This document shows, piece after piece, positions 1-64,000 of a stretch of DNA of 64,000 bases (positions are counted from its first letter, which is position 1; each line of letters opens with the position of its first letter). The DNA is from Halomonas sp. BDJS001 (GTDB lineage Bacteria > Pseudomonadota > Gammaproteobacteria > Pseudomonadales > Halomonadaceae): positions 1,984,001 through 2,048,000 of the forward strand of contig NZ_CP110535.1 in NCBI RefSeq assembly GCF_026104355.1, in the 5' to 3' direction. The translations under genes and the position numbers were made by a program. A model generated the notes under the pieces. The model saw nothing but the letters and a program-made list of their open reading frames with translations. It was not told the DNA's origin and did no database searches.

Positions 1-1
1 C

Positions 2-748
2 TCGGCCCAGGAAGCTGCCACCGATGCCGACTTTATCATTTCAATGCTGCCCGCCGGAAAGCATGTACGCGGGCTATATATTGAAGACGATGCGCCGCTG
101 TTTGAAGTGATCAAACGTGGAGCGCTGGTCATCGACTGCTCTACCATTGATGGTGCCACTGCCCGAGGTGTTGCTGAAGAGGGCGAGAAGCTGGGTATCG
201 GCTTTGTGGATGCGCCGGTTTCCGGTGGCGTGGGCGGTGCGCAAGCGGGTACCTTGACCTTTATTGTGGGCGGCAGCGAGGTCGAGTTCAGGCTGGCCAA
301 GCCGGTACTGGAAGCCATGGGAAAAAACATCTTCCACGCCGGAGATCACGGCGCAGGGCAGGTGGCCAAAGCCTGCAACAACATGCTGCTCTCTATCCTG
401 ATGGCGGGCACCTGCGAAGCGCTCAATATGGGCGTCAAGAACGGCCTGGATCCCGCGGTGCTTTCAGAAATCATGAAGCAGAGCTCCGGTGGTAACTGGG
501 CGCTCAATGTTTACAACCCCTACCCAGGCGTCATGGAAAACGCACCGGCCTCCAATAACTACCAGGGCGGTTTTCAGGTCGACCTGATGATCAAAGACTT
601 AGGCCTCGCCATGGATGTCAGTCAGCAAAGCGCCTCCGCAGTCCCCATGGGCTCCGCCGCCCGCTCACTGTTCACCCTGCATAAAGCCAAAGGCAACGGT
701 AAACTCGACTTCTCAAGCCTGATGCAGTTCTATCAGGATAAAGAGTGA
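2..748 (+). CDS. mmsB: 3-hydroxyisobutyrate dehydrogenase, 3' part (5' end outside window)
   Basis: NAD-dependent oxidation of 3-hydroxyisobutyrate to methylmalonate semialdehyde in valine catabolism. The open frame runs in from the left edge, so the N-terminal Rossmann start is missing. Visible hallmarks are the family motif DAPVSGG, the following GAQAGTLTFIVGG segment, and the catalytic lysine in GAGQVAKACNN. The C-terminal helical domain is complete and ends at TGA. An internal ATG at 44 is not the real start because the frame is open upstream of it with family-like sequence. The related beta-hydroxyacid dehydrogenases (tartronate semialdehyde reductase, GarR-like) are the main alternative; the DLMIKDLGLAMD segment fits HIBADH well. 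Confidence 0.9.
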   Translation, partial: SAQEAATDADFIISMLPAGKHVRGLYIEDDAPLFEVIKRGALVIDCSTIDGATARGVAEEGEKLGIGFVDAPVSGGVGGAQAGTLTFIVGGSEVEFRLAKPVLEAMGKNIFHAGDHGAGQVAKACNNMLLSILMAGTCEALNMGVKNGLDPAVLSEIMKQSSGGNWALNVYNPYPGVMENAPASNNYQGGFQVDLMIKDLGLAMDVSQQSASAVPMGSAARSLFTLHKAKGNGKLDFSSLMQFYQDKE

Positions 749-757
749 GGGTAAGGC

Positions 758-785
758 GTGAGGTGTGAGGTGTGAGGTGTGAATC
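758..785 (+). repeat. Tandem heptamer repeat (GTGAGGT)n
   Basis: Three consecutive GTGAGGT units followed by a degenerate fourth lie 10 bases after the mmsB stop. Similar G/T-rich bits (GTGAGGGT, GTGGTGAGG) flank the run. No coding role is apparent; the tract sits just before the hairpin repeat copy at 809-898. Confidence 0.7.
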
Positions 786-808
786 GTAAGTGGTGAGGAG
801 CGGGGTTT

Positions 809-898
809 TGTAGCGCGTGGTAACGAGTTTTGCGAGGAACGAGCAACACGAGGCACCCGTATGGACGGCCCCGCGCGAAAGGGCGGCGAAGCCGCCCC
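809..898 (+). repeat. Intergenic hairpin repeat, copy A
   Basis: Begins TGTAGCGCGTGGTAACGAGT, continues through CGAGGCACCCG and ends in a perfect 7-bp stem with GAA loop (GGGCGGC-GAA-GCCGCCC, 881-897). A second copy with the same order of blocks is at 1645-1715. The terminal stem differs between copies by a compensating pair, so the folded form appears to be kept. There is no U-tract, so it is not a standard intrinsic terminator. Confidence 0.75.
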
Positions 899-988
899 TG
901 AGTCGCCACCAAGCCCGCCCCAACTTGCCACCCCAACCCAAGCGAGGCAAACTCAACTTCTTCTCTTTGCTCATATACAAGGACTACC

Positions 989-1615
989 ATGATCACGCTT
1001 TGGGGCCGCAACAACTCCACCAACGTCAAGAAAGTGCTCTGGGTGCTAGAAGAGCTGGAATTGCCGTTCGAGCAGATCCAGGCCGGGCTTGAGCACGGGG
1101 TAAACAACACTCCGGAATACCTGGCCATGAACCCCACCGGGCTAGTGCCGCTACTCAAAGACGACGCCACCAACAGCGTGCTGTGGGAATCCAATACGAT
1201 TATTCGCTACCTTGCCGCGCAGTACGGGCAAAGCAAGCTATGGATCGAAGCCCCCGCCGAACGGGCGCAGGCAGAAAAGTGGATGGATTGGTCGAACAGC
1301 ACCCTGTCACCCAGGCACCGCACGATCCTGATGGGCTATGTCAGAACCCCACCTGAAAAACGCGATAATGTTGCCCTTGAAGCGGGTATGCAGGCGTGTG
1401 AAGAGCTGTTTGAGTTGATGGATAAGGTGCTGGCCAAGCAAGCGTTCTTCTCGGGCAATGAATTTGGCCTGGGTGATATTGCCGTTGCACCCTTTATCTA
1501 CAACTTATGGCATATCGGCTTAACCTGGCAGCCGCGCCCCCATCTAGAGCGCTGGTACCAACAAATCGCTGAACGCCCCGCCTACCAAAAAGTGGTGGTG
1601 ATTCCTGTAACGTGA
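989..1615 (+). CDS. Glutathione S-transferase family protein
   Basis: A 208-residue GST with an N-terminal thioredoxin-like domain (residues 1-80) and a C-terminal all-helical domain. The N-terminal region has the [19 protein letters not shown] start typical of bacterial beta/theta-like GSTs, the cis-proline segment NPTGLVPLL and the glutathione-contacting [10 protein letters not shown] motif. It is expected to be cytosolic and to conjugate or reduce electrophiles with glutathione; the substrate cannot be told. The ATG is preceded by AAGGA. It is flanked on both sides by copies of the same intergenic hairpin repeat. Confidence 0.88.
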
Positions 1616-1644
1616 TGCTTGAATCTAAATGAGGTAAGCGCACT

Positions 1645-1715
1645 TGTAGCGTGTGGTAACGAGTAGCGAGCGCAGCGAGAAACGAGGCACCCGCGGGAGG
1701 GCAGCGAAGCTGCCC
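1645..1715 (+). repeat. Intergenic hairpin repeat, copy B
   Basis: Same block order as copy A at 809-898: TGTAGCGTGTGGTAACGAGT, AACGAGGCACCCG, then a 7-bp stem with GAA loop (GGGCAGC-GAA-GCTGCCC, 1699-1715). The stem carries A-T where copy A has G-C at the paired position. It lies between the convergent gst and panE genes and could act as a shared 3'-end structure. Confidence 0.75.
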
Positions 1716-1725
1716 CAGGTAATGC

Positions 1726-2646
1726 CTAAAAGCTCGCCTCAACCTCCGCCAACTTATCATCCAGCGCCTGCAATACCTCGCACGCCAACCCATGGCGCTG
1801 GGCACTCTCAATCAACGGCCCCAAGATCGCCCCGCGCTCGGTGGGGCGTTTAGCCTCCACATCCTGCAACATCGAAGCCTTATTGTTCGCGGTGTTCTCC
1901 ACCACCTGCCACACCAGCGCCAACCACGCATCTTCACCATTGCCATCATTGGGCGGCGCAATGCCCTCGGCTAACATAATCGCCGCGACTTCCTTTACCA
2001 CTGCCACCACACGGCCCGCATAAGCTTCACCGCGCAATTCACCGTTACGCACACCATTCAACGCCACCAGTGGATTAATCGCCGCGTTCACCGCCAGCTT
2101 CTGCCACAAGCGTTGGCGAATATCATCCACCTTTGTGGCGGCAAGCCCTGCCTGGGTTAATGTTTGCGCCAGTTCCTCCGCCAGCGCACCGTGCTGGTTA
2201 TGCAAATCACCCACAAAGGTATGCCCACGCCCCGCATGCACCACGCCATCATCACCGGTTAGATAAGCACCTTCAGTTGTTGTCGCGCACAACACCGGCC
2301 CCGGCCACGCCTGAGTAATACGCGGCTGCGCTAAAAAACCGTTCTGCCACAGCACTAGCGGGGTAGAAGGGGAAATACAGTCAATAATGCCAGCAAGCGC
2401 CGACTCAGCCACCATGGCTTTGGTAGTGATATGTACAAAGGCGGGCGGTTCAGGCGTGTTTGATGCCAGTTGAGCCACAGTCAAGGAGTTTAACGGTAGT
2501 ACGCGCTGTTTGCCCTCTGGCGTTGTCAGTATCTGCCGAGCAGGCAGCGCACGGCGACCGAGTAGCGTAGTGGCCGCTATGGGTGAAAGCGAATGAGCCA
2601 GCAGGCGGCCAATGGCACCTGGGCCGAGTATCCAGTGGGTAGACAT
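1726..2646 (-). CDS. panE: 2-dehydropantoate 2-reductase (ketopantoate reductase)
   Basis: NADPH-dependent reduction of ketopantoate to pantoate, a step of pantothenate and CoA synthesis, in the cytosol. The 306-residue product opens with MSTHWILGPGAIGRLLA, a Rossmann GxGxxG motif at the very N-terminus as in PanE, so the start at 2646 is preferred over the longer upstream frame. The family pieces VHITTKA, LWQNGF and the central K-LAVNAAINPL segment (KLxxNxxxNxL) containing the catalytic lysine are present. It is convergent with the GST gene; the stop lies ten bases past the hairpin repeat. Confidence 0.9.
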   Translation of the reverse strand: MSTHWILGPGAIGRLLAHSLSPIAATTLLGRRALPARQILTTPEGKQRVLPLNSLTVAQLASNTPEPPAFVHITTKAMVAESALAGIIDCISPSTPLVLWQNGFLAQPRITQAWPGPVLCATTTEGAYLTGDDGVVHAGRGHTFVGDLHNQHGALAEELAQTLTQAGLAATKVDDIRQRLWQKLAVNAAINPLVALNGVRNGELRGEAYAGRVVAVVKEVAAIMLAEGIAPPNDGNGEDAWLALVWQVVENTANNKASMLQDVEAKRPTERGAILGPLIESAQRHGLACEVLQALDDKLAEVEASF

Positions 2647-3042
2647 TATCAAGCATGTACTCAACAGCGGCGTTGCCGCCAAGCTTACCGCATTTGGTTT
2701 AGGGTGGCGAAGGTGACAAAAGCCGAGCAAAGGGGACTAATGGCTAGTGACGGTGGTAAACAATGTCTGATAAGTTTGATGCTAAGTGAATTTGGTGGGT
2801 GAAGTGTCGATGCGTGACGGCATGTGATGTCCAATGTTGTCATGAGGCATTATTAGATGGCTGCTTTCGACCCTGAGCGGACATGCCAGGAAATGCAGTA
2901 GGCGCGCGAATTTTGGATATATAGCCTAATTAAAATAAATGTATTTAAAAATCATAAGCTTAGAAGAACCTAGCAGGCTGCATTTACCGGGGAAAAGTGC
3001 AAGCACGTTCATTCAATCATAGAGCGCGCCGTCTAATACACT
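2647..3042. other. Non-coding junction left of the cassette array
   Basis: About 400 bases with no convincing gene. The part near panE is GC-rich; from about 2900 it becomes strongly AT-rich (runs of A/T around 2925-2960), marking the change to the cassette block. No integron integrase gene and no recognisable attI site were found. The panE promoter must lie in the left part. Confidence 0.5.
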
Positions 3043-3049
3043 GTTATGA
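3043..3049 (+). other. Candidate left recombination core of cassette 1 (GTTATGA)
   Basis: GTTATGA directly upstream of the SIR2 gene resembles the GTT-containing insertion cores that end each attC in this array (GTTAGCA, GTTAACC, GTTATTT, GTTATAT). It would set cassette 1 at about 3043-4440. It could be an attI remnant or a genomic entry site; the short match makes this tentative. Confidence 0.35.
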
Positions 3050-3061
3050 CTAAAGGAGGAC

Positions 3062-4375
3062 ATGTTGAGCGAGTACTTCGAAATCGCATATGCAGCAGCA
3101 ACAAATAGATTGTGCCTGTTTACTGGTACTGGATTTTCTAAAGCTGTTTCTGATAATGAAGCTCCAAGTTGGCAGGGGCTACTGGAAGAGCTATGTGACC
3201 TATTGCCGAATCCAGAAGAAATCAAGGAATCCCTATTTCCTGAAGACAAACCAGCGCAACTTAGTTTAGAAGAGGCTGCTCAGGTCATCTCAATCAAGCT
3301 TTCTGCTATTGGTAGAAATATCCATGAAGAGATAGCCGAATTAATAGGGGAAGTAGACCTTGATGATGAAATTGAAGAAATCGTAGAGTTCTTCTCAAAT
3401 AGGTCCTTTAGGGTCATCACTACTAATTATGACAAGCTGGCTGAAAAGCTGACAGGTGCGAATAGCTGTCAATCAATTACACCTGGAAGGCCTATACCTA
3501 GGTCCTCTGCTAATGTAAAGGTTTACCATGTGCATGGTTCAGTCGACTCCCCTGAAAACATGGTGGTTACATCTGAAGACTATTTCAGGTTTATAAACAG
3601 CGATTCTTATTTTTCAAGAAAGTTGAGTACGGTACTACATGAAAATACGGTAGTAATTTTGGGCTACTCACTTGGTGATACTAACTTGAAGGCAATAATT
3701 AGTGATTACAAAGGTTTCTCTAAGAGCCATGTAATCGGGTCAAATATTTTTTTGGTTTCTAGGTCTTCTGTAGATCAACACGTCAAGGATTATTATTCAC
3801 ACTGCTACGGTATTCGGGTTATTGATGAAATTAATGCAGAGAGGTTTTTTCGAAAGTTAAATAATAAGATACCGAAGGTGGCAGGAATCGCAGAGCGCTC
3901 ACTGAGGAGCATAAGGAAAGTTGTACATGACGGCTTTCACTTTAAAGAAGCCTTTTTAAAGCTAGATGACTCATTCTATAGAATCATTTCTTCGCTATCA
4001 GCTGAAGGATTGAGCCTCAATGATGCAAGAGTTGTCGAAATGCTGGGTGAAGTTATTGAATCAAAGAGAGAGCTAACCTTAGAGCATAACGCTTGGGAGC
4101 AATACGAGCACCTTGCAGGTTGGTTGGTGTACCTTGCATCAATAATGGAGATTAAGGGCACTTCAATTGAAGACCAGTTTTTGGAGGCAACTCTTCGGTC
4201 AATGACTACGATGCGAAAAGAATATTACATTGGATATTCTTGGCATGCTTACAAGGCTTGGAAAAGGCGTTGGCCAACAGTTGTTGCATCCAATCGCGCA
4301 TTGATAAGAAGGCACATAGAAGACAATACCAGCTGGCCGGATGCTCTAGCTCTTGTAAACAGCATTGAGTCATAA
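3062..4375 (+). CDS. SIR2-like domain protein (cassette 1, probable anti-phage NADase)
   Basis: A 437-residue protein with an N-terminal SIR2-like NAD-binding domain (about 1-240) and an unrecognised helical C-terminal region. SIR2 signatures visible: FTGTGFS (residues 20-26, the GAGxS loop variant), TTNYD (120-124), HVHGS (156-160, candidate catalytic histidine) and the ILGYSLGD segment (199-206) common to defence-type SIR2_2 domains. Known members of this family (ThsA, DSR1/2, SIR2-HerA, SIR2-pAgo) deplete NAD+ on phage infection; that role here is inference. SD AAAGGAGG lies just before the ATG. The stop TAA is part of the attC-like site that follows, as in classic gene cassettes. Base composition is clearly more AT-rich than the flanks. 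Confidence 0.85.
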   Translation: MLSEYFEIAYAAATNRLCLFTGTGFSKAVSDNEAPSWQGLLEELCDLLPNPEEIKESLFPEDKPAQLSLEEAAQVISIKLSAIGRNIHEEIAELIGEVDLDDEIEEIVEFFSNRSFRVITTNYDKLAEKLTGANSCQSITPGRPIPRSSANVKVYHVHGSVDSPENMVVTSEDYFRFINSDSYFSRKLSTVLHENTVVILGYSLGDTNLKAIISDYKGFSKSHVIGSNIFLVSRSSVDQHVKDYYSHCYGIRVIDEINAERFFRKLNNKIPKVAGIAERSLRSIRKVVHDGFHFKEAFLKLDDSFYRIISSLSAEGLSLNDARVVEMLGEVIESKRELTLEHNAWEQYEHLAGWLVYLASIMEIKGTSIEDQFLEATLRSMTTMRKEYYIGYSWHAYKAWKRRWPTVVASNRALIRRHIEDNTSWPDALALVNSIES

Positions 4376-4447
4376 CAAGCCGCGGCAGGCGGATCAAATT
4401 TCCGCTCCTCCGTCGCTACAATTTGCCCGCTGCGCGGGGCGTTAGCA
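4370..4447 (+). other. attC-like recombination site 1
   Basis: Left core TCATAAC-AAGCCGC overlaps the SIR2 stop; right core GCGGGGCGTTAGC ends the unit. The arms between them are imperfectly complementary (GCAGGCGGATCAAATTT against CAATTTGCCCGCTGC), the expected L''/L' layout of a folded attC. This defines the end of cassette 1 and the start of cassette 2. Confidence 0.8.
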
Positions 4448-4461
4448 TTCAAGGAGAGCAC

Positions 4462-5406
4462 GTGGTTACGGCAAGTAAAATCAAGCAACTATGTAATCAG
4501 TGGTGCGAAGCCGCTCAGAATGATGGCGGCGGTTTTGCTATAGGCCATAATACAGAGCAATACCGTCTGTTGAGAAATGGCGTTCAATTTCATGAGTTAT
4601 GTTATTTTCAACTTATAACCTCGGTTGAGGGGCTAACTAAAGTACTCCTCCTCCCTGGGCTTAATACCGTAGTCGACCAAGATCATTATGGTCTCTGGTC
4701 GTGGTCGGCAGAGGTCGTCCTTTCAAGAGAAATTGGATATTTCGAAAATGAAGAGAGAGATCTGCGAAAGCTCTTCGAAACTGTCATACGGTCTGCATTA
4801 ACGCACTGTAGAAAGCCTACCGCTACAGAAGAAGAATGGCGTCAGCAAGTCGAAATTGAGAATCAAATATCTCATAACGCTAGGTACTTTATACAAGAAT
4901 CATCTACCGCGATGGCTTATTTATGCTTTCCCTTGCTCGAAGGTATAGCGAAAAAAACATGTTCAAATTATTTAGATCTCGATGGTCAGGTTATATCCGC
5001 TTTCTCAGTTCCTTCCAGGAATGGTGGCACGAGAACATATGATCCAAATAGTAGTCGCTGGAGCGACAAAAAATGTTCTAGTCTAAGAGATCTTCTTTGG
5101 CTGGTTTTCAATACAGTGGCAGATCAGCAGTTAAAAAACTCTATATCAGAATTTAGAGAACACATATCAAATTTAGATTCGTCGGAAGATCCATTTGATG
5201 TTATCTACCGTTGGAGAAACGAATCTTTGCATGGAACGACCAGTTTTCAGACAATAGGCGGCACTCTACTAAATTTGGTGTTATTGATAATTTTGCATCA
5301 ACTTAGCGCTGAGTATAGCGGCAAGAGAGAAGTTATAATCGAGCATTGCCGATGGAACACACAAGCAGGGGTGAGATTTCCATGGTCTTTCTATCCGCCC
5401 TACTAA
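4462..5406 (+). CDS. Unrecognised protein with HEPN-type R-x4-H motif (cassette 2)
   Basis: 314 residues from GTG 4462, chosen because AAGGAGAG lies 5 bases upstream; the longer frame starting at 4423 would lie inside the attC. I do not recognise the full-length family. Near the C-terminus WRNESLHG (R252-N253-E-S-L-H257) matches the R-N-x3-H active-site motif of HEPN ribonucleases, followed by a hydrophobic helix (LLNLVLLIILHQL), as in the last helix of many HEPN domains. The rest looks like a soluble helical protein. If the motif is functional it would be a metal-independent RNase, as in many abortive-infection or toxin systems; that is inference. It is AT-rich like the SIR2 gene and is a separate cassette. 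Confidence 0.7.
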   Translation: MVTASKIKQLCNQWCEAAQNDGGGFAIGHNTEQYRLLRNGVQFHELCYFQLITSVEGLTKVLLLPGLNTVVDQDHYGLWSWSAEVVLSREIGYFENEERDLRKLFETVIRSALTHCRKPTATEEEWRQQVEIENQISHNARYFIQESSTAMAYLCFPLLEGIAKKTCSNYLDLDGQVISAFSVPSRNGGTRTYDPNSSRWSDKKCSSLRDLLWLVFNTVADQQLKNSISEFREHISNLDSSEDPFDVIYRWRNESLHGTTSFQTIGGTLLNLVLLIILHQLSAEYSGKREVIIEHCRWNTQAGVRFPWSFYPPY

Positions 5407-5407
5407 A

Positions 5408-5464
5408 TGCTAACAAAGCAATGTTGCGGATTCGCTACGCTCACCGCAAATTGCGGCGTTAACC
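5408..5464 (+). other. attC-like recombination site 2 (short)
   Basis: Left core TGCTAAC, right core GCGGCGTTAACC. The arms pair well: TAACAAAGCAATGTTGCGG against the reverse complement of CCGCAAATTGCGGCGTTA. At about 57 bp it is near the minimum size of attC sites. It starts just after the HEPN-like gene stop. Confidence 0.8.
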
Positions 5465-5481
5465 CGTTTAAGGGGTCCAGT

Positions 5482-5988
5482 TTGAATATTGAAGTAAGTA
5501 ATGAAAAAACCGGTGATGATGCGAGAATACATCAGGTTACAGAGCAGGCGTTTTTAAGCGCGCCTCATACTGATCATACCGAGCATTTCATTGTAGATGC
5601 CCTTCGCCGTGCGGGAGCGCAGGCGATTTCTCAGGTGGCTAAAGCTGATGGAGAAATTATTGGCCATGTTGCGATTTCTCCGGTCACTCTTTCAGATGGT
5701 GCGACCGGCTGGTTTGGGCTCGGGCCAATATCTGTTCTTCCTGAATATCAAGGGCTCGGTATTGGATCTAAGCTAGTGCAGAGTTCTCTTGCCGCACTTG
5801 AAGCAATGGGTGCGTCTGGCTGTGTAGTGCTCGGTGACCCTGGTTATTATGGACGTTTCGGATTCAAGGTTGTAGATGGGTTGGTCTTTCCCGGTGTGCC
5901 TGCAGAGTATTTTCAGGCGCTATCGTTTTCCGACCAGTTCCCAAAGGGGGATGTTTCGTACCATGAGGCATTCTCAGCCCAGGGTTAA
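5482..5988 (+). CDS. GNAT N-acetyltransferase, YhbS-like (cassette 3)
   Basis: 168 residues from TTG 5482, preceded by AAGGGG; the upstream part of the open frame lies inside the attC and is rejected. It has GNAT motif A as VLPEYQGLGIGSKLV (acetyl-CoA pyrophosphate loop, Q/RxxGxG/A) and the YhbS/COG3153 pattern FGLGPISV and VLGDPGYYGRFGF. The acetyl acceptor is unknown; cassette-borne GNATs often modify small molecules, antibiotics or tRNA-linked amino acids. The stop overlaps the next attC-like site. Confidence 0.85.
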   Translation: MNIEVSNEKTGDDARIHQVTEQAFLSAPHTDHTEHFIVDALRRAGAQAISQVAKADGEIIGHVAISPVTLSDGATGWFGLGPISVLPEYQGLGIGSKLVQSSLAALEAMGASGCVVLGDPGYYGRFGFKVVDGLVFPGVPAEYFQALSFSDQFPKGDVSYHEAFSAQG

Positions 5989-6066
5989 CAAGGTCAAGCA
6001 CAGCGACAGCTTTTTCGCTGCGGCTTCGCCTCCACTACAAAGCTGCGCGTGTTGGCGGCGTTATTT
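5983..6066 (+). other. attC-like recombination site 3
   Basis: Left core GGTTAAC overlaps the GNAT stop codon; right core GGCGGCGTTATTT. Arms CAAGCACAGCGACAGCTTT and AAAGCTGCGCGTGTTGG are complementary with bulges, and a small inner hairpin (GCGACAGC..GCTGCGG) is possible. It closes cassette 3. Confidence 0.8.
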
Positions 6067-6086
6067 TTTTTGGAGAATTCTGAGTC

Positions 6087-6416
6087 ATGTCCAAAAATTT
6101 CAAGTTGAGAGCTGATGAAATCAGGGATGTTGCCAAAGGGTACGGAGGATGTATAGCAACGGATATGATTACCGTCCATGGAAAAAAAGTGGGCTACATG
6201 TATCGTGATGAGCCGCGAAACGATATGGATAGTGGCTGGTGTTTTATGTGGGGTCAGGAGTCGCAGAAGTACATGGATGATACAAGCAATCACGAAATAT
6301 ATGATGTAAACACAATTGCTAATTACAGTCCTGACATAGTCGAATTTCTTAATGCTCCATATGGTTCTGCATTCGAGAGAAATGCTGAGGGTAAGCTTGT
6401 TGAAATCGATGATTAA
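6087..6416 (+). CDS. DUF2185 / Imm33-like protein (cassette 4)
   Basis: 109 residues, ATG preceded by GGAGAATTC. The sequence GGCIATDMITVHGKKVGYMYRDEP, the SGWCFMWGQES stretch and IYDVNTIANYSPDIVEFLNAPYGSAFER match the DUF2185 family, which overlaps the Imm33 group of putative polymorphic-toxin immunity proteins. It is acidic and has no signal or membrane segment, so probably cytosolic. No toxin partner is present in the array, so an orphan immunity role is only a possibility. Its stop lies just before attC-like site 4. Confidence 0.75.
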   Translation: MSKNFKLRADEIRDVAKGYGGCIATDMITVHGKKVGYMYRDEPRNDMDSGWCFMWGQESQKYMDDTSNHEIYDVNTIANYSPDIVEFLNAPYGSAFERNAEGKLVEIDD

Positions 6417-6502
6417 ACATAACAAGCCGCTCAAATTCGTTACGGCCACAAAAAGCGTGGCACCGGACTCGTTAACGCTCGCCGTTTAGCGGGGCGTTAT
6501 AT
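6417..6502 (+). other. attC-like recombination site 4 (end of array)
   Basis: Left core ACATAAC (a perfect RYYYAAC) and right core GGGGCGTTATAT. Arms CCGCTCAAATTCGTTACG and CGTTAACGCTCGCCGTTTAGCGG are partly complementary, with a small inner stem (CCAC..GTGG). Beyond it, composition returns to GC-rich chromosome-like sequence. Confidence 0.75.
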
Positions 6503-6653
6503 CAGCACTACCTCAAAGACCGCTCTTGGCCGATAACGGCAATCCAGCTAGGGCCAACAGTGTCAGCCCCAGCGATCAATGAGCATCAGGATCGTTCACA
6601 AGTTCTCCAGGTCATGGCAACCCCGGGCATTGGACGCCAAATCACGACGAGGC

Positions 6654-8522
6654 TCAGCTCGACAGCCCTTCGTGACCAGGCACGAAACCGCCCAGCAAGC
6701 GGTCGATTTCCTTGGCAGGCATCGGACGGTAGAAGAAGAACCCCTGGATGAGGTCGCAATGCATTTCGCGAAGCAATGACAACTGTTCGGCGTTCTCGAC
6801 GCCCTCGGCCACCACCTCCAATCCCAACCGATGACCGATGAAGATGGCACCCTCCATGATGGCCCGATCCTTCGGCTGTGTGGGAGCGTCGTGGATGAAG
6901 GAGCGATCTATCTTCAGGGCGGTGACTGGAAAGTGCTTGAGATAGCTCAGGGAGGAATAACCGGTTCCGAAATCGTCGATAGCAATGTGAATACCGCGAT
7001 GATAGAGGCGCCGCAGATCCTCGAGGACGGTCTCGTCGGCTTCAATCAGGACATTCTCGGTCAATTCGATGCCGATATCCCGCGGGCCTAAGCCGTGACG
7101 CTGCAGCGAGTCCTCGAAGCTCTTGAGGGCATCGGGACGCACCAGTTGACGACCCGAGACATTGATGTCGATGCGGTGCTCATGAAATCCCTTGGCACGC
7201 CATTCCACCTGCTGGCGGCAAGCCTCTTCGATGACCCAGTCGCCCAGACGATGGATCAAACCGGAACGCTCGGCCAGCGGGATAAACTCGGCAGGCCAGA
7301 TTGGCGGGCCCTCGGTAGGCTCCCAGCGTATCAAGGCCTCGAGATTCTCTATTCGCCCACTGGCCGCCGAGACCTGGGGCTGGTAGTGGAGGGAGAATTC
7401 ACCGTTATCCAGGGCTTCCTCGAGTCGCGCCGAGAGATAGTGTTGGCGAACCAGCTCGTCATGGAGCTTCTGTTGGAAGAAACGTACAGCACCCCGGCCC
7501 TCCAGCTTTGCACGATTCTTGGCAACATCGGCATTACGGATCAATTCGCGTGACGATTCACCATTCTCGGGAAAGAGTGCCACACCCAGGCAGGCCGTGA
7601 CCTGACGCTCCCGACCATCCAGGACGAAAGGTTCCCGAAAGGCATTCTGGATATGACGAACGACCCGTCTGACATCAGAGGACAAGTGGACGCCGGGAAA
7701 GGCCAGCACGAATTCATCGCTAGAGACACGGGACACCAGGTCAGTGACCCGCTGGCACTCTCTCAGTCGCCGCGTCAGCTCAATAAGCAGGCGATCGCCC
7801 TGATCATAGCCAAGGGCATCATTGATCTCGACGAAGTGATCGATGTCCAGGTAGATGGTTGCCAGGCCATTGCCCTGGCGTCGACAGGAATCCAACAGAC
7901 TGTCCAGATCGACTTCGAAGGTCTGGCGGTTAGGGAGATGGGTGAGCCTGTCGAAATGGGTGGCGAATTCCAGGTCACGGTGGGCGCGCTTTTGGTCGGA
8001 AAGGTCGACATCCACGCAGAACATCAGGGGTGAGTCGGTATGCTCATTGAGCATCAGATGCTGCGAAAAGACCGATACCAGTTCACCGCTTTTGTGCTTG
8101 AGCTGGAGTTCATCGGCGGGTATATCGACCCCTTCTTTGATCCAGGCATCATGCGCCTGGATCACCCCGTCACGCATGAAGGCAGGAATGATCAGATCTT
8201 CCAGTAACTGTCCCAGGGCTTCCTCAGCGGTATAGCCATAGAGACGAGTGCTGCCCTCATTCCAGTAAATCACCCGCCGATCGCGATCATAACCCTGAAC
8301 CGCCACTTTCGGCAGGCTCTCCAGCAGGGCGCGGAATTGCTGCTCACTCTCCAGATACTGGCGGCGTACTAACTCGACTTCTTCCCTACCGGCATCATGC
8401 GAATCGATGCCATCAGTTGAAGATGTCTTTGACATCTTCAACACGAGTGCACCGGAAAAATTCCTGCGGTTCTCCTTCAGGCGTTCCGGATCTCTGTGAA
8501 GGCGGGGATCGCTGGCAGTCAT
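6654..8522 (-). CDS. PAS-GGDEF-EAL cyclic-di-GMP phosphodiesterase
   Basis: About 622 residues; start at ATG 8522 (a GTG three codons upstream at 8531 is possible, neither has a strong SD). Domains: PAS (QFRALLESLPKVAVQGYD... NEGSTRLYGY), GGDEF (about 185-345) and EAL (about 365-610). The GGDEF signature is degenerate (RVSSDEF), so cyclase activity is unlikely. The EAL domain keeps the catalytic set: NLEALIRW, DDFGTGYSSL, LKIDRSFI and VVAEGVEN. It is therefore expected to hydrolyse c-di-GMP, with the PAS domain sensing a ligand or redox state. There is no membrane segment. It is divergent from the 2-oxoglutarate oxygenase gene and shares an intergenic region with an inverted repeat. Confidence 0.92.
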   Translation of the reverse strand: MTASDPRLHRDPERLKENRRNFSGALVLKMSKTSSTDGIDSHDAGREEVELVRRQYLESEQQFRALLESLPKVAVQGYDRDRRVIYWNEGSTRLYGYTAEEALGQLLEDLIIPAFMRDGVIQAHDAWIKEGVDIPADELQLKHKSGELVSVFSQHLMLNEHTDSPLMFCVDVDLSDQKRAHRDLEFATHFDRLTHLPNRQTFEVDLDSLLDSCRRQGNGLATIYLDIDHFVEINDALGYDQGDRLLIELTRRLRECQRVTDLVSRVSSDEFVLAFPGVHLSSDVRRVVRHIQNAFREPFVLDGRERQVTACLGVALFPENGESSRELIRNADVAKNRAKLEGRGAVRFFQQKLHDELVRQHYLSARLEEALDNGEFSLHYQPQVSAASGRIENLEALIRWEPTEGPPIWPAEFIPLAERSGLIHRLGDWVIEEACRQQVEWRAKGFHEHRIDINVSGRQLVRPDALKSFEDSLQRHGLGPRDIGIELTENVLIEADETVLEDLRRLYHRGIHIAIDDFGTGYSSLSYLKHFPVTALKIDRSFIHDAPTQPKDRAIMEGAIFIGHRLGLEVVAEGVENAEQLSLLREMHCDLIQGFFFYRPMPAKEIDRLLGGFVPGHEGLSS

Positions 8523-8596
8523 GGGATCCACTTAAAGAAAAAACACTGTCAAGAGCCATCATAATGGCAACGAGAGGGGCACTTTGTTGTGATTAT

Positions 8597-8629
8597 CCTA
8601 CACCTATTTGTAGGAGATAACCTACAAAT
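8597..8629. promoter_or_regulatory. Probable operator: three CCTACA half-sites
   Basis: ATTTGTAGG (8606-8614) and CCTACAAAT (8621-8629) form a perfect 9-bp inverted repeat with a 6-base spacer; a further CCTACA at 8597-8602 also pairs with TGTAGG. The site lies between divergent promoters of the phosphodiesterase and the 2-oxoglutarate oxygenase, so a dimeric regulator could control either or both. The regulator is unknown. Confidence 0.55.
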
Positions 8630-8787
8630 ACGTCATCAACGGTCTGATCCTGTTTTCAAAAAAATCACTCTTCTTAGTACATTTCTTTGACATATCGTTG
8701 CAAATCTTTTCATTTTCTACCTGTTGACCTCAGTGTTTACACCGGCAACACCGGGCAATTCAGCCCAGTTAACAGGAGAATACCAAC

Positions 8788-9582
8788 ATGAAACTCGATA
8801 CTCTCAAGCACGGTTTCGACCTCACCTCCATGCCTGTCGATTCACTCGCCGATTATTGGAATCCGGGAGTGATAGAGGCGCTGAGGCATCAGGATTGGGC
8901 GAAAACCAATATTCGGGAGCGAATCGATCTGACCGCCTGGCAGGGGTTTACCGCTGACCTGCCGCGCGATCCCTACGTTAACCAGCGATGGAAGCGGATG
9001 TCATGGCTCGCCCTGAATGATCAGGGTGATGTCGAGGATATAGGCCAGTGCCCCATGGCCCAGGGGGGTGCCTTCAACGACGCGGAAAGCATGGCGGATC
9101 GCCTGCGGTACTATGATCCGCTGACTCGGGAATTCATGGCACGCCCCGATGTGAAAGCCTTCGTTCGCGCCTGGGCAAGGCTGTGGAGTATCGGTGCGCA
9201 CGAACCCATCCTGATGCAGATCACCGGGGTTCGCGGGGAAGGCTGCATCGACCCCCTTCAGGGACAGGGAATTCATGCCGATGGCTGCAAGGCCCTAAGC
9301 ATTCTGGTCATCAATCGGGAAAACGTGGCGGGTGCCGAAAACCACCTCTACGCAGACAAAGCTGGCACGAACTCATTGGTCGATATCACCCTGAATCCGG
9401 GTGATATCCTTCATCTGAGCGATGACCGGCTATTCCACAGTGTCGACGGGATCGAACAGCTCGACAGCGAGGCACCCTTCGAGCGGTTCATCATCATCAT
9501 CAATAGTCGCTTCGTGGACGACTTCCAGAACCGGATGTTGCGTCGCTACTTCCCGGAAGCGATCCTCAATGAGAGCTACTGA
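8788..9582 (+). CDS. 2-oxoglutarate/Fe(II)-dependent oxygenase (2OG-Fe_Oxy_2, IDO-like)
   Basis: 264 residues, ATG preceded by AACAGGAG. It resembles the pfam10014 family that includes the Bacillus L-isoleucine 4-hydroxylase IDO. Likely iron ligands are H and D of GIHADGCKAL and the distal H of DRLFHSVDGIE; an arginine in ERFIIIINSR may bind 2-oxoglutarate. It should hydroxylate a free amino acid or related small molecule in the cytosol using O2 and 2-oxoglutarate; substrate not determinable. A strong intrinsic terminator follows at 9616-9642. It is divergent from a c-di-GMP phosphodiesterase gene. Confidence 0.85.
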   Translation: MKLDTLKHGFDLTSMPVDSLADYWNPGVIEALRHQDWAKTNIRERIDLTAWQGFTADLPRDPYVNQRWKRMSWLALNDQGDVEDIGQCPMAQGGAFNDAESMADRLRYYDPLTREFMARPDVKAFVRAWARLWSIGAHEPILMQITGVRGEGCIDPLQGQGIHADGCKALSILVINRENVAGAENHLYADKAGTNSLVDITLNPGDILHLSDDRLFHSVDGIEQLDSEAPFERFIIIINSRFVDDFQNRMLRRYFPEAILNESY

Positions 9583-9615
9583 CACTCTCGGTAAATTGAG
9601 AACCTAGCAACACCA

Positions 9616-9642
9616 ACGCCCCCGGAACTCCGGGGGCGTTTT
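9616..9642 (+). terminator. Intrinsic terminator after the oxygenase gene
   Basis: ACGCCCCCGG-AACT-CCGGGGGCGT followed by TTTT: a GC-rich stem of about ten pairs with a U-tract. Confidence 0.9.
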
Positions 9643-9756
9643 GGTTGTGCGCCCGGCAAGGGGGAGTGCTGGCCAACGCTGTGTGAGCGGCTGCTGGCAA
9701 CGGCTGAGTAAACTTGTCCCTTTTAAGTCGGCTTTGTCTGGGCAAGGCCCCGAAGG

Positions 9757-10290
9757 TTAACGAGCGATGCGGTTACTGGCGTCAGTAAAGCCGAGCAGCG
9801 AAATGTCTATGTCCATGCGTTCACCGCGTGGGCTAATCATGCTGAGGGTTGCTGTATTGCCACTGCGGAGTTGCTGCAACATTGACGACTCAATGGGCAC
9901 ATCAGCACGGCACCCTTGCTCTTGGCAGACCTGATAGGGGAAGGGGATTGGTTCGCTGTTATCCACGCTCAATTGCAAGCCCGGGGCCAGGCGTACTCCC
10001 AGGGGCACGAAGAAGCTCATCACTGGGTCATCGATCTGGGGCGGGTAGTCGAGAATTACCTGCATTAAGGGCTGGTCGCTGTCGGGTTGAGTGATCAGTT
10101 GCGACATCGCACAAGGGCTCGGGCCCTCGGCACTACGCTGGCAACGCACTTCCCAATCCTGGAACGACTCGGTAGTAACATCATTACCGGAGGCTGCCCC
10201 TGGTTGTTGTTGGCTAAAGGCATTGGGGGACAACGCCAAGAGCGATAGTAGACCCATTCTGAAAAGGTTTTGAGTAAGAGAGTTTGGCAT
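9757..10290 (-). CDS. Invasion-associated locus B (IalB) family periplasmic protein
   Basis: 177 residues starting at ATG 10290, which has AGGAGGT upstream; the longer frame to 10470 lacks a ribosome site. A signal peptide is clear (NLFRMGLLSLLALSPNAFSQQ). The mature part has the family pattern ESFQDWEVRCQ, GPSPCAMSQLI and QVCQEQGCRADVPI, with two cysteine pairs suited to disulfides. IalB-like proteins are secreted or periplasmic and of unknown biochemical role in free-living bacteria. Confidence 0.85.
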   Translation of the reverse strand: MPNSLTQNLFRMGLLSLLALSPNAFSQQQPGAASGNDVTTESFQDWEVRCQRSAEGPSPCAMSQLITQPDSDQPLMQVILDYPPQIDDPVMSFFVPLGVRLAPGLQLSVDNSEPIPFPYQVCQEQGCRADVPIESSMLQQLRSGNTATLSMISPRGERMDIDISLLGFTDASNRIAR

Positions 10291-10497
10291 TGGCGTTACC
10301 TCCTGTTGGTTCGCTGATGGTGGATAATAGTGCTCACCATGCCTGCTTGTACGCTTGAGGTCGAGCCCTTGATGTACGAGAGCGTGGTTGGGCGATTTAT
10401 CTTCCTCGTCAGATCTCGTGGGATTGAAGTAAAAGAGACTTTGGAAATGGCAGAAGACGAATATGGACATGCAGATAGCTAGGGCGATTTGATCGCT

Positions 10498-11265
10498 CTA
10501 ACGGCTGGTGTTTATCCTGCCCGAGCTGCTCTCTTCCGGTTCAATCTGCCCACGCCGCTGCAGCCATTGCATCACGATCCAGCACAGCGCTGCCCAGCTC
10601 GCTCCGGCCGTCCAGCCGGCAAGTACATCGGTCGGCCAATGGACGCCGAGATAGACGCGGCTTATGCCCACCAGCAGGGTCAACAATATCGCCAGAATCA
10701 GCAGGTAAGCCTTCAGCCTCAGCGCGGGCTGTACGCGGATGAGCAGCGCGGCCAGGGTGAGGTAGGTCACGGCAGACATCATTGAGTGGCCGCTGGGAAA
10801 GCTCGCGGTGTAGACCATGGCTTCATGAGGCACCAGATCCGGGCGAGGGCGATCAAAGCCCAGCTTCATCACTGTGCTGAGTAGTATACCGCCGGGCACC
10901 GCGATTGAGGCAAAAAGAGCCGCGCGATAGTGTCTGGCAAGTAACAGGTAGCCCAGGGCGCCCAGTGTGATGAGTACCAGCACGCCGACACCGCCCAGTG
11001 CGGTGAAGTCCCGGCCCATTTCCTCAACCCAGCCCGGCCCGATAGGGTCGCTAAGGTCTGCGGGGTTGCGAAGGGCGAGCAGCAGGCTCTCATCGATGCT
11101 ATGGGTGTCTCCCTCGATAACTTCTTCGGCCAGCGCGACGAACCCCCAAATCCCACCGGAAAGTACCGCGACGCATAACAGCATCGCCAGTTCGTAGCGG
11201 CCGAGCCGAGCCAGTAGGGAAAAGCTTTGGCGCCCAATTTGGCCAAGTTTTTCATGGTGCTTCAT
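10498..11265 (-). CDS. PAP2-family membrane phosphatase
   Basis: 255 residues from ATG 11265 (SD AAAGGAG, 6-base spacing; a TTG two codons upstream is rejected). The three acid-phosphatase motifs are intact: KLGFDRPRP, PSGH and SRVYLGVHWPTDV. About six hydrophobic segments place it in the inner membrane with the active site at the periplasmic face. Likely substrates are undecaprenyl pyrophosphate, phosphatidylglycerol phosphate or phosphatidate; the sequence does not discriminate. Confidence 0.9.
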   Translation of the reverse strand: MKHHEKLGQIGRQSFSLLARLGRYELAMLLCVAVLSGGIWGFVALAEEVIEGDTHSIDESLLLALRNPADLSDPIGPGWVEEMGRDFTALGGVGVLVLITLGALGYLLLARHYRAALFASIAVPGGILLSTVMKLGFDRPRPDLVPHEAMVYTASFPSGHSMMSAVTYLTLAALLIRVQPALRLKAYLLILAILLTLLVGISRVYLGVHWPTDVLAGWTAGASWAALCWIVMQWLQRRGQIEPEESSSGRINTSR

Positions 11266-11341
11266 TGGCAACTCCTTTGCTTTGAGAAGGGGTACGCAGC
11301 GTCAATTCTGACGTTTTGACACGAGAAGTTTGGCAGGATAG

Positions 11342-11437
11342 TCAGACATTGCCGCTGAAGGTCTTGCGCCAGTCGCGGGGGCTGACCTGATGGCGTCGTT
11401 TGATCTGTTGCCGAAACGAGGTTGCTGTGGGACATTC
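11342..11437 (-). pseudogene. AraC-family regulator, C-terminal stub
   Basis: On the minus strand the frame reads ATSFRQQIKRRHQVSPRDW followed by RKTFSGNV and a stop, which is the end of an AraC/XylS second helix-turn-helix. A stop lies only a few codons upstream, so only about 30 codons remain. It sits between the PAP2 gene and the Crp-type regulator, with no other trace of the parent gene. Confidence 0.6.
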
Positions 11438-11569
11438 TGGAGTCTAATCATCCCGGTGGGAATCACGCAACCAATTGATAATAAGCATAATTCATAACCT
11501 ACGTTAGGTTAGTAAAGTAGGCAAATGTTTTAGAATAAGGTTAATAAATCATTTGCTGAGGGTAACAGA

Positions 11570-12322
11570 GTGTCTCTCATCGATTCAGTAGTGATGCGGG
11601 GCCTTAGTACTCAAGGCGTTTTGTCTACAGAAGATAAAGCGTTATTGCTGGGTCTTGAGCTCAGCCCTAGATACATGTCAGCTAGCGAGGTGCTCTGGCA
11701 GGAGAGCGAGGATGCTGATCTGTTCTGCGTGGTCAAGGAGGGCTGGGCATACTCTTATCGTAACTTGAAAAATGGTTCAAAGCAGATTCTCAAGTTTTAC
11801 CTTCCGGGCGATATCATCGGCATGCGCGATTTTGGCTTCACCCGTCGCTTGGCGAGCGCGGCAATGATTAATAAAGGTGTGATCTGCTCATTCTCCTATC
11901 AGCAGCTTTTTAAACTCTTTGGACGTTCGAGCTTAGCTGTCGGCATCGTGGCCACCGCCACCCGTCAGCAGGCGCAACTCTCCGAGCGACTGATCTACCT
12001 CGGCAAGTATTCAGCCCACGAGCAGTTGGCGCACTTTCTTTACGAGATCTATCTGCGCCTCAAGCGGATCGATGCCGTTGAGGACAATAGCTTCTTCATG
12101 CCGCTCACGCAGGAACTGATTAGTGATGCGTTGGGGATGAGTCCGGTACACGTAAGCCGGACTTTCTCGATGCTGCGTGATGAGGGGTTGGTGATCCGAA
12201 ACCGCCAGCACGTGAAGCTGCCCGACCCCGAAGCGTTGGCGCGGTTAGTCGAATTCAATGATAACTATATTGATGAGTTCCTACCTCCCTCGTTTTCTGA
12301 GCTTTTGAAAGCTAGCCCGTAA
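11570..12322 (+). CDS. Crp/Fnr-family transcriptional regulator
   Basis: 250 residues from GTG 11570 (GAGGG upstream). N-terminal cyclic-nucleotide-binding-like beta domain (about 25-130: QESEDADLFCVVKEGWAYSYR, ILKFYLPGDIIGM) and a C-terminal Crp-type helix-turn-helix (ELISDALGMSPVHVSRTFSMLRDEGL broken at about residue 205). No FNR-type N-terminal cysteine cluster is seen, so it is not an oxygen-sensing FNR. The long C-terminal tail after the HTH is acidic. The ligand and targets are unknown; no partner gene is adjacent in the same orientation. Confidence 0.88.
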   Translation: MSLIDSVVMRGLSTQGVLSTEDKALLLGLELSPRYMSASEVLWQESEDADLFCVVKEGWAYSYRNLKNGSKQILKFYLPGDIIGMRDFGFTRRLASAAMINKGVICSFSYQQLFKLFGRSSLAVGIVATATRQQAQLSERLIYLGKYSAHEQLAHFLYEIYLRLKRIDAVEDNSFFMPLTQELISDALGMSPVHVSRTFSMLRDEGLVIRNRQHVKLPDPEALARLVEFNDNYIDEFLPPSFSELLKASP

Positions 12323-12400
12323 AGTGCTGGTAGCCTCTGTTGGCTGATAACAGTTGCCACGAAAGCCCCAGCTTCAACAAGAGGCTGGTTTCACCAATAG

Positions 12401-12831
12401 CTAATCTTCCTCCATCACTTCCTCGACCCATTCCACCCACGTTTCGGTAAGACGTTGGCCAAGCCGCAATGTATGCCAGGGTGCCCGTTGGGCGGGCGTC
12501 AACGCCTGTGGGTCGCTAAACCACTCTCGTTCTATTGCGGCGTAGGTCGTCAAGCGCTCCTTAAGCTGCTCACGAAAGGCGGTGAGCTCTTCGCGGCGGG
12601 CCTGCTCGGGCCAGCGTTCCCAGGCGAAAAACTTGGCAAACAATGGCTGGCGAACAAGGGTTCGGCGAGCCAGATGTCCAGCGCCTGACGCCCCGCTTCG
12701 GTCAGTTGGTAAACCTTGCGGTCGGGGCGCTCGGTTTGCGGCAGCGTCTCGCACGTCAGTAAGCCATCGCCGCGCATTCGGTCAAGTTCGCGGTAGAGCT
12801 GCCGCTGATAGGTCACTTTGGGCCGATTCAT
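12401..12831 (-). pseudogene. PadR-family regulator, 5'-truncated and frameshifted
   Basis: The minus strand first reads QRQLYRELDRMRGDGLL and KVYQLTEAGRQALDIWLAEP, the second half of a PadR winged helix, then continues one frame over as LVRQPLFAKFFAWERWP ... VEWVEEVMEED, the PadR C-terminal dimerisation domain. One missing base in the C-run at 12658-12660 joins the two. Independently, the first 35-40 residues of a PadR protein are absent, and upstream DNA encodes a different broken gene on the other strand. The frame break may be a sequencing error, but the 5' loss looks real. Confidence 0.75.
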
Positions 12832-13005
12832 CTGCTTTCGTTGTGGGTGCTAGTAGCTCTTGCCGTTGCAGTGGTGGCTATCCTCAAGGGGAGGGTGGAG
12901 CAGCATCGCAGTTGGATGACTGGCGCCTACCTGGGACTGGTTGGTGCTTTTATCGGTACCTTGGCTCCGGGGCGATGGCTAGCCGTTCAGCTAAGTATGT
13001 GGTGA
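12814..13005 (+). pseudogene. DUF2306-like membrane protein, C-terminal fragment
   Basis: The plus strand from 12814 reads HFGPIHLLSLWVLVALAVAV then ILKGRVEQHRSWMTGAYLGL and GTLAPGR...LSMW and stops. FGPIHLLS, HRxxM-GAY and LPGR-like pieces are typical of the end of DUF2306 (four-helix membrane) proteins, which run about 130-200 residues; the first part is missing. It abuts, head to head, the truncated padR-like gene. Confidence 0.65.
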
Positions 13006-13114
13006 TGATTAAAAGCAAGCGTGATAGATAGCTTCACTTAGCTTCTAGCAGAGCACTCCAATCATTATTGAGCTTATGCTAACTTAGCATTAACAACCTG
13101 TGAGGTAGCTTTCC

Positions 13115-13741
13115 ATGTCTATTGAAATCTGGTTCGCCTTTGCCCTGGCGTCGGTGGCGTTGCTCGCTATTCCTGGGCCAACGATTTTGACTGTGGTTAG
13201 CTACTCCATTGCACAAGGCAGGCGCGCCAATATTCCGCTTGTCGCTGCGGTGGCATTGGGTGACTCAACGGCGCTGCTCTTTTCGCTACTTGGTTTGGGG
13301 GCTGTTTTAACTGCCTCGGCTTTTTGGTTCACGGTTATTAAATGGATCGGCGGTTTATACCTGCTGTATATGGGCATCAAGCTGTTACGCGCCGGTATAT
13401 CGTCGGTGCAGCCAGTAACACCGGCGGTATCAGGTTCTCGCTGGAAGCTCTTCACCAATACCTATCTCGTTACTGCGCTGAACCCAAAGGGCATTATCTT
13501 TTTCGTTGCCTTCTTACCGCAATTCGTCAGCCCGAACGCCGATGCTGGGCAACAACTATGGATACTTGCAGTCACGTTCGTGGCGTTGGCAACGCTCAAT
13601 GCCACTCTCTATGCCGTATTCGCAACGTCGGTGCGCAAGATGCTGGCATCGCGTCGTGCCCAGCGTCGCTTCAACTTGGTTGGCGGAACGTTACTCTCTT
13701 CAGCGGGTGTCTGGGCGCTGCTTGCCAAGCGGCCTGCGTAA
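13115..13741 (+). CDS. LysE/RhtB-family amino-acid exporter
   Basis: 208 residues, six hydrophobic segments. Family signatures: IPGPTILTVVSYSIAQGRR near the N-terminus, GGLYLLYMGIKLLR in the middle and the TALNPKGIIFFVAFLPQFV segment. Inner-membrane efflux of amino acids or related solutes is expected; substrate unknown. SD GAGG lies upstream of the ATG. A second LysE-type gene is at 30368. Confidence 0.9.
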   Translation: MSIEIWFAFALASVALLAIPGPTILTVVSYSIAQGRRANIPLVAAVALGDSTALLFSLLGLGAVLTASAFWFTVIKWIGGLYLLYMGIKLLRAGISSVQPVTPAVSGSRWKLFTNTYLVTALNPKGIIFFVAFLPQFVSPNADAGQQLWILAVTFVALATLNATLYAVFATSVRKMLASRRAQRRFNLVGGTLLSSAGVWALLAKRPA

Positions 13742-13794
13742 GCAAAGGCCGCTAAATTTGATGATGGAAATGCTGTTCGTATCGGGAGACAACT

Positions 13795-14385
13795 GTGAGT
13801 GAAACCCTTCAAGAACTGCTAATGGAACTTGAGCAATTTGGCCAACAAAACGATGCTGCCATTTCTGAACGCCCAAGACGAATGCTCAATATTACTCGTG
13901 ATACGGGTGAGTTTTTATCGGTGCTTGTTCAAGCAACCAATGCCCAGCGAGTGCTGGAAATTGGCACCTCGAATGGGTACTCCACCTTGTGGCTGGCCCA
14001 GGCAGTTCAGAGGGTTGGTGGGCAAGTTACCACCGTTGAGCTTTCCGAATTCAAGCTTGAGATGGCCGCGAGAAATTTTGCGCGCTCAGGCCTCTCAAAG
14101 GTCATCACTCAGCATCGAGGGGAGGCGGGCAGCATGCTTGAAAGCCTGGAAGATGCCTGTTTCGATCTGCTCTTTTTAGACTCAAAGCGCTCTGATTATG
14201 TGCATTGGTGGCCGACTATCCAGCGAGTTTTACGCCAGGGCGGGCTGCTTGTGGTTGATAACTCCACTTCCCATGCAGATGAAATGGCTGATTTTATGGC
14301 GCTGGTATCGGCAGATCCCGATTTCACCACGTGCACTGTACCTGTCGGCAATGGCGAGTTTCTGGCAACGCGGTGCGGTGGTTAG
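13795..14385 (+). CDS. SAM-dependent O-methyltransferase (family 3, COG4122-like)
   Basis: 196 residues from GTG 13795 (GGGAG upstream). Motifs: VLEIGTSNGYSTLWLA (SAM motif I), TTVELSEFKLEMA (motif II acidic residue), FDLLFLDSKRSDYVHWW and LLVVDNSTSH, matching the catechol/caffeoyl-CoA O-methyltransferase-like group. The methyl acceptor is unknown. It follows the LysE gene closely and could be co-transcribed with it. Confidence 0.88.
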   Translation: MSETLQELLMELEQFGQQNDAAISERPRRMLNITRDTGEFLSVLVQATNAQRVLEIGTSNGYSTLWLAQAVQRVGGQVTTVELSEFKLEMAARNFARSGLSKVITQHRGEAGSMLESLEDACFDLLFLDSKRSDYVHWWPTIQRVLRQGGLLVVDNSTSHADEMADFMALVSADPDFTTCTVPVGNGEFLATRCGG

Positions 14386-14438
14386 AGGGCGGCTCTTATC
14401 GTGGCTTGGCATAACCAGGATGAGCGGGAGAGAACACT

Positions 14439-14813
14439 ATGTTTCCTGTATCAATAAAAGGTGTTTTGGTCTTGCCATCTGATGAGGTGGTGCTGGCGCT
14501 CAATGACCGCGATGAGTGGGAGCTGCCCGGTGGACGCATTGAGATTGGAGAGAGCTCTACCGAGTGCCTGATCAGAGAGTTTAAAGAAGAGCTTGCTATA
14601 GATGTTGAGGCAAACGGTCTTATCGATACCTACCTATTTGAGGTGATTCCGAACAAACATGTGTTTATCGTCACTTATAGTTGCTGCTTAATAGGGAGGT
14701 TTAACCCTGTAGTGAGTCACGAGCACAGCAAGATTGAAACGTTTCCAGTCAATGAATTGCCAGATAATTTGCCCATAGGCTATGCGAAAGCTATTCAAAA
14801 TCGTTTTCGATGA
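14439..14813 (+). CDS. NUDIX hydrolase
   Basis: 124 residues. A complete Nudix box is visible: GGRIEIGESSTECLIREFKEEL split over residues 30-52 (G-x5-E-x7-RE-x2-EEL). It should hydrolyse a nucleoside diphosphate linked to another moiety with Mg2+, in the cytosol. Substrate unknown; it is shorter than MutT-like enzymes with known substrates. SD GGGAG precedes the ATG. The three small enzymes here (methyltransferase, NUDIX, GNAT) are closely spaced on the same strand. Confidence 0.88.
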   Translation: MFPVSIKGVLVLPSDEVVLALNDRDEWELPGGRIEIGESSTECLIREFKEELAIDVEANGLIDTYLFEVIPNKHVFIVTYSCCLIGRFNPVVSHEHSKIETFPVNELPDNLPIGYAKAIQNRFR

Positions 14814-14846
14814 ACGTAAACCGTCAGAATATAAATGGAATAAACC

Positions 14847-15344
14847 ATGATCAGAGATGCCGTAAAGGGTGATTCGGAAGCCATCGCGCACATTTATAAC
14901 CACTACATCGAAAATACCGCTATTTCATTTGAAGAAAAGCCAGTCAGGGGCGCAGACATTCAAGGCCGGATTGAAGCCGTTCAGGGGGCAGGTTTGCCTT
15001 GGTTGGTGGCAGTGGAAGATGGTGCCGTGGTCGGCTACGCCTACGCGACAAAATGGAAGGAGAGAAGCGCCTATCGATTTTCAGTCGAAGCCAGCGTCTA
15101 TCTTTCCAATCAGGTGCTAGGCAGGGGCTTGGGGGCAAAACTGTACAAAACACTCTTTACCAAGCTCAAAGAGGTCGGCATTCATGCGGTGATAGGCGGC
15201 ATCACGCTTCCCAATCCTGCCAGCGTTGCACTGCATGAGAAAATGGGCATGAAAAAAGTGGCCCATTTTGAAAAGGTGGGGTTTAAGTTCGATCAGTGGC
15301 ACGACGTTGGTTATTGGCAGCTAAATTTGAATGTTAGCTTTTGA
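14847..15344 (+). CDS. GNAT acetyltransferase of the Pat/ArsN (phosphinothricin/arsinothricin) group
   Basis: 165 residues. IRDAVKGDSEAIAHIYNHYI, TAISFEEKP, GYAYATKWKERSAYRFSVEASVY and GRGLGAKLYKTLF (acetyl-CoA loop) match the phosphinothricin N-acetyltransferase-like family, whose members acetylate glutamate analogues such as phosphinothricin, arsinothricin or methionine sulfoximine. The WHDVGYWQL end is also typical. Actual substrate cannot be told from sequence. SD GGAATAAACC precedes the ATG. Confidence 0.85.
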   Translation: MIRDAVKGDSEAIAHIYNHYIENTAISFEEKPVRGADIQGRIEAVQGAGLPWLVAVEDGAVVGYAYATKWKERSAYRFSVEASVYLSNQVLGRGLGAKLYKTLFTKLKEVGIHAVIGGITLPNPASVALHEKMGMKKVAHFEKVGFKFDQWHDVGYWQLNLNVSF

Positions 15345-15581
15345 TTCCCACTCCTTACCATGGCAGCGGTTGCTTGAGGCAAAGGCCCAAACCTCCCCAA
15401 ACCTCTCCACACCTCAGCTCTCATGTGCAATACAGGCGGCGGTGCGGGGTAGCCTTAACCTCGACTCATAGCTCAATCAGCAACTTTCCTCCATATTAGT
15501 AATGGGCCTGATATCAACGCGCTGATGTATATACGTTAGCTACTATATTAGCGATAGCCATAAAGCGAGAGGATTGCATCA

Positions 15582-16277
15582 ATGACAGGGACTAATAAAC
15601 CATCGATGGCAGCATTATTGAGTGATAACCGGGTAAGGATGCTCTTGGTCATCGCAATGATTGCGGTGGTCTGGGCCGTTCTGGCGCACAACATTGCAGG
15701 GTCGCGGGAAGACAGTATGGAAGCACTCGAAGCACGATTGGCCGAAACTGAGCGAGAGCATCAGCAGATTCAGGCGCAGATGACCGAGGTGGAAGCCGCA
15801 GAGCTAGACTTAGCGACATTGCAGCAGCGGATGAGCAACCTGGAAGTGGAACAAGCCGAAGCGGAAGCCGTGCTTGCATCGACAAGAGCCGACATTGCCA
15901 ATGCTCAAGAAGATTTGACCGCTTTAAGAGGCGAGCGTGAAACCCATGAAGAAGAAGTGGGCACCCTCAACGAACAAATAGACGAAAAAGAGAGCACCCT
16001 TGAGGAGTTGAATGAGGCCTACGCGGAGGTAGAAAAAGAGAAACAAGAGGCCGAAGCTGCCCGCGCTGCTGCTCAACAGTCTCGTCAAGACGCCGAAGAC
16101 GCCCGCAGCGAGGCTGAAGCAGACCTTGAAGCGCTCAACGCCGAGATTGAAGAGGCCAATACTCAACTTGCCGCAGCGAGAGAACAGATAAGTGATTTAG
16201 AAGAGACCCGTGAAGCGCTCACCGTTGAAATCACCTCGCTCGAAGTGATGCGCGACGAAGCGCAAACGCCTGAGTGA
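15582..16277 (+). CDS. Membrane-anchored coiled-coil protein
   Basis: 231 residues: short N-terminal cytoplasmic part, one hydrophobic helix (VRMLLVIAMIAVVWAVLAH, about 18-36), then about 190 residues of almost unbroken, glutamate-rich coiled coil. I do not recognise a named family; length and layout resemble structural or tethering proteins such as the periplasmic TolA/EzrA-like coiled coils. No enzymatic motif. SD AGAGG precedes the ATG; an upstream gap of about 240 bases holds nothing recognised. Confidence 0.8.
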   Translation: MTGTNKPSMAALLSDNRVRMLLVIAMIAVVWAVLAHNIAGSREDSMEALEARLAETEREHQQIQAQMTEVEAAELDLATLQQRMSNLEVEQAEAEAVLASTRADIANAQEDLTALRGERETHEEEVGTLNEQIDEKESTLEELNEAYAEVEKEKQEAEAARAAAQQSRQDAEDARSEAEADLEALNAEIEEANTQLAAAREQISDLEETREALTVEITSLEVMRDEAQTPE

Positions 16278-16301
16278 TTTACAGCCTTAACGAATAGTAC
16301 T

Positions 16302-16537
16302 TTGCAGCGAAGAAATCTGGACGTGTCTCCCCGCTACTTTAACGAGGAGGTTCTCGACGATATCTACCGCTCCGCCAAGGAGGGGTAGATTCGCTAGAGC
16401 TTCATGCCGAGCTGGATTATGTCCGCCTGTTTGTGAACTACGATAACGACCGGCTCCTTGGAATGGGTAGCGTTGATAAACGCGACGAGCGGCACGCCTG
16501 CGAAGCACCTTACACTCTCCTCATGCACGTTTCTTAA
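16302..16537 (+). pseudogene. Possible decayed coding relic
   Basis: Two consecutive plus-strand pieces in different frames look protein-like: VSPRYFNEEVLDDIYRSAKEG then stop, and LELHAELDYVRLFVNYDNDR followed by LLGMGSVDKRDE. I do not recognise the parent family. It may be a relic or chance; nothing else is seen between 16278 and 16555. Confidence 0.25.
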
Positions 16538-16555
16538 TCTAGGCGACACCATCCG

Positions 16556-17353
16556 ATGCATCGGCGATTTCTATTACCTGTTTTTCTCTTGGGGCTGATG
16601 GCCTCTTTGGCTGGCTGCGGGGAAACGCCCACTGGGCGCTCCCAATTGGCGTTAGTACCGAACGCGTTAATGGCTGACATGGGGGAAGACGCTTTTAATC
16701 AGCTACGCAATAGCCAGCCGATCAATCGCGATACGCAGGCTAATCAATTGGTGCAGTGCGTGGCAGAAAAAGTGGTGGCTGGCGCTGAGGCGAGCTACCC
16801 AGGTCTCGCTTTCCCTGAACGCTGGGAAGTGGTGGTATTTGAGGATGCTTCCCCCAATGCGTTTGCTCTGCCGGGTGGACGCATCGGGGTGCACAGCGGG
16901 CTACTGCGAGTGGCTGAGACGCCAGCCCAGCTAGCGGCGGTGATTGGCCATGAGGTTGGTCATGTGTTGGCGGATCATGGCAATGAGCGGCTTACCCAAC
17001 AGCTTGGCATTAGAGCCGTGCTCTTGGTGGTGGGTTTATTAGGGGAGGAGGAATTTGGCAACCAGCAGTTAATGCAGGCCTTGGGGATCGGCGCCCAGTT
17101 GGGTATTAGCCTGCCTTTCAGCCGCACCCATGAAGAGGAAGCGGATTTGATGGGCCTAGAGATTATGGCGCGTGCGGGGTTTGACCCGCAGCAGAGTGTG
17201 GCTCTGTGGCGAAATATGGCTGCAGCCGGTGGCGCTCAGCCCCCTGAATTCCTCTCTACGCACCCCGCCCATGAATCCCGCATTCGGGCACTACAGCAAG
17301 GGCTGGAAAAGGCCACGGCCAGTTATCGTACGGTTACGCCTGCTAAATGTTGA
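16556..17353 (+). CDS. M48-family metalloprotease lipoprotein
   Basis: 265 residues with a lipoprotein signal (LMASLAGC, lipobox cysteine 21). The zinc motif HEVGH is at 132-136 and the third ligand region EEEADLMGLE follows; ASPNAFALPGGRIGVHSGLL is the hallmark segment of M48C/Oma1-YcaL-LoiP-like proteases. Predicted to act at the outer-membrane periplasmic face in envelope protein quality control. No TPR domain, so it is the short YcaL/LoiP type rather than BepA. Confidence 0.92.
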   Translation: MHRRFLLPVFLLGLMASLAGCGETPTGRSQLALVPNALMADMGEDAFNQLRNSQPINRDTQANQLVQCVAEKVVAGAEASYPGLAFPERWEVVVFEDASPNAFALPGGRIGVHSGLLRVAETPAQLAAVIGHEVGHVLADHGNERLTQQLGIRAVLLVVGLLGEEEFGNQQLMQALGIGAQLGISLPFSRTHEEEADLMGLEIMARAGFDPQQSVALWRNMAAAGGAQPPEFLSTHPAHESRIRALQQGLEKATASYRTVTPAKC

Positions 17354-17420
17354 GTTTCCTGAACACGCCACCAACGCTTGCTGTCGAAGCATAACCAAGC
17401 CTCGCTAGGTACGCTCTGCT

Positions 17421-17822
17421 ATGCCTTCCACGTTATTTCTCCTCATCGCCGACATCATTCTCATTCTACACGTGCTGTTTGTGGCCTTCGTGGTGTTAGG
17501 CCTGGTCACAATTTACGCAGGCTATTTCTTCAACTGGCGGTGGGTTCGCAATAAAACCTTCCGCATCGTACATCTTTGCGCCATTGGCTATGTGGTGGTT
17601 CAGGCTTGGCTCGGGGTGGTTTGCCCGTTAACCACCTGGGAAATGGCGCTGAGGGCAGAGGCAGGCGCCGTCACCTATTCGGGCTCATTTATTCAGTACT
17701 GGCTGCATAGCCTGCTCTATTTCACTTTGCCGGAGTGGGTGTTTGTGGTGGTGTACACGCTATTCGGTAGCCTGGTGTTGGCCAGTTGGTTTGTGGTGAA
17801 GCCTCGTCAGCACTCTTCCTAG
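17421..17822 (+). CDS. DUF2784 membrane protein
   Basis: 133 residues with four hydrophobic segments. IADIILILHVLFVAFVVLG near the N-terminus, WRWVRNKTFRIVHL, VVQAWLGVVCPLTTWE and the FIQYWLHSLLY segment match the DUF2784 family, of unknown function. Inner membrane. The stop is 51 bases before the SixA-CHAD gene. Confidence 0.85.
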   Translation: MPSTLFLLIADIILILHVLFVAFVVLGLVTIYAGYFFNWRWVRNKTFRIVHLCAIGYVVVQAWLGVVCPLTTWEMALRAEAGAVTYSGSFIQYWLHSLLYFTLPEWVFVVVYTLFGSLVLASWFVVKPRQHSS

Positions 17823-17875
17823 AAGATGGGCGTGTACTAAACTTTGCGTATCATACTGTGCTTGGGAGCGAACCC

Positions 17876-19246
17876 ATGCGGCACCTATACCTAATGCGGC
17901 ACGCCAAAGCTAAACAGCCCAGTGGCGACATGACCGACCACCAACGGCCGTTGCGAAAGCGTGGCAAACGTCAGGCAGCGGCGATGGCGCATGTGCTTCA
18001 GCACTGGCAAGCGTTAGAAGGGGGGATTTACGTCAGTACAGCGGCTCGCACGCGGGAAACCTTCGATGAGATCGCAGGCCAACTGCCTGATCATACCCTG
18101 GTCAACCAGGTTCACTTCGATGAAGACCTTTATACGTTCGATGGTGCCGGGCTGCAGGCCTGGCTCGACTCGTTGCCAAACGAAGCCGAAAGGGTGCTGG
18201 TGATTGGGCATAACCCTGCGCTGCATGATCTGGCTCGTTGGCTCGACAAGGCTGCGCCGCATTCACTGCCCACCGGGAGCGTGCTGTATTTCACGCTGTC
18301 CGGCTCTTCTTGGAAAAGCGCGGGGCATAACGGAGCCAAACTGGCAGGGTTCCTGACCCCGGAAACGGCCAGCTATCCTCTTTTTCAGCGCCTTGCCCCC
18401 CAACCACCCAAACGCAATAACGACACCGCCAGCCGTATTCGTGACATGCTGGAGCACCAGTATCAGATGATCCGTGCCTTGGAAGCCGGTGTCATCGCAG
18501 GCATTGATCCTGAGTTCCTGCACCAGTACCGGGTTAATCTGCGTCGTAGCCGGGCAGTGGGTGAATCCGTGCGCGCCATTACCCGAGTGCCTGGCCTGAA
18601 AAAGATGCTTAAGCGGCTCAAGCAACGTGCCCAGGCTACCAGTGACCTGCGTGATATTGATGTGTTTCTGGAGGATATAGCCAAGACGCCCCCGCCGCTC
18701 ACTCCTGGTAGTCGCCAGGGATTGATGCAGTGGCTCCAGGCTTGCCAGCGGGAGCGCCACCAGGCGCTATGTCAGCAGTTAAATGCACCGGCGTATGCTG
18801 AGGAGATGCAGGCATGGCAGCACTTTATCGCTTCCGATGACGTTGGGAAGGCGCTTTCGAAACTCACGCCAAAGCGTATCCGTACGGTACTGAATGAGCG
18901 TATCGCACGCCACGATGAAGACCTGGCGGCACTCTCGCTGGATACCCATGACACCGAGTTCCATGAACTGCGGAAGGGCGTGAAGCGGATTCGTTACCTG
19001 GCTGATCTGAATCCAGAGACCCCTGAGCCGTTTCTATCTCAATTGAAGCACCGCCAGCGCCTGCTCGGCGAGTATCAAGACCTGTGTTCCCGTCAGGCCT
19101 GGCTGGATGCCTTTGGCGCAAGCCCCGATAACGACCCGCAGCAACAGCAGGAGTGTGTTCAGTGGCGTGATTCGTTAGAGAAGCCGAAGCTTGTGCTGCG
19201 CAAAGAAGTATTGGCGTTGGAACCTATGGCCAACGTGTCCCCGTAA
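17876..19246 (+). CDS. SixA-type histidine phosphatase fused to a CHAD domain
   Basis: 456 residues from ATG 17876; the in-frame upstream extension has no SD and overlaps the previous gene. Residues 1-155 form a histidine-phosphatase domain: LYLMRHAKAKQP (catalytic RHAK), VSTAARTRETF, and VIGHNP with the second histidine. SixA in E. coli dephosphorylates phosphohistidine proteins of the nitrogen PTS. From about 185 to the end is a CHAD domain (helical, with HQYRVNLRRSRAVGES and FHELRKGVKRIRYL repeats of conserved His/Arg/Lys), a polyphosphate-binding fold. The fusion suggests a phosphatase recruited to or regulated by polyphosphate; that is inference. Confidence 0.88.
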   Translation: MRHLYLMRHAKAKQPSGDMTDHQRPLRKRGKRQAAAMAHVLQHWQALEGGIYVSTAARTRETFDEIAGQLPDHTLVNQVHFDEDLYTFDGAGLQAWLDSLPNEAERVLVIGHNPALHDLARWLDKAAPHSLPTGSVLYFTLSGSSWKSAGHNGAKLAGFLTPETASYPLFQRLAPQPPKRNNDTASRIRDMLEHQYQMIRALEAGVIAGIDPEFLHQYRVNLRRSRAVGESVRAITRVPGLKKMLKRLKQRAQATSDLRDIDVFLEDIAKTPPPLTPGSRQGLMQWLQACQRERHQALCQQLNAPAYAEEMQAWQHFIASDDVGKALSKLTPKRIRTVLNERIARHDEDLAALSLDTHDTEFHELRKGVKRIRYLADLNPETPEPFLSQLKHRQRLLGEYQDLCSRQAWLDAFGASPDNDPQQQQECVQWRDSLEKPKLVLRKEVLALEPMANVSP

Positions 19247-19334
19247 CAACGTAATCAGGTAGCCTTGTCGCCAATCGTTACGCGATATATGATTCGTATA
19301 TGCTTCATATTCGTTTCATATATTAGGTGGTGTG

Positions 19335-19541
19335 ATGGGTATCGTTAAGATCAATGACCAGTTGCATGAGGATATTCGCAAGGCAAGCACTGTCATGGTG
19401 CGCTCAATCAATGCCCAGGCAGAGTACTGGATAAAGGTGGGCATGCTGGCTGAGGCCAATCCGGGAATGACCTTCTCTGACATCATGCGTGAGCAAATGA
19501 AGCAAGCCGACGTTGAAGTAAGGAAGGTGGTCGGTGAGTGA
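19335..19541 (+). CDS. ParD-like antitoxin-family protein
   Basis: 68 residues from ATG 19335 (AGGTGG upstream; a GTG one codon earlier is possible). KINDQLHEDIRKASTVMVRS followed by INAQAEYWIKVG is the ribbon-helix-helix-like pattern of the ParD_like family (pfam11903). It overlaps the following methionine aminopeptidase gene by 8 bases, so the two are translationally coupled. No ParE toxin is present. It may repress its own operon or bind the aminopeptidase. Confidence 0.8.
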   Translation: MGIVKINDQLHEDIRKASTVMVRSINAQAEYWIKVGMLAEANPGMTFSDIMREQMKQADVEVRKVVGE

Positions 19542-20325
19542 GCTGACGCTAAAAAGCGAGGAGGAGTTGCGTTTGATGCGGGAAGCCGGACGGCTACTCG
19601 GATTGGCGTTCAGTCATCTCGACCAACGGATAGCGCCCGGCGTATCCACCATGGCTATTAACGATTGGGCCGAGCGTTATATCGTCGATCAATTGCAGGC
19701 TCGCCCGGCCAGTAAGGGGCAATACGATTACCAGTACGTATTGAATGCCTCAGTCAACCACGTGGTGTGCCATGGCATTCCATCCGACAAGCAAATACTC
19801 AAACCAGGCGATATCGTCAATGTCGACATTACCCTGGAGAAAAACGGCTTTATTGCTGACTCCAGCAAGATGTATCTGATTGGCGATGTGACTCCCTATG
19901 CCAAGCGCCTGGTCGATAAAACCTACGAGGCCATGTGGCTAGGAATACAAGCGGTTAAGCCCGGTGCCACGTTGGGTGATGTAGGCTACGCAATTCAGCA
20001 ATATGCCGAAAAGTACGGCTACTCTGTTGTACGTGAGTATTGCGGCCATGGAATTGGTCGGGAAATGCATGAAGAGCCTCAGGTGCTGCATTACGGGAAG
20101 AGAGGCAGAGGCTTAGTGTTAAAAGAAGGGATGGTATTTACCATTGAGCCGATGATTAATCAGGGCAAGGCGAAAATAAAAACCAAGCGGGATGGCTGGA
20201 CGGTGGTGACCAGTGACAAGAAATTGTCTGCCCAGTGGGAGCATACAGTGGCAGTCACATCCTCTGGTGTCGAAGTGCTAACCCTCCGCGATGACGAGTG
20301 CCTCCCTATTGAGATTAACCAATAA
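19534..20325 (+). CDS. map: Type I methionine aminopeptidase, ParD-linked paralogue
   Basis: 263 residues, starting at GTG within the 3' end of the ParD-like gene. Metal ligands expected for M24A enzymes are visible: VNHVVCHGIPSD, VNVDITLEKNGFIADSS (two Asp), YCGHGIGREMHEEP (His), FTIEPMIN (Glu) and SAQWEHTVAVT (Glu). It removes N-terminal methionine from nascent proteins. Coupling to a ParD-like protein marks it as the accessory rather than the rpsB-linked housekeeping copy. Confidence 0.9.
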   Translation: MSELTLKSEEELRLMREAGRLLGLAFSHLDQRIAPGVSTMAINDWAERYIVDQLQARPASKGQYDYQYVLNASVNHVVCHGIPSDKQILKPGDIVNVDITLEKNGFIADSSKMYLIGDVTPYAKRLVDKTYEAMWLGIQAVKPGATLGDVGYAIQQYAEKYGYSVVREYCGHGIGREMHEEPQVLHYGKRGRGLVLKEGMVFTIEPMINQGKAKIKTKRDGWTVVTSDKKLSAQWEHTVAVTSSGVEVLTLRDDECLPIEINQ

Positions 20326-20522
20326 CGACCATGTCCCCTCCTCCTTCATTTAAGCGCCCTGTATGTTTAAGGATCGTAGCCTGAAATCGATCTGGCGAAG
20401 CACATCAGGTGCGTTAAGCTGAAATGGTGGGTGCTACATAGATAGGCATGCTTTCCCTTGCATGGTGTCTATGATTCACCTATTCCATATCGCTTAACAG
20501 CTAAATGAAAAGGATGTCTACG

Positions 20523-21829
20523 ATGGCGAAAAAACCGACAGGTAAAGGCAATACGCCAGCGGGTGAGTCACTCGCCACTGTTTCATGCGGCACCGAAAAA
20601 CTGTTATTGGCAGCCCTCGAGCGGGGCGGTAGCTGTCTTGAAACCGGGCGCTTTTTGATCAGTTACCGTGAGGGGCGGGTAGAAGAAGGCATTAAGTCGC
20701 TGAAAGCCCAGAAATTTCGGGTCGCTGATGCACGAGATTTTAGCGATCAAGCCGTTAGTCTGGAAGATGCCGGAGATGCCGAGGCAATGGTATTTCCGGA
20801 GCTTGGAGTGGCACTGGTAGGCGGCGATGCTCTTCAGCAGCATGGCATGAGTGCGCTGGGTAAGGTCGCCGCGGATAGCCCCATCGAAATTATTGAGCCA
20901 GAGTATTTCGCCTTTTCTGAAAATTCTGAATATCTACGGGGTTTTTGCGGGCAGCCAGCACCATCGCTCGTGATCTTGGCGTTGAGCTGGATTTGGAAGA
21001 AGGCGAAGAGAACCTTGAAGAGGACGCCTTTCGGCCAACTTGGGGGCTAAAACGCTGTAAGGTGCCGCAAAGTAGCTGGAGTGGCGCGGGTATAAAAGTC
21101 GCCGTTCTGGATACCGGGATGGATCTTGGCCACCCGGATTTCGAGGGCAGGGAGTTCGTTACCCGCTCATTTGTAGGGGAGCCGGTTCAGGATATTAACG
21201 GGCACGGTACTCACTGTATCGGCACGGCCTGTGGCCCCCAGGCGCCCGGTGAAAACACGCAGCGTTACGGGATCGCGTATGAGGCGCAGGTCTTCGTCGG
21301 CAAGGTGCTGACCAACTCGGGCAGCAGTACCGGGGCGGGCGTGCTCGCTGGCCTGAACTGGGCCATCGCCAACCGGTGTGAAGTGATCTCTATGTCGCTT
21401 GGCAGCCAGAGCCCGGTGCAGGCCGCCTACACCCATGCTGGTGAAGCGGCGCTGCGTAATGGGTGCCTCGTTATCGCTGCAGCGGGCAATTCTGCAACCA
21501 ATACAGGGGCGCCTGCCAACTCACCTACCGTGATGTCGGTGGCCTCCCTGGATCCGAACCTGAAACCCTCTAGCTTCTCCAATCATGGCAAGATTGAGAT
21601 TGCCGCGCCTGGGCGCGATATTCTCTCCTCATGGCCCCGGCCCACCCGCCATAAAACGATCAGTGGCACCAGCATGGCGACGCCACATGTGGCAGGCTGC
21701 GCCGCACTCTGGGCAGAGTCCGACTCCTCGCTTCGGGGAAGGAAGCTCTGGGAGCAACTGGTGGCTTCAGCGCGGCGCCTGCAGTTTGCCGATTCCCGCG
21801 TGGGAGCAGGGTTGGTGCAAGCGCCCTAA
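20523..21829 (+). pseudogene. S8 subtilisin-like serine protease, one-base frameshift
   Basis: Two frames together make a complete subtilase of about 435 residues. Frame one (20523-) gives a prodomain ending ENSEYLRGF; the next frame continues LRAASTIARDLGVELDLEEG and carries the full triad: VAVLDTGMD (Asp), NGHGTHCIGTA (His) and SGTSMATPHVAG (Ser), plus AAAGNS (oxyanion Asn). Restoring one T in the T5 run at 20942-20946 joins them. ATG 20523 has AAAGG upstream. No signal peptide is visible, so it may be cytosolic. Pseudogene, assembly error or slippage are all possible; a small partner gene follows. Confidence 0.8.
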
Positions 21830-21898
21830 TGTTAGACGACGCGCTGGGCCGGTGCTCCTTTCTGGCCGCCCAGCGCTCTTACTATGGAGATATGTCAG

Positions 21899-22138
21899 AT
21901 GCCAACGGTAGCGCTATGGTTGATCACTATTTCCAGCGATCAACCGATAAATGAAATGGCCACGCGCCTCAGCGCTGAAGGGTTAACCATCCAGGAGGTG
22001 CTGGAGGAGATCGGCTGTATTACCGGCTCGGCTGACGATGCCACGGCGGAACGGCTGAAAAAGATCAAAGGCGTAGTGGATATAGCACCTGATATGCAGC
22101 TCGATATAGGGCCGCCAGGCTCTGAGGAGACTTGGTAA
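21899..22138 (+). CDS. Small protein downstream of subtilase, possible I9-like inhibitor
   Basis: 79 residues from ATG 21899 (GGAG upstream), 69 bases after the protease stop. MPTVALWLITISSDQPINEM and KKIKGVVDIAPDMQLDIGPP give an alternating beta-alpha-beta pattern with a closing strand, as in the ferredoxin-like fold of subtilisin propeptides and I9 inhibitors. No family is recognised with certainty. Its place next to an S8 protease suggests an inhibitor or chaperone; this is inference from fold pattern and position. Confidence 0.6.
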   Translation: MPTVALWLITISSDQPINEMATRLSAEGLTIQEVLEEIGCITGSADDATAERLKKIKGVVDIAPDMQLDIGPPGSEETW

Positions 22139-22195
22139 GTTCAGTCAATATTTCACTGGGCTTGATGAGCAGTATGGTTTTAGTGGAGACGTAAC

Positions 22196-22681
22196 ATGAC
22201 TACCCCCGCAAAGAACACTGTTTGCCTTTGGTACGATGGTGGTGCAGAAGAGGCAGCGCGCTTTTACGCTGGCACCTTTCCTGATTCGTTTGTCAGGGCG
22301 GTTCATCAAGCACCGGGGGACTTTCCTTCGGGTAAGCAAGGTGATGTATTGACCGTCGAGTTTACCGTGATGGGCATTCCGTGCCTTGGCCTCAACGGCG
22401 GGCCTGGGGTTACGCACAATGAGTCATTCTCTTTTCAGGTCTCAACGAATGACCAAGGCGAAACGGATCGCTATTGGAATGCCATTGTTAGCAATGGTGG
22501 CGAGGAAAGCGCCTGTGGCTGGTGCAAGGATAAATGGGGAATATCGTGGCAGATAACGCCTGCTGTGCTGATTAAAGCCGTTACCAATCCTAATCCTGCC
22601 GTCGCTAAGCGCGCATTCGACGCGATGATGCAGATGAAAAAAATCAACATTGCTGAGATCGAAGCAGCCATTCACGGTTAA
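22196..22681 (+). CDS. VOC-superfamily protein (PhnB-like, 3-demethylubiquinone methyltransferase fold)
   Basis: 161 residues. NTVCLWYDGGAEEAARFYAG, TVEFTVMGIPCLGLNGGP and CGWCKDKWGISWQITP are typical of pfam06983 proteins, often annotated as PhnB-like or 3-demethylubiquinone-9 3-methyltransferase. No SAM site is present, so the methyltransferase name should not be taken literally. Function unknown; cytosolic. SD GGAGACGTAAC precedes the ATG. Confidence 0.88.
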   Translation: MTTPAKNTVCLWYDGGAEEAARFYAGTFPDSFVRAVHQAPGDFPSGKQGDVLTVEFTVMGIPCLGLNGGPGVTHNESFSFQVSTNDQGETDRYWNAIVSNGGEESACGWCKDKWGISWQITPAVLIKAVTNPNPAVAKRAFDAMMQMKKINIAEIEAAIHG

Positions 22682-22763
22682 GATATTGAGTAAGCTAGAC
22701 GATCATCATCCGCTTGGTGCTGGCCATGGGGGTCTTTACCACAGCTAATTACCTCTTCAAGTT

Positions 22764-23528
22764 TTATAACGCATCTAACACATCAAAGTGATCGCAGTTA
22801 GCTATATCCACGAGCTCGACTTGGATATGGCTAGTCTTTAACGCTGCAACAAAATCGTGCGCTTGTTGCCGAAAAGTAGGTGGATCGTTTTTGGCGATGA
22901 CCACTTGGCATGAGGGTAGTTTGCTCAAATCGGCAAATATAGGACTTAACGCAAGTGCTTGGGTTGAAGTGAGCTCCAGCGCTTCGTTAACGTAGGTATC
23001 CACCAATGGCGTTAGGTCATAAACGCCGCTAACCAGTATCAATTTATCAATGGGTATGTCACCCCTGGCGGCGACCCAGTAAGCCAACTGGGCACCGGCG
23101 CTATGGCCCCCTAATACAATAGACCACACGCCACCGTTATCCGCGAGAGCGTTACATGCCGCCGCAATCCCCTCAAGGCATTGGCTCACCATAGTGTTAA
23201 TGGACGTTTCCGGTGCTAAGCCGTAACCCAGGGAGGCGAAAGCCATACCACTGGCCAAGTAGCGTTCAGCCAGAAAGTCCGTCGCGGTGTTATCCAGCGC
23301 CTGCCAGTAGCCGCCGTGAATAAATAGCATCAATGACCAAGGGCCCATGGTGTTTTCAGGGATAAACAGGTTGAGACGGGCCGCCGGATCTTCATCGTAG
23401 CGCAGGGTAATCGGCTGGTGGCGTGCCACCAGGTCACTACCTAAAGCGGCCTGGTGCGTTAAAGTGGCTTCATAATCCCGAGCGAAATAGCTCGGCGAGT
23501 AGGCGAGGTTCAGGGGTGTTTCAGTCAT
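22764..23528 (-). CDS. Alpha/beta hydrolase, probable kynurenine formamidase
   Basis: 254 residues from ATG 23528 (AGAGG upstream). HGGYWQ (oxyanion hole) and GHSAGAQLA (nucleophile elbow) are typical of BD-FAE/esterase-like kynurenine formamidases; the acid/His region is DPPTF and CDHFDVLDAL. It is the third gene of a kynA-kynU operon, 12 bases after kynU, so the likely reaction is N-formylkynurenine to kynurenine. This differs from the metal-dependent KynB fold; general esterase activity is the alternative. Confidence 0.85.
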   Translation of the reverse strand: MTETPLNLAYSPSYFARDYEATLTHQAALGSDLVARHQPITLRYDEDPAARLNLFIPENTMGPWSLMLFIHGGYWQALDNTATDFLAERYLASGMAFASLGYGLAPETSINTMVSQCLEGIAAACNALADNGGVWSIVLGGHSAGAQLAYWVAARGDIPIDKLILVSGVYDLTPLVDTYVNEALELTSTQALALSPIFADLSKLPSCQVVIAKNDPPTFRQQAHDFVAALKTSHIQVELVDIANCDHFDVLDAL

Positions 23529-23540
23529 CACGTACCTCTA

Positions 23541-24770
23541 TTAGGTAACGGCTCCACGCACATGAAACTGCGGATCCTGGTACTCACCGCTTTCCATTAC
23601 CTCGCGGAAGTGCTGGGCGGCCTGCCAAACATCTTCAAAACTGAGGTATAGCGGGGTAAAACCAAAACGCATTAAGCCGGGCTCCCGGTAGTCGCCGATT
23701 ACACCGCGGGCAATCAAGGCTTGAACGATAGCGTAGCCGTTTTGACTATCCACCAGTGATACCTGGCTGCCGCGCTCACTGGCTGATGGGGTTATATCGT
23801 CAATATGATGAGTGGTAAAAATATCGCTTAAACACTCTCGAAACAGGTCGCTCATGGCCAGACTTTTTGCTCTCAGCGCCTGCATGTCCACCTCGCTCCA
23901 TAGGTCGAGCGAGGCTTCCAGAGCGGCGTAGGCAAGTGCCGAATGGGTGCCAGTGCGAAAGCGGGAAATATCCCCCGCTGGGGTGTAGTCCGCTTCAAAA
24001 GCGAAGGGCGATGCATGGCCGTGCCAGCCGGAAAGCGGCTGCCAACCTTTGTCTTGGTGATCGCTATGCACGTATAAAAAAGCTGGCGCGCCAGGGCCGC
24101 CGTTAAGGTACTTGTACGTACAGCCTACGGCGTAGCGAGCGCCGCAACCGTTTAGATCAATGGGCAGTGCGCCTGCGGAATGGGCCAAATCCCAGATGAC
24201 TTCCGCGCCGTGGTCGTGCACCAGTTTCGTGGTGGTGGCCATATCGCGTAATTTGCCAGTACGGTAGTTAACCTGGCTCAGTACCACCACGGCTACACCG
24301 TCGAGGTGTTCGGCCAAGTTGCCTCCTTCAGGCAGGAAGCGGTGCTCGGCGCCGCTCACCCGGCAATAGCCTTGGGCGATGTAACCATCGGTCGGGAAGT
24401 TGCCGCCTTCGCTAAGAACCGCCTGGCAACCACTCTTGCCTTGGCCGAGAATGTACCCCAGCAGCTTGAAGATATTTAGCGTGATATTATCGGTAACACT
24501 CACCTCACCGCGTTGCGCACCTATCACTGGGGCTAGTAGATTGCCCAGGCGCTCTGGAGCATCGAACCAACCCTGGTTCCAGCCTTTGATCAGTTGGTCG
24601 CGCCATTGATCCAGGGTCTCATCGACCGCCTGTTTGGCTGCCTTCGGTTGAGCGCCTAGTGAGTTCCCATCAAGATAAAGCACGCCTTCGGGCAGGGCGA
24701 AATGGCTTTTAAAGTCTGCCAATGGGTCTTGGCGGTCACGCTCACGAACACTATCCAGGCTTACAGGCAT
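23541..24770 (-). CDS. kynU: Kynureninase
   Basis: 409 residues; PLP enzyme converting kynurenine to anthranilate and alanine. LYLDGNSLGAQPK, GWNQGWFDAPERLG, VTDNITLNIFKLL, WDLAHSAGALPIDLN (PLP-binding Asp) and the Schiff-base lysine segment GCTYKYLNGGPGAPAFLYV are all present. ATG preceded by GGAGCAGCC. Between kynA (83 bases upstream) and the formamidase-like gene in a single leftward operon. Confidence 0.95.
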   Translation of the reverse strand: MPVSLDSVRERDRQDPLADFKSHFALPEGVLYLDGNSLGAQPKAAKQAVDETLDQWRDQLIKGWNQGWFDAPERLGNLLAPVIGAQRGEVSVTDNITLNIFKLLGYILGQGKSGCQAVLSEGGNFPTDGYIAQGYCRVSGAEHRFLPEGGNLAEHLDGVAVVVLSQVNYRTGKLRDMATTTKLVHDHGAEVIWDLAHSAGALPIDLNGCGARYAVGCTYKYLNGGPGAPAFLYVHSDHQDKGWQPLSGWHGHASPFAFEADYTPAGDISRFRTGTHSALAYAALEASLDLWSEVDMQALRAKSLAMSDLFRECLSDIFTTHHIDDITPSASERGSQVSLVDSQNGYAIVQALIARGVIGDYREPGLMRFGFTPLYLSFEDVWQAAQHFREVMESGEYQDPQFHVRGAVT

Positions 24771-24853
24771 ATGGCTGCTCCGAAAAATTGTATGTCGCTG
24801 TTTTGAATATCAAGGCGGTAGTTAAACTGGTTGCGCAGCAGTGCGCCAAGTGT

Positions 24854-25690
24854 TTATATCGTCGTCCGAACACTCCACAGTTCCGGGAAGAACTGAAGAT
24901 CCAGCGCTTTGACCAGATAATTCACCCCAGCCGTTCCGCCTGTGCCGCGTCTATAACCAATGATACGTTCGACTGTTTTCATGTGGCTGAATCGCCAGCG
25001 CTGAAAGTTGAATTCGACATCCACCAGTTTTTCAGCAAGCTCGTATAGATCCCAATGTTGTTCGCTGTTGCGGTAGATTTCCGTCCAGACCGCTTCCACC
25101 TCGCTACAGGCGGTGTAGGGAATACTCCAATCGCGTTGGGTTTTGCTTTCCGGGATGCTGAAGCCGCGATTGGCAAGCAACTGCAGCACGATATCGTAAA
25201 GACTGGGGGAATGGAGGGCTTCCTGAAGTTTTTGGTAGTGTTTGGGCTTTGATCGGTGAGCTTCGATTAGCTTGGCGTTCTTGTTACCCAACAGGAATTC
25301 CATTTCCCGATATTGATAGGACTGAAACCCAGAGCTTTGGCCAAGGCTGTCTCGGAAGCTGGCATAGTCGGCGGGGGTCATGGTGACCAACACTTCCCAG
25401 GCCTTGATAAGCTGTTCCTGAATTCTGGAAACCCGCGATAGCATCTTGAAAGCAGGGCGCAGGTTATCTTCTTGAATATGCGCTGCGGCACCATGAGCTT
25501 CGTGAAGGCAAAGTTTGATCCATAGCTCCGATACTTGATGGATAACGATAAAGAGTAATTCATCGTGTTCATCAGAAGCCGGATTTTGGCAAGCAAGCAA
25601 GGGTTCCAGATCCAGGTACTGGCCGTAGCTAATATCCTGATCCCAATGAATGGCTTCATTATCGACGCTGTTTTCTTCAGGAGTCGTCAT
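24854..25690 (-). CDS. kynA: Tryptophan 2,3-dioxygenase
   Basis: 278 residues from ATG 25690; the upstream extension lacks family similarity. Heme enzyme opening the indole ring of tryptophan to N-formylkynurenine. ISYGQYLDLEPLL, FIVIHQVSELWIKL, SGFQSYQYREMEFLLGN, and the proximal-heme-ligand region FSHMKTVERIIG followed by GTGGTAGVNYL are classic. First gene of the kyn operon. No regulator (for example an Lrp-type kynR) lies next to it in this window. Confidence 0.95.
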   Translation of the reverse strand: MTTPEENSVDNEAIHWDQDISYGQYLDLEPLLACQNPASDEHDELLFIVIHQVSELWIKLCLHEAHGAAAHIQEDNLRPAFKMLSRVSRIQEQLIKAWEVLVTMTPADYASFRDSLGQSSGFQSYQYREMEFLLGNKNAKLIEAHRSKPKHYQKLQEALHSPSLYDIVLQLLANRGFSIPESKTQRDWSIPYTACSEVEAVWTEIYRNSEQHWDLYELAEKLVDVEFNFQRWRFSHMKTVERIIGYRRGTGGTAGVNYLVKALDLQFFPELWSVRTTI

Positions 25691-25691
25691 T

Positions 25692-25880
25692 TTATTCTGC
25701 CTTCGTGGCTGTGCGATGGGTGGTTGTTGTCGTTGGTTTGAAAGCCTGTTCTTTAGGCTCACTTAAGTTCCAGAGCATACCGGCAGCGAGCTTCAGGCCC
25801 TGTTCGATAATCGTTTCGAGCAGGTACTCGTCGGGGGCGTGCTGATTGCAAGAGGGAGAGGCGAGCCACAGCGTGGGAAC
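25692..25880 (-). pseudogene. Possible M20-peptidase C-terminal stub
   Basis: The minus-strand frame directly upstream of kynA reads NQYVPTLWLASPSCNQHAPD then EYLLETIIEQGLKLAAGMLW and ends two bases before the kynA start. The CxQHAPDEY and LAGMLW pieces recall the end of M20-type peptidases. Upstream of about 25880 the open frame is AT-rich and not protein-like. The parent gene is otherwise gone. Confidence 0.4.
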
Positions 25881-26271
25881 ATATTGATTGGGGGCATTTT
25901 TATCGATACAACGGTAAGTTAGGTTGCTATCTAATTTGATATGAAAAGCTGTCGACCTGAAGCCTGTTAAGTTAAAGACTAACTGGTTAAAGCTGTTATC
26001 TAACTCAGATATAGTTTTATCAGAAGAACAAAGCTTCCCGCACAGCGCATTAATTAAGCTTGTCAATGGGTTCACCCTATCTTCGCTCTACCATGATTAG
26101 TTCATTTTTTGCTATGTATACACCGTATAGAGCGATTCCATACTCGATAATTATTCCTAATTGACGCATAAGCTGGTTTTTTTTAAGCTTTACCTAATAG
26201 ACTGTTTCGCCTGTAAAAACTGTTCTGGTTCCAGTTTGCTACGTCAATCCCAGTATGTCCAAGGAGTGGAA

Positions 26272-26969
26272 GTGAAAACACTTTTCTTTGTAAAGCTAAC
26301 GTCGTTAGTGGTTGGTATTGCCTTGCTCGTCGTTTCTGTATTTCTATTGCTGAATACAAAAGATTTTCTCTCAGAGGCAGTGGTCACTCAAGGTACGGTA
26401 CTTGAGCTGGTTGAATCTCGGTCAAGCGACTCGATTACTTATCGCCCTGTGGTTCAATTCACAAATGAAAGCGGTCAGCTAGTGAATTTTACATCATCGA
26501 CAAGCAGCAATCCGCCAAGCTACTCCCCAGGTCAGCAGGTGGAGGTTTTATACCAGCCCGGCGAGCGAAATAGTCCACGAATCAATAGTTTTTTTCACTA
26601 TGGGGAGCAGAGGCGATTCTTGCCGGTATAGGCATTGTGTTCTTGCTGGCAGGCGTCATTCTTATGTTCGTGCCTGAGTTCAGGCGTCGCAAAGGCGAAT
26701 CTTTAAAGCAAAATGGTGTGCCTATCGATACCCACTATCAGGGGGTAGAGTTAAATACACGCTTCTCAGTGAACGGCAGGCACCCATTCCAGGTGATCAC
26801 CCAATGGCAGAACCCTGCCACCTCGGAAGTGCATGTGTTTAAAAGCCATAATATCTGGTTTGATCCATCGAATTACATTCATACTGATACGATCACCGTG
26901 TTTTATGAGAAAGGGGATCTTCAACAATACTATGTCGACATTTCCTTTCTCCCTAAGCTTGCAACGTGA
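26272..26969 (+). pseudogene. DUF3592 membrane protein, one-base frameshift
   Basis: GTG 26272 (AAGGAG upstream) begins KTLFFVKLTSLVVGIALLVV, a membrane helix, then an extracytoplasmic beta domain (GTVLELVESRSSDSITYRPV ... GQQVEVLYQPGERNSPRINS). Adding one T to the T7 run at 26589-26595 gives NSFFSLWGAEAILAGIGIVF and leads into the second helix and the rest of the protein, exactly the DUF3592 layout. Without it the frame stops at 26631. The second half (EFRRRKGES...VNGRHPFQVITQWQN) repeats a similar beta domain. Likely intact in the organism if the run is undercalled. Confidence 0.75.
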
Positions 26970-27085
26970 TGTATGAACGTACGATATTGAGTTTGTTGGC
27001 TACTTTTTTCACGGGCTAGGCGCTCATTGTCTAGCTTTTCATAGACCGGCTTTTTACTGACAAATAGCTACTAAAAGGAAGCACC

Positions 27086-27682
27086 ATGCTGCTTACGCTT
27101 ATCATCATCGTGGCGATCATCGCCGTTATTGCCTTTTATGTAATCGGTGTCTACAACCGACTTGTGTCGTTGAAAAATCGCTTTGAGAACGCCTTTGCCC
27201 AAATCGAAGTGCAACTTAAACGGCGGCATGACCTGATTCCTAATCTCGTTGAAACTGCCAAGGGGTATCTGAGCCATGAGCGGGAGACCCTGCAGTCGGT
27301 CATCGAGGCGCGTAATACCGCGGCCGCTGGGCTAAAAGCGGCCGCGGCAAACCCGGGCAGTGCCAAAGCGATGGCAGACCTGGGTGGCGCTGAGGGCGCG
27401 CTGACCCAGGCGATGGGGCGGCTTAACGTGGTGATGGAAGCCTACCCGGATTTAAAAGCCTCAGAAAATATGCAGCAGTTGTCAGAAGAGCTAACCAGTA
27501 CTGAAAATAAGGTGGCCTTTGCGCGGCAGTCATTTAATGATGCGGTGATGCACTACAACACTTATCGGCAGAGCTTCCCGCCAGTCGCAGTGGCTGGCAT
27601 GTTCGGCCATGGGCAAGATGCCTCGTTGTTAGAGTTTGAAGACAGCGCCCAGATTCAAGAGGCGCCTAAGGTGTCGTTCTAA
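27086..27682 (+). CDS. LemA family protein
   Basis: 198 residues: N-terminal membrane helix (LLTLIIIVAIIAVIAFYVIG), then the four-helix LemA domain with VYNRLVSLKNRFENAFAQIE, VQLKRRHDLIPNLVE, ENMQQLSEELTSTENKVAFAR and the VMHYNTYRQSFPP end. LemA proteins are membrane-anchored with a cytosolic or periplasmic helical bundle; role unclear. It is 18 bases upstream of an M48 protease, a pairing seen in other genomes. SD AAAGGAAG precedes the ATG. Confidence 0.92.
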   Translation: MLLTLIIIVAIIAVIAFYVIGVYNRLVSLKNRFENAFAQIEVQLKRRHDLIPNLVETAKGYLSHERETLQSVIEARNTAAAGLKAAAANPGSAKAMADLGGAEGALTQAMGRLNVVMEAYPDLKASENMQQLSEELTSTENKVAFARQSFNDAVMHYNTYRQSFPPVAVAGMFGHGQDASLLEFEDSAQIQEAPKVSF

Positions 27683-27700
27683 GCTCAGGGAAAACGCGAC

Positions 27701-29656
27701 ATGGATTTTTTTACCGCGCAGGATAATGCTCGTCGTAAAACAGGGCGTCTGGTTATTTTGATGGTACTGGCAGTACTCGCCCTGATTACAGTTACCACGC
27801 TGGCAATTGCCATCGCCCTTCATCTGATGGGGAGCCAATCCGCGACCCAAACCAACCTTTCTACTCAGGGGATGTGGTCGGCTCTCTCGATTGAACTTGT
27901 CATTGGCGTTGCTATTGCCGTGCTGGCCGTCGTGGTGCTGGGTGGGTTATTCAAGCGCAGTCAGCTAAAGCGTGGTGGCCGGGTAGTGGCCGAAGCCCTG
28001 GGTGGACGCGAGATCAATCTTAATACCCGCGATGCTGACGAGCGGCGCATTCTCAATGTGGTTGAAGAGATGGCGATAGCCTCTGGAACGCCAGTGCCCT
28101 CCGTTTATGTGCTGGAGGAGGAGAGCATCAATGCCTTCGCCGCCGGTTATCAAACTAATGATGCCGTGATCGGGATTACTCGCGGCACGATCCGTAACCT
28201 GACGCGGGATGAGCTGCAGGGCGTTGTAGCTCATGAGTTTAGCCATATTCTGCATGGTGACATGCGGTTGAATATGCGCCTGATCAGCATCCTCCATGGC
28301 ATTCTCATCATTGGCTTATTGGGCGGGACAGTGCTGCGCAGTATGCGCTTTCGGCGGGTGGGTGGTGGAAAGCGCGACAACTCAGGCGCTGTCGTTTTGG
28401 CGCTGGGGGCGGTGTTAATGCTGATCGGCTACGCGGGTACCTTTTTTGGCAATTTGATCAAATCAGCGGTCAGTCGGCAGCGTGAATACCTGGCGGATGC
28501 CTCTGCGGTGCAATTTACCCGCAACCCTCAGGGGATTGGTAACGCGCTGGTTAAAATCGGCTCGCATACCCAGGGCTCTTACCTGCAAGCGACACAGGCC
28601 GCGGAATTCAGTCATCTTTTCTTCGGTCAAGGCGTGCGGCAGGGGTTTAGCCAAATGATGGCCACCCACCCGCCACTTAAAGATCGCATCAAGCGCGTCA
28701 TGCCGGACTGGAATGGCCGCTTCGAAGCCACTTTGCCCACCCCGCAAGCCGAGAGTGACGCACCAGAACCAGAATACAACGATGAGCGGTCTGGTGCGGA
28801 TCCGACGCTTGGGCGAGGAGCCGGATTGGGAGCAACAGCGGCTGTGTTAACCGGAGCCTCTGCACAAGCGGCCATTAACACCATGGGTCAGCCTGGTCAG
28901 CGCCACCTTGCCCAAGCTAGAGCAACGCTAGAGGCGCTGCCTGAGCGGATTAAAACCGCCGCCCATGAGCCTTATGCCGCTCGTGCTTTGGTCTATTCGC
29001 TGCTGCTCAGCCAGGATAAGACAATGCGTCATCATCAGCTCAAGGCATTGCATCAAGTTGCACTGCCAGATGTTTACCGAGCGCTGATGGAGTATGGCCC
29101 GGAAATGTTGAGGCTGGATGTACAGTTACGCTTGCCACTGATTGAACTGGCGCTGCCAGCGTTACGTTCGCTTTCAATGGAGCAGGCCCAACACTTTCGC
29201 CTCTGTATGGAGCGGCTAATCGAGGCGGATGGCCAGGTGACTCTGTTTGAGTGGACGCTATATCAGCTGTTGTTGAGTAACTTAGGTCAGCAAGGCAGTG
29301 GGCCCGCGAACCTCAAGTTAAACGATCTGCAGCGGGAGTGTCAGTTGCTACTGACGGTGCTGGCCACCGCAGGTCAAGACGACCCGGTTGAGATAAGCGC
29401 CGCGCTTAACGCCGCCGAAAGGGAACTGCCGTTCTCATTAACGGCCACTGACGATATAAGTGATATGCGTGCGCTAAGCCTGGCAGTGGAGCGTTTGCGG
29501 CGCTTAAAGCCATTGCACAAGCCTGCCCTGTTGCAAGCGATGGCGCGCTGTATTGAGCACAGCGGACGCATTCTGCCTGCCGAAGCCGAGCTGTTCCGTG
29601 CTATGGCCGATATTCTCGATTGCCCCATGCCGCCACTGTTATCAGATGATGCATAG
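27701..29656 (+). CDS. M48 (HtpX-like) membrane metalloprotease with long C-terminal extension
   Basis: 651 residues. Two N-terminal membrane helices, then SGTPVPSVYVLEEESINAFAAGY, HEFSHILHGD (zinc His178 and His182), two more helices, and the REYLADASAVQFTRNP third-ligand segment: an HtpX-type inner-membrane protease. HtpX is about 290 residues; here a further 300-residue mostly helical soluble part of unknown function follows (from about 350). Next to lemA it forms the LemA-M48 pair thought to act in membrane protein quality control. SD AGGG before the ATG. Confidence 0.9.
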   Translation: MDFFTAQDNARRKTGRLVILMVLAVLALITVTTLAIAIALHLMGSQSATQTNLSTQGMWSALSIELVIGVAIAVLAVVVLGGLFKRSQLKRGGRVVAEALGGREINLNTRDADERRILNVVEEMAIASGTPVPSVYVLEEESINAFAAGYQTNDAVIGITRGTIRNLTRDELQGVVAHEFSHILHGDMRLNMRLISILHGILIIGLLGGTVLRSMRFRRVGGGKRDNSGAVVLALGAVLMLIGYAGTFFGNLIKSAVSRQREYLADASAVQFTRNPQGIGNALVKIGSHTQGSYLQATQAAEFSHLFFGQGVRQGFSQMMATHPPLKDRIKRVMPDWNGRFEATLPTPQAESDAPEPEYNDERSGADPTLGRGAGLGATAAVLTGASAQAAINTMGQPGQRHLAQARATLEALPERIKTAAHEPYAARALVYSLLLSQDKTMRHHQLKALHQVALPDVYRALMEYGPEMLRLDVQLRLPLIELALPALRSLSMEQAQHFRLCMERLIEADGQVTLFEWTLYQLLLSNLGQQGSGPANLKLNDLQRECQLLLTVLATAGQDDPVEISAALNAAERELPFSLTATDDISDMRALSLAVERLRRLKPLHKPALLQAMARCIEHSGRILPAEAELFRAMADILDCPMPPLLSDDA

Positions 29657-29688
29657 CCAACAATTCGCGCTACTGGGGAACCTCAACC

Positions 29689-30228
29689 ATGGATGAAACG
29701 GAATCTTTAAATCGAGCCATCCATGAGGAGGTCGCACTATTTCCCTATGATCCGACTTGGCCAACGCTCTTTGAGAAGGAGCGAGCCAGGCTGCTGGACT
29801 TATTTCCAGATGAATTTCTAGCCATTGAGCACATCGGAAGTACCGCTGTTCCTGATCTATCGGCCAAGCCAATCATCGATATTCTGGCTGGCGTAGACTC
29901 AATATCCCGGGCCGATGAGTTATTGGAGCCGTTGTGCCGTGCCAAATATGCTACATCAAAGGAGTACAACGCTTCTTTGGTCGGGCGGCGTTGGTTAATG
30001 CGCTGGGCTGAGGGGCGTAGGACGCATCATCTGCATCTTATGGTGTATGGCAGCGAGGAGTGGCATCGTCGGCTGGCGTTTCGCAATAAGCTGCGTGCTG
30101 ATACTAAACTGGCGCAACAGTATGAGAAGCAGAAGCACCTATGGGCAACAGAGTTCCCTTCAGACCGAGAAGCTTACACGGCTGCCAAGGGGGATTTTAT
30201 TAACGAGGCGTTGAAAGATAGCCTTTAG
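29689..30228 (+). CDS. GrpB/UPF0157 family protein (nucleotidyltransferase-like)
   Basis: 179 residues. VALFPYDPTWPTLFEKERARL, IEHIGSTAVPDLSAKPIIDI and the HHLHLMVYGSEEWHRRLAFR segment are diagnostic of the GrpB family, which has a nucleotidyltransferase fold; GST-AVP-x-L-x-AKPIID is the active-site strand pair. No biochemical role is known with certainty. SD GGGGAA precedes the ATG. Confidence 0.9.
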   Translation: MDETESLNRAIHEEVALFPYDPTWPTLFEKERARLLDLFPDEFLAIEHIGSTAVPDLSAKPIIDILAGVDSISRADELLEPLCRAKYATSKEYNASLVGRRWLMRWAEGRRTHHLHLMVYGSEEWHRRLAFRNKLRADTKLAQQYEKQKHLWATEFPSDREAYTAAKGDFINEALKDSL

Positions 30229-30367
30229 TCAGTGCCGTTACGGGACAAATAGGATGCTAGCTAAGAGCCTTGTAAGGCCTAAAGATGAAGGCACAGCCGC
30301 GTTCTGGCTGGATCACAGTCATTAAAACCTGGCGTTTTTGACAGCTAAATAATTAAGGAAAATAACG

Positions 30368-31003
30368 TTGTTTGATTACTCGCTGCTTCACTGGATGTCG
30401 TTTTTCACCGCAGCTGTGCTTTTGAACCTATCACCGGGGCCAGATATCGCCTACATACTGGGGCAAACGTTACGCAGTGGACGGCGACATGGTGTCGCCG
30501 CGATGTTAGGGGTTTGGACAGGGGCGGCGCTGCATGTCGTGATGGCTGCCGTTGGTCTTTCAGCCGTTCTGGCGACATCCGCACTGGCGTTTTCGATTGT
30601 TAAATGGGTCGGGGCCGCCTACCTGATATGGCTCGGTATTAATATGTTGCTCTCCAGAGGGGGTCAATTTGTCTCTGCAGACAAGCCTGGCCATAAAAAA
30701 CGCTCCGCTGTTTATTGGCAGGGCGTTTTGGTATCAGCGCTAAACCCCAAGGTGGCTATCTTTTTTCTGGCTTTCCTGCCGCAATTTATCGTGGAAGGCG
30801 CTGGCCCAGCCGAGGCTCAGCTGTTATTGCATGGCAGCCTGATTATTGCGGTCGCCGCTGTCATAGAGCCCCCTCTGGTAATCGTGGGGGCGAAACTGGG
30901 GGCTTTTCTAAAGAGAAAACCGCGCGTTGGTGTATGGATGGATAGAGGCCTAGGGGCACTGTTTGTGGCTTTAGGCGCACGGCTGGCGGCTAGTGCTAGG
31001 TAG
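30368..31003 (+). CDS. LysE/RhtB-family amino-acid exporter
   Basis: 211 residues from TTG 30368 with AAGGA upstream. LSPGPDIAYILGQTLRSGRRHG, GAAYLIWLGINMLLSRG and SALNPKVAIFFLAFLPQFI identify the RhtB family; six hydrophobic segments. Substrate unknown. It is convergent with the azoreductase gene, with an inverted repeat between them. Confidence 0.9.
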   Translation: MFDYSLLHWMSFFTAAVLLNLSPGPDIAYILGQTLRSGRRHGVAAMLGVWTGAALHVVMAAVGLSAVLATSALAFSIVKWVGAAYLIWLGINMLLSRGGQFVSADKPGHKKRSAVYWQGVLVSALNPKVAIFFLAFLPQFIVEGAGPAEAQLLLHGSLIIAVAAVIEPPLVIVGAKLGAFLKRKPRVGVWMDRGLGALFVALGARLAASAR

Positions 31004-31009
31004 ATACGC

Positions 31010-31047
31010 AAGGTACGGATTTCCTGAGTCAGCGATTTCCGTACCTT
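31010..31047. terminator. Bidirectional hairpin between convergent genes
   Basis: AAGGTACGG (31010-31018) and CCGTACCTT (31039-31047) form a perfect 9-bp stem around a 20-base loop between the lysE-type and azoreductase genes. There is no strong U-tract, so terminator function is inferred from position. Confidence 0.5.
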
Positions 31048-31071
31048 AAATGCGGATTGTTCACCTAGCGT

Positions 31072-31773
31072 CTAGGCTGGTTCGGGGGTGGGGGCGTCCC
31101 TGAACGCCACCTGCAATTCATCCACCAGCGCTTCTACTTTACCGACTGCCTCGGCAACGGACGCGGCCAGCAGTTCTCCGCCCACTTCCTGGCCTTCGAT
31201 CGCAATGTAATGAAGGCGGGTAATACCAATAAATCCTAGTGCTGTGGCCAGGTGCGGTTCCAGATGGTTCATATGAGCCATTTCTTCACCAGGCGACATA
31301 TTTACGCCGCCTCTGGCAGTGAGAATAACGGCATGCCTTGGCCGATCATTCAGTTTTGGAATGTAAGGGTCGGTCGGGTTGCTCTCATCGATCTCCACCG
31401 TTCGGCCCGCTCGCACCACTTGATCGACCCATGCCTTTAGGGCAGCTGGCATGCCGAAATTGTAGAGCGGCGTGCCGATCACCAGAATGTCCGCTGCCAT
31501 CAGCTCATCGACCAGTTGGTCGCTTTCTGCCAGAGCTTCCCTCATCCAGGGTTCAAGCCGCTCTTCGGGGGTGAAGGCAGACGCAATCCAGTCGTGATTA
31601 ATAATCGATGGCGGGTTTTGACCTATGTCGCGATAGGTGACCGTATCTTGTGGGCGGCTCGATTGCCACTGACTGATAAACCGATAGGACAGATGGCGAC
31701 TGTGTGAGCCGTGATTATCTGTTCCCGCAATACCGGGCCGGGCACTAGCGTCTATGTGCAGAATGTGTGTCAT
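31072..31773 (-). CDS. azoR: FMN-dependent NADH azoreductase-like quinone reductase
   Basis: 233 residues. HILHIDASARPG at the N-terminus, DILVIGTPLYNFGMPAALKAW and VILTARGGV match the flavodoxin-fold AzoR family, which reduces quinones and azo dyes using NAD(P)H and FMN. ATG preceded by GGAGGCTACC. Divergent from a LysR gene; a shared pair of GATGAGNNNAACTCA sites in the intergenic region suggests direct control by that regulator. Confidence 0.9.
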   Translation of the reverse strand: MTHILHIDASARPGIAGTDNHGSHSRHLSYRFISQWQSSRPQDTVTYRDIGQNPPSIINHDWIASAFTPEERLEPWMREALAESDQLVDELMAADILVIGTPLYNFGMPAALKAWVDQVVRAGRTVEIDESNPTDPYIPKLNDRPRHAVILTARGGVNMSPGEEMAHMNHLEPHLATALGFIGITRLHYIAIEGQEVGGELLAASVAEAVGKVEALVDELQVAFRDAPTPEPA

Positions 31774-31787
31774 GGTAGCCTCCTAAT

Positions 31788-31803
31788 CTGAGTTGAACTC
31801 ATC
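31788..31803 (-). promoter_or_regulatory. Probable LysR-type site, copy 1
   Basis: On the minus strand GATGAGTTCAACTCAG, an interrupted palindrome (TGAGTT/AACTCA), 15 bases upstream of the azoR start. It matches a second site at 31875-31890 (GATGAGNNNAACTCA). Confidence 0.6.
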
Positions 31804-31874
31804 TATGATTAACAACAGGCTTAGCTTAGGCCGAGCCTTTCAGCCTAAACAAACGATCTTTTCTTATAGATACA

Positions 31875-31890
31875 GATGAGCAGAACTCAT
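31875..31890 (+). promoter_or_regulatory. Probable LysR-type site, copy 2
   Basis: GATGAGCAGAACTCAT, an interrupted palindrome ending two bases before the lysR start codon; it shares GATGAGNNNAACTCA with the site next to azoR. Binding here would be autoregulatory. Confidence 0.6.
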
Positions 31891-31892
31891 TC

Positions 31893-32798
31893 ATGATCCA
31901 TCGCCGATTACCCTCTCTTTCCTCGCTTCGCGCTTTTGAAGCGGCTGCCCGGCATGAGAGCGCCAAGCAGGCCGCAAAGGAACTGTCGGTGACTGCCACG
32001 GCCATTAGCCACCAAGTACGCGGACTCGAAGAGGCGCTGGGCGTTTCGCTGTTTTTGCGTAAGCCGCGTCAACTGGAGCTAACACCTCAAGGTCGTGAGC
32101 TGCAGCAGGTGTTGGAAACTGCCTTTGATAGCATCAGCAGTGTCGTCGAGGGGCTGAGCGCAGTGCCTGTTCGCCAAACCGTCACGCTCTCTACCACGCC
32201 AGCTGTGGCGGTGCGCTGGTTGCTGCCCTGGGTGTGTATGCTGCGCGATTCCCATCCTGATATTGATCTGCGTATTCATGCCTCACATGAGCCGGTTCCG
32301 CTGGATGGGGTAACGGCAGACATCGCCATTCGTTATGGCGATGGCCGTTGGCCTGGGTTGGTCGCGGATAAACTCTTTGATAACACCTTTATCCCGACCT
32401 GTAGCCCGCGCCTTGGTTTGCGTGAGGTAGCCCAGCTACCTTTGCACCCATTGATTCACTTCCGCCCTCAGGGAGAAGTGTCAGCGCCACTGAATTGGGG
32501 CTTCTGGCAGAAACACGCAAAGGTGCCTGGGCTGGACGTTAGCGCCGGGCTGGTGTTTTCCGACGAGACCCACGCGATCTCTGCCGCTGTGGGTGAGCAG
32601 GGCGTAGCGCTGATGAGCCGCCAGTTGATTAAAGAGGAGCTGGAGGAGGGGCGCTTGGTGCAACCTTTCGGCCCGGAATTTGAAGGTAAGCCGTTCTTCC
32701 TGGTCTACCCCGAAAGCCGACGGCATGACCCGACGATACAGGCTATTCGTGATTGGGTGTTGGCGGTACCGGGAGGGCTGTGTACGTTGATGAATTGA
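31893..32798 (+). CDS. LysR-family transcriptional regulator (GcvA-like)
   Basis: 301 residues. N-terminal winged helix: LPSLSSLRAFEAAARHESAK and the recognition part TATAISHQVRGLEEALGVSL; then a periplasmic-binding-like effector domain (TTPAVAVRWLLPWV, VTADIAIRYGDGRWPGL). The GcvA-type subgroup matches best. It is divergent from azoR and probably controls it in response to quinones or azo compounds. No SD is obvious before the ATG, where an operator-like site lies instead. Confidence 0.9.
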   Translation: MIHRRLPSLSSLRAFEAAARHESAKQAAKELSVTATAISHQVRGLEEALGVSLFLRKPRQLELTPQGRELQQVLETAFDSISSVVEGLSAVPVRQTVTLSTTPAVAVRWLLPWVCMLRDSHPDIDLRIHASHEPVPLDGVTADIAIRYGDGRWPGLVADKLFDNTFIPTCSPRLGLREVAQLPLHPLIHFRPQGEVSAPLNWGFWQKHAKVPGLDVSAGLVFSDETHAISAAVGEQGVALMSRQLIKEELEEGRLVQPFGPEFEGKPFFLVYPESRRHDPTIQAIRDWVLAVPGGLCTLMN

Positions 32799-32953
32799 CA
32801 GTTGTAGATTTTTATACCGTTATCTTGTGGGGTTTGATAACAATCTACTCTCCTGCTGAGTTGGTTAACAGGGTGCCCTGTTGGTTACCCTTCGAAGCTT
32901 CGCGGTTGTTCACTATTTAAGCACCGTTACTCTGGCAGTCAAGGAACGAAACG

Positions 32954-33469
32954 ATGGAAGTAGTTATTAATACTGTAATATCCGAGTTTTCGGACTTTAA
33001 TGATCTGAGTGAATTCGTCATTGTGGTGATTCGCTTGCTGTTGGCAGCTGTGCTGGGCGGTCTATTGGGGCTTGAGCGAGAGCAGAGGGGCAAGGCCGCT
33101 GGAATACGCACCCATATGCTGGTCTGCATGGGATCTGCTGTCTTTATATTTATCCCTCAGCAAACGGGTATCTCTGACGCGGAAATGAGCCGGGTCATCC
33201 AGGGCGTGATTGCAGGCATCGGTTTTCTGTGTGCCGGCACCATTATCACCCGTAAAGATGAAAAAGGTACGTCCGGGCTTACCACGGCGGCAGGGGTTTG
33301 GTTGACGGCGGCAATTGGCATAGCCGTCGGCCTGGGACGCGAGCAGACGGCGGTTCTGTGTACGCTGCTGGCCTGGGTAGTCCTCTACGTAGTGCCTTTC
33401 TTTTCTGATTCAATCAGCAAGAAAAAAGCTTCCCACTCAGGGCATGATGAAGATAGTGCCGATGTTTGA
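32954..33469 (+). CDS. MgtC/SapB family membrane protein
   Basis: 171 residues. VIRLLLAAVLGGLLGLEREQ, RTHMLVCMGSAVFIF, RVIQGVIAGIGFLCAGTII and TAAGVWLTAAIGIAVGLG are the MgtC/SapB conserved blocks, in about five membrane helices. It lacks the C-terminal cytosolic ACT-like domain of virulence MgtC and is the short SapB-like form. Role unclear (Mg2+ homeostasis or modulation of other membrane proteins). SD AAGGA before the ATG. Confidence 0.9.
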   Translation: MEVVINTVISEFSDFNDLSEFVIVVIRLLLAAVLGGLLGLEREQRGKAAGIRTHMLVCMGSAVFIFIPQQTGISDAEMSRVIQGVIAGIGFLCAGTIITRKDEKGTSGLTTAAGVWLTAAIGIAVGLGREQTAVLCTLLAWVVLYVVPFFSDSISKKKASHSGHDEDSADV

Positions 33470-33522
33470 TGGCGCTATAGGAGTGTTGTTGTTTATTGAT
33501 GGCGACTCACTCGGATTAAAAA

Positions 33523-33879
33523 TCACTCTTTGCGATATAGCACCATACCGGCGTGATACAGCACGCCGTCTATAAACTCGCCATCTGCAGTAAATCCGGT
33601 GTCGTCCCAGTATTCGATATAGTTACCCGTCACCTGGTAGCGCCCTTGGTAAGCGCTTTCACGCTCACCGCGGGCCTCGTCGTACCGATTGTTGGCTAAA
33701 AGTTGATGACGAATGCGGCCATCTTTCGTGACCCACATTCCAACATACGGGTGGTCTGTCATAGGGGCATTTCCTTCGTTCGGTGTGGTTTCAGCAGAGC
33801 TGGCCGCTGGAAAAATAGTGATAATGCCCGCGACCACCAGTGCTCTTGTCCAATAAATGGGAGATTTGGTTTCTTGCAT
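33523..33879 (-). CDS. Atu4866-domain secreted protein
   Basis: 118 residues from ATG 33879 (AGGAGC upstream). Signal peptide (YWTRALVVAGIITIFPAASSA). The mature part HPYVGMWVTKDGRIRHQLLA, RYDEARGERESAYQGRYQVT and GNYIEYWDDTGFTADGEF matches the Atu4866 family of small beta-barrel proteins of unknown role. It lies just upstream of an SDR gene on the same strand order, so may be linked to it. Confidence 0.85.
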   Translation of the reverse strand: MQETKSPIYWTRALVVAGIITIFPAASSAETTPNEGNAPMTDHPYVGMWVTKDGRIRHQLLANNRYDEARGERESAYQGRYQVTGNYIEYWDDTGFTADGEFIDGVLYHAGMVLYRKE

Positions 33880-33937
33880 TTGAAAGCTCCTGTGCTCAAG
33901 TGCACACCCGAATAGTTCGGGCGTGACGGATGAGGTG

Positions 33938-34678
33938 TTATTGGCTGGCGGTAGGTCGCACCACGATATCGCTGGTATCGACGTCATCAGGCTGGTTGAT
34001 GGCATGGGCTATGGCGGAAGCGATCGCCTCGGGCTTGAGGGCAATCTGACGGAAAAGATCGATCGCTTTTGCAGTTTCAGCGTCGGTGATGGTGTGGGCC
34101 AGTTCCGATTCCACCACGCCTGGGTAGACACAGGTCACGCGGATATTGTCGGTTTCCTGACGTAGCCCATCGGAAATAGCGCGTACCGCATATTTGGTGG
34201 CGCAGTAAACGGCGGCAGTGGGCATAACCGTGAGGCCGCCGATGGAAGAGATATTGATCACCTGACCGCTCTTCTGGGCTTGCATCGTCGGCAGAACGGC
34301 AGCAATACCATTGAGTACGCCGCGAATATTGACGTCGATCATGCGGTTCCACTCATCCACCTTGAGCGCCGCTAAAGGCGAGAGCGGCATTACGCCTGCG
34401 TTGTTGATGATCACATCAATGCGACCATGGGTATGGATCGCAAAATCCGCAAACGCTTGCATGTCTTCAAGATCGGTGACATCCAATGCCTGAAAATCCA
34501 CTGTGCCGCCTGCTGCACGCAGAGAGTGGGTTAATGCCTCCAGTCGGTCGGTGCGGCGTGCACCAATGATCAAGCGGTGCCCTTGGCCTGCCAGCCAACG
34601 GGCAGTGGCTTCACCGATACCGCTGCTGGCACCGGTTAATAAAACGACTTTAGAAGATGGGGTTGATAACGTAGTCAT
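33938..34678 (-). CDS. Short-chain dehydrogenase/reductase (SDR)
   Basis: 246 residues. Classical SDR motifs: VLLTGASSGIGEATARWL (TGxxxGxG), NNAGVMPLS (NNAG), INISSIGG (Ser) and VYCATKYAVRAI (YxxxK). Cytosolic NADP(H)-dependent oxidoreductase, substrate unknown. SD AGAGG before the ATG. The upstream region has direct repeats typical of an AraC-type operator and the stub of an AraC gene beyond. Confidence 0.92.
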   Translation of the reverse strand: MTTLSTPSSKVVLLTGASSGIGEATARWLAGQGHRLIIGARRTDRLEALTHSLRAAGGTVDFQALDVTDLEDMQAFADFAIHTHGRIDVIINNAGVMPLSPLAALKVDEWNRMIDVNIRGVLNGIAAVLPTMQAQKSGQVINISSIGGLTVMPTAAVYCATKYAVRAISDGLRQETDNIRVTCVYPGVVESELAHTITDAETAKAIDLFRQIALKPEAIASAIAHAINQPDDVDTSDIVVRPTASQ

Positions 34679-34744
34679 TGAGTCATCCTCTCAGTAATTG
34701 ACCTTGAGAAGACTAAGCTACCGCGGCGGGCATCTGTATAGGTG

Positions 34745-34773
34745 ATCCTATTGCATCATTGCCTAATCCTATT
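34745..34773. promoter_or_regulatory. Direct-repeat operator-like site upstream of SDR
   Basis: ATCCTATT at 34745-34752 and again at 34766-34773, spaced 21 bases (two helical turns), the usual layout of AraC-family binding sites. A degenerate AraC gene lies about 120 bases to the right. Confidence 0.5.
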
Positions 34774-34884
34774 TGATTGTTAATGGCGTGCGGCGCGTTA
34801 AGCCACCCAGCATGTATATTACTCTTAAGACGTGACCGAATCGGCGAGTTCATCCAGGTGCGGCACGCATGACAGAGGCGGTTA

Positions 34885-35076
34885 AATATAATATTGAATC
34901 GTGATGGGGTAACGGCAGCCGCCGCTAGCCGAGTCGGCTATGAGAGCCCCTTCCAGTTTAGTCGCGAATTTAAGCGGTTCTTTGGCCGACCACCAGCCGA
35001 AGAGGTGCGTACCATGAAAGCAAGCCTTGATTTATTGCCGCCGACTCAGCTGGTCGATATCGCTGTGCCTCACTGA
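34885..35076 (+). pseudogene. AraC-family regulator, C-terminal stub
   Basis: Plus-strand frame reads TAAAASRVGYESPFQFSREF then KRFFGRPPAEEVRTMK and ends at 35076. GYESPxQFSREFKRxFG is the second helix-turn-helix of AraC_N-type regulators that are often divergent from SDR or alcohol dehydrogenase genes. Upstream DNA has no matching N-terminal part, so only about 60 codons remain. Confidence 0.7.
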
Positions 35077-35097
35077 CTTTAAGTCTAAAAATAGCCC

Positions 35098-37047
35098 TCA
35101 ATTATTACTCGAATACCCTTTGCCACGCTTGCCTTTCGTATCCGTGCGGGTTCCCGTACTTTTCCTTCTCGCATAGCTCTTTCTCGGCTTACCCGAGCGC
35201 ATCAAAGGGCCTCCAGCCTCTCCCTGGGCGCTTTGCAGGCTCTGCCTGAGCTTTCCTGCATCGCTGTGGGTGAGCAAACCGCGTAGATCCTCCAGCAGCG
35301 CCTGCTGAAAGGCGTCGGGGTCGTCCTGCTGTTCGGCAATGGCGCGTAGGCGCTGCTCCCATAAGGCGGTGCGCTCCGGGGTGCTTACCGCGCTGGGCAG
35401 GGCGGCGATCAGGGCGCTGCCCAGCTTGGTGGCGCGCAGAGCCTTTTGCTGGCGCACTAAATAGCCGCGCTGCACCAGGGTTTCGATAATGCCTGCGCGG
35501 GTGGCTTCGGTGCCCAGGCCATCGGTGTCGCGTAGGGTGCGGCGTACTTCCGGATCGTCCACGTAGCGGCCAATGTTCATCATCGCCTTGATTAGGCTGG
35601 CATCGGTGAAGGGCTCCGGCGGACGGGTCTCTTTCTCTTCAACGCCTGCGCCGAGTGCTTGGCATGCTTCACCTTGGGTCAGCGGCGGCAGCGGTGGGGT
35701 TTCATCGCGGGTAGTAAACAGCGGTTTCCAGCCTGGGTCGAGAATACTTTGCCCGCGGGCGCGGAAAGCTTCATTAAGCAGCGTAAACTCGGCTTTGACT
35801 TCGAAGGTGCGCAGCGGGCGGTAAAACTGCGCCATCACGTTGCGCACGATCAACCGGAATACGTGGCCTTCGGTAGCGGAGAGCTGCCTGAAATCAGCGG
35901 GCTTGCCGGTCGGTGCAATGGCGTGGTGGGCGCCAACCTGCTTATCGTTCCACGCCTTGGAGCGCAGGGTGAAGTCCGCTCCCTTTAGCCACTGCTGAAG
36001 CCCGTCATCGTTCTGGCACGCACTGCTTAGACTTCGCTGGGCAAGTTGAAGGTGCTCTTCGGGTAGATAGCGGCAATCGGAGCGCGGGTAGGTGATCAGT
36101 TTGTGGCGTTCATAAAGCCGCTGGCAGATATCCAGCACCATCTGCGCTGAAAGCCCATGACGTCGGGCGGCGTCTACCTGAAGGGCAGAGAGCGAGTAGG
36201 GCAGCGGTGGTGCCTGGCGTTTTTCCTGCTGGTCGAGCTTGGTGAGTTGCCCTGATGCACCGGGTAACTGAGCCGCCAAGGCATCGGCGGGCCTGCGGTC
36301 AATCAAACGGCCTTGATCGTCAAGGGGTTGATGCTCTTTGGGCGCCCACCAGGCGCGCAATTGGCCTTGGGTAACCTTGAGATCGACCCATAGCGGATAG
36401 AACGGATGGGGCACAAAATCACGGATGGCGTTATCGCGGCGCACGATTAATCCCAGTACCGGAGTTTGCACGCGTCCCACAGACAGCACTCCGTCGTGGC
36501 CTGCCTGGCGGCCGGTGAGCGTCCAGGCGCGAGTAAGGTTAATGCCATACAGCCAGTCGGCACGGGAGCGGGCCTGGGCCGCCTGAAACAGCGGCTGGTA
36601 GTCGGCGTTGGAGCGTAGCTTGGCAAGCGCCCGGCTGACGGCAGGCTTGTTCAAATCACTGATTAGCAGCCGTTGTACCGGGCCGCGATACTTCATGTAC
36701 TCGATGACTTCCTGCACCAGTAACTGGCCTTCACGATCAGGGTCGCCGGCGTGCACCACATCCGTTGCTTGTTTGATCAGCTTGCGAATCACTGCCAGTT
36801 GGCCCCGCGCCTTAGATCGCGGCATCAGTTTCCACTGCTGCGGCACAATGGGTAGCCGATCCAGCCGCCACTGTTTGTCGGCGGGGTCGTAGGCTTCCGG
36901 CGGCGCTTGTTCTAACAGGTGCCCCAGGCACCAGGTGACCGTGGTGTCGCCACATACCACCGCGCCCTCCTGGCGTTTGCTAGTGCCCGGTAATGCCTCG
37001 GCAATGGCTTGGGCGAGGCTGGGTTTTTCGGCAATTATCAGGCGCAT
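35098..37047 (-). CDS. topB: DNA topoisomerase III
   Basis: 649 residues from ATG 37047, which directly begins RLIIAEKPSLAQAIAEALPG (Toprim start); longer frames are rejected. Type IA topoisomerase: Toprim acid motif (HAGDPDREGQLLV), active-site region LVTYPRSDCRYLPEEH with catalytic Tyr (about 320), and TDGLGTEATRAGIIETL. The C-terminal tail is short and lysine/arginine rich with no zinc fingers. It relaxes negative supercoils and decatenates precatenanes. Confidence 0.95.
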   Translation of the reverse strand: MRLIIAEKPSLAQAIAEALPGTSKRQEGAVVCGDTTVTWCLGHLLEQAPPEAYDPADKQWRLDRLPIVPQQWKLMPRSKARGQLAVIRKLIKQATDVVHAGDPDREGQLLVQEVIEYMKYRGPVQRLLISDLNKPAVSRALAKLRSNADYQPLFQAAQARSRADWLYGINLTRAWTLTGRQAGHDGVLSVGRVQTPVLGLIVRRDNAIRDFVPHPFYPLWVDLKVTQGQLRAWWAPKEHQPLDDQGRLIDRRPADALAAQLPGASGQLTKLDQQEKRQAPPLPYSLSALQVDAARRHGLSAQMVLDICQRLYERHKLITYPRSDCRYLPEEHLQLAQRSLSSACQNDDGLQQWLKGADFTLRSKAWNDKQVGAHHAIAPTGKPADFRQLSATEGHVFRLIVRNVMAQFYRPLRTFEVKAEFTLLNEAFRARGQSILDPGWKPLFTTRDETPPLPPLTQGEACQALGAGVEEKETRPPEPFTDASLIKAMMNIGRYVDDPEVRRTLRDTDGLGTEATRAGIIETLVQRGYLVRQQKALRATKLGSALIAALPSAVSTPERTALWEQRLRAIAEQQDDPDAFQQALLEDLRGLLTHSDAGKLRQSLQSAQGEAGGPLMRSGKPRKSYARRKSTGTRTDTKGKRGKGYSSNN

Positions 37048-37237
37048 AGCAGCGAAGCCTTCATCGTATCCTTGAATGGCGCCTATGGTAGCAGACACAT
37101 TGATCTATATAGAGCAAGGTATCGTAGGGGGATGTATAGTGATGCTAGATATTTTCAAAATATTTTTATTGTATCAGTTGTGTATAAATAATTCGGCTTA
37201 GTTAAGTGGTGAGTTGAGTAACCAGGAGAGGCAGCAA

Positions 37238-38475
37238 ATGCGTGATCACGGCAGAACGCGTCGTTTAATGGGATTGGGGGCACGTACCGGCGGGGCGTTG
37301 CTTAAAACCCGTTTAGGTGGCCAAGCGGACTGGCGCGCCCTGGGTGAAGCGCTGTTGAGGGGCTTTCAGAGCTGAAAGGCCCGGCCATGAAGCTGGCCCA
37401 AATTATGTCCCAGTGGGATGATCTGCTGCCGCCCGATCTCGCCGAGGAGCTTGCCCGCTTGCAGCGGCAGGCCGAGCCGATGCCTTGGCCGCGTATTCAT
37501 GAAGCGCTGATTCAGCAGTATGGCGATATTGACCACTACTTCAGCGAAGTCGAGGAGCGGCCCTTTGCCAGCGCCTCCATGGGGCAGGTTCACCGCGCCA
37601 CTACCCATGAGGGCGAAATTGTCGTGCTCAAGGTGCAGTACCCTGGCCTTGCCGAGGTGCTGGAGAGCGATTTGATCCAGGTGCGGCGCATTGTGCGTTT
37701 AGGCCGCTGGTTTAAAGTGCCCCAGGCGCGCTTGGACGCTCTGTTTGAAGAGCTTGCCGAAAGCCTGCGTGGCGAGCTGGATTATCACGCAGAAGCCGCT
37801 GCGCTGGCCCGTTACCGTGAGCGCTATAAGGATGACCCACGGCTGGTGATTCCCGAGCCGCTGACTGAGCTTTCCGGCCCCCATGTCTTGGCGATGCGCT
37901 ACGTGGAGGGCACTCCTCTGCGCGAGTTAACCGATGCAGATGACACGACGCGCCAAGGTATCGCCCAAACGCTGGCAGACTGGATAACCCAAGAGCTATT
38001 TACCTACGGCGAGTTCCACGCCGACCCTCACGCTGGCAATTTTGCCGCCGATGCCCAGGGGCGACTGGTGATTTACGATTTAGGCGCGGTGATTGCCGTA
38101 CCTGATGCGCGCTTGAAAGCAATGATGCAACTGCTTGATGCCACGCTAAAACATGATCCAATGGGGATGGATGAAGCCTTGATGCAAATGGGCGGCCGCC
38201 AAGGGCAGGGAGCGCCGCTGGCGCTCTATCGTGAATCTGCCGAATGTATCGCGCCGCTGTTTGAACCGGGGGAGCAGGATTTTAGCGATGTACGGGTACA
38301 CCGCCGTCTGCGCGAGCTGACCCCGAAAGTATGGGCGGCGATGGATCGTCTGCAGCCCCCCGCCGATACGCTGCTGCTCTCTCGGGCGCTGAACGGCCAC
38401 TACTGGAATCTGGTACGTTTGGGAGCGCGGTTGGATATGCATGAGCGAACCCGACCGCTGCTTGAGTGGGCGTAA
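37238..38475 (+). pseudogene. ABC1/UbiB-family kinase-like protein, one-base frameshift
   Basis: ATG 37238 (AGGAGAGG upstream) opens RDHGRTRRLMGLGARTGGAL...LGEALLRG; the reading frame then needs one extra G in the G4 run at about 37359-37362 to continue as LSELKGPAMKLAQIMSQW. LKGPxMKLAQ (KxGQ-type N-lobe signature) is the hallmark of AarF/ABC1 proteins. Downstream: PFASASMGQVHRA, VVLKVQYPG, HADPHAGNF (catalytic Asp) and VIYDLGAV. Total about 412 residues. ABC1 proteins are atypical kinases or ATPases that support ubiquinone synthesis; this is a second, non-ubi-linked paralogue. It is probably intact in the cell. Confidence 0.8.
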
Positions 38476-38496
38476 ACCATCCAGGCGAGTGACTCC

Positions 38497-39090
38497 CTAG
38501 CCAAGGGGTTTCAGCCAAAACACCATGGGCTTATGGCTTTCCGCCTGCTCGCCAATATCTCGCCAAGCGAAGGTGGTGGCAAGCTCTCCATGGCGCTGGT
38601 AGCCATGGGCGTTCCAAAAACCTTGAAGCGAGCGGTAGTCGGCAGGTTCAGCGGGGTGATCTGCGGGTCGTTCTACCGCGCAAAAAGCGGCTATATCAAA
38701 TCTCTGTCGTTTGGCGTGGGCTTCTCGTTCGGCCAAAAAGCGTTTACCCGTTCCACTGCCACGATAGGTGGGAAGCAGCACGGATTCACCATAGTAGAAA
38801 ACGCGCTCGGGATCGATGCCGTTGGTTATAAACGGTTGGCGGAATTCGTCGACCTCATTCTCAAGAGGTTGTCCGGTTGCTGCCCCCACCAGTTCTTCTC
38901 TGTCGAAGGCCAGTACGAATAAACTATTCGGGTTCTCAGCATAGCGACCTAAATAATCCGATTCGTAGCTGAGTTCGCCATCGTAAAGGTAGGGAAAGTC
39001 ACGAAATACTCGAATGCGAAGGCGGGCAAGCGCTGGCAAATGGGGGGCTATCGCCGAACCTTGGCAGAGGCTAACGGTTAGTTCGCTCAT
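38497..39090 (-). CDS. GNAT-family N-acetyltransferase
   Basis: 197 residues from ATG 39090 (GGAGCGATGCA upstream). ARLRIRVFRDFPYLYDGE, FVLAFDREELVGAATGQPL and VLLPTYRGSGTGKRFLAERE (acetyl-CoA loop RGxGxG/x) show a GNAT fold. The N-terminal half, rich in aromatic residues, is typical of a Halomonas/Pseudomonas uncharacterised group. Acceptor substrate unknown. Convergent with the ABC1 kinase gene. Confidence 0.85.
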   Translation of the reverse strand: MSELTVSLCQGSAIAPHLPALARLRIRVFRDFPYLYDGELSYESDYLGRYAENPNSLFVLAFDREELVGAATGQPLENEVDEFRQPFITNGIDPERVFYYGESVLLPTYRGSGTGKRFLAEREAHAKRQRFDIAAFCAVERPADHPAEPADYRSLQGFWNAHGYQRHGELATTFAWRDIGEQAESHKPMVFWLKPLG

Positions 39091-39234
39091 TGCATCGCTC
39101 CAGTTGACTCGAACGCTGTGTGGTTTGCTCAAATCGCTGCACTCTAGCAGCCCTTAACATCGTCGCCAATCCTCTCTGCGTGAACCTTAAGGGACATGCT
39201 AAACTATGCCGCTTTTAACACAGTGGAGACGGCA

Positions 39235-41052
39235 ATGCTGGCGGTATGGGTCGATCAGCTGCTGGGATTCGCCTCCGGGGCACTCTCGGCAATCAGGCAA
39301 CAAGAACACTATCCGGATTTTATGACCTGGGTGCGCGCCCAAGGCGCGGACGCCTTTGAAGGCGATGTGGCCATGGCCCAGGCGTTGGCACCGGTGCTAT
39401 GGTCGCAAACCCCGCTGGAGCGGCTCGATTTCGCCTGCGAGCCCCTCGCCACGCCGGGGCGTAATGAACCCTGCTGGTGTGACTCTGGGCGCAAATTCAA
39501 GCAGTGCTGCTACCAGGTTGAGTTTCCCACCGAAATACCCGACCAGATGATGTGGATGCTCTCGCTGCGCGAATGGAAGGGTGCGACCCTGAAAGCCGCA
39601 TTGGATAGCCAGCGGGCACCGGCTCAAGCACTGCTGGAAGCCGGGTTGATCGCCGCTGAAAGCGGCCAGACGGGGCGCGCAATGCAAATCCTTGAATCGC
39701 TGTTCGATGGTAGCGACTGGTCACGCCTGCCTGACCAGGCCGAGCCGGCCTTTGAGATTTTGCTGGATATCTATCAAGAGCGCGGCTTTAGCCGGAAACG
39801 CGCCGACCTGCTGGACGATGTGATGGAGCGCGGGCCGCTGTTCTTACGCGGTGTGGCGCTTGAGCGACTGTGTTTAATGCATCTGGACAACGATGATCTG
39901 GACAGTGCCCGGGGCGCCTTTGTTAAGGCTCAGCAGGCGCTGCCTGATTCGCCCACATTGGCCTACATTGAAGCCATGCTATTGCTGCATGAAGGTCACG
40001 AGCAGGAGGCTAAAGAGCGTGCCAACTTCTGGTACCGCCGCCTGGTGCGCCAGGGCGAGCTGGATGAAGATCAGTTGGATTTTCTCGCTGCGTTGGCGGA
40101 TAACCCCGGCGCGACGCTTGCCGATCAGTTGCTCAGTGCGGAAGAGGATCTGGCCACCCCATTGGTGGCGCTTCAGGCATTGTTGGCTGCGCTGCCGACG
40201 GCCCCCAAAATCGATGTCAGCGCCGACCCTGAAAGTGGGCGTTTGTTTTACAACTCCAGTGCCCGGGAGGCAACGCTATTTGCCGCTTGGCATGAGCACT
40301 TTCAAGTGCTGGTGGATGAAGACGTAGCGCTGGGCTTTCGTGATGACCCTTGGGGCAACGCCATTGAGTGGATGTCGGCACTCTGCGCGCATCCCGAGTG
40401 GCTGGACGCGCCCCAGGTAGTGCAAGACGTAACTTTGGCGCTCACCAGCCGTTTTGGCAGCCTGCCCTGGATGGCCCCCAGCCTGCTGGAACCGCTGGCG
40501 CTGCGCCTTTCGCGCTGGCTGGAACAAGCCCGCGCCGAAGGCGGCGGTAACCTGTGCTGGGACGATGCCGACAACGCCATGCTGCTGCGCACGGGGTTAG
40601 CCTTGGTTGTGGGTATGGAGCGGGGTGCCCGCCAGCACTCACGGGAACTCGCCGAGGAGCTACTGCTGATCGACCAGGAGGATAGCTTGGGCCTGCGTGA
40701 ACTGGTGCTCGACCAGCTACTGCGCGATGATCGCAATGAAGAGGCGTTAGCGCTGGCTGAAGAGAGTGACGACGATGGCTCGCTAGTGCTCGGACTGCTA
40801 ATGGGCAAAACCCTGGCGCTCTATCGTTTAGAGCAGCATGAGGCAGCCGAAGCCGCGCTTGTTGATGTGCTTGGCCATAACCGCTACGCGCTAGAGCTGA
40901 TTTGTGCCGAAAGCCCCCGGCCCTCTATGCCCCACCCGGATGGCCAGGTTGACCCCGGCTCCCGGGCGGAAGCATGGCAGTACCGTACCTTGATGCGCGA
41001 TCAGTGGCGCACAACGCCTGGGGCGTTGGAGTGGTTAGAAGCTCACCGCTAG
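39235..41052 (+). CDS. SEC-C metal-binding, TPR-like repeat protein
   Basis: 605 residues from ATG 39235 (GGAGACGGCA upstream; ATG 39196 with AAGGGA is a weaker alternative). A SEC-C zinc motif is at about 80-92 (NEPCWCDSGRKFKQCC, CxCx8CC), the same element that binds Zn at the SecA C-terminus. The rest is helical and leucine/alanine rich, with patterns like tetratricopeptide repeats (ALLEAGLIAAESGQTGRAMQ, ARGAFVKAQQALPDSPTLAY). Very acidic, cytosolic. Likely a protein-interaction adaptor; function unknown. Confidence 0.85.
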   Translation: MLAVWVDQLLGFASGALSAIRQQEHYPDFMTWVRAQGADAFEGDVAMAQALAPVLWSQTPLERLDFACEPLATPGRNEPCWCDSGRKFKQCCYQVEFPTEIPDQMMWMLSLREWKGATLKAALDSQRAPAQALLEAGLIAAESGQTGRAMQILESLFDGSDWSRLPDQAEPAFEILLDIYQERGFSRKRADLLDDVMERGPLFLRGVALERLCLMHLDNDDLDSARGAFVKAQQALPDSPTLAYIEAMLLLHEGHEQEAKERANFWYRRLVRQGELDEDQLDFLAALADNPGATLADQLLSAEEDLATPLVALQALLAALPTAPKIDVSADPESGRLFYNSSAREATLFAAWHEHFQVLVDEDVALGFRDDPWGNAIEWMSALCAHPEWLDAPQVVQDVTLALTSRFGSLPWMAPSLLEPLALRLSRWLEQARAEGGGNLCWDDADNAMLLRTGLALVVGMERGARQHSRELAEELLLIDQEDSLGLRELVLDQLLRDDRNEEALALAEESDDDGSLVLGLLMGKTLALYRLEQHEAAEAALVDVLGHNRYALELICAESPRPSMPHPDGQVDPGSRAEAWQYRTLMRDQWRTTPGALEWLEAHR

Positions 41053-41087
41053 TCTAAACCTTCACTCGGCTAATCCTTCAAGCCTGT

Positions 41088-42449
41088 TCAAGCAGGCTTG
41101 GGGGTGGGCACTAATTGTTTGTCTCGGCTGATCCAGATCGCCAATACAATCGCCGGTATGCCTAGCAGTGTGGCGATGACAAAAAAGCTCGGGTAGCCCT
41201 GAGCGGTGACGACCAGCCCCCCAAAACCGCTTAGAAATTTTCCCGGTAGTGTCATTAATGACGAGAACAGCGCGTATTGCGTGGCGGTGTAGGCGCGTGA
41301 AGTGAGGCTGGAGAGAAAGGCGATAAACACCGCGCTGGCTAAGCCGTTGGCGAGGTTATCGCCAATAATCGTGATTACCAGCATGGGTAATTGACTGCCT
41401 ACCAGGGCAAGGAGGGCAAACAGCAGGTTCGTTATCATCACCAGTCCCGCGCCGAAGATCAGCAGCGGGCCGATGCCGTAGCGGGCGACAAGAAGCCCGC
41501 CTAAAATCCCGCCGGTAATACTCATCGCAATGCCAAATATATTGGTTACATTGGCAATCTCGGCCAGCGAAAAGCCCAGGTCGATATACAGCGGGTTGGC
41601 CATGGAGGCCATGGCCAAATCGCTAATCCTGAATACCGCAATAAACACTAAAATCCACAGCGCTTTCACTCCATAGCGGCTAAAAAAGTCGGTAAACGGA
41701 CAGACCAGCGCACCAATACTCCAGGCACCCAGGCGGCGCAGTATTTTAGGCTTGCCCCGGCTGGCGCGAATAAACGCCCGTACCTTAGGCTCGTGGATAA
41801 GTTGAACGGAGAGGGAGGCGCGTTTTGGCTCCGGACGCAGCAGTACGGTAATCACGCCAATGCTCATTAACGCCGCCATAGTCAGATACGCCACATCCCA
41901 AGAGGTCGACGCCGCGATATACAGCGCACCGGCACCTGCGGCCAACAAACCGCCTCGATAGCCAATAATATAGGTCGAGGCCATAGCGGCCTGGACATCG
42001 TCATCGGCGGACTCAATACGGTAGGCGTCGATTGCAATATCTTGCGTCGCTGAGCCAAACGCTACTAGCAGTGCAAACAGAGCCACCCAGCCGAGATTAC
42101 CCACCGGGCTCAAACCGGCGAGGCCGATCAGCCCAGCCGCAATCAGGCTTTGTGCTAACAGCATCCAGCCGCGTCGTTGACCAAAGGCGCGGGTTAGTAG
42201 CGGTAGTGCCAGCCGATCCACCACTGGGGCCCAGAAAAATTTGATTGAGTAGAGCATGCCGATCCAGGCAAAAAAACCAATCGCCGCGACCTCAACGCCA
42301 TCGCTGCGCAACCAGGCGGAGAGCGTTGAAAACACCAGCAGAAAAGGCAGGCCTGCGGAAAACCCCAAAAACAGCATGGTAATAACGGGTGCACGACAAT
42401 AAATCGCCAGCGCAGCAAGCCAACTGCGCTGGGGGGTGGGGCTCAACAT
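41088..42449 (-). CDS. ampG: AmpG-family muropeptide MFS transporter
   Basis: 453 residues, twelve or more hydrophobic segments. LFLGFSAGLPFLLVFSTLSAW, FFAWIGMLYSIKFFWAPVVDRL, QRRGWMLLAQ, GSATQDIAIDAYRIE and the C-terminal MTLPGKFLSGFGG match AmpG, which imports GlcNAc-anhMurNAc peptides for peptidoglycan recycling. ATG preceded by AGGAG. Divergent from slyD. An AAGCCTG...CAGGCTT hairpin overlaps its stop region. Confidence 0.92.
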   Translation of the reverse strand: MLSPTPQRSWLAALAIYCRAPVITMLFLGFSAGLPFLLVFSTLSAWLRSDGVEVAAIGFFAWIGMLYSIKFFWAPVVDRLALPLLTRAFGQRRGWMLLAQSLIAAGLIGLAGLSPVGNLGWVALFALLVAFGSATQDIAIDAYRIESADDDVQAAMASTYIIGYRGGLLAAGAGALYIAASTSWDVAYLTMAALMSIGVITVLLRPEPKRASLSVQLIHEPKVRAFIRASRGKPKILRRLGAWSIGALVCPFTDFFSRYGVKALWILVFIAVFRISDLAMASMANPLYIDLGFSLAEIANVTNIFGIAMSITGGILGGLLVARYGIGPLLIFGAGLVMITNLLFALLALVGSQLPMLVITIIGDNLANGLASAVFIAFLSSLTSRAYTATQYALFSSLMTLPGKFLSGFGGLVVTAQGYPSFFVIATLLGIPAIVLAIWISRDKQLVPTPKPA

Positions 42450-42562
42450 TAAACGCTACTCCTGGTGGAAAGACGCTGGCAATGGCCAGGTGGTAAACTG
42501 AGACATTGTTCTATTACAACGTTCTAACACAAAACCGACAGCTTACCGGAGAGGAGTTTTCC

Positions 42563-43081
42563 ATGTCGATTACCGCGCATCAGGTAGTTACCTTGCACTA
42601 TGTTCTTAGCGACGTGCTCAACGATGGCAGCAAGCAGGTATTGGATGACTCCCTGGCGCGCAATAAGCCGCTAGAGTACCTGCATGGCCACGACAATATC
42701 GTGCCAGGGTTGGAGAAGGCGCTAGCAGGGCAAACTGTTGGCGCCGAGCTTAGCGTTCAACTAATGCCTGCGGATGCCTATGGTGTGCGTAACGAAGGTC
42801 TGGTGCAAGAAGTCAGCCGCGGCTCATTTGGTAACGCTGAGTTGGAACCGGGCAGCCGTTTTCAAACGGAGGGCGAAGCCGGGCCGCAAATTGTCACGGT
42901 GCTGGAAGTCGATGGCGATCGCGTCACCGTCGATACCAACCACCCCCTGGCCGGACGTACGCTGAACTATAAAGTGACTATTTTAGACGTGCGCGACGCT
43001 ACCCGTGCAGAGTTAGCCAAAGGCCATCCATTACCACCGGGTACCGAGCACAGCAAAGTCGAAGACCGCAAGGTGCTGTAG
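42563..43081 (+). CDS. slyD: FKBP-type peptidyl-prolyl isomerase, SlyD-like
   Basis: 172 residues from ATG 42563 (GAGGAG upstream; longer frame rejected). VVTLHYVLSDVLNDGSKQVLDDS, PLEYLHGHDNIVPGLEKALAG (FKBP core) and an insert-in-flap region (residues 70-130: ADAYGVRNEGLVQEVSRG) give the SlyD layout. It lacks the long His/Cys-rich metal-binding tail of E. coli SlyD. Cytosolic prolyl isomerase and chaperone. Confidence 0.9.
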   Translation: MSITAHQVVTLHYVLSDVLNDGSKQVLDDSLARNKPLEYLHGHDNIVPGLEKALAGQTVGAELSVQLMPADAYGVRNEGLVQEVSRGSFGNAELEPGSRFQTEGEAGPQIVTVLEVDGDRVTVDTNHPLAGRTLNYKVTILDVRDATRAELAKGHPLPPGTEHSKVEDRKVL

Positions 43082-43217
43082 TGCTGGCCAAAAATTGACG
43101 AGTATCAATTTCCTGTTTAACCACTTCTCCCTGCCTTGCTTAACTTGACCCAGGTCAGCATTCTTCCGCCCGTTAGTGACTAGTATGAACGCATACATCA
43201 CGGCGGGAGGATTCACC

Positions 43218-43340
43218 ATGTATTGGGATGACACAATTATCTTCGGCTTAGCCACCGTCGCGTTAGTAATCGCATTTATGGTGGGCTGGGTGGGCTTCGT
43301 GATTCGCGATCATCTACGCAAAGGTGGGCGTAAGAAGTAG
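43218..43340 (+). CDS. 40-residue single-pass membrane protein
   Basis: A short frame with GGAGG 7 bases upstream of ATG. It reads MYWDDTIIFGLATVALVIAF then MVGWVGFVIRDHLRKGGRKK and stops. One hydrophobic helix (about 7-30) is followed by a basic tail, the usual positive-inside pattern. The strong ribosome site, terminator downstream and good codon pattern support a real gene. Function unknown. Confidence 0.75.
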   Translation: MYWDDTIIFGLATVALVIAFMVGWVGFVIRDHLRKGGRKK

Positions 43341-43417
43341 CTTTCCCGGTTCATGTAAACCTTGTCAGGGGAGGGGGTTTGCTAGCTTAGTTTTACCAGC
43401 CTAGTAAGCCTCCTGTT

Positions 43418-43446
43418 GCCAGCCCACCTTGGGCTGGCTTTTTTTT
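43418..43446 (+). terminator. Intrinsic terminator
   Basis: GCCAGCCCA-CCT-TGGGCTGGC followed by eight T residues, downstream of the small membrane protein gene at 43218-43340. Confidence 0.92.
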
Positions 43447-43555
43447 GCCTGAAATGTACTGGTAAGTTGTATCCACTAGCGTGCATTGAGGAGTAATACA
43501 AGGCGTGCTCTGGTAAAGTTCTTTTATAAGAGTGAATTTACCAGGAAGCCATGCC

Positions 43556-44062
43556 ATGAACGCAGTTGCTTTACACCGCGGCCCATGGGGTCGTGCACGT
43601 GATCTGTTAGCGTGTGCATTAATCGTCGTGGGTATTGCCCTTCCCGCGGCTGCCTTCGCCCAGGCATTAAGCATAATCAATGGCGATGTCACTCAAAAGG
43701 TCGCGCTAAGTGATTTGCGTGCCATGTCTGACGATACGTTTACGCTCTACGATCCCTATCAAGGGCGCGATGTGGAGATGCAGGGCCTAGAGTTTCGCAC
43801 CTTTCTGATTGAACAGTTTGGCGAAGTGCCCCCGGCGCTTCACTTTACTGCCTGGGATGACTATGAAGTGACGCTTGAGGGGTGGGATGACCCCCGCTGG
43901 TACTTAATTACGAAGGAGGATGGTGACCCGCTTACCATCCGCACACGCGGCCCAGCTCGGCTCGTCGAGCGAGACTATACTAACGATAATCGTGATGTTG
44001 AGAACCTGCGTGATTTTGACGATTGGATCTGGATGATCCGCAGTATAGAGGCGAAGTGGTAA
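43556..44062 (+). CDS. Periplasmic molybdopterin-oxidoreductase-like (sulfite-oxidase-fold) protein
   Basis: 168 residues from ATG 43556. Signal peptide (LLACALIVVGIALPAAAFA). The mature part LSIINGDVTQKVALSDLRAM, YQGRDVEMQGLEFRTFLIEQ and LITKEDGDPLTIRTRGPARLV shows the pattern of small molybdopterin-binding-domain relatives without the cofactor-binding cysteine, so it is probably not a molybdoenzyme. Convergent with the cupredoxin/GGDEF/globin operon, which may imply a related signalling role. Confidence 0.7.
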   Translation: MNAVALHRGPWGRARDLLACALIVVGIALPAAAFAQALSIINGDVTQKVALSDLRAMSDDTFTLYDPYQGRDVEMQGLEFRTFLIEQFGEVPPALHFTAWDDYEVTLEGWDDPRWYLITKEDGDPLTIRTRGPARLVERDYTNDNRDVENLRDFDDWIWMIRSIEAKW

Positions 44063-44182
44063 CACCTAAACCTAAGTCGAGAGATTAGCCATCACTTCAG
44101 CTCCGCGTTTTTTCCTGCGCTTACGCGACTGCTGACAACGCGCTCTACCGGGTCAAAACGGTGGGTCATGACGGCTGGCAGG

Positions 44183-44650
44183 TTACTGAAAACGCATAAT
44201 GTCTGTGTACATCGGGGCGAGCCTGCCCAGCAGCTCATTCCGTGCGCCCAGGGGAATATCTTCTGCCTGCATTGCGGCATCAAGATATTCAACGACACGA
44301 TTAAAATGCACATCTGTCAGCCCCATATGTTGATGCGCTCGATCCATCGGCGGGCCTTCGTAGTGGCAGGGTCCATCGCTGATGTCACACAGTTGGGTGG
44401 CCAGGGATGCGGCAAATAGATCGATATTCGTGTTAGCAAAAAACACCACCACCTCGGGGTCATCCGCAATTCGGTATAAAAGATTCTCGACCACCGTATC
44501 GATAGTATCCTGCCCGCCAAGGCGCTCGTAAAGCGTTGCCGATTGAGTGGCTGTCTGATGAGTGCAGCCTGCGAGCGTAAGTGCGATTGCTGCAAAAATA
44601 ACCGCTATTAAATCACGGCGCGTACGATTGTATTTGCGTGGAAATCTCAT
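44183..44650 (-). CDS. Group-1 truncated hemoglobin, lipoprotein form
   Basis: 155 residues from ATG 44650. A lipoprotein signal (AVIFAAIALTLAGC) precedes a truncated-globin domain: ATLYERLGGQDTIDTVVENL, VVVFFANTN, LATQLCDISDGPCHYEG and the HQHMGLTDVHFNRVVEYL segment carrying the proximal heme His. TrHb1 proteins bind O2, NO or CO; export to the envelope is unusual. Last gene of the leftward operon, 10 bases after the DUF3034 gene. Confidence 0.88.
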   Translation of the reverse strand: MRFPRKYNRTRRDLIAVIFAAIALTLAGCTHQTATQSATLYERLGGQDTIDTVVENLLYRIADDPEVVVFFANTNIDLFAASLATQLCDISDGPCHYEGPPMDRAHQHMGLTDVHFNRVVEYLDAAMQAEDIPLGARNELLGRLAPMYTDIMRFQ

Positions 44651-44660
44651 AGCGCCCCGC

Positions 44661-45551
44661 TTAGAAAGCTGCTTGAAGTGAAAGATAGCCGCCGCGTTGG
44701 GAAGGTAGGCCGGCAATGTCCCCTAAGTCCAACCACGCGCCCGTGAGCGATAAATGCTTATTGAAGAAGTAAGCGCTGTAGAGACTTTGCCAATCATCTT
44801 CTTCAGCCACACTTAGGTTATCGGGTTTCTGGCGATACTCGGCGCCAACAATCCATTGCGGGGTAATAAAGACGCCCACGCTCCCCTCGGCCATCCACGA
44901 ACGCCCTTCCTGGTCACCGCCAAAACCAAGTAAACCGCCCTGGTTGGCATCGGTATTACGCAGGGTCGCGTTGAGCAGCACATTGCGCCCAGCAATCGCA
45001 CTAAATAGCAGCTTGCTGCCGCTAAGATACACGTCGGTGCCGCTTGTTTCATCAGCGCCCAGGGCGGTGGGAATAGTGCCATCAACCAGTCGCTTATGTT
45101 GCACCCCAAGGCTCCAAATGCCCCAAGGGTGATAGAGCACATCGCCGAGTAAGCGTACTTTCGCGCCATAAATATCCTGGCCTAGTTCGCCTCCCAGGGT
45201 TTCTAAATCAAGGGTTTGACGGGCCACGGAGACTTCAACACGATCATAAACATTCAGGCTGGCGCCGGTCACCGTCAATCTATAGTCGTCTACCCAAGCA
45301 CGAGTAGCGGCGGCAGTGGCGCCTATTTCCTGATCGCTTGCGGTGCTGGAAAGCACGGCCCAAGGTGATAAACCACCGCCAGCAGCCCCTTCAATAGCAC
45401 TTACCCCACCCGTACCTACAATACGGCTACCGGCAAAAGAGGGTGTGGCGGCAAGCGCTAAACAGACCGCTAAGCAAGGCGAAAGACAACCAGAGAAGGA
45501 GTGCCGAAAGGTTGAATGGGGCAGTGAAAACATAGATTGAAATACCCTCAT
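44661..45551 (-). CDS. DUF3034 outer-membrane/periplasmic protein
   Basis: 296 residues with an N-terminal signal (CLAVCLALAATPSFAG). GSRIVGTGGVSAIEGAAGGG, LSPWAVLSS, and the repeated amphipathic beta strands ending GGYLSLQAAF (terminal Phe) fit a DUF3034 beta-barrel. Terminal phenylalanine is the outer-membrane insertion signal. Overlaps the GGDEF-EAL gene by 4 bases (ATGA) and precedes the globin gene, so the three are translationally linked. Confidence 0.88.
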   Translation of the reverse strand: MRVFQSMFSLPHSTFRHSFSGCLSPCLAVCLALAATPSFAGSRIVGTGGVSAIEGAAGGGLSPWAVLSSTASDQEIGATAAATRAWVDDYRLTVTGASLNVYDRVEVSVARQTLDLETLGGELGQDIYGAKVRLLGDVLYHPWGIWSLGVQHKRLVDGTIPTALGADETSGTDVYLSGSKLLFSAIAGRNVLLNATLRNTDANQGGLLGFGGDQEGRSWMAEGSVGVFITPQWIVGAEYRQKPDNLSVAEEDDWQSLYSAYFFNKHLSLTGAWLDLGDIAGLPSQRGGYLSLQAAF

Positions 45552-47917
45552 GGCTTTCTCTGGAGCGTCTTGAGTATGGATGACATCGGGTGGGGAAGTG
45601 ACAGTGGGGTAAAGTTATCCAACCATGCGGGGAGTTCATCCGCTGGCATGGGTTTAGCAACCCAATACCCTTGTAAATAGTCACAGCCCAGCTTGCTTAA
45701 CAGCTCGGCGCTGGCGCGATTCTCAACACCCTCGGCCACTAAACGCAGTCCTAAACTGTGGCCCATTTCGATGGTCGAACTGACGATGGTTAAGTCATCT
45801 TTCTGGGAGTCGATCGCCAGCACGAAAGACTTATCGATCTTGAGTTCATCTACGGGCAGGCGTTTGATTTGCGCGAGGGAAGAGTAGCCAGTGCCGTAAT
45901 CGTCAATCGCGATACGCAGCCCGAGTTGGTTGAGCTCCATTAACGTGGACATGGCTGCATCAACGTCCTGCATAACGGCACTTTCAGTGACTTCGATACT
46001 CAGGCGGGCAGGGGAAAGGCGATAGCGTTCAAGTAAACTGGCCAAATAAGCCGCCAATTGGCGATCCACCACATCACTGGCGGATAGATTAACCGCTACC
46101 GATAAGTGATAGCCACGCTGCTGCCAGGCATGCAATTGAGCGCAGACATTGGCTAACATCCAGTGGCTAAGCATGCCGATGCTTCCCGAGCGCTCGGCCA
46201 AGCTAATGAACTCATCGGGGGGCACAAATCCTAACGACGGGTGACGCCAGCGCATCAACGCTTCGCACTGATCGACACGGCCGTTACGGGTGTCTACTTT
46301 GGGCTGGTAGGCCATCCACAGTTCACCGTTGCCCACTGCATACTGTAGATCGCGAATCAGGGTGAGCTGGCGCAAATGGTGCTCATCCTGCCCCTCCAGA
46401 TAGCGTTGATGAGGGTGCCGGTGACGTCGCGCCATATCCAGTGCTATATCGGATCGCCGCAGCAATAGTTGTGGGCTGTCGCCATGGTCGGGGTAGTTGG
46501 TTTCGCCTGCAGAAAGGGAGGGTGTAATGGGGGATTTATCAAGATCGATAGGATGGTGCAGCGACGTGAAAAGTCGGGTACGCCAGGCAAAGTCGCTTCT
46601 TGACTGCTTGACGACCAGTAGCAGCTCGTCACCGTCAAGCCGGTAGGCTGTGCTCTCCGAGCCATCAAAGTGCTGCAAGCGCTTGGCCAGGGTGACCAGC
46701 ACGTGATCCCCCAGTGCATAGCCGAAGGTGTCGTTAATGTCGCGAAAGTTGTTAATTGCCAGGCGCAGAAGGGTAAACGGCTCACCGCGTTTGATCAAAA
46801 GGCTGATATCTTCCTGGGCGCTGATGCGATTAGGCAGGTCGGTGAGTAAATCGTGACGGGACTGATGATGAAGAGTGAACTCACGCTGAGCGATGCCCTC
46901 CTGCATAGCCATTAGCGTCGATGCCAGAAGCCCGGTTTCGCTCCGCTCAGTACCGACCGGTAACTCAGTGAAACGCTCACCGCGCCCAATGCGCTGAGCC
47001 GCTTTCGCCAGTTCCATTAGTGGTTTGCTCATGCTGCGCGCGCTCCACATGGCAATGAGCACGGTAAACAGCAGAATCAGGGCGATGATGCCAAGCAGTT
47101 GCCATTGCAATGAGCGGTATGCGCCAAGCAGCTCGTTGCGTGAGAGTTGTAACAGCGCATAGGTATGGTTGGCGTCGTCTGAATAGAGCTGGCTCGCGTA
47201 GGTTAGATATTCTGCATCCGGCGTCATCTGGCTGTGTAGGGCATACTCGCCTTCGATTAACTCGTCACCACGTTCGCTCATTAACTCCAGAGCCAATTGC
47301 CCAGGGTGAGAGCTGGCTAGGTAGCTGATTTCGCCGTTGTCGCGATAGTTAACTACGCTAATGTCCAACCCGGTTAGCGCATTAATCTCTTCTGTTACCG
47401 CTTCATTAATTAAAAAGCCCATACCCACCCAGCCAATCAGGTTGGGAGCGCGCACCGGGAGCAAGGCGAATTCATAAGGCTGACCCTCGGTGATGACGAC
47501 GCTAACAGCTTGGCCCTCTTGGCGAGCCCGGTCAAAGAGCTGCGGGAAAGGCATCGGGCTATTTTGTGGATGATGGCTGCTCGCCAGGATGTGCCCATCC
47601 AGACCGCTGAGTAACACGATATCTGCCTTGGCTCGATCACCATGGTTGGCCAGCACGGAGTAAAGCGTCTCGGTATCCTGGGTGGAAACGGCGCTTTTAA
47701 AACCAAAGTCATCGGCGAGAATAGCAACGTTATTGGTTAACTGTTCACCGCGCACGTCCAGCAGCTGTGCTAATACATTGGCACCCACTTCTAAATGTTG
47801 GGATCCTTTGGCAATAACATCGTTTTGAGTCGCGCGAAGGAATGCCACTCCGGTGGCGAGTTGCGAGACAATCACCACGGTCAGCAGTACGAGCATCAAG
47901 CGCGTTCTAAAGCGCAT
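45548..47917 (-). CDS. Membrane-bound GGDEF-EAL phosphodiesterase with periplasmic sensor
   Basis: 789 residues. An N-terminal helix, a periplasmic Cache-like double domain (about 30-270: NVLAQLLDVRGEQLTNNVAI, VLLSGLDGHILASSHHP), a second helix (LLGIIALILLFTVLIAMWS), a HAMP linker, a GGDEF domain with degenerate motif (RLDGDELLLV) and an EAL domain (QCEALMRWRHP, DDYGTGYSSLAQI, LKIDKSFVLAID, LVAEGVEN). It is likely an active c-di-GMP phosphodiesterase responding to a periplasmic signal. Overlaps the DUF3034 gene by ATGA; GAGG before its ATG. Confidence 0.93.
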   Translation of the reverse strand: MRFRTRLMLVLLTVVIVSQLATGVAFLRATQNDVIAKGSQHLEVGANVLAQLLDVRGEQLTNNVAILADDFGFKSAVSTQDTETLYSVLANHGDRAKADIVLLSGLDGHILASSHHPQNSPMPFPQLFDRARQEGQAVSVVITEGQPYEFALLPVRAPNLIGWVGMGFLINEAVTEEINALTGLDISVVNYRDNGEISYLASSHPGQLALELMSERGDELIEGEYALHSQMTPDAEYLTYASQLYSDDANHTYALLQLSRNELLGAYRSLQWQLLGIIALILLFTVLIAMWSARSMSKPLMELAKAAQRIGRGERFTELPVGTERSETGLLASTLMAMQEGIAQREFTLHHQSRHDLLTDLPNRISAQEDISLLIKRGEPFTLLRLAINNFRDINDTFGYALGDHVLVTLAKRLQHFDGSESTAYRLDGDELLLVVKQSRSDFAWRTRLFTSLHHPIDLDKSPITPSLSAGETNYPDHGDSPQLLLRRSDIALDMARRHRHPHQRYLEGQDEHHLRQLTLIRDLQYAVGNGELWMAYQPKVDTRNGRVDQCEALMRWRHPSLGFVPPDEFISLAERSGSIGMLSHWMLANVCAQLHAWQQRGYHLSVAVNLSASDVVDRQLAAYLASLLERYRLSPARLSIEVTESAVMQDVDAAMSTLMELNQLGLRIAIDDYGTGYSSLAQIKRLPVDELKIDKSFVLAIDSQKDDLTIVSSTIEMGHSLGLRLVAEGVENRASAELLSKLGCDYLQGYWVAKPMPADELPAWLDNFTPLSLPHPMSSILKTLQRKP

Positions 47918-47967
47918 AGCAACCTCACTAAGTGGCTGATCGCCATCTCTTGAACACGGGTAAGGGC

Positions 47968-48669
47968 TTAAGTGGCATCTCTAAAGCGCTGTTGAAGGGG
48001 CGAGAGCGTTGGCGCTGGAGGTGGTAGTGCGTTGAGTTCTAAACTGACTTCCAACTGGTCGTTATCGGTAATGATGCCTTCCCACCAAACTTGCTGGCTG
48101 TCATCAAGTCGTGGGTGCCACACGCGCACACGATGCTCTCCAACTGGCAGCGTGGGCAGGATAAGTACGCCTTCAGCGCCCGTTGTCGCCGTGTAAGGGG
48201 CGTCGCTAACAACAATAAAAGCCTGCATATGGTCGTGAATATTGCATCCCAAAACGACTATACCGGGTTGGTCGAAGTGAACCGCTGGCGGCGTTTCTTT
48301 CAGGTAGAGATTTAAATCGAAGGTTTTGGCCGGTGAAAAAGAGTAGACGTGATGACGGGTGGTGTCTTGGTTGGGAAATGCCACATGGCTGCCGGTAGGA
48401 ACGGTTAATACCTTAGGGTGAAAGGCAGCATCGCGCTGATAAATGTTCTCCTCTTGGGGAGAGTTGCCTGCTGCCGAATCGTAGTAAACCTCAACGACTG
48501 CGTGCTCAAGCGGTTGGCCATCAGCACTGCTTATGGCTATTTGCGCAGCGTTAGCGTTAGGGACAAGCAGGGTGATTACCAGCAGTGCCAATAGCGGGGC
48601 TGCGTATGCGGTGATAAACCCGCTAAAAGGGCGATGTTGTAGTGTTGGCTGTGGCATTGAGGTCGACAT
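47968..48669 (-). CDS. Cupredoxin-like periplasmic protein (methylamine-utilisation type)
   Basis: 233 residues with a signal sequence ending PNANAAQ. TVPTGSHVAFPNQDTTRHHV and VLGCNIHDHM carry the type-1 copper ligands (His, then Cys-x2-His-x-x-Met/His). The rest has plastocyanin-like beta strands and a C-terminal carboxypeptidase-regulatory-like strand. Such proteins are often mis-named methylamine utilisation proteins. A copper electron carrier or sensor is plausible. First gene of the operon with GGDEF-EAL, DUF3034 and globin; start may be the ATG four codons in. Confidence 0.85.
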   Translation of the reverse strand: MSTSMPQPTLQHRPFSGFITAYAAPLLALLVITLLVPNANAAQIAISSADGQPLEHAVVEVYYDSAAGNSPQEENIYQRDAAFHPKVLTVPTGSHVAFPNQDTTRHHVYSFSPAKTFDLNLYLKETPPAVHFDQPGIVVLGCNIHDHMQAFIVVSDAPYTATTGAEGVLILPTLPVGEHRVRVWHPRLDDSQQVWWEGIITDNDQLEVSLELNALPPPAPTLSPLQQRFRDAT

Positions 48670-48868
48670 CCCGCATTAAGATAGCAAAGCGTTAAGCCTA
48701 ATAGTGGATGGATTGTGCAGGAAAGTCATGCGTTTGGCTTAACGGTAAGCCAACACTTGCCAAAAAGAGTAAACAATAGGGAAAGCACACCTGCGGAGTG
48801 GCGCTATTGAGATGTCGTGGTTAAAGTGAATATTAAGAAACGGTGTTCGTTAACTGCGGAGAAGAGAG

Positions 48869-49225
48869 ATGAACAACGATGCAAAGCCAACCCTATTAAA
48901 GCAGCGCCGCTCTCGTCGGCAGGTGTTAACCAGTTTAGGCTTGGGCGCGGCGGCACTCTATGTGGCTCCTACATTGCTGTCGATGAATCAAGCGCAGGCT
49001 CATGATCATCGCTCTAGGCATAGTGGCCAACATAGAGGTCATTCCAGGCCTGGCTATTCAAGACCCAGCTATTCAAGACCCAGCTATTCAAAACCCCGCT
49101 ACTCAAGACCCAGCTATTCTAGGCCTGATTATTCACGCCCCTACGGACGTCGTGAACGTCGACGCTGGGAGCGCGATGGGGTGATTGAATTGCGCATTAG
49201 CCGGCTACTTCCGCATCGCTGGTGA
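48869..49225 (+). CDS. Twin-arginine-signal protein with YSRPS tandem repeats
   Basis: 118 residues. Tat-type signal SRRQVLTSLGLGAAALYVAP (15-34) with likely cleavage after NQAQA (44). The mature part is very basic with several His, then six 15-base DNA repeats (49049-49140) encoding YSRPS/YSKPR/YSRPD pentapeptides, and a tail GRRERRRWERD... ending LLPHRW. No family recognised. The stop TGA is followed after two bases by the ATG of the HPr-kinase-like gene, so the pair is coupled. Ser/Tyr in the repeats are possible targets of that kinase; inference. Confidence 0.75.
   Translation: MNNDAKPTLLKQRRSRRQVLTSLGLGAAALYVAPTLLSMNQAQAHDHRSRHSGQHRGHSRPGYSRPSYSRPSYSKPRYSRPSYSRPDYSRPYGRRERRRWERDGVIELRISRLLPHRW
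49049..49140 (+). repeat. Coding tandem repeat, 15-bp unit
   Basis: Six near-identical 15-base units around AGCTATTCAAGACCC encode the YSRPS-type pentapeptides of the Tat-signal protein. Differences between units are mainly at third codon positions, so the peptide is under selection. Confidence 0.85.
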
Positions 49226-49227
49226 TA

Positions 49228-50442
49228 ATGGCCATGAGCTCAGTGACTGACTATTCGCTTCCCGGTATAGGCCCCTGTATCCGACTGGTAGGAGCGCAGC
49301 CATTGTTGCCCGTTCTTCAAGCGGCGATGCCCGGCTGGGCATTAACGGAGTGCCCACGCCAAGCTGTTGAGCCTGATATCTGCGTTTGGCAGCAAGAAGG
49401 GGGCTACTGGCAACAGGCGAGTGCACTGCCCAGCGGCATGTGGCTTGAAACGGCAGTAGGGGCAGCCTGTAGTGTTATTGCAGATGTAGCGGGTGCTTTT
49501 TTGCGTCAACACCCTCACTATATTGGGTTGCACTGTGGCTCTGCTGAGATCAATGGTCAGCTAGTGATTTTCCCTGAATCGCACCGTGCCGGTAAAAGTA
49601 CGCTGACGTCTGCGTTTGCGGCCACAGGGTATCGAGTATTCGGTGACGACGTGGTGGCATTAACGCCTGAAGGAGAAGGTGTGTCGCTTGGCATTGCGCC
49701 AAGGCTTCGTTTGCCACTCCCCGATGCTATTAATGCCGGATTTCAGGATTTTGTCAGCGCACATCAAGGCCCAAGCGATCACCGCTACGGTTATTTAGCG
49801 CTGGATGAAAGGCTACTGGCGAACCATGGTGTGAAGCGGCCCATAGGCGCAATTATATTAATTGACCGTGACAATAGTGTCACTACTCCCAAATTATCAT
49901 CGCTTCAGCACGGGGAGGGGTTATGGCAACTGCTAAAGCAGAACTTTGCTGATACGCTTTCCGAACAGGTACTGATCACCAAGTTTTTGCCCTTGGTTCA
50001 GCGTATTCCCTGTTTTTTACTGCGCTACTCAGATGCTTACCAAGCAGCAGAGTTCGTAGGTCGCGAGCTTAAGCGGGCGCTACAAGACCAACCATCAACT
50101 TACATATCACCTTCACAGGCAGCGCCAATTCCTGAAGCAGCTGCACTGGAGAGGAGTGATCAGCGTTGTTGGCGGGCATGTAAAGCGGCCTATGAATACC
50201 CCTTGGGAGATGAACTATTTGTGATTGTCGAAGATGGTGGTGCGATTCACCGCCTGAATGTCACTAGCCGCGCCGTGTGGCTGCTACTGCAAAATGAAGC
50301 ACTGGATATAGACGAACTAAGTAAAACATTGGCCGAGTTTTTTATGCCGGTTTCCCTTGAGCAGGTTTTCAAAGATATGTCTTTATTACTTGGCCAGTTT
50401 TGGGCGGTCGGTTTAATTGAGCCGGTTATTTGTCCACGCTAA
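49228..50442 (+). CDS. HPr-kinase-like domain fused to PqqD-like domain
   Basis: 404 residues from ATG 49228 (TGATAATG junction with the repeat protein; ATG 49234 possible). P-loop PESHRAGKSTLTSAF (about 116-130), Asp pair FGDDVVAL (140-141) and PRLRLPLPD resemble HPr kinase C-terminal domain proteins. The C-terminal 70 residues (HRLNVTSRAVWLLLQNEALD then IDELSKTLAEFF) match the PqqD fold that binds precursor peptides in RiPP pathways. The upstream repeat protein may be the substrate. Related HprK-rel systems exist; a fused kinase-PqqD with this partner is not one I can name. Confidence 0.82.
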   Translation: MAMSSVTDYSLPGIGPCIRLVGAQPLLPVLQAAMPGWALTECPRQAVEPDICVWQQEGGYWQQASALPSGMWLETAVGAACSVIADVAGAFLRQHPHYIGLHCGSAEINGQLVIFPESHRAGKSTLTSAFAATGYRVFGDDVVALTPEGEGVSLGIAPRLRLPLPDAINAGFQDFVSAHQGPSDHRYGYLALDERLLANHGVKRPIGAIILIDRDNSVTTPKLSSLQHGEGLWQLLKQNFADTLSEQVLITKFLPLVQRIPCFLLRYSDAYQAAEFVGRELKRALQDQPSTYISPSQAAPIPEAAALERSDQRCWRACKAAYEYPLGDELFVIVEDGGAIHRLNVTSRAVWLLLQNEALDIDELSKTLAEFFMPVSLEQVFKDMSLLLGQFWAVGLIEPVICPR

Positions 50443-50451
50443 GTGTCCCTG

Positions 50452-51042
50452 TTAACGGCTTGTTTGCCGCCAAGTATCCCGCCAGGCGTGCATGATCCGC
50501 TCCGGGTACCAGGTTTCGCCCAAGCTGCCGTTGTAGCGGGCTAGCGCGCGGGTAAAGTCGCCGTTCTCGATAGCGAGGTAGTGCGCCAAAATTGTACAGC
50601 CATAGCGCAGATTGCGCGGCGGGTAGGTTAAGTCGTCAATCGGCAGGCCAAGTTCGCTGACCCAGAACGGCATGATTTGCATCAAGCCAACTGCGCCTGC
50701 CGAGGAGATAGCATCCGCTTTGAATGCGCTCTCTACCTGGATTAGCGCTAATACCAACTCCGGCGGTAAGCCTGCCAGCCTGGCTTCCTGGTAGATGCGT
50801 GTGAGCAGTGTCTGGCGCTGTGCGGCATCATCCATAAAACGAGCCAGCGGCGTGTCCATACGTTCACGCCACTGGCGCGCTGCCCACTGCTGTTGAGGCG
50901 TCTGATGCTGCTGATTGGCAGACTCAAGCGTGGGACGCAGGGTTTGGGGTAACGGCTGAGCAGCTACTAGGTTTGTGGCTACAAGCCCAGCACTGCTCAG
51001 CAATACCCCGCTAAGCGTTACTGCCTTAGCTAGCTTTCTCAC
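50452..51042 (-). CDS. Lytic transglycosylase (SLT family)
   Basis: 196 residues from GTG 51042, which overlaps the end of proS; the longer frame would lie inside proS. Signal peptide ([23 protein letters not shown]). Catalytic [27 protein letters not shown] (ES, GLMQ and Glu) and [10 protein letters not shown] (N-x) are the SLT family 1 motifs. Cleaves peptidoglycan glycan strands to anhydro-muropeptides, linking to AmpG recycling. Convergent with the HPr-kinase-like gene, 9 bases apart. Confidence 0.9.
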
Positions 51043-52744
51043 GCAAAAAGTCGATGATTTGATCCGCAGGCACCATGGTCGCTTCGCTATCACGGCGACC
51101 TTTATACTCCAGCTCACCGTTGTCCAGGCCGCGGTCACCGATCACCAGGCGGTGCGGAACACCCATCAGTTCCAAATCGGCAAATTTAACGCCGGGTCGG
51201 GTGTCGCGGTCATCCAGCAAGACGTCTATGCCAGCGGCGGTGAGCGCTTGGTAAAGGCGTTCGGACTCTTCGCGAACACGCTGGGATTTGTGTGCATTCA
51301 TCGGCACCAGTGCCACCTGGAAGGGCGCAATAGCGTTAGGCCAGATAATGCCCGATTCGTCGTGGTTCTGCTCGATGGCGGCGGCGACCACGCGGGTCAC
51401 GCCGATACCGTAGCAACCCATCCAAGGATGGCTGGTTTTACCGCTGTCGCCCAGCACGTTGGCGTTCATGGCCTGGGAGTACTTTTGGCCAAGCTGGAAG
51501 ACGTGGCCAACCTCGATGCCGCGCTTGATAGAGAGCGTGCCTTGGCCGTCGGGGGAGGGGTCGCCTTCCACCACATTGCGCAGGTCGGCTACCTCGGGCA
51601 GGGCCACATCACGCTCCCAGTTAATGCCGAAATAGTGTTTGCCTTCAATATTGGCACCCGCGCCAAAGTCGCTCATCAGGGCAACGCTGCGGTCGGCAAT
51701 AATGGGCATATCAAGGTTCACCGGGCCAAGTGAGCCAAAGCCTGCGCCAACTGCTGCGCGAATTTCCTCTTCGCTGCCCATGGTCAGCGGGGCCGCCACT
51801 TGGGGAAGGTTCTCGGCTTTTACCTCGTTCAGCTCATGATCGCCGCGCACCAATAGGGCAATCAGGCCGCCCTCGGCGGCACGTACGATTAGAGTCTTGA
51901 CCGTTTTCTCGATCGGCAGATCAAACTGCTCAACCAGGGCGGCAATGGTCTTGGCGTTAGGCGTATCTACCAGGTGCATCTCTTGGGTAGGTGCTTCGCG
52001 CTGTATGTTGCTGCCCAGGGGAGCAGGCAAGGCTTCGGCCTTTTCCATGTTCGCGGCGTAGTCGGAAGAGTTGGAGAACACGATATCGTCTTCGCCAGAC
52101 TCGGCCAGCACGTGGAATTCGTGAGAGCCGGTTCCGCCGATGGAGCCGTTGTCGGCGATGACCGGGCGGAAGTCGAGGCCTAGGCGCGTGAAGATGCGCG
52201 TATAGGCATCGTACATATCCTGGTAGGTCTGCTTCAGCGAGTCTTCATCCAGGTGGAAGGAGTATGCGTCCTTCATGATGAACTCACGGGAGCGCATTAC
52301 CCCAAAACGTGGGCGGATCTCATCCCGGAACTTGGTCTGAATCTGGTAGAAATTGACCGGCAGCTGTTTATAGCTGGCGATCTCTTTACGCACCAGATCG
52401 GTAATCACTTCTTCGTGGGTTGGGCCGACGCAGTAGTCGCGGTCGTGGCGATCTTTTAGGCGTAATAGCTCAGGGCCGTATTGTTCCCAGCGGCCAGACT
52501 CCTGCCAAAGCTCAGCGGGCTGCACTGCGGGCATCAGTAGCTCTTGAGCACCGGCACGGTTCATCTCTTCGCGCACTATGGCTTCCACTTTGCGCAGGGT
52601 GCGCAGGCCAAGGGGCAGCCAGGTGTAAAGCCCTGAGGTTAAGCGGCGAATCATCCCGGCGCGGAGCATTAGCTGGTGGCTAATGACTTCGGCGTCAGCC
52701 GGGGTTTCTTTGAGAGTGGCAATCAGTAATTGGCTGGCGCGCAT
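51026..52744 (-). CDS. proS: Prolyl-tRNA synthetase (class II)
   Basis: 572 residues from ATG 52744, equal to the E. coli length. [20 protein letters not shown], motif 1/2 ([40 protein letters not shown]), the editing/INS domain ([14 protein letters not shown]), motif 3 ([17 protein letters not shown]) and the anticodon-binding domain ([22 protein letters not shown]). Charges tRNA-Pro. The upstream extension to 52831 is not family-like. Confidence 0.97.
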
Positions 52745-52999
52745 GGGCGTGAGCATTCCTTGGTTTTTTAAACAGGGTTTTTGAAAACTGGATTCTTGCA
52801 AAAAGTGCTTGGAAGCGTTGAATGGGAACATTGTACGGTCTAGCGGTTAAAGCGGCAAAATAGTGCTTATGTTCAAATGATCTATGCTTTTGGATGGTTG
52901 TGCTAAACTGGTCGCGTTTTATGGCGCGATAGTCGGCAAAAAATGAAAGCGCAATACGCTATATCGACTATCGTTACTTTTTTGTTTGAGGGAACCTTC

Positions 53000-53434
53000 A
53001 TGCACCAAGCAGTTCGTCGCTGGTTGACTGGCGCCGTGGTTGGCGTTTCCATCGTGTCATTGAGTGGTTGTGGTACGCTTTTTCACCCTGAGCGTAAGGG
53101 GCAATTGAGCGGTGATATTGATCCGGTTATTGCTGTCGCCAATGGGGTCGGTTTGCTGTTTTTTATCGTGCCCGGAGTGATTGCCTACGCCGTGGATTTC
53201 TCTAATGGCACCATCTATCTGCCGGGCCGTAACAGCGCCTCAGTAGATGTTCACCACTTAGACGACGCTATGGATGTGGCTTCCCTGGAAAAATTGCTGT
53301 CTGAAACAGCCGGTCAGCCGGTGAGTTTAGAGAGCGAGTTGGTGATGATCGAAGAGATGAACAGCTTGGATGAAGCATTGGCTATGGTGCGTATGTCTGG
53401 CGTGTTAGACCAAGAGAAACTCTCTGCAATGTAA
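53000..53434 (+). CDS. Putative lipoprotein, DUF/YidQ-like
   Basis: 144 residues from ATG 53000 (GAGGGAAC upstream). Lipoprotein signal (VSIVSLSGC). GTLFHPERKGQLSGDIDPVI, a hydrophobic stretch (AVANGVGLLFFIVPGVIAYA) and DFSNGTIYLPG are characteristic of YceK/YidQ-like lipoproteins. The C-terminal part is acidic (LEKLLSETAGQPVSLESELV). Unknown envelope role. A strong terminator follows. Confidence 0.8.
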   Translation: MHQAVRRWLTGAVVGVSIVSLSGCGTLFHPERKGQLSGDIDPVIAVANGVGLLFFIVPGVIAYAVDFSNGTIYLPGRNSASVDVHHLDDAMDVASLEKLLSETAGQPVSLESELVMIEEMNSLDEALAMVRMSGVLDQEKLSAM

Positions 53435-53450
53435 CTTTCCTATTGATCGC

Positions 53451-53489
53451 TAAAGCCCAGCCAAGCGTTATGCTTGGTTGGGCTTTTTT
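53451..53489 (+). terminator. Intrinsic terminator
   Basis: AAGCCCAGCCAAGC-GTTAT-GCTTGGTTGGGCTT with T6 after it, between the lipoprotein gene and the convergent amidase gene. Confidence 0.93.
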
Positions 53490-53503
53490 ATGCTGCTCAG
53501 CTG

Positions 53504-54919
53504 TTAGGCATACTGGGCAGGGTTGGGTACGCTGGGAAAGCGCGGCGGATGTGCTTCCATATAGGCATGACAGGCGCGCAGAACGCGAGCATCATCGTAT
53601 TTGCCACCCGCTAGCTGAAAGCCCACCGGTAGACCGTTATCAGTAAAACCGCAGGGCACCGACGCGGCGGGTTGCTGGCTCAGGTTAAAAGGGTAGCTAA
53701 AGGGCGCCCACTCTTCCCAGTCCCGCATATCGCTGCCGGGGGGAACTTCCTGGTTTAGTTCGAACGGCGGGATCGCCACCGAGGGCGTCATCAGTAGGTG
53801 GTACTCTTGGTTGAAGTGCTCCAGGCGTTGGGTCAATTCCGCACGATCGGCCAACGCTCGAAACAGCTCGACGGCTTTCCAGGGTTCGGCCTCACGGGCA
53901 TTGGCTACCATGCCGGGATCCAGCAGCGTGCGCTGGTGGTCATTCATCTGTGACCACTGCTCTAAAGAGGCGGTAAACCACAGCTTGCGGAAGGTATCCA
54001 GCGGTGACGAAAAGCCGGGATGCACTTCGACGATTTCAGCGCCCAACGCCTCCAGTTTGCTGGCGGCTTCTCGCACGCGTTCGGCAACCTGGGGATCTAC
54101 CTTGGCGTAGCCAAGATCAGGCGAGTAGCCGATCCTCAGTCCGGTTAAGCCTTTATCCAAATCCATCCCCCAGCAATCGGGCTGCCCGCGGGTGGCGTAC
54201 GGGTCACGGTAGTCGTAGCGGCCTATCACATTGAGCATGCTGACAGCATCCCGCACGGTGCGCGTTAACGGCCCCAGGTGCGATAGGCTGGGCTCTTTAG
54301 CCGGCGGCCATTGGGGTGTCCAGCCAAATGTGGGTTTGAAGCCGAATACTCCGGTAAAAGAAGCGGGAATACGTATAGAGCCACCGGAGTCGCCGCCCTG
54401 GTGCAGTACCCCCATATTGAGTGCCGCAGCGGCGGCGGCCCCGCCGGAAGAGCCACCGGGGGTTAACCGCGTATCCCAGGGATTCGCCGTGGCGCCAAAG
54501 ACACGGTTATCGGTCACTGCTTTCCAGCCAAATTCGGGGGTGTTGGTTTTGCCCAGCAGGACGGCGCCTGCTTCACGCAGCATGCGCGCGGGTGGCGCAT
54601 CGGTGTCGCATAGCGCTTCAGAAGAGGTTAGTGAGCCTTCCCGGCAGGGCATGCCCGCCACTTGGGTCAGGTCTTTAAGCGATACTGGCATCCCATCGAT
54701 AGGGCTTAGTGGCTTGCCTTGCCCCCAGCGCCGCGCCGCGGCTTTGGCCGCCGATTCCGCGCCTTCAGCATCCACATACACATAGGCGTTAACCTCTGGG
54801 TTGAAGCGCTCTATTCGTTCAAGGGCGGCACGAGTCGCTTCAAGCGGCGAGGCTTCTCGACTTTCAAACAACTGAGCCAGGGTCTGGGCATCTAAACTGC
54901 CGAGATCGGTATCGCTCAT
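53504..54919 (-). CDS. Amidase (amidase-signature family)
   Basis: 471 residues from ATG 54919 (AAGGAG upstream). GMPVSLKDLTQVAGMPCREGS (catalytic Lys), the signature TPGGSSGGAAAAAALNMGV (cis-Ser and catalytic Ser), GGDSGGSIRIPASFTGVFGFKP. Hydrolyses amide bonds of unknown substrate; cytosolic, no signal peptide. Not GatA, as no gatB/gatC is near. Confidence 0.93.
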   Translation of the reverse strand: MSDTDLGSLDAQTLAQLFESREASPLEATRAALERIERFNPEVNAYVYVDAEGAESAAKAAARRWGQGKPLSPIDGMPVSLKDLTQVAGMPCREGSLTSSEALCDTDAPPARMLREAGAVLLGKTNTPEFGWKAVTDNRVFGATANPWDTRLTPGGSSGGAAAAAALNMGVLHQGGDSGGSIRIPASFTGVFGFKPTFGWTPQWPPAKEPSLSHLGPLTRTVRDAVSMLNVIGRYDYRDPYATRGQPDCWGMDLDKGLTGLRIGYSPDLGYAKVDPQVAERVREAASKLEALGAEIVEVHPGFSSPLDTFRKLWFTASLEQWSQMNDHQRTLLDPGMVANAREAEPWKAVELFRALADRAELTQRLEHFNQEYHLLMTPSVAIPPFELNQEVPPGSDMRDWEEWAPFSYPFNLSQQPAASVPCGFTDNGLPVGFQLAGGKYDDARVLRACHAYMEAHPPRFPSVPNPAQYA

Positions 54920-55030
54920 TGCACACTCCTTACGTGGGCTGGGGCTTGAGTAAAGGAGGTTAAGCGTAGGCAAGCATTACCGGGCGTGCAAAAACCGCTG
55001 CATCGTAGGCCGACTCTTTGTATCCATCGT

Positions 55031-55873
55031 TCAAGAGGCTTGAGCGCGTAGCCAAGCTATTTCATCGGCCCATATCTCGGGTTCGATGGTCTCCAGTATC
55101 ATCGGAATGGCGTTAATCCGTGGTTCCTGCATGATAGCGGTAAATGCAGGCAGGCCAATATTGCCTTTGCCAAGGCTGTGGTGGCGATCCACGCGGCTGG
55201 CAAGGTCGCTTTTGGCATCGTTTAAATGCATGCCGCGAAGATATTCAAAGCCGACAACGCTGCCTAGTTCATCGAGCGTTGCTTGGGTAGCCTCTGCCGT
55301 GCGCAAATCATAGCCCGCCGCAAAGGCGTGGCAGGTGTCAATACACACCCCCACGCGGGTTTTGTCGTCCACATGGGCAATGATTTCGGCCAAATGCTCG
55401 AAGCGCCAGCCCAGGTTAGTGCCTTGCCCGGCGGTATTTTCAATCACTGCCGTGACGCCCTGGGTATGCGTTAGCGCTTCATTGACGGATTCAGCGATAC
55501 GCTTTAAACAGTCGCCTTCGCTAATTTTATTCAAGTGGCTGCCGGGATGAAAATTAAGCAGTGTCAGCCCCAACTGCTCGCAGCGCTGCATCTCATCCAG
55601 AAAGGCATCCCGGGATTTGCGTAGGCCTTCCTGCTCGGGGTGACCCAGATTAATCAGATAGCTGTCGTGAGGCAAAATCTGTTCAGGGGCAAAATTATGC
55701 TCGGCGCATGCGTCGCGAAAGGCTTGAATGGCCTCATCGGTGAGCGGTTTACCTTTCCATTGACGCTGATTTTTGGTGAATAGCGCAAAGGCATCCGCGC
55801 CGATTTCTACAGCCCGGTGCACGGCTTGGTCTGCACCGCCAGCGGCGCTCACATGGGCTCCTAGATACTTCAT
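55031..55873 (-). CDS. nfo: Endonuclease IV (AP endonuclease)
   Basis: 280 residues, AAGGAG before the [33 protein letters not shown] (Glu), [18 protein letters not shown] (Asp/His zinc ligands), [25 protein letters not shown] and PMILETIEP (Glu) cover the three-zinc site of Nfo. Incises abasic sites in base-excision repair. Confidence 0.97.
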
Positions 55874-55919
55874 GGCGGACTCCTTGTCTGTGTGTGAACT
55901 TATCCAGCGTTTGTACTGA

Positions 55920-56675
55920 TCAATGGCTATCTAAAAAGCGCTTGAACGCGGCGGGTTCATCGGTGATGACACTGCCGATACCCCACGCCCAACGGCTATG
56001 AAAAGCGCTAGGATCATTGGCGGTATAGCACAATATTTGATAGCCATCGCGCTGCATAGCGTCAGCTTGAGCGCGCTTCAAACGTGGCCAGTGGGGGTGC
56101 ACGCTAAACGCCTCTATGGCCTCGCACTGCTCACGCCAGCTTTTGGGTACGCTGCCGAACAGCACACCCAGAGCCAGCCGCTCTTTGCTGGCAAATTGAC
56201 GGCAGTGGCCAAGAGCAGCGGCATTGAAGGAGGAGATAATCAAGCGCTCGGGGGGGAGGGTGTCGAGCATCTCCGGCAGTGCACGTTCCACCAGCGCGAT
56301 AGGGTCGCGGCCTTTATTGACCTTGATTTCCATATTGACGCCCATTTCCAGCTTGTTAAGCAGTGCCAACATCTCGCTGAGGCTAGGCATCTTCTCACCC
56401 GCAAAACGGTCGTCAAACCATCCTCCAGCGTCAAGGGTTTGCGCCTTGGCCCAATCCATGGAGACGAGCCCTCCACGCCCGTTTGAGCAGCGCGCGACAT
56501 CGCCATCGTGCCAAATTACCGGCGTGCCATCACCCAGTAGCTGCACATCCAGCTCTACCCATGTGGCTCCCGCTTCATGAGCGGCGCGCACCGCAGCCAG
56601 GGTGTTTTCAGGGGCAGCGGCGGAGTAACCTCGGTGAGCAATCAGCGCGGGGAGTTGAATAGCGGGATGCGTCAT
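55920..56675 (-). CDS. ugpQ: Cytosolic glycerophosphodiester phosphodiesterase
   Basis: 251 residues. [20 protein letters not shown] (HRG, catalytic His and Glu), [18 protein letters not shown] (ExD, H-D) and the C-terminal [11 protein letters not shown] segment match GDPD family/UgpQ. No signal peptide, so cytosolic. Releases glycerol-3-phosphate, which fits with the nearby glpK/glpD genes. SD AGAGATTTGTC before the ATG. Confidence 0.92.
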
Positions 56676-56894
56676 GACAAATCTCTAAGCCTTAGACGAT
56701 AAAAGAGAGCTAATTCTAGCATGGGTGCATGACAGCGGGATTTCATTCGATTCGTGCCTTTCATTCCTTAACGAATAGGGGAGTAAAAAAACGCTAGCGT
56801 GCTAGCTTGATTTAAACGCCGCGACGCGCTTGTATAGCAGCACCCGTTGTTATACTTGCTATTGACAACCCCAATAATTAATAAGGAAACCTCT

Positions 56895-57872
56895 ATGTCT
56901 CAGCGTATTCAATTTGCCCGTACCGGTGGTTCTGAGGTACTTGAACTGGTCGACGTTACCCCTGCTGAACCTGGTCAGGGTGAAGTGCGTGTTGCCAATA
57001 AGGCTGTCGGCCTCAATTTTATCGATATCTATTTCCGTACCGGGCTCTACCCAGCCCCTTCCTTGCCTTCTGGGCTAGGCACCGAAGGGGCGGGTGTGGT
57101 CGATGCGGTGGGTGAAGGTGTTACGCATTTAAGCGTGGGCGATCGCGTAGCTTATGCCCAGGGCCCGTTGGGCGCCTATGCAGAGCTGCATGTGCTGCCT
57201 GCGGCTAAAGTGGTCAAACTCCCCGACTTCGTTGATTTCGAAACCGCAGCGGCGAGTATGCTAAAGGGCCTTACCGTGCAGTATCTGCTGCGCCAAACCT
57301 ATGAACTAAAAGGTGGCGAGACCATTCTGTTTCACGCCGCAGCGGGCGGGGTGGGTTCGATTGCCTGCCAGTGGGCGAAGTCGTTAGGCGTTAAGCTGAT
57401 CGGCACCGTCAGTTCACAGGAAAAAGCAGATCTAGCCATGGCCAACGGCGCCTGGGCGACAATTAATTACAGCGAAGAGAACGTGGTGGAGCGCGTACGC
57501 GAGCTTACCAACGGCGATATGTGCGATGTGGTGTACGACTCGGTGGGTAAAGACACCTGGGAAATGTCACTGGATTGCCTAAAACCCCGTGGGCTGATGG
57601 TCAGCTTTGGCAACGCTTCCGGCCCGGTGGATGGCGTTAATATTGGTATTCTTAACCAGAAGGGGGCGCTCTATGTGACTCGTCCCAGCCTTAACGGCTA
57701 CGCCGATACCCGCGAGCGATTAGAGATGATGTGTGCAGAGTTCTTTACCATGCTGAAAAGCGGAAAGGTCAAAATAGATATCGCCAATCGCTACCCCTTG
57801 GCAGAAGCCGGCAACGCCCAAGACGCCCTACAAAGCCGTAAAACCACCGGCTCTACTGTTCTGTTGCCGTAG
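56895..57872 (+). CDS. qorA: NADPH:quinone oxidoreductase (zeta-crystallin type)
   Basis: 325 residues from ATG 56895 (AAGGAAACC upstream; longer frame rejected). FARTGGSEVLELVDVTPAEPG, NFIDIYFRTGLYPAPSLPSG, SMLKGLTVQYLLRQTYELKG and HAAAGGVGSIACQWAKSLG (AxxGxxG NADPH site) match Qor of the zinc-free MDR family. One-electron or two-electron quinone reduction in the cytosol. Confidence 0.92.
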   Translation: MSQRIQFARTGGSEVLELVDVTPAEPGQGEVRVANKAVGLNFIDIYFRTGLYPAPSLPSGLGTEGAGVVDAVGEGVTHLSVGDRVAYAQGPLGAYAELHVLPAAKVVKLPDFVDFETAAASMLKGLTVQYLLRQTYELKGGETILFHAAAGGVGSIACQWAKSLGVKLIGTVSSQEKADLAMANGAWATINYSEENVVERVRELTNGDMCDVVYDSVGKDTWEMSLDCLKPRGLMVSFGNASGPVDGVNIGILNQKGALYVTRPSLNGYADTRERLEMMCAEFFTMLKSGKVKIDIANRYPLAEAGNAQDALQSRKTTGSTVLLP

Positions 57873-58190
57873 AGAGTTCGTTTTATCTGATGATAGAGCT
57901 TTGGGCGAAAATGCGTACCCAGTTTGCAAGGAGTGTTTCGAATCGGTGAAGCCCTCCAAGGCGCGAGTTACTTCAACGTATGTTTTCTCCCCATAAGCTC
58001 CCTTAAACAGCTCGGCACTGCCGGGCTGTTTTATTTTTAGAGGTTAAGCGTTTACACAGCTGACCATTTGCAGGGACTATACGTATGTATAGCAAGCGTC
58101 TAATGTGCAAGGGGAATGGCCATAGCGTGACCGTGGCCTGCATCAATCGTAGGCTGCCCCTATGAATGGCGGCAAGGGAGTAAGAAAAGG
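57873..58190 (+). other. Non-coding stretch with an intrinsic terminator
   Basis: About 318 bases between qor and the transporter with no convincing gene. A terminator (AACAGC-TCGGCA-CTG-CCGGGCTGTT, then TTATTTTT) is at 58006-58038. The part from 58040 on holds the promoter of the transporter but no clear boxes. Confidence 0.55.
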
Positions 58191-60161
58191 ATGTCGGCTG
58201 AGGACATAAGTGTTGAGGGCTCAAGCGCTGAGGGCTCCGGTATTGAGAATGTAAGTATTGAAGCATTGGATCTTGGCGGGTTAACGCTTACCCCTAGCAC
58301 ACTGGTGTTTATCGTGTTGGGGCTTACGCTTGCCGCGTTTATATGGGGTCGCTTTCGTTATGACCTAGTGGCGCTGGCAGCGTTGCTGGGTTCAGTCATG
58401 CTAGGGCTTGTGCCAGCCGAAAGCGCGTTTACAGGCTTTGGTCATCCGGCGGTGATTACCGTGGCCGCTGTGCTGGTACTTAGCCGGGGGTTCGAGCGCT
58501 CGGGCGTGGTGGATATTATTGCCAACCAAGTGCTTAAGGTGGGGGAGAATCTGCTACTCCAGCTCCTGGTGCTGGTGGGTACCATTGTGCTGCTATCGGG
58601 TATTATGAATAACGTGGGGGCCCTGGCACTGCTGCTACCGGTGGCTATGCGGCTTGCCCGGGAGCACAACACGTCACCCTCGCTACTGCTGATGCCGCTG
58701 GCGTTTGGCTCTTTGCTCGGCGGTTTGACCACCTTGATCGGCACTCCCCCTAATATCATTATTTCCAGCTACCGCCGTGAGGTAACGGATGAGGCGTTTA
58801 GCATGTTCAGCTTTGCGCCTGTGGGCATCGCGGTAGCGCTGGCAGGGTTGGCATTTATTGTCTTGGTGGGCTGGCGCTTGACCCCCAAGCGTAGCGGTCA
58901 AGCCTCGACGGATGAAATGTTCGATACCGCTAACTATTTGGTTGAGTTGAAGGTGGGTGAGGAGTCGAAGGCTAAGGGTTTAACGCTGCAACAGATGCGC
59001 GATGAGTTGGACGAAACTATACCCATACTGGCGGTGGTGCGCGATGACAATCGCCGTGCGGGGTATAACTTCCACGGCGCCCTGGAAGAGGGCGATATTC
59101 TGCTATTGGAAGCAGGGCCTGATGAGCTTCAAATGCTGGAAGATAAAGTAGGGCTTAGCGCGATTGCTGAGCTGGAGGAAGAGCCTGAGGACGATCCAGA
59201 AGGCGATCTAGAAGTACAAGACGCGGAGCATCCAGTCAGTGACAAAGATGCAAATAAGGCTAAAAAGAAAGACGCTGCGCAGGATCAACAGCGCGTGGAT
59301 ACCGAGGGGCTGCAACTGATTGAGGCCGTGGTGCGCAATGACTCTATGATGATTAACCGCAGCGTTCGCCAGTTGCGCTTGAACCATCAGTTTGGGCTGC
59401 ACCTGGTAGCGGTTGCCCGGGATGGGGGACGCTTGAAACAGCGGCTGCGGGATATTCGCTTTAAGAACGGCGACGTTTTACTGCTCCAGGGCAGCGAGAA
59501 CGAAATATCGGACAGCCTGGCATCACTGGGGTGTCTGCCTCTGGCGAGCCGAGAACTGCATCTGGGGCAACCGCGCAAGCTCGTCATGTCGATTGCCATT
59601 TTTGCCTTGGCGATCGTCGCCATGCTGTTTGATCTGCTCCCCGCGGCGGTGGCCATGAGTAGTGCGGCACTGATTTCGCTACTGATTGGCGTGTTACCAC
59701 TCCGGGAAGGGTATCAAGCCATTGATGGCCCGGTAATCGTGCTGCTAGCGGCGATGATACCCGTGGGTGAAGCATTAGAAACCAGCGGTGGTGCGGATTT
59801 GATTGCTAACGCGCTGCTCAGCTTTGGCAGCGACTGGCCGGTGGTCGTCACTATGGTGGGTCTGTTTTTACTCTCTATGCTGCTCTCGAATGTGGTCAAC
59901 AATGCGGCGGCGGCGCTGCTGATGGCGCCTATTGCGGTGAGCTTAGCCAATGGCTTCGATGTCTCACTCGACCCGTTCTTGATGGTGGTGGCCGTCAGCG
60001 CTTCCTGTGCGTTTTTAACCCCTATCGGGCACCAATCCAATACGCTGGTGCTTGGGCCTGGCGGCTATCGCTTTGGCGATTATTGGAAATTGGGCCTGCC
60101 GTTGTCGCTGGTGGTACTGGTGGTCGCTATTCCAATGATCCTATTGGTGTGGCCGCTTTAA
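58191..60161 (+). CDS. SLC13/DASS-type transporter with two RCK_C domains
   Basis: 656 residues; membrane segments split 5+5 or more around two cytosolic TrkA-C/RCK_C domains (about 240-330 and 370-450: GLTLQQMRDELDETIPILAV, NHQFGLHLVAVARDGGRLKQ). The two RCK units are joined by an acidic linker (EEEPEDDPEGDLEVQDAEHP). SNVVNNAAAALLMAPIAV and LSGIMNNVGALALLLPVAM are the conserved NNxxA motifs of SLC13-type anion:Na+ symporters. Substrate (sulfate, dicarboxylate or similar) is unclear. Start ATG 58191 has only a close AAGG. Confidence 0.88.
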   Translation: MSAEDISVEGSSAEGSGIENVSIEALDLGGLTLTPSTLVFIVLGLTLAAFIWGRFRYDLVALAALLGSVMLGLVPAESAFTGFGHPAVITVAAVLVLSRGFERSGVVDIIANQVLKVGENLLLQLLVLVGTIVLLSGIMNNVGALALLLPVAMRLAREHNTSPSLLLMPLAFGSLLGGLTTLIGTPPNIIISSYRREVTDEAFSMFSFAPVGIAVALAGLAFIVLVGWRLTPKRSGQASTDEMFDTANYLVELKVGEESKAKGLTLQQMRDELDETIPILAVVRDDNRRAGYNFHGALEEGDILLLEAGPDELQMLEDKVGLSAIAELEEEPEDDPEGDLEVQDAEHPVSDKDANKAKKKDAAQDQQRVDTEGLQLIEAVVRNDSMMINRSVRQLRLNHQFGLHLVAVARDGGRLKQRLRDIRFKNGDVLLLQGSENEISDSLASLGCLPLASRELHLGQPRKLVMSIAIFALAIVAMLFDLLPAAVAMSSAALISLLIGVLPLREGYQAIDGPVIVLLAAMIPVGEALETSGGADLIANALLSFGSDWPVVVTMVGLFLLSMLLSNVVNNAAAALLMAPIAVSLANGFDVSLDPFLMVVAVSASCAFLTPIGHQSNTLVLGPGGYRFGDYWKLGLPLSLVVLVVAIPMILLVWPL

Positions 60162-60215
60162 TAGCAAAAATAGCCAGGGCTGGCGCAGGGACTGTGGGGG
60201 GCAGCTGTCGTCGTG

Positions 60216-60241
60216 TTCGAAAAGCACTATTAGATTTCGAA
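60216..60241. promoter_or_regulatory. Candidate GlpR operator half-sites
   Basis: TTCGAA at 60216-60221 and again at 60236-60241, 20 bases apart (two helical turns), upstream of glpR. TATGTTCATA and ATCGAAC boxes further right resemble E. coli GlpR half-sites (ATGTTCG/CGAACAT). An ATCGAA box also precedes glpK at 61274. Autoregulation is inferred. Confidence 0.5.
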
Positions 60242-60293
60242 AATTTTGCTAAATTATGTTCATATACCAACAAAAATCGAACAGGCCGGGCTT

Positions 60294-61052
60294 ATGAATC
60301 AACAATTTCGTCAGGATGCCATTGTCGAGCTGGTTCGTCAGCACGGCTATATGAGTATCGAGCAGCTCACCGACCATTTTGCCGTGACCCCGCAAACCAT
60401 TCGTCGCGATTTAAACACCCTGGCCGACGAGGGGCGGGTGAGGCGGGTGCATGGTGGCGTGGGAATTGAGTCGAGTACGGTGAATACTGCCTACAGCACG
60501 CGCAAAACGCTGCACCTTGAAGAGAAGGAGCGCATTGCGCGCTGTTTAGCCCAGCACATTCCTAACCACTCCTCACTGTTTATTAATATCGGCACCAGCA
60601 ACGAAGTGATTGCTCAAGCGCTGTTAGAGCACCAGGGCCTTGAGATCATCACCAATAATCTTAACGTTGCCGCCATACTGCAGCATAAAGAGGATTTCAC
60701 CGTCATTATCGCCGGTGGTCAGGTGCGCTCTAGGGACGGCGGCATCATTGGTGAAGCCACTATCGACTTTATCAATCAATTCAAAGTGGACTACGGCATT
60801 ATTGGCATCAGCGGTATCGATGAGGATGGTTCGCTGCTGGAGTTCGACTACCAGGAAGTGCGCGTTGCCCAGGCGATTATTGCCAATTCCCGGCGCATCT
60901 ATTTGGCGGCGGACTACTCGAAATTTCATCGCAACCCGGTCGTTCGACAGGGGAACCTGGAACAGCTGGATGCGCTATTTACTGACCGCAACCCCCCGGA
61001 ATCGATTCAGCGTTTGCTGACTCAGCACGATGTGGCGCTCTACATTGCTTAA
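60294..61052 (+). CDS. glpR: DeoR-family glycerol-3-phosphate regulon repressor
   Basis: 252 residues from ATG 60294. Helix-turn-helix YMSIEQLTDHFAVTPQTIRR then DLNTLADEGRVRRVHGGVG; C-terminal ribose-isomerase-like effector domain with LFINIGTSNEVIAQAL, ITNNLNVA, GGQVRSRDGGIIG, DYGIIGISGIDEDGSLLEFD and YLAADYSKFHRNPVVR. It binds glycerol-3-phosphate and represses glpK/glpD. Followed by glpK after a MITE-like element. Confidence 0.95.
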   Translation: MNQQFRQDAIVELVRQHGYMSIEQLTDHFAVTPQTIRRDLNTLADEGRVRRVHGGVGIESSTVNTAYSTRKTLHLEEKERIARCLAQHIPNHSSLFINIGTSNEVIAQALLEHQGLEIITNNLNVAAILQHKEDFTVIIAGGQVRSRDGGIIGEATIDFINQFKVDYGIIGISGIDEDGSLLEFDYQEVRVAQAIIANSRRIYLAADYSKFHRNPVVRQGNLEQLDALFTDRNPPESIQRLLTQHDVALYIA

Positions 61053-61121
61053 TGAGACAGTTTCAGCCTTGAGCATTTTGGGCGGCTGGAGTAGCCTTAG
61101 ATGATAATAAAGCGAAAGCGT

Positions 61122-61263
61122 GGAAACCTCTGATTAACCATTGCGCTTGGCCATACTGCGTTAAAAATCGCCTCAAAATGCTCATTTACACCTCGTAAAC
61201 TCCGCTTTTTCGTTGATTTTTGCCTTGTCTGGCCTGCGCTCATCACGTTAATCAGAGGTTTCC
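61122..61263. mobile_element. MITE-like palindromic element between glpR and glpK
   Basis: 142 bases bounded by perfect 17-bp terminal inverted repeats GGAAACCTCTGATTAAC / GTTAATCAGAGGTTTCC. The interior is also imperfectly palindromic (CATTGCGCTTGGCC against GGCCTGCGCTCATC; GTTAAAAATCGCC against GATTTTTGCC), so it folds into one long hairpin. No gene inside. I recall near-identical sequence spread through Halomonas genomes; from memory, not checked. It ends 43 bases before the glpK start. Confidence 0.8.
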
Positions 61264-61306
61264 AATTATACAAAATCGAAAGACAATACAACAAAGCGAA
61301 CTCGAT

Positions 61307-62791
61307 ATGTCCTCTTTTATACTCGCCATTGATCAAGGTACCACCAGCTCTCGCGCGATTCTGTTTGACCGCCAAGGCCAGGTGGCCGCTGTCGCCCAAC
61401 AGGAATTCACTCAGCATTTTCCTCACGATGGCTGGATTGAACACAACCCTGAAGACATCTGGGAAACGGTGGTGGCGACCTGTCGGGAGGTCATGCACAA
61501 CGCTAAGGTTTCCGCTGACCAAATAGCTGGCATCGGCATTACCAACCAGCGGGAAACCACTATTCTGTGGGATCGTAAAACGGGTAAACCACTCTATAAC
61601 GCCATCGTTTGGCAGGATCGCCGCACTTCGGATTTGTGTCAGTCGCTGCGCGATAAAGGTCACACTGAAGTTGTCCAAGCTAAAACAGGCCTGTTGATTG
61701 ACCCCTACTTTTCAGCCACCAAGCTTGGTTGGGTACTGGATAACGTTGAGGGCGCTCGGGAGCGCGCCGAGCAGGGCGAGCTGGCGTTTGGAACGGTAGA
61801 TAGCTTCTTAATCTGGCGACTGACCGGCGGTCAGCAGCACGTGACCGATGCCACCAATGCTTCGCGTACGGCGCTGTTTAATATCCATACCCAGGAGTGG
61901 GATGAAGAGCTGCTGACGCTGTTTAATATTCCCGCCAATTTATTGCCCGAAGTGAAAGACTCCAGCGATGATTTTGGCACCACCGACGCGCACTGGCTGG
62001 GCGCCGCGCTGCCCATTGCTGGGGTAGCGGGGGATCAGCAGGCGGCGCTGGTGGGGCAGGCGTGCTTTCAACCGGGAATGGGCAAAAGCACCTACGGCAC
62101 CGGCTGTTTTATGATTGTGAATACCGGTGAAACACCCTCGCTGTCCCGTAATCGTCTGCTCACCACCATTGGCTACCGGCTTAACGGCAAACCGACCTAC
62201 GCCATGGAGGGCAGCATTTTCGTGGCAGGAGCCACGGTGCAGTGGTTGCGTGACGGTTTGAACCTGTTTGCTGACGCCTCCGAAACCGAAGCCCTGGCCC
62301 AGAAGACCCGCAGCGGCCACAGCGTTTATCTGGTGCCCGCCTTTACCGGTTTGGGCGCTCCCCACTGGGATCCGAAAGCGCGTGGCGCTATTTTTGGGTT
62401 AACCCGTGATACGGGCATCGCCGAAATAGTCGCCGCTGGCCTGCAAGCGGTGTGCTACCAAACCCGCGATTTGCAGCACTGTATGAACGACGACATGGAA
62501 ACCCCACCGGGCACTCTACGCGTCGACGGCGGCATGGTGAAAAACAGCTGGGTGATGCAGTTCCTGGCCGATATGCTGGGTGTCCAGGTAGATCGTCCCA
62601 CGATTCTGGAAACGACCGCCCTGGGAGCCGCTTACCTGGCCGGGTTGCGTCTAGGCTGGTATCAAACGCTGGAAGAGATCGAGCAGCTATGGCGCTGCGA
62701 GAAAAGCTTTATGCCCGCGATGGAGGAGACCACCCGCGAGGAGCTCTATCAGGGCTGGTTGGACGCCGTTTCACGGGTGCGTTCTAGCTAG
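61307..62791 (+). CDS. glpK: Glycerol kinase
   Basis: 494 residues from ATG 61307; the frame upstream reads through the MITE and is rejected. [18 protein letters not shown] (phosphate 1), [33 protein letters not shown]-independent [35 protein letters not shown] and [20 protein letters not shown] are classic FGGY kinase blocks of GlpK. Phosphorylates glycerol to G3P for oxidation by GlpD. A terminator follows at 62841. Confidence 0.96.
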
Positions 62792-62840
62792 ATAACGATT
62801 AGTAGCCGACGTTTAATGACTATTTTGTTTTAACCATGCT

Positions 62841-62873
62841 AAAGCCCCCTCATTTAGATGAGGGGGCTTTTTT
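62841..62873. terminator. Intrinsic terminator between glpK and glpD
   Basis: AAAGCCCCCTCAT-TTAG-ATGAGGGGGCTTTTTT: strong GC stem with U-tract, suited to both convergent genes. Confidence 0.93.
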
Positions 62874-62893
62874 ATGTTTAATCTCTGAATATG

Positions 62894-64000
62894 TTAAACC
62901 ACAGATGAAGAAGTAGGCGGCAGCGCAGTATCGCGGTTCTGCTGAAAATATTGATTAAAGCGCTCTTCAGCCTCTTCGCCAAATAGCACCCGGCACGCCT
63001 CCTTTAAACCGCTGGATTGGCGTAACTGTTCATGGGGCACCACCAGTGAGACTTTGGCGCGGCGGCGTAGGAAATCCTCAAGCTGGGTGATCATCTCGTG
63101 ATCCCGGGCATGCTCGATCTCACAGCGGATGTACTCTGTGCCTTCAATCAGGATTTCGCCCTGGGCGGGATCCTGTCGAATTTTTCAAGCATCGGTATAG
63201 CCTGATCGGCGTAGCGTCGCCACAGCCGAGTGGAGAGTAGCTCGGATGAGGTAGAGGCCGTCATGGCATCCAGGTTCATACGCTTGGCTTGATCCATAAA
63301 CTGCTGTTTTACGGGCTTTGGGGGTTCCCCATACCACTGAAAATTGGGGTCTGACAGGACAACGCCCAAATGGCTAACCGCTTCGGCAATCTCATCGCCC
63401 ACGTTCAAACAGTCGGTAAGCTTACCGCCAAAAATACTGATGTGAGCGCTTTCGGCATTGGTATCGATCACGTGCTTTCGCGAGAGTTGTAGGAAATCGC
63501 GGTCACTGCCCTGGTTGTCCTTAATAGCGAGCGGTCTTACGCCGCAGCGCGTTGAGATAATGTCAGCCTGGGTGAGCGGTTTATCCAAGGTGAGGCGTTT
63601 ATTGATATTTTCCAGCACAAAAGCGATATCTTCGGCGGTAACGTCCACCTCTGGGTGCTCCATGTGGGTATCGGTGGTGCCGATACAGGTGCGATTGCCC
63701 ATGGGAATGACGAAGAACAGCCTTCCATCGTCGGCGAAAAATGCCAACACCCGCTGAGAGTCGGTTAGCTGCGGAACGATGAGGTGAATGCCTTTGGAGT
63801 AGAGGTGATGATGGGTGGTTTTTTGGCCGGTCAGCTCGTTGTGCTGATCCACCCAGGGGCCGGCGGCATTGATCAGCACCTTGGCACGGATATCGAAGGT
63901 GGTGCCATCCATCACGTTGCGCGCTTTGGTCACCCACAGGTCGCCTTCGCGCTCGGCGCCGAGTGACTCCACGTAGTTGGCGGCAATTGCCCCATAGTTA
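62894..64000 (-). pseudogene. glpD: Glycerol-3-phosphate dehydrogenase, 3' part, one-base frameshift (5' end outside window)
   Basis: The minus strand enters from the right edge as NYGAIAANYVESLGAEREGD and shows the FAD-enzyme blocks VLINAAGPWVDQHNELTG, HHLYSKGIHLIVPQLTD, FFVIPMGNRTCIGTTDTHME, ISTRCGVRPLAIKD and IFGGKLTDCLNVGDE. After MLEKFDR the frame breaks; the next frame continues DPAQGEILIEGTEYIRCEIE and then MITQLEDFLRRRAKVSLVVP to the normal end. One base is missing at about 63172 (two C on the plus strand where three would restore the frame). With intact glpR and glpK nearby the gene is probably functional and the break an error. Confidence 0.85.

Follow-up and report, generated by a model that had tools for sequence, protein, structure and literature searches.

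In the 64-kb window (the whole stretch of DNA analysed), four gene cassettes are situated between the ketopantoate reductase gene panE, the host locus of the array, and a gene for a PAS-GGDEF-EAL protein. The cassettes are preceded by a leader with an attI core and followed by a conserved right end (Table 1). The array is AT-richer than its surroundings, as the initial annotation had stated, its GC content being 43.7% compared with 56.6% and 55.9% in the flanks.

Table 1. Positions of the cassette array, its ends and the flanking genes in the 64-kb window.
Feature	Position	Strand	Description
Ketopantoate reductase (panE/apbA)	1729..2646	-	Left flank, host locus of the platform; Pfam ApbA, ApbA_C
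Left terminal inverted sequence CGACCCTGAGCGGACAT	2868..2884	+	Outer limit of the conserved unit; abrupt rise of conservation in 26 de-replicated copies
Leader	2885..3013	+	Homologue of the intI-attI intergenic region with intI removed; blast to intI-linked loci, genus pattern search, tree
attI core	3014..3045	+	Crossover G^TT between 3043 and 3044; like attI cores adjoining intI genes
Cassette 1	3044..4441	+	CDS 3062-4375, 437 aa, SIR2_2 (NADase-type) defence-like protein; PF13289 E=1.5e-25; PADLOC PDC-S25 and ThsA-like
attC1	4370..4447	+	Covariance model E=3e-17
Cassette 2	4442..5458	+	CDS 4462-5406, 314 aa, no family assigned
attC2	5408..5464	+	Covariance model E=1.2e-7
Cassette 3	5459..6060	+	CDS 5482-5988, GNAT acetyltransferase; PF00583 E=1.7e-10
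attC3	5983..6066	+	Covariance model E=3.6e-15
Cassette 4	6061..6496	+	CDS 6087-6416, Imm33 immunity-domain protein; PF09951 E=3.4e-33
attC4	6417..6502	+	Covariance model E=1.2e-4
Right end TTATATCAG-N6-CTMAAAGDCCGCTTYTGGCCG	6497..6532	+	Conserved block in 42 de-replicated copies
PAS-GGDEF-EAL protein	6654..8531	-	Right flank; Pfam; orthologs in 16 other congeners

The four TAACAA...GCGTTA palindromes that had been read from the sequence were borne out, since an R/L-box scorer returned exactly the same bases with scores of 13.9-16.4, against a background in the shuffled 64-kb sequence of 1.0 hit scoring at least 13 and 0.2 hits scoring at least 14. The covariance-model check proposed for these sites was also run. 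The model R2, which was trained on 11 attCs adjoining integrase genes of other species and had its structure set by hand, matched all four attCs of the array (E 3e-17 to 1.2e-4), and the next best match in the 64 kb was not significant (E = 1.9). An earlier covariance model built from a plain MAFFT alignment with no base pairs recovered only two of the sites, the Rfam scan gave no match, and DNA folding did not separate the four attCs from shuffles (z -0.7 to -1.6, bottom strand). The stop codons lie where the initial annotation had placed them: cassettes 1 and 3 have theirs inside the core, whereas that of cassette 2 precedes the core by 4 bases and that of cassette 4 by 3 bases. An attC-like stretch with 84% identity to attC4 was also observed in a Shewanella phage (MZ568829.1:33196-33281).

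The intI gene is indeed absent from the window, and genome-wide we found just two truncated N-terminal intI remnants and no full-length intI. Both broken genes have attCs nearby (G000:C1:2659910-2660266, L001, and C1:1159977-1160327, L002; G000 denotes this genome). The internal deletion in L001, which keeps the N terminus and a C-terminal tail, is common to the congener G100, and L002 is broken differently. In addition, the search by which attCs were counted genome-wide revealed further single or paired sites at G000:C1:722983-725451, 3631726 and 2772985. The claim that the window holds integron cassettes without an adjoining integrase is fully supported, both by the covariance-model matches and by the occurrence of cassette 4 in other arrays.

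Judging from where their relatives occur, the four cassettes have different histories. Cassette 4 recurs elsewhere as an edge-cut unit together with its attC: positions 6058-6501 are 95% identical to arrays of the congeners G007 and G100, both of which begin at an attI next to a broken intI, with the similarity ending precisely at both edges of the cassette. Of cassettes 1 and 3, the coding parts were found elsewhere. The stretch 3039-4380, which covers cassette 1 up to the start of its attC, is common to the congener G072 (92% identity) in another context, and relatives of this cassette are associated with attCs in some genera and lack them in others, e.g., Erwinia and Pantoea; in Halomonas sp. 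PR-M31 such a relative is the lone cargo of the same type of platform. The SIR2 domain of the cassette 1 protein is related to ThsA/DSR2-type antiphage NADases (Pfam, PADLOC), and the cassette probably represents an NAD-depleting antiphage gene. Homologous DNA of cassette 3 was found in two species (85% and 74%), in one of which the match ends at the cassette edges. No copy of cassette 2 was found elsewhere, and its protein had no relative in the Pfam, PADLOC, PDB, plasmid or viral searches; it contains the motif RNESLH, a weak match to the HEPN-like R-x4-H, and its fold model (pLDDT 39.5) was uninformative and was discarded.

In blast, the region 2867-3046 upstream of cassette 1 matched the leader and attI found next to intI at other loci of the genus, among them the broken one of this genome itself, and it is, on the strength of this homology, an attI-homologous site with its leader. 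This implies that the array begins at attI and that intI is gone. Strong matches to the leader were essentially confined to the family: they were obtained only in Halomonadaceae, in two genera, plus Halomonas sp. PR-M31. When the leader was scanned for a cassette promoter Pc, the consensus matches were no better than those in shuffles.

The left terminal sequence agrees with the right end, read as its reverse complement, at 12 of 18 bases (p 0.0004 against shuffles). The left end also stands alone, at one locus without a leader behind a DUF427 gene, and may accordingly represent a resident hairpin repeat and not a private end of the unit. This end sequence constitutes half of a hairpin repeat and was rarely found across the order. 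The right-end motif occurs in 56 of 82 congeners, with a reversed control near zero, and is often located directly 3' of an attC; a motif scan of the intI-linked loci then compared gave no match to it. We considered whether the right end might be the right half, still intact, of an empty attI, and rejected this reading (no cassette-free copy was seen). At three loci (L010:4500-4730, L112 and L141) the right ends are preceded by an apparent group II intron maturase end and not by a full attC. No target-site duplication was evident by eye in the fetched platform copies. For the comparison with an empty site that had been suggested for this locus, the congener G026 has panE and the GGDEF gene joined with about 205 bp between them, but its divergence is too great for the point of insertion to be placed.

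The attI-like core was detected in 30 of the 82 congeners (Vreelandella/Halomonas), in up to 5 copies per genome, with no match in the reversed control, and in 22 of these 30 no intI scored above the cut-off. Of the 41 attI copies that could be evaluated, about 26 are followed within 15 kb by a right end in the same orientation, as tallied by hand from the listed matches, where about 0.5% would be expected by chance; for about one third of the copies no right end lies within reach under the strict pattern. The copies have in common the abrupt outer limit at their left side and, at their right side, the conserved block, and in those that were fetched the order is end, leader, attI, cassettes and right end. 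The completeness of this fetched set (L172-L191) is not a frequency, because its members were chosen for having both ends. The left flanks are unrelated between locus groups, and platforms are present at the panE and DUF427 loci in many species. A second platform is located in the same genome at G000:C1:4552732-4554488 (L172); it carries two or more attCs, and its cassettes are not those of the array studied here. The site after the DUF427 gene is a hotspot (L220-L249, at about 1840), where the same hairpin-like end is followed, depending on the species, by the attI platform, by a second leader type (L222, L229, L237, L249) or directly by two predicted TIR-like defence genes (L248). Elsewhere, the platform cargo of G030 (L177:2819-4000) includes a strong match to the Lamassu LmuA nuclease family (E 5e-156), and the first platform gene in G036 (L188:570-1433) encodes a tyrosine recombinase of 288 aa that might serve as a local integrase.

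The panE-locus platforms of six other species are orthologous to the one studied here, yet their cassettes differ. Homology between orthologous platforms ends at the attI core, with similarity at the panE locus dropping at the G^TT point, and in G073 it resumes at the edge of attC4 and the right end. Moreover, the leader and the flank tell different stories at these loci: compared with G073, this genome has 94% identity in the flank and 69% in the leader, whereas compared with G069 the values are 70% and 92%, respectively. In the leader tree, 41 platform leaders form one clade, which is separated from 12 intI-linked leaders by branches with 99% support; inside the platform clade the locus groups are not clades and the resolution is poor. 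The single leader clade together with the disagreement between leader and flank similarity at orthologous loci indicates that the array is a member of a dispersed platform family of single origin. It is thus one of the dispersed integrase-less attI platforms, and not an isolated or independently decayed integron.

We therefore consider it likely that the region 2868-6532 is an integrase-less integron platform belonging to a dispersed Halomonadaceae family, with a leader of apparently single origin and with cassettes loaded in trans. The leader would go back to the intI-attI region of an integron of the genus and would have arisen, apparently on a single occasion, through the loss of intI, after which the leader-attI unit would have dispersed to many loci, one copy being inserted between panE and the GGDEF-EAL gene. 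Cassettes would enter at attI and be exchanged via attC by an IntI acting in trans, encoded elsewhere or formerly present, and the leader would supply the cassette promoter. Loading in trans is suggested by the near-identity of the attI cores and by the sharing of cassettes, and spread of the platform by the copy number and the unrelated flanks. The unit would have been moved by some recombinase or transposase. No transposase was identified, and hairpin-directed recombination is as possible as transposition, because the end is half of a hairpin repeat that is also present without the leader. Only tentatively would we go further and propose that Halomonadaceae carry a distinct mobile element in the form of a small attI platform that has defined ends but no genes, spreads to new loci and receives its cassettes from integron integrases acting in trans.

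Ordinary decay would make each array an old chromosomal integron that lost its own intI independently and in place, with attI and a few cassettes as the remnants. The two arrays with truncated intI and nearby attCs in this genome fit such a history, and the authors of IntegronFinder view CALINs as degraded integrons (PMC9024848). However, this account is already weakened by the single clade of platform leaders apart from the intI-linked ones, by the shared outer end at many unrelated loci and by the common right end, to which the motif scan of the intI-linked loci then compared gave no match; we regard it as quite improbable. Highly improbable in our view is the notion that chance genomic sites of the attG type took up cassettes through a diffusible IntI and that the common flanks are a repeated target. 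Integration at attG is experimentally known (Loot et al. 2024, as cited in PMC12444791), but the left side of the array is an attI homologue with a leader of about 180 bp instead of a minimal GTT site, and this homology largely refutes the idea.

The remaining alternative concerns mobility: the platforms could have been inherited in place and made similar by interspecies homologous recombination or gene conversion, with the unit itself not mobile. The recurrence of platforms at the panE and DUF427 loci in many species and the lack of a visible target-site duplication would both agree with this. At the same time, the presence of up to five loci in one genome and the lack of relation between the left flanks of different locus groups require at least some dispersal, and we consider inheritance in place unlikely. 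Under the preferred reading, that of a dispersed platform loaded in trans, the array, supposedly an integron fossil, has more in common with a reusable docking port. If the platforms do form a mobile class, one cell could hold several independent cassette ports.

Class 1 integrons flanked by MITEs also represent a repeat-bounded part of an integron without a working intI that is possibly mobile. The integron mobilization unit (Poirel et al. 2009, as cited in PMC9229058) resembles the platform in the same respects. Unlike both, the platforms end in inverted sequences of about 17-21 bp and not in MITE copies, and they are chromosomal, do not belong to class 1 and occur in many copies across species. 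MITE copies flanking a class 1 remnant, by which an integron mobilization unit is recognised, were not found here, and the sequence and the boundaries differ. The defence-like cassette genes recall the sedentary chromosomal integrons described as stores of antiphage genes (Darracq et al. 2025, as discussed in PMC12409362), although, set against that account, the platforms are small, integrase-less and present several times per genome.

In layout, the array resembles the CALIN of IntegronFinder 2.0, defined by at least two attCs without a neighbouring intI (PMC9024848). In sequenced genomes, CALINs reach about the same number as complete integrons and have mostly been taken for debris, and attI sites outside class 1 were not searched for in that work (PMC9024848). 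With four attCs and no intI nearby, the array is formally a CALIN, as the initial annotation had called it. Nevertheless, this label was incomplete, as neither the leader and attI ahead of the cassettes nor the conserved right end had been recognised; of the parts of a complete integron, intI in cis is absent and attI is present, as recognised by homology only. In the literature covered, which left subscription papers mostly outside its scope, we came upon no description of attI platforms that are dispersed and lack an integrase. If many CALINs hide such platforms, they would be active docking ports served in trans, and the view of where cassettes land and are expressed would change. The genus, with its many platforms, few integrases and antiphage-type cargo, offers natural material for testing this. 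CALINs at conserved loci of Xanthomonas (PMC12444791) and the dispersed CALINs and SALINs of Shewanella (PMC9229058) are likewise integrase-less cassettes at several loci away from intI, and the accessible parts of these reports describe neither an attI nor a common bounded unit at those loci. What sets the platform apart from the CALIN as defined (PMC9024848) is its own attI with a leader, its conserved right end and its many copies with varying cassettes.

Follow-up and report, generated by a model that had tools for sequence, protein, structure and literature searches.

In the present study, we analysed a window of 64,000 nucleotides of the genome of Halomonas sp. BDJS001, by which we mean the whole stretch of DNA examined. 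The host genome is complete, measures 4.97 Mb and carries the gene pair described here once. The first gene (48869..49225, plus strand) encodes a protein of 118 aa which, from its sequence and its pairing with the second gene, is a candidate precursor or substrate with a Tat-type leader and a serine-rich repeat core. The second gene (49228..50442, plus strand), recognised from its open reading frame and the profiles TIGR04352 and PF05402, encodes a protein of 404 aa in which an HprK-like kinase part is fused to a PqqD (RRE) part. The TGA at 49223-49225 closes the repeat-protein gene and is followed by TA and then by the ATG of the fusion at 49228, so that the arrangement given in a preliminary description of this DNA was found again on the sequence; an alternative GTG start at 49222 would give a 4-nt overlap with the upstream stop. 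Pairwise dN/dS values of about 0.05-0.27 show that both genes evolve under purifying selection. The nearest named relatives of the kinase belong to Vreelandella and Halomonas, with 94% identity to V. sedimenti, and a scan of genome contigs with the kinase gave no more than six near relatives. The neighbours of the pair were assigned by Pfam to cupredoxin, GGDEF-EAL, DUF3034, globin, SLT, ProS, MFS, FKBP and amidase families. Zero matches were obtained in an Rfam scan over the window and in comparisons with a phage collection and PHROGs, and the promoter and terminator scans at the locus gave no useful signal. On the minus strand, positions 44183-48669 of the window hold cupredoxin-like, dCache-HAMP-GGDEF-EAL, DUF3034 and truncated-globin-like genes, and this run is kept in the close relatives L089 and L090. 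A joint cluster of these upstream genes with the pair was considered and dropped because those neighbours recur in few close relatives only.

The first 44 residues of the 118-aa protein (48869..49000, plus strand), KQRRSRRQVLTSLGLGAAALYVAPTLLSMNQAQA, form a predicted leader or signal peptide, as judged from the sequence and from a leader profile (A3). It ends in QAQA, an AxA-type cleavage site, and carries a twin arginine at R16-R17 (48914..48919, plus strand) within SRRQVL. The Tat features recognised by eye are the RR motif, the h-region and the AxA end. Since the leader remained below the cut-offs of the Tat models (PF10518, 11.6 vs 22.7 bits; TIGR01409, 13.5 vs 16.7 bits) and its export is a prediction from sequence, we name it Tat-type only; TatC is encoded in the genome. 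In addition, the leader contains YVAPTL (48959..48976, plus strand), and this conforms to the motif [Y/W]xxPx[hydrophobic], which is bound by the RREs of lasso peptides and of LPP (PMC12710340, PMC13381572) and is expected in the precursor leader of a lasso-type RRE. When 20 divergent leaders were aligned, R, R, L, G, Y and P did not vary at all, that is, the twin arginines together with YxxP. Among the RR leaders that could be recognised in this genome, no second one contained YxxPx[hydrophobic]. As read from its sequence, the Tat leader itself bears the RRE recognition motif, and this is the key link that the preliminary description had missed.

Behind the leader, the core of the predicted exported protein (49001..49222, plus strand) is rich in arginine and contains 13 Ser, 7 Tyr and 0 Thr. 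The six YSRPS-type repeats reported earlier were recovered at 49055..49144 (plus strand) in the translation, with the units YSRPS, YSRPS, YSKPR, YSRPS, YSRPD and YSRPY in order, and Tandem Repeats Finder placed a 15-bp array at 49053-49119 (score 113). The C-terminal tail RDGVIELRISRLLPHRW (49172..49222, plus strand) is conserved in genus-level relatives; in other genera the tail is -PSRW. The cores of the paired proteins are wholly different from one another, with units such as YSRPS, HSRHS, PSVPSV, GGSGN, GSRGSW and SGR. In 11 representative cores Ser was the sole residue that reached at least 11% in every core, and Tyr was missing in three of the 11. Thus, serine richness is the one property retained among the cores of distant pairs. 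In 258 five-residue units from the relatives, conservation was 97% for Ser, 88% for Arg, 78% for Pro and 55% for Tyr, where the values for Ser, Arg and Pro are inflated by a unit finder that demands two of Ser, a basic residue and Pro. Because tyrosine is lacking in the cores of several paired proteins, the target of the kinase is probably serine rather than tyrosine, as far as sequence can tell; of the Ser/Tyr phosphorylation proposed earlier, the serine half therefore stands as the likelier one and the tyrosine half is disfavoured. LppK likewise acts on Ser in its own substrate, where Thr and Tyr are left unmodified (PMC13381572). Neutralisation of the charge of a basic core was also considered as a general role and was dropped, since some of the paired cores are not basic.

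In the fusion, residues about 85-285 resemble HprK-related kinases (TIGR04352), with a score of 42.9 bits against an equivalog cut-off of 200, so that we did not class the fusion as a member of HprK_rel_A. The HPr kinase model PF07475 gave no Pfam match to the fusion, and its best score in the genome (13.7 of 33.3 bits) lies at another locus. The P-loop is atypical (FPESHRAGKST) and lacks the glycine with which GxxxxGK[ST] begins. Four residues corresponding to the His-Lys-Asp-Asp motif of the HprK-like peptide serine kinases PadeK, ThcoK and LppK are present, and all four are invariant in our alignments A1 and A5 (23 and 19 sequences), down to 26% identity. His102 (49531..49533, plus strand) aligns with the His of the HPr kinase 3tqf. 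Lys123 lies in the P-loop-like PESHRAGKS (49573..49599, plus strand), whose R120, G122, K123 and S124 are invariant in both alignments and which aligns with the GKS of 3tqf; Asp140-Asp141 of FGDD (49645..49650, plus strand), Walker-B-like, aligns with its DD. In the lasso-peptide kinases this motif is essential by mutation (PMC9266682). The HPr-kinase P-loop of the preliminary description thus holds for the Lys/GKS part, but the first glycine is missing and the HprK and HprK_rel_A models stay below their cut-offs. Because of that missing glycine, kinase activity is given here as a prediction from sequence, and the kinase fold is argued from motifs because a full-length AlphaFold model (seven sequences) reached a pLDDT of 36 only.

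The C-terminal part was clearer. A PqqD/RRE domain of the winged helix-turn-helix type occupies residues 311-397 (50158..50418, plus strand), and the PF05402 match at residues 332-397 is above the gathering cut-off (27.0 vs 23.4 bits), which agrees with the PqqD-like domain claimed for the second protein. Profile A5 matched in the PDB the sequences of TbiB1 (4e-8), PbaB1 (2e-6), LppB (2e-6) and TfuB1 (0.013). The AlphaFold model of residues 307-404 had a pLDDT of 85.6, and in Foldseek the leader complexes of TbiB1 and TfuB1 ranked first (TMt 0.80-0.85; 5v1v, E 3e-4, TMt 0.80; 6jx3, TMt 0.82), so that the modelled domain has the fold of the B1-leader complexes. This model identifies the PqqD part as an RRE of the lasso type, for which leader binding is predicted. 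By alignment to 9x8z, Asn344 (50257..50259, plus strand), invariant in A1, is the equivalent of N33 of LppB, and Asp383 (50374..50376, plus strand), invariant in A1 and A5, is the equivalent of D70. Residues of these two types are common among PqqD-type domains generally, and for this reason their conservation shows competence and not specificity. In LppB, N33 fixes the kink at the leader Pro and D70 hydrogen-bonds the leader Tyr (PMC13381572). In one class-level relative (G261) the PqqD domain is a separate ORF overlapping the kinase ORF, as would be expected of a modular RRE.

The neighbourhood survey proposed in the preliminary description upheld the pairing. A full-length kinase relative was found in 39 of 201 genomes of the family (Halomonadaceae), and strong leader matches (E <= 6e-10) were found in exactly the same 39; the remaining 162 were without them, and neither partner occurred alone among the 201. 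For this search a 38-residue profile, A3, made from 20 divergent leaders, was run on the same 201 genomes. Some of the sequences in the profile came from loci that were known to us beforehand, but eight of the 39 genomes (corresponding to L075-L082) had contributed nothing to it, and the absence of the leader from the other 162 genomes does not follow from its construction. The next-best match scored 1e-6 and belonged to other ORFs, which are about 370-390 aa long. Outside the family, seven of the eight chromosomal kinases found are paired with a leader protein: it lies directly upstream in all five class-level relatives (G261, G358, G540, G560, G562) and in two of three new relatives at phylum level (G860, G876). 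In the most divergent one, G579, the kinase is split from PqqD and no such leader was found nearby. The pair is also present on annotated plasmids of Shinella and Paracoccus, where the NCBI labels of the relatives are only 'PqqD family protein' and 'hypothetical protein'. In nearly all loci the start codon of the kinase lies between about -20 and +12 nt relative to the stop of the gene before it, and outside the family no further neighbour was common to the compared loci. The conservation of the pair is well beyond chance; because related genomes are not independent, we attach no probability to it. G358 has one kinase with two leader proteins in its vicinity (L084:7206-7625 and 10722-11048), separated by about 3 kb.

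Among the known systems, the LPP phosphopeptides of Bacillota (lppA/K/B/S/D/N, 2026) come close to this pair. They have an HprK-like kinase, a PqqD-type RRE and a YxxPx[V/L] leader, and their linear core is phosphorylated on Ser (PMC13381572); the first three are common to both, Ser phosphorylation is predicted here, and in the PDB sequence search LppB (9x8z) came out as one of the best-ranking relatives of the PqqD domain of the fusion. However, the RRE of LPP is a discrete protein and here it is fused to the kinase, the LPP core has 45 aa with one modified Ser (S3) in place of a tandem-repeat protein, and the LPP leader is unlike the Tat-type signal peptide of this pair. In LPP the SpI-like peptidase LppS takes off the leader, and an MsbA-like exporter and an NTP transferase are linked; none of the three was found among the Pfam-scanned neighbours in our window, and we do not assign the pair to the LPP family. 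The phosphorylated lasso peptides (PadeK, ThcoK, PsmK; PMC9266682) also resemble it, in that a His-Lys-Asp-Asp kinase acts on a linear precursor whose YxxP/WxxP leader is bound by a PqqD-type B1 protein. Their phosphorylation is on a C-terminal Ser (PMC9266682), unlike the repeat serines proposed here, and this locus is not a lasso peptide cluster: no B2 peptidase or asparagine-synthetase-like cyclase was present among the scanned neighbours (about 39-60 kb of the window), and the core is long and repetitive, with no lasso core.

The HPr-rel-A system (HprK-related kinase A and PqqD_rel_X, TIGR04352/TIGR04353) has the kinase superfamily in common with our fusion. At E<0.001, all 23 aligned fusion members matched TIGR04352, eight of 23 matched TIGR04353 and seven of 23 lasso_PqqD_Strm; the HprK_rel_A-like proteins examined have GxPGxGKST and SDE, whereas the fusion has RAGKS and GDD, besides the low equivalog score given above. 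The redox-enzyme maturation proteins (NapD and others) are alike as cytoplasmic readers of a Tat signal peptide before export, but differ in having an unrelated fold and in acting as chaperones, with no kinase-RRE fusion (PMC3712460). Hence, the earlier statement that no named system has this architecture was partly right: an HprK-like kinase working with a PqqD/RRE and a YxxP precursor is already familiar from LPP and from lasso peptides of the paeninodin type, and the joint architecture was not found described in the open-access literature searched, a body largely exclusive of subscription papers and preprints. Every part is known singly and the combination is new to that literature. As read from sequence, what differs from LPP and lasso peptides is the RRE-kinase fusion, the Tat signal doubling as leader, the long repeat core and the lack of a dedicated peptidase or exporter.

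It is suggested, as the rather probable reading, that the pair is a two-gene system for an exported phosphoprotein, in which the RRE reads the Tat leader, the fused kinase phosphorylates the repeat serines and Tat export follows. The C-terminal PqqD domain would bind the YVAPTL motif of the Tat signal peptide and so tether the substrate to the fused HprK-like domain, which, by its His-Lys-Asp-Asp residues, would phosphorylate core serines with ATP or GTP as the donor. The phosphorylated protein would then be released, exported via Tat and cut by signal peptidase at AxA, so that no dedicated leader peptidase or exporter would be needed. The leader would be read twice, first by the RRE and afterwards by the Tat receptor, and modification could thereby be coupled to export. 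The YxxP motif, the RRE fold and the His-Lys-Asp-Asp residues give good support to the presentation of the substrate by PqqD to an HprK-like kinase, as predicted earlier, and by analogy LPP and paeninodin provide a direct precedent for the first half of the mechanism (RRE binding and phosphorylation). For the coupling of RRE-guided modification to Tat, no precedent was found in the searched open-access literature.

The degenerate P-loop, and a leader that is fixed while the cores vary freely, would also suit a fusion that acts as a Tat signal-peptide chaperone like DmsD, TorD or NapD, with the PqqD domain shielding or proofreading the leader and the P-loop domain binding or hydrolysing nucleotide to time its release, without phosphorylation of the cargo. 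There is a precedent for a protein that binds a twin-arginine signal peptide in which the functions of transport and chaperone binding overlap (PMC3712460). We consider this unlikely, as all four catalytic residues of the HprK-like lasso kinases are invariant in the fusion, Ser richness is the sole property that the cores retain, and small cofactor-free repeat proteins have no obvious need for proofreading. The HprK-like domain might, on the other hand, make a different modification: it could phosphorylate Tyr, His or Arg, which the cores at this locus contain, or build polyphosphate chains on a single Ser, as several phosphates are placed on one Ser by lasso kinases and LppK (PMC9266682, PMC13381572), or phosphorylation could be followed by elimination or glycosylation through enzymes encoded elsewhere. 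An extra NTP_transf_5 gene in a related lineage (L130, PF14907, 125 bits; L131) points in this direction. However, Tyr, His and Arg are each missing from some paired cores, and no lyase, glycosyltransferase or nucleotidyltransferase gene adjoining the pair was found by Pfam among the window neighbours; a modification of this other kind seems quite unlikely to us.

Much of the family carries the pair at the same chromosomal site, close to fkpB-like/ampG and slt/proS, and inherited gene order alone could bring together a fusion and an unrelated, ordinary secreted structural protein. This we hold to be very improbable, because the pair recurs in other families, in alphaproteobacteria and on plasmids, where those neighbours are missing, and because of the family survey, in which the two partners were never separated. 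If the two-gene phosphoprotein system is true, it would join RRE-guided peptide modification and Tat export, two fields that seldom meet. It would be the simplest RRE-kinase system known to us, with two genes, no peptidase and no transporter, and would offer a natural interchangeable set of Ser-rich cores. Substrate modification as a control of Tat entry, and the role of exported phosphorylated repeat proteins, would then become testable.

A wider proposal can be made tentatively. It is possible that Proteobacteria have, in these pairs, a new class of exported phosphoproteins whose Tat signal peptide is also the RRE leader. The RRE-kinase fusion would phosphorylate many serines of a repeat core and gate Tat export, and the leader, which could be grafted onto folded enzymes (for example the Shinella and Paracoccus subtilases), would serve as a portable tag for pre-export modification. 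On plasmids of these two genera (L144-L147; e.g. L145:1046-2383 and L145:2481-2741) an operon holds a subtilase (PF00082), a small Ser/Gly/Arg repeat protein and the kinase-PqqD fusion. The subtilase and the small protein both have RR-YxxP leaders, in the subtilase the same leader is followed by a Ser-rich stretch, and a divergent ECF sigma factor lies upstream. By its sequence, this operon fits a leader that could be grafted onto folded cargo.

Some variants were also noted. In Paracoccus marcusii CP157 the small precursor gene (L144, around 2500-2930) has an apparent frameshift after the leader and is unannotated; it is intact in two related plasmids. Three genes at L130:7992-10783 and L131:453-3065 encode an RR-FLKKAGKFAVYTPP peptide of the RR-YTPP type, a PqqD-HprK fusion in reversed domain order and an NTP_transf_5 nucleotidyltransferase, a variant which suggests that the union of a Tat leader with an RRE motif is a wider theme. 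A third arrangement was seen at L139:1405-1623 and 1803-2684, where an HprK-like kinase adjoins another RR leader with YVAPAIL.
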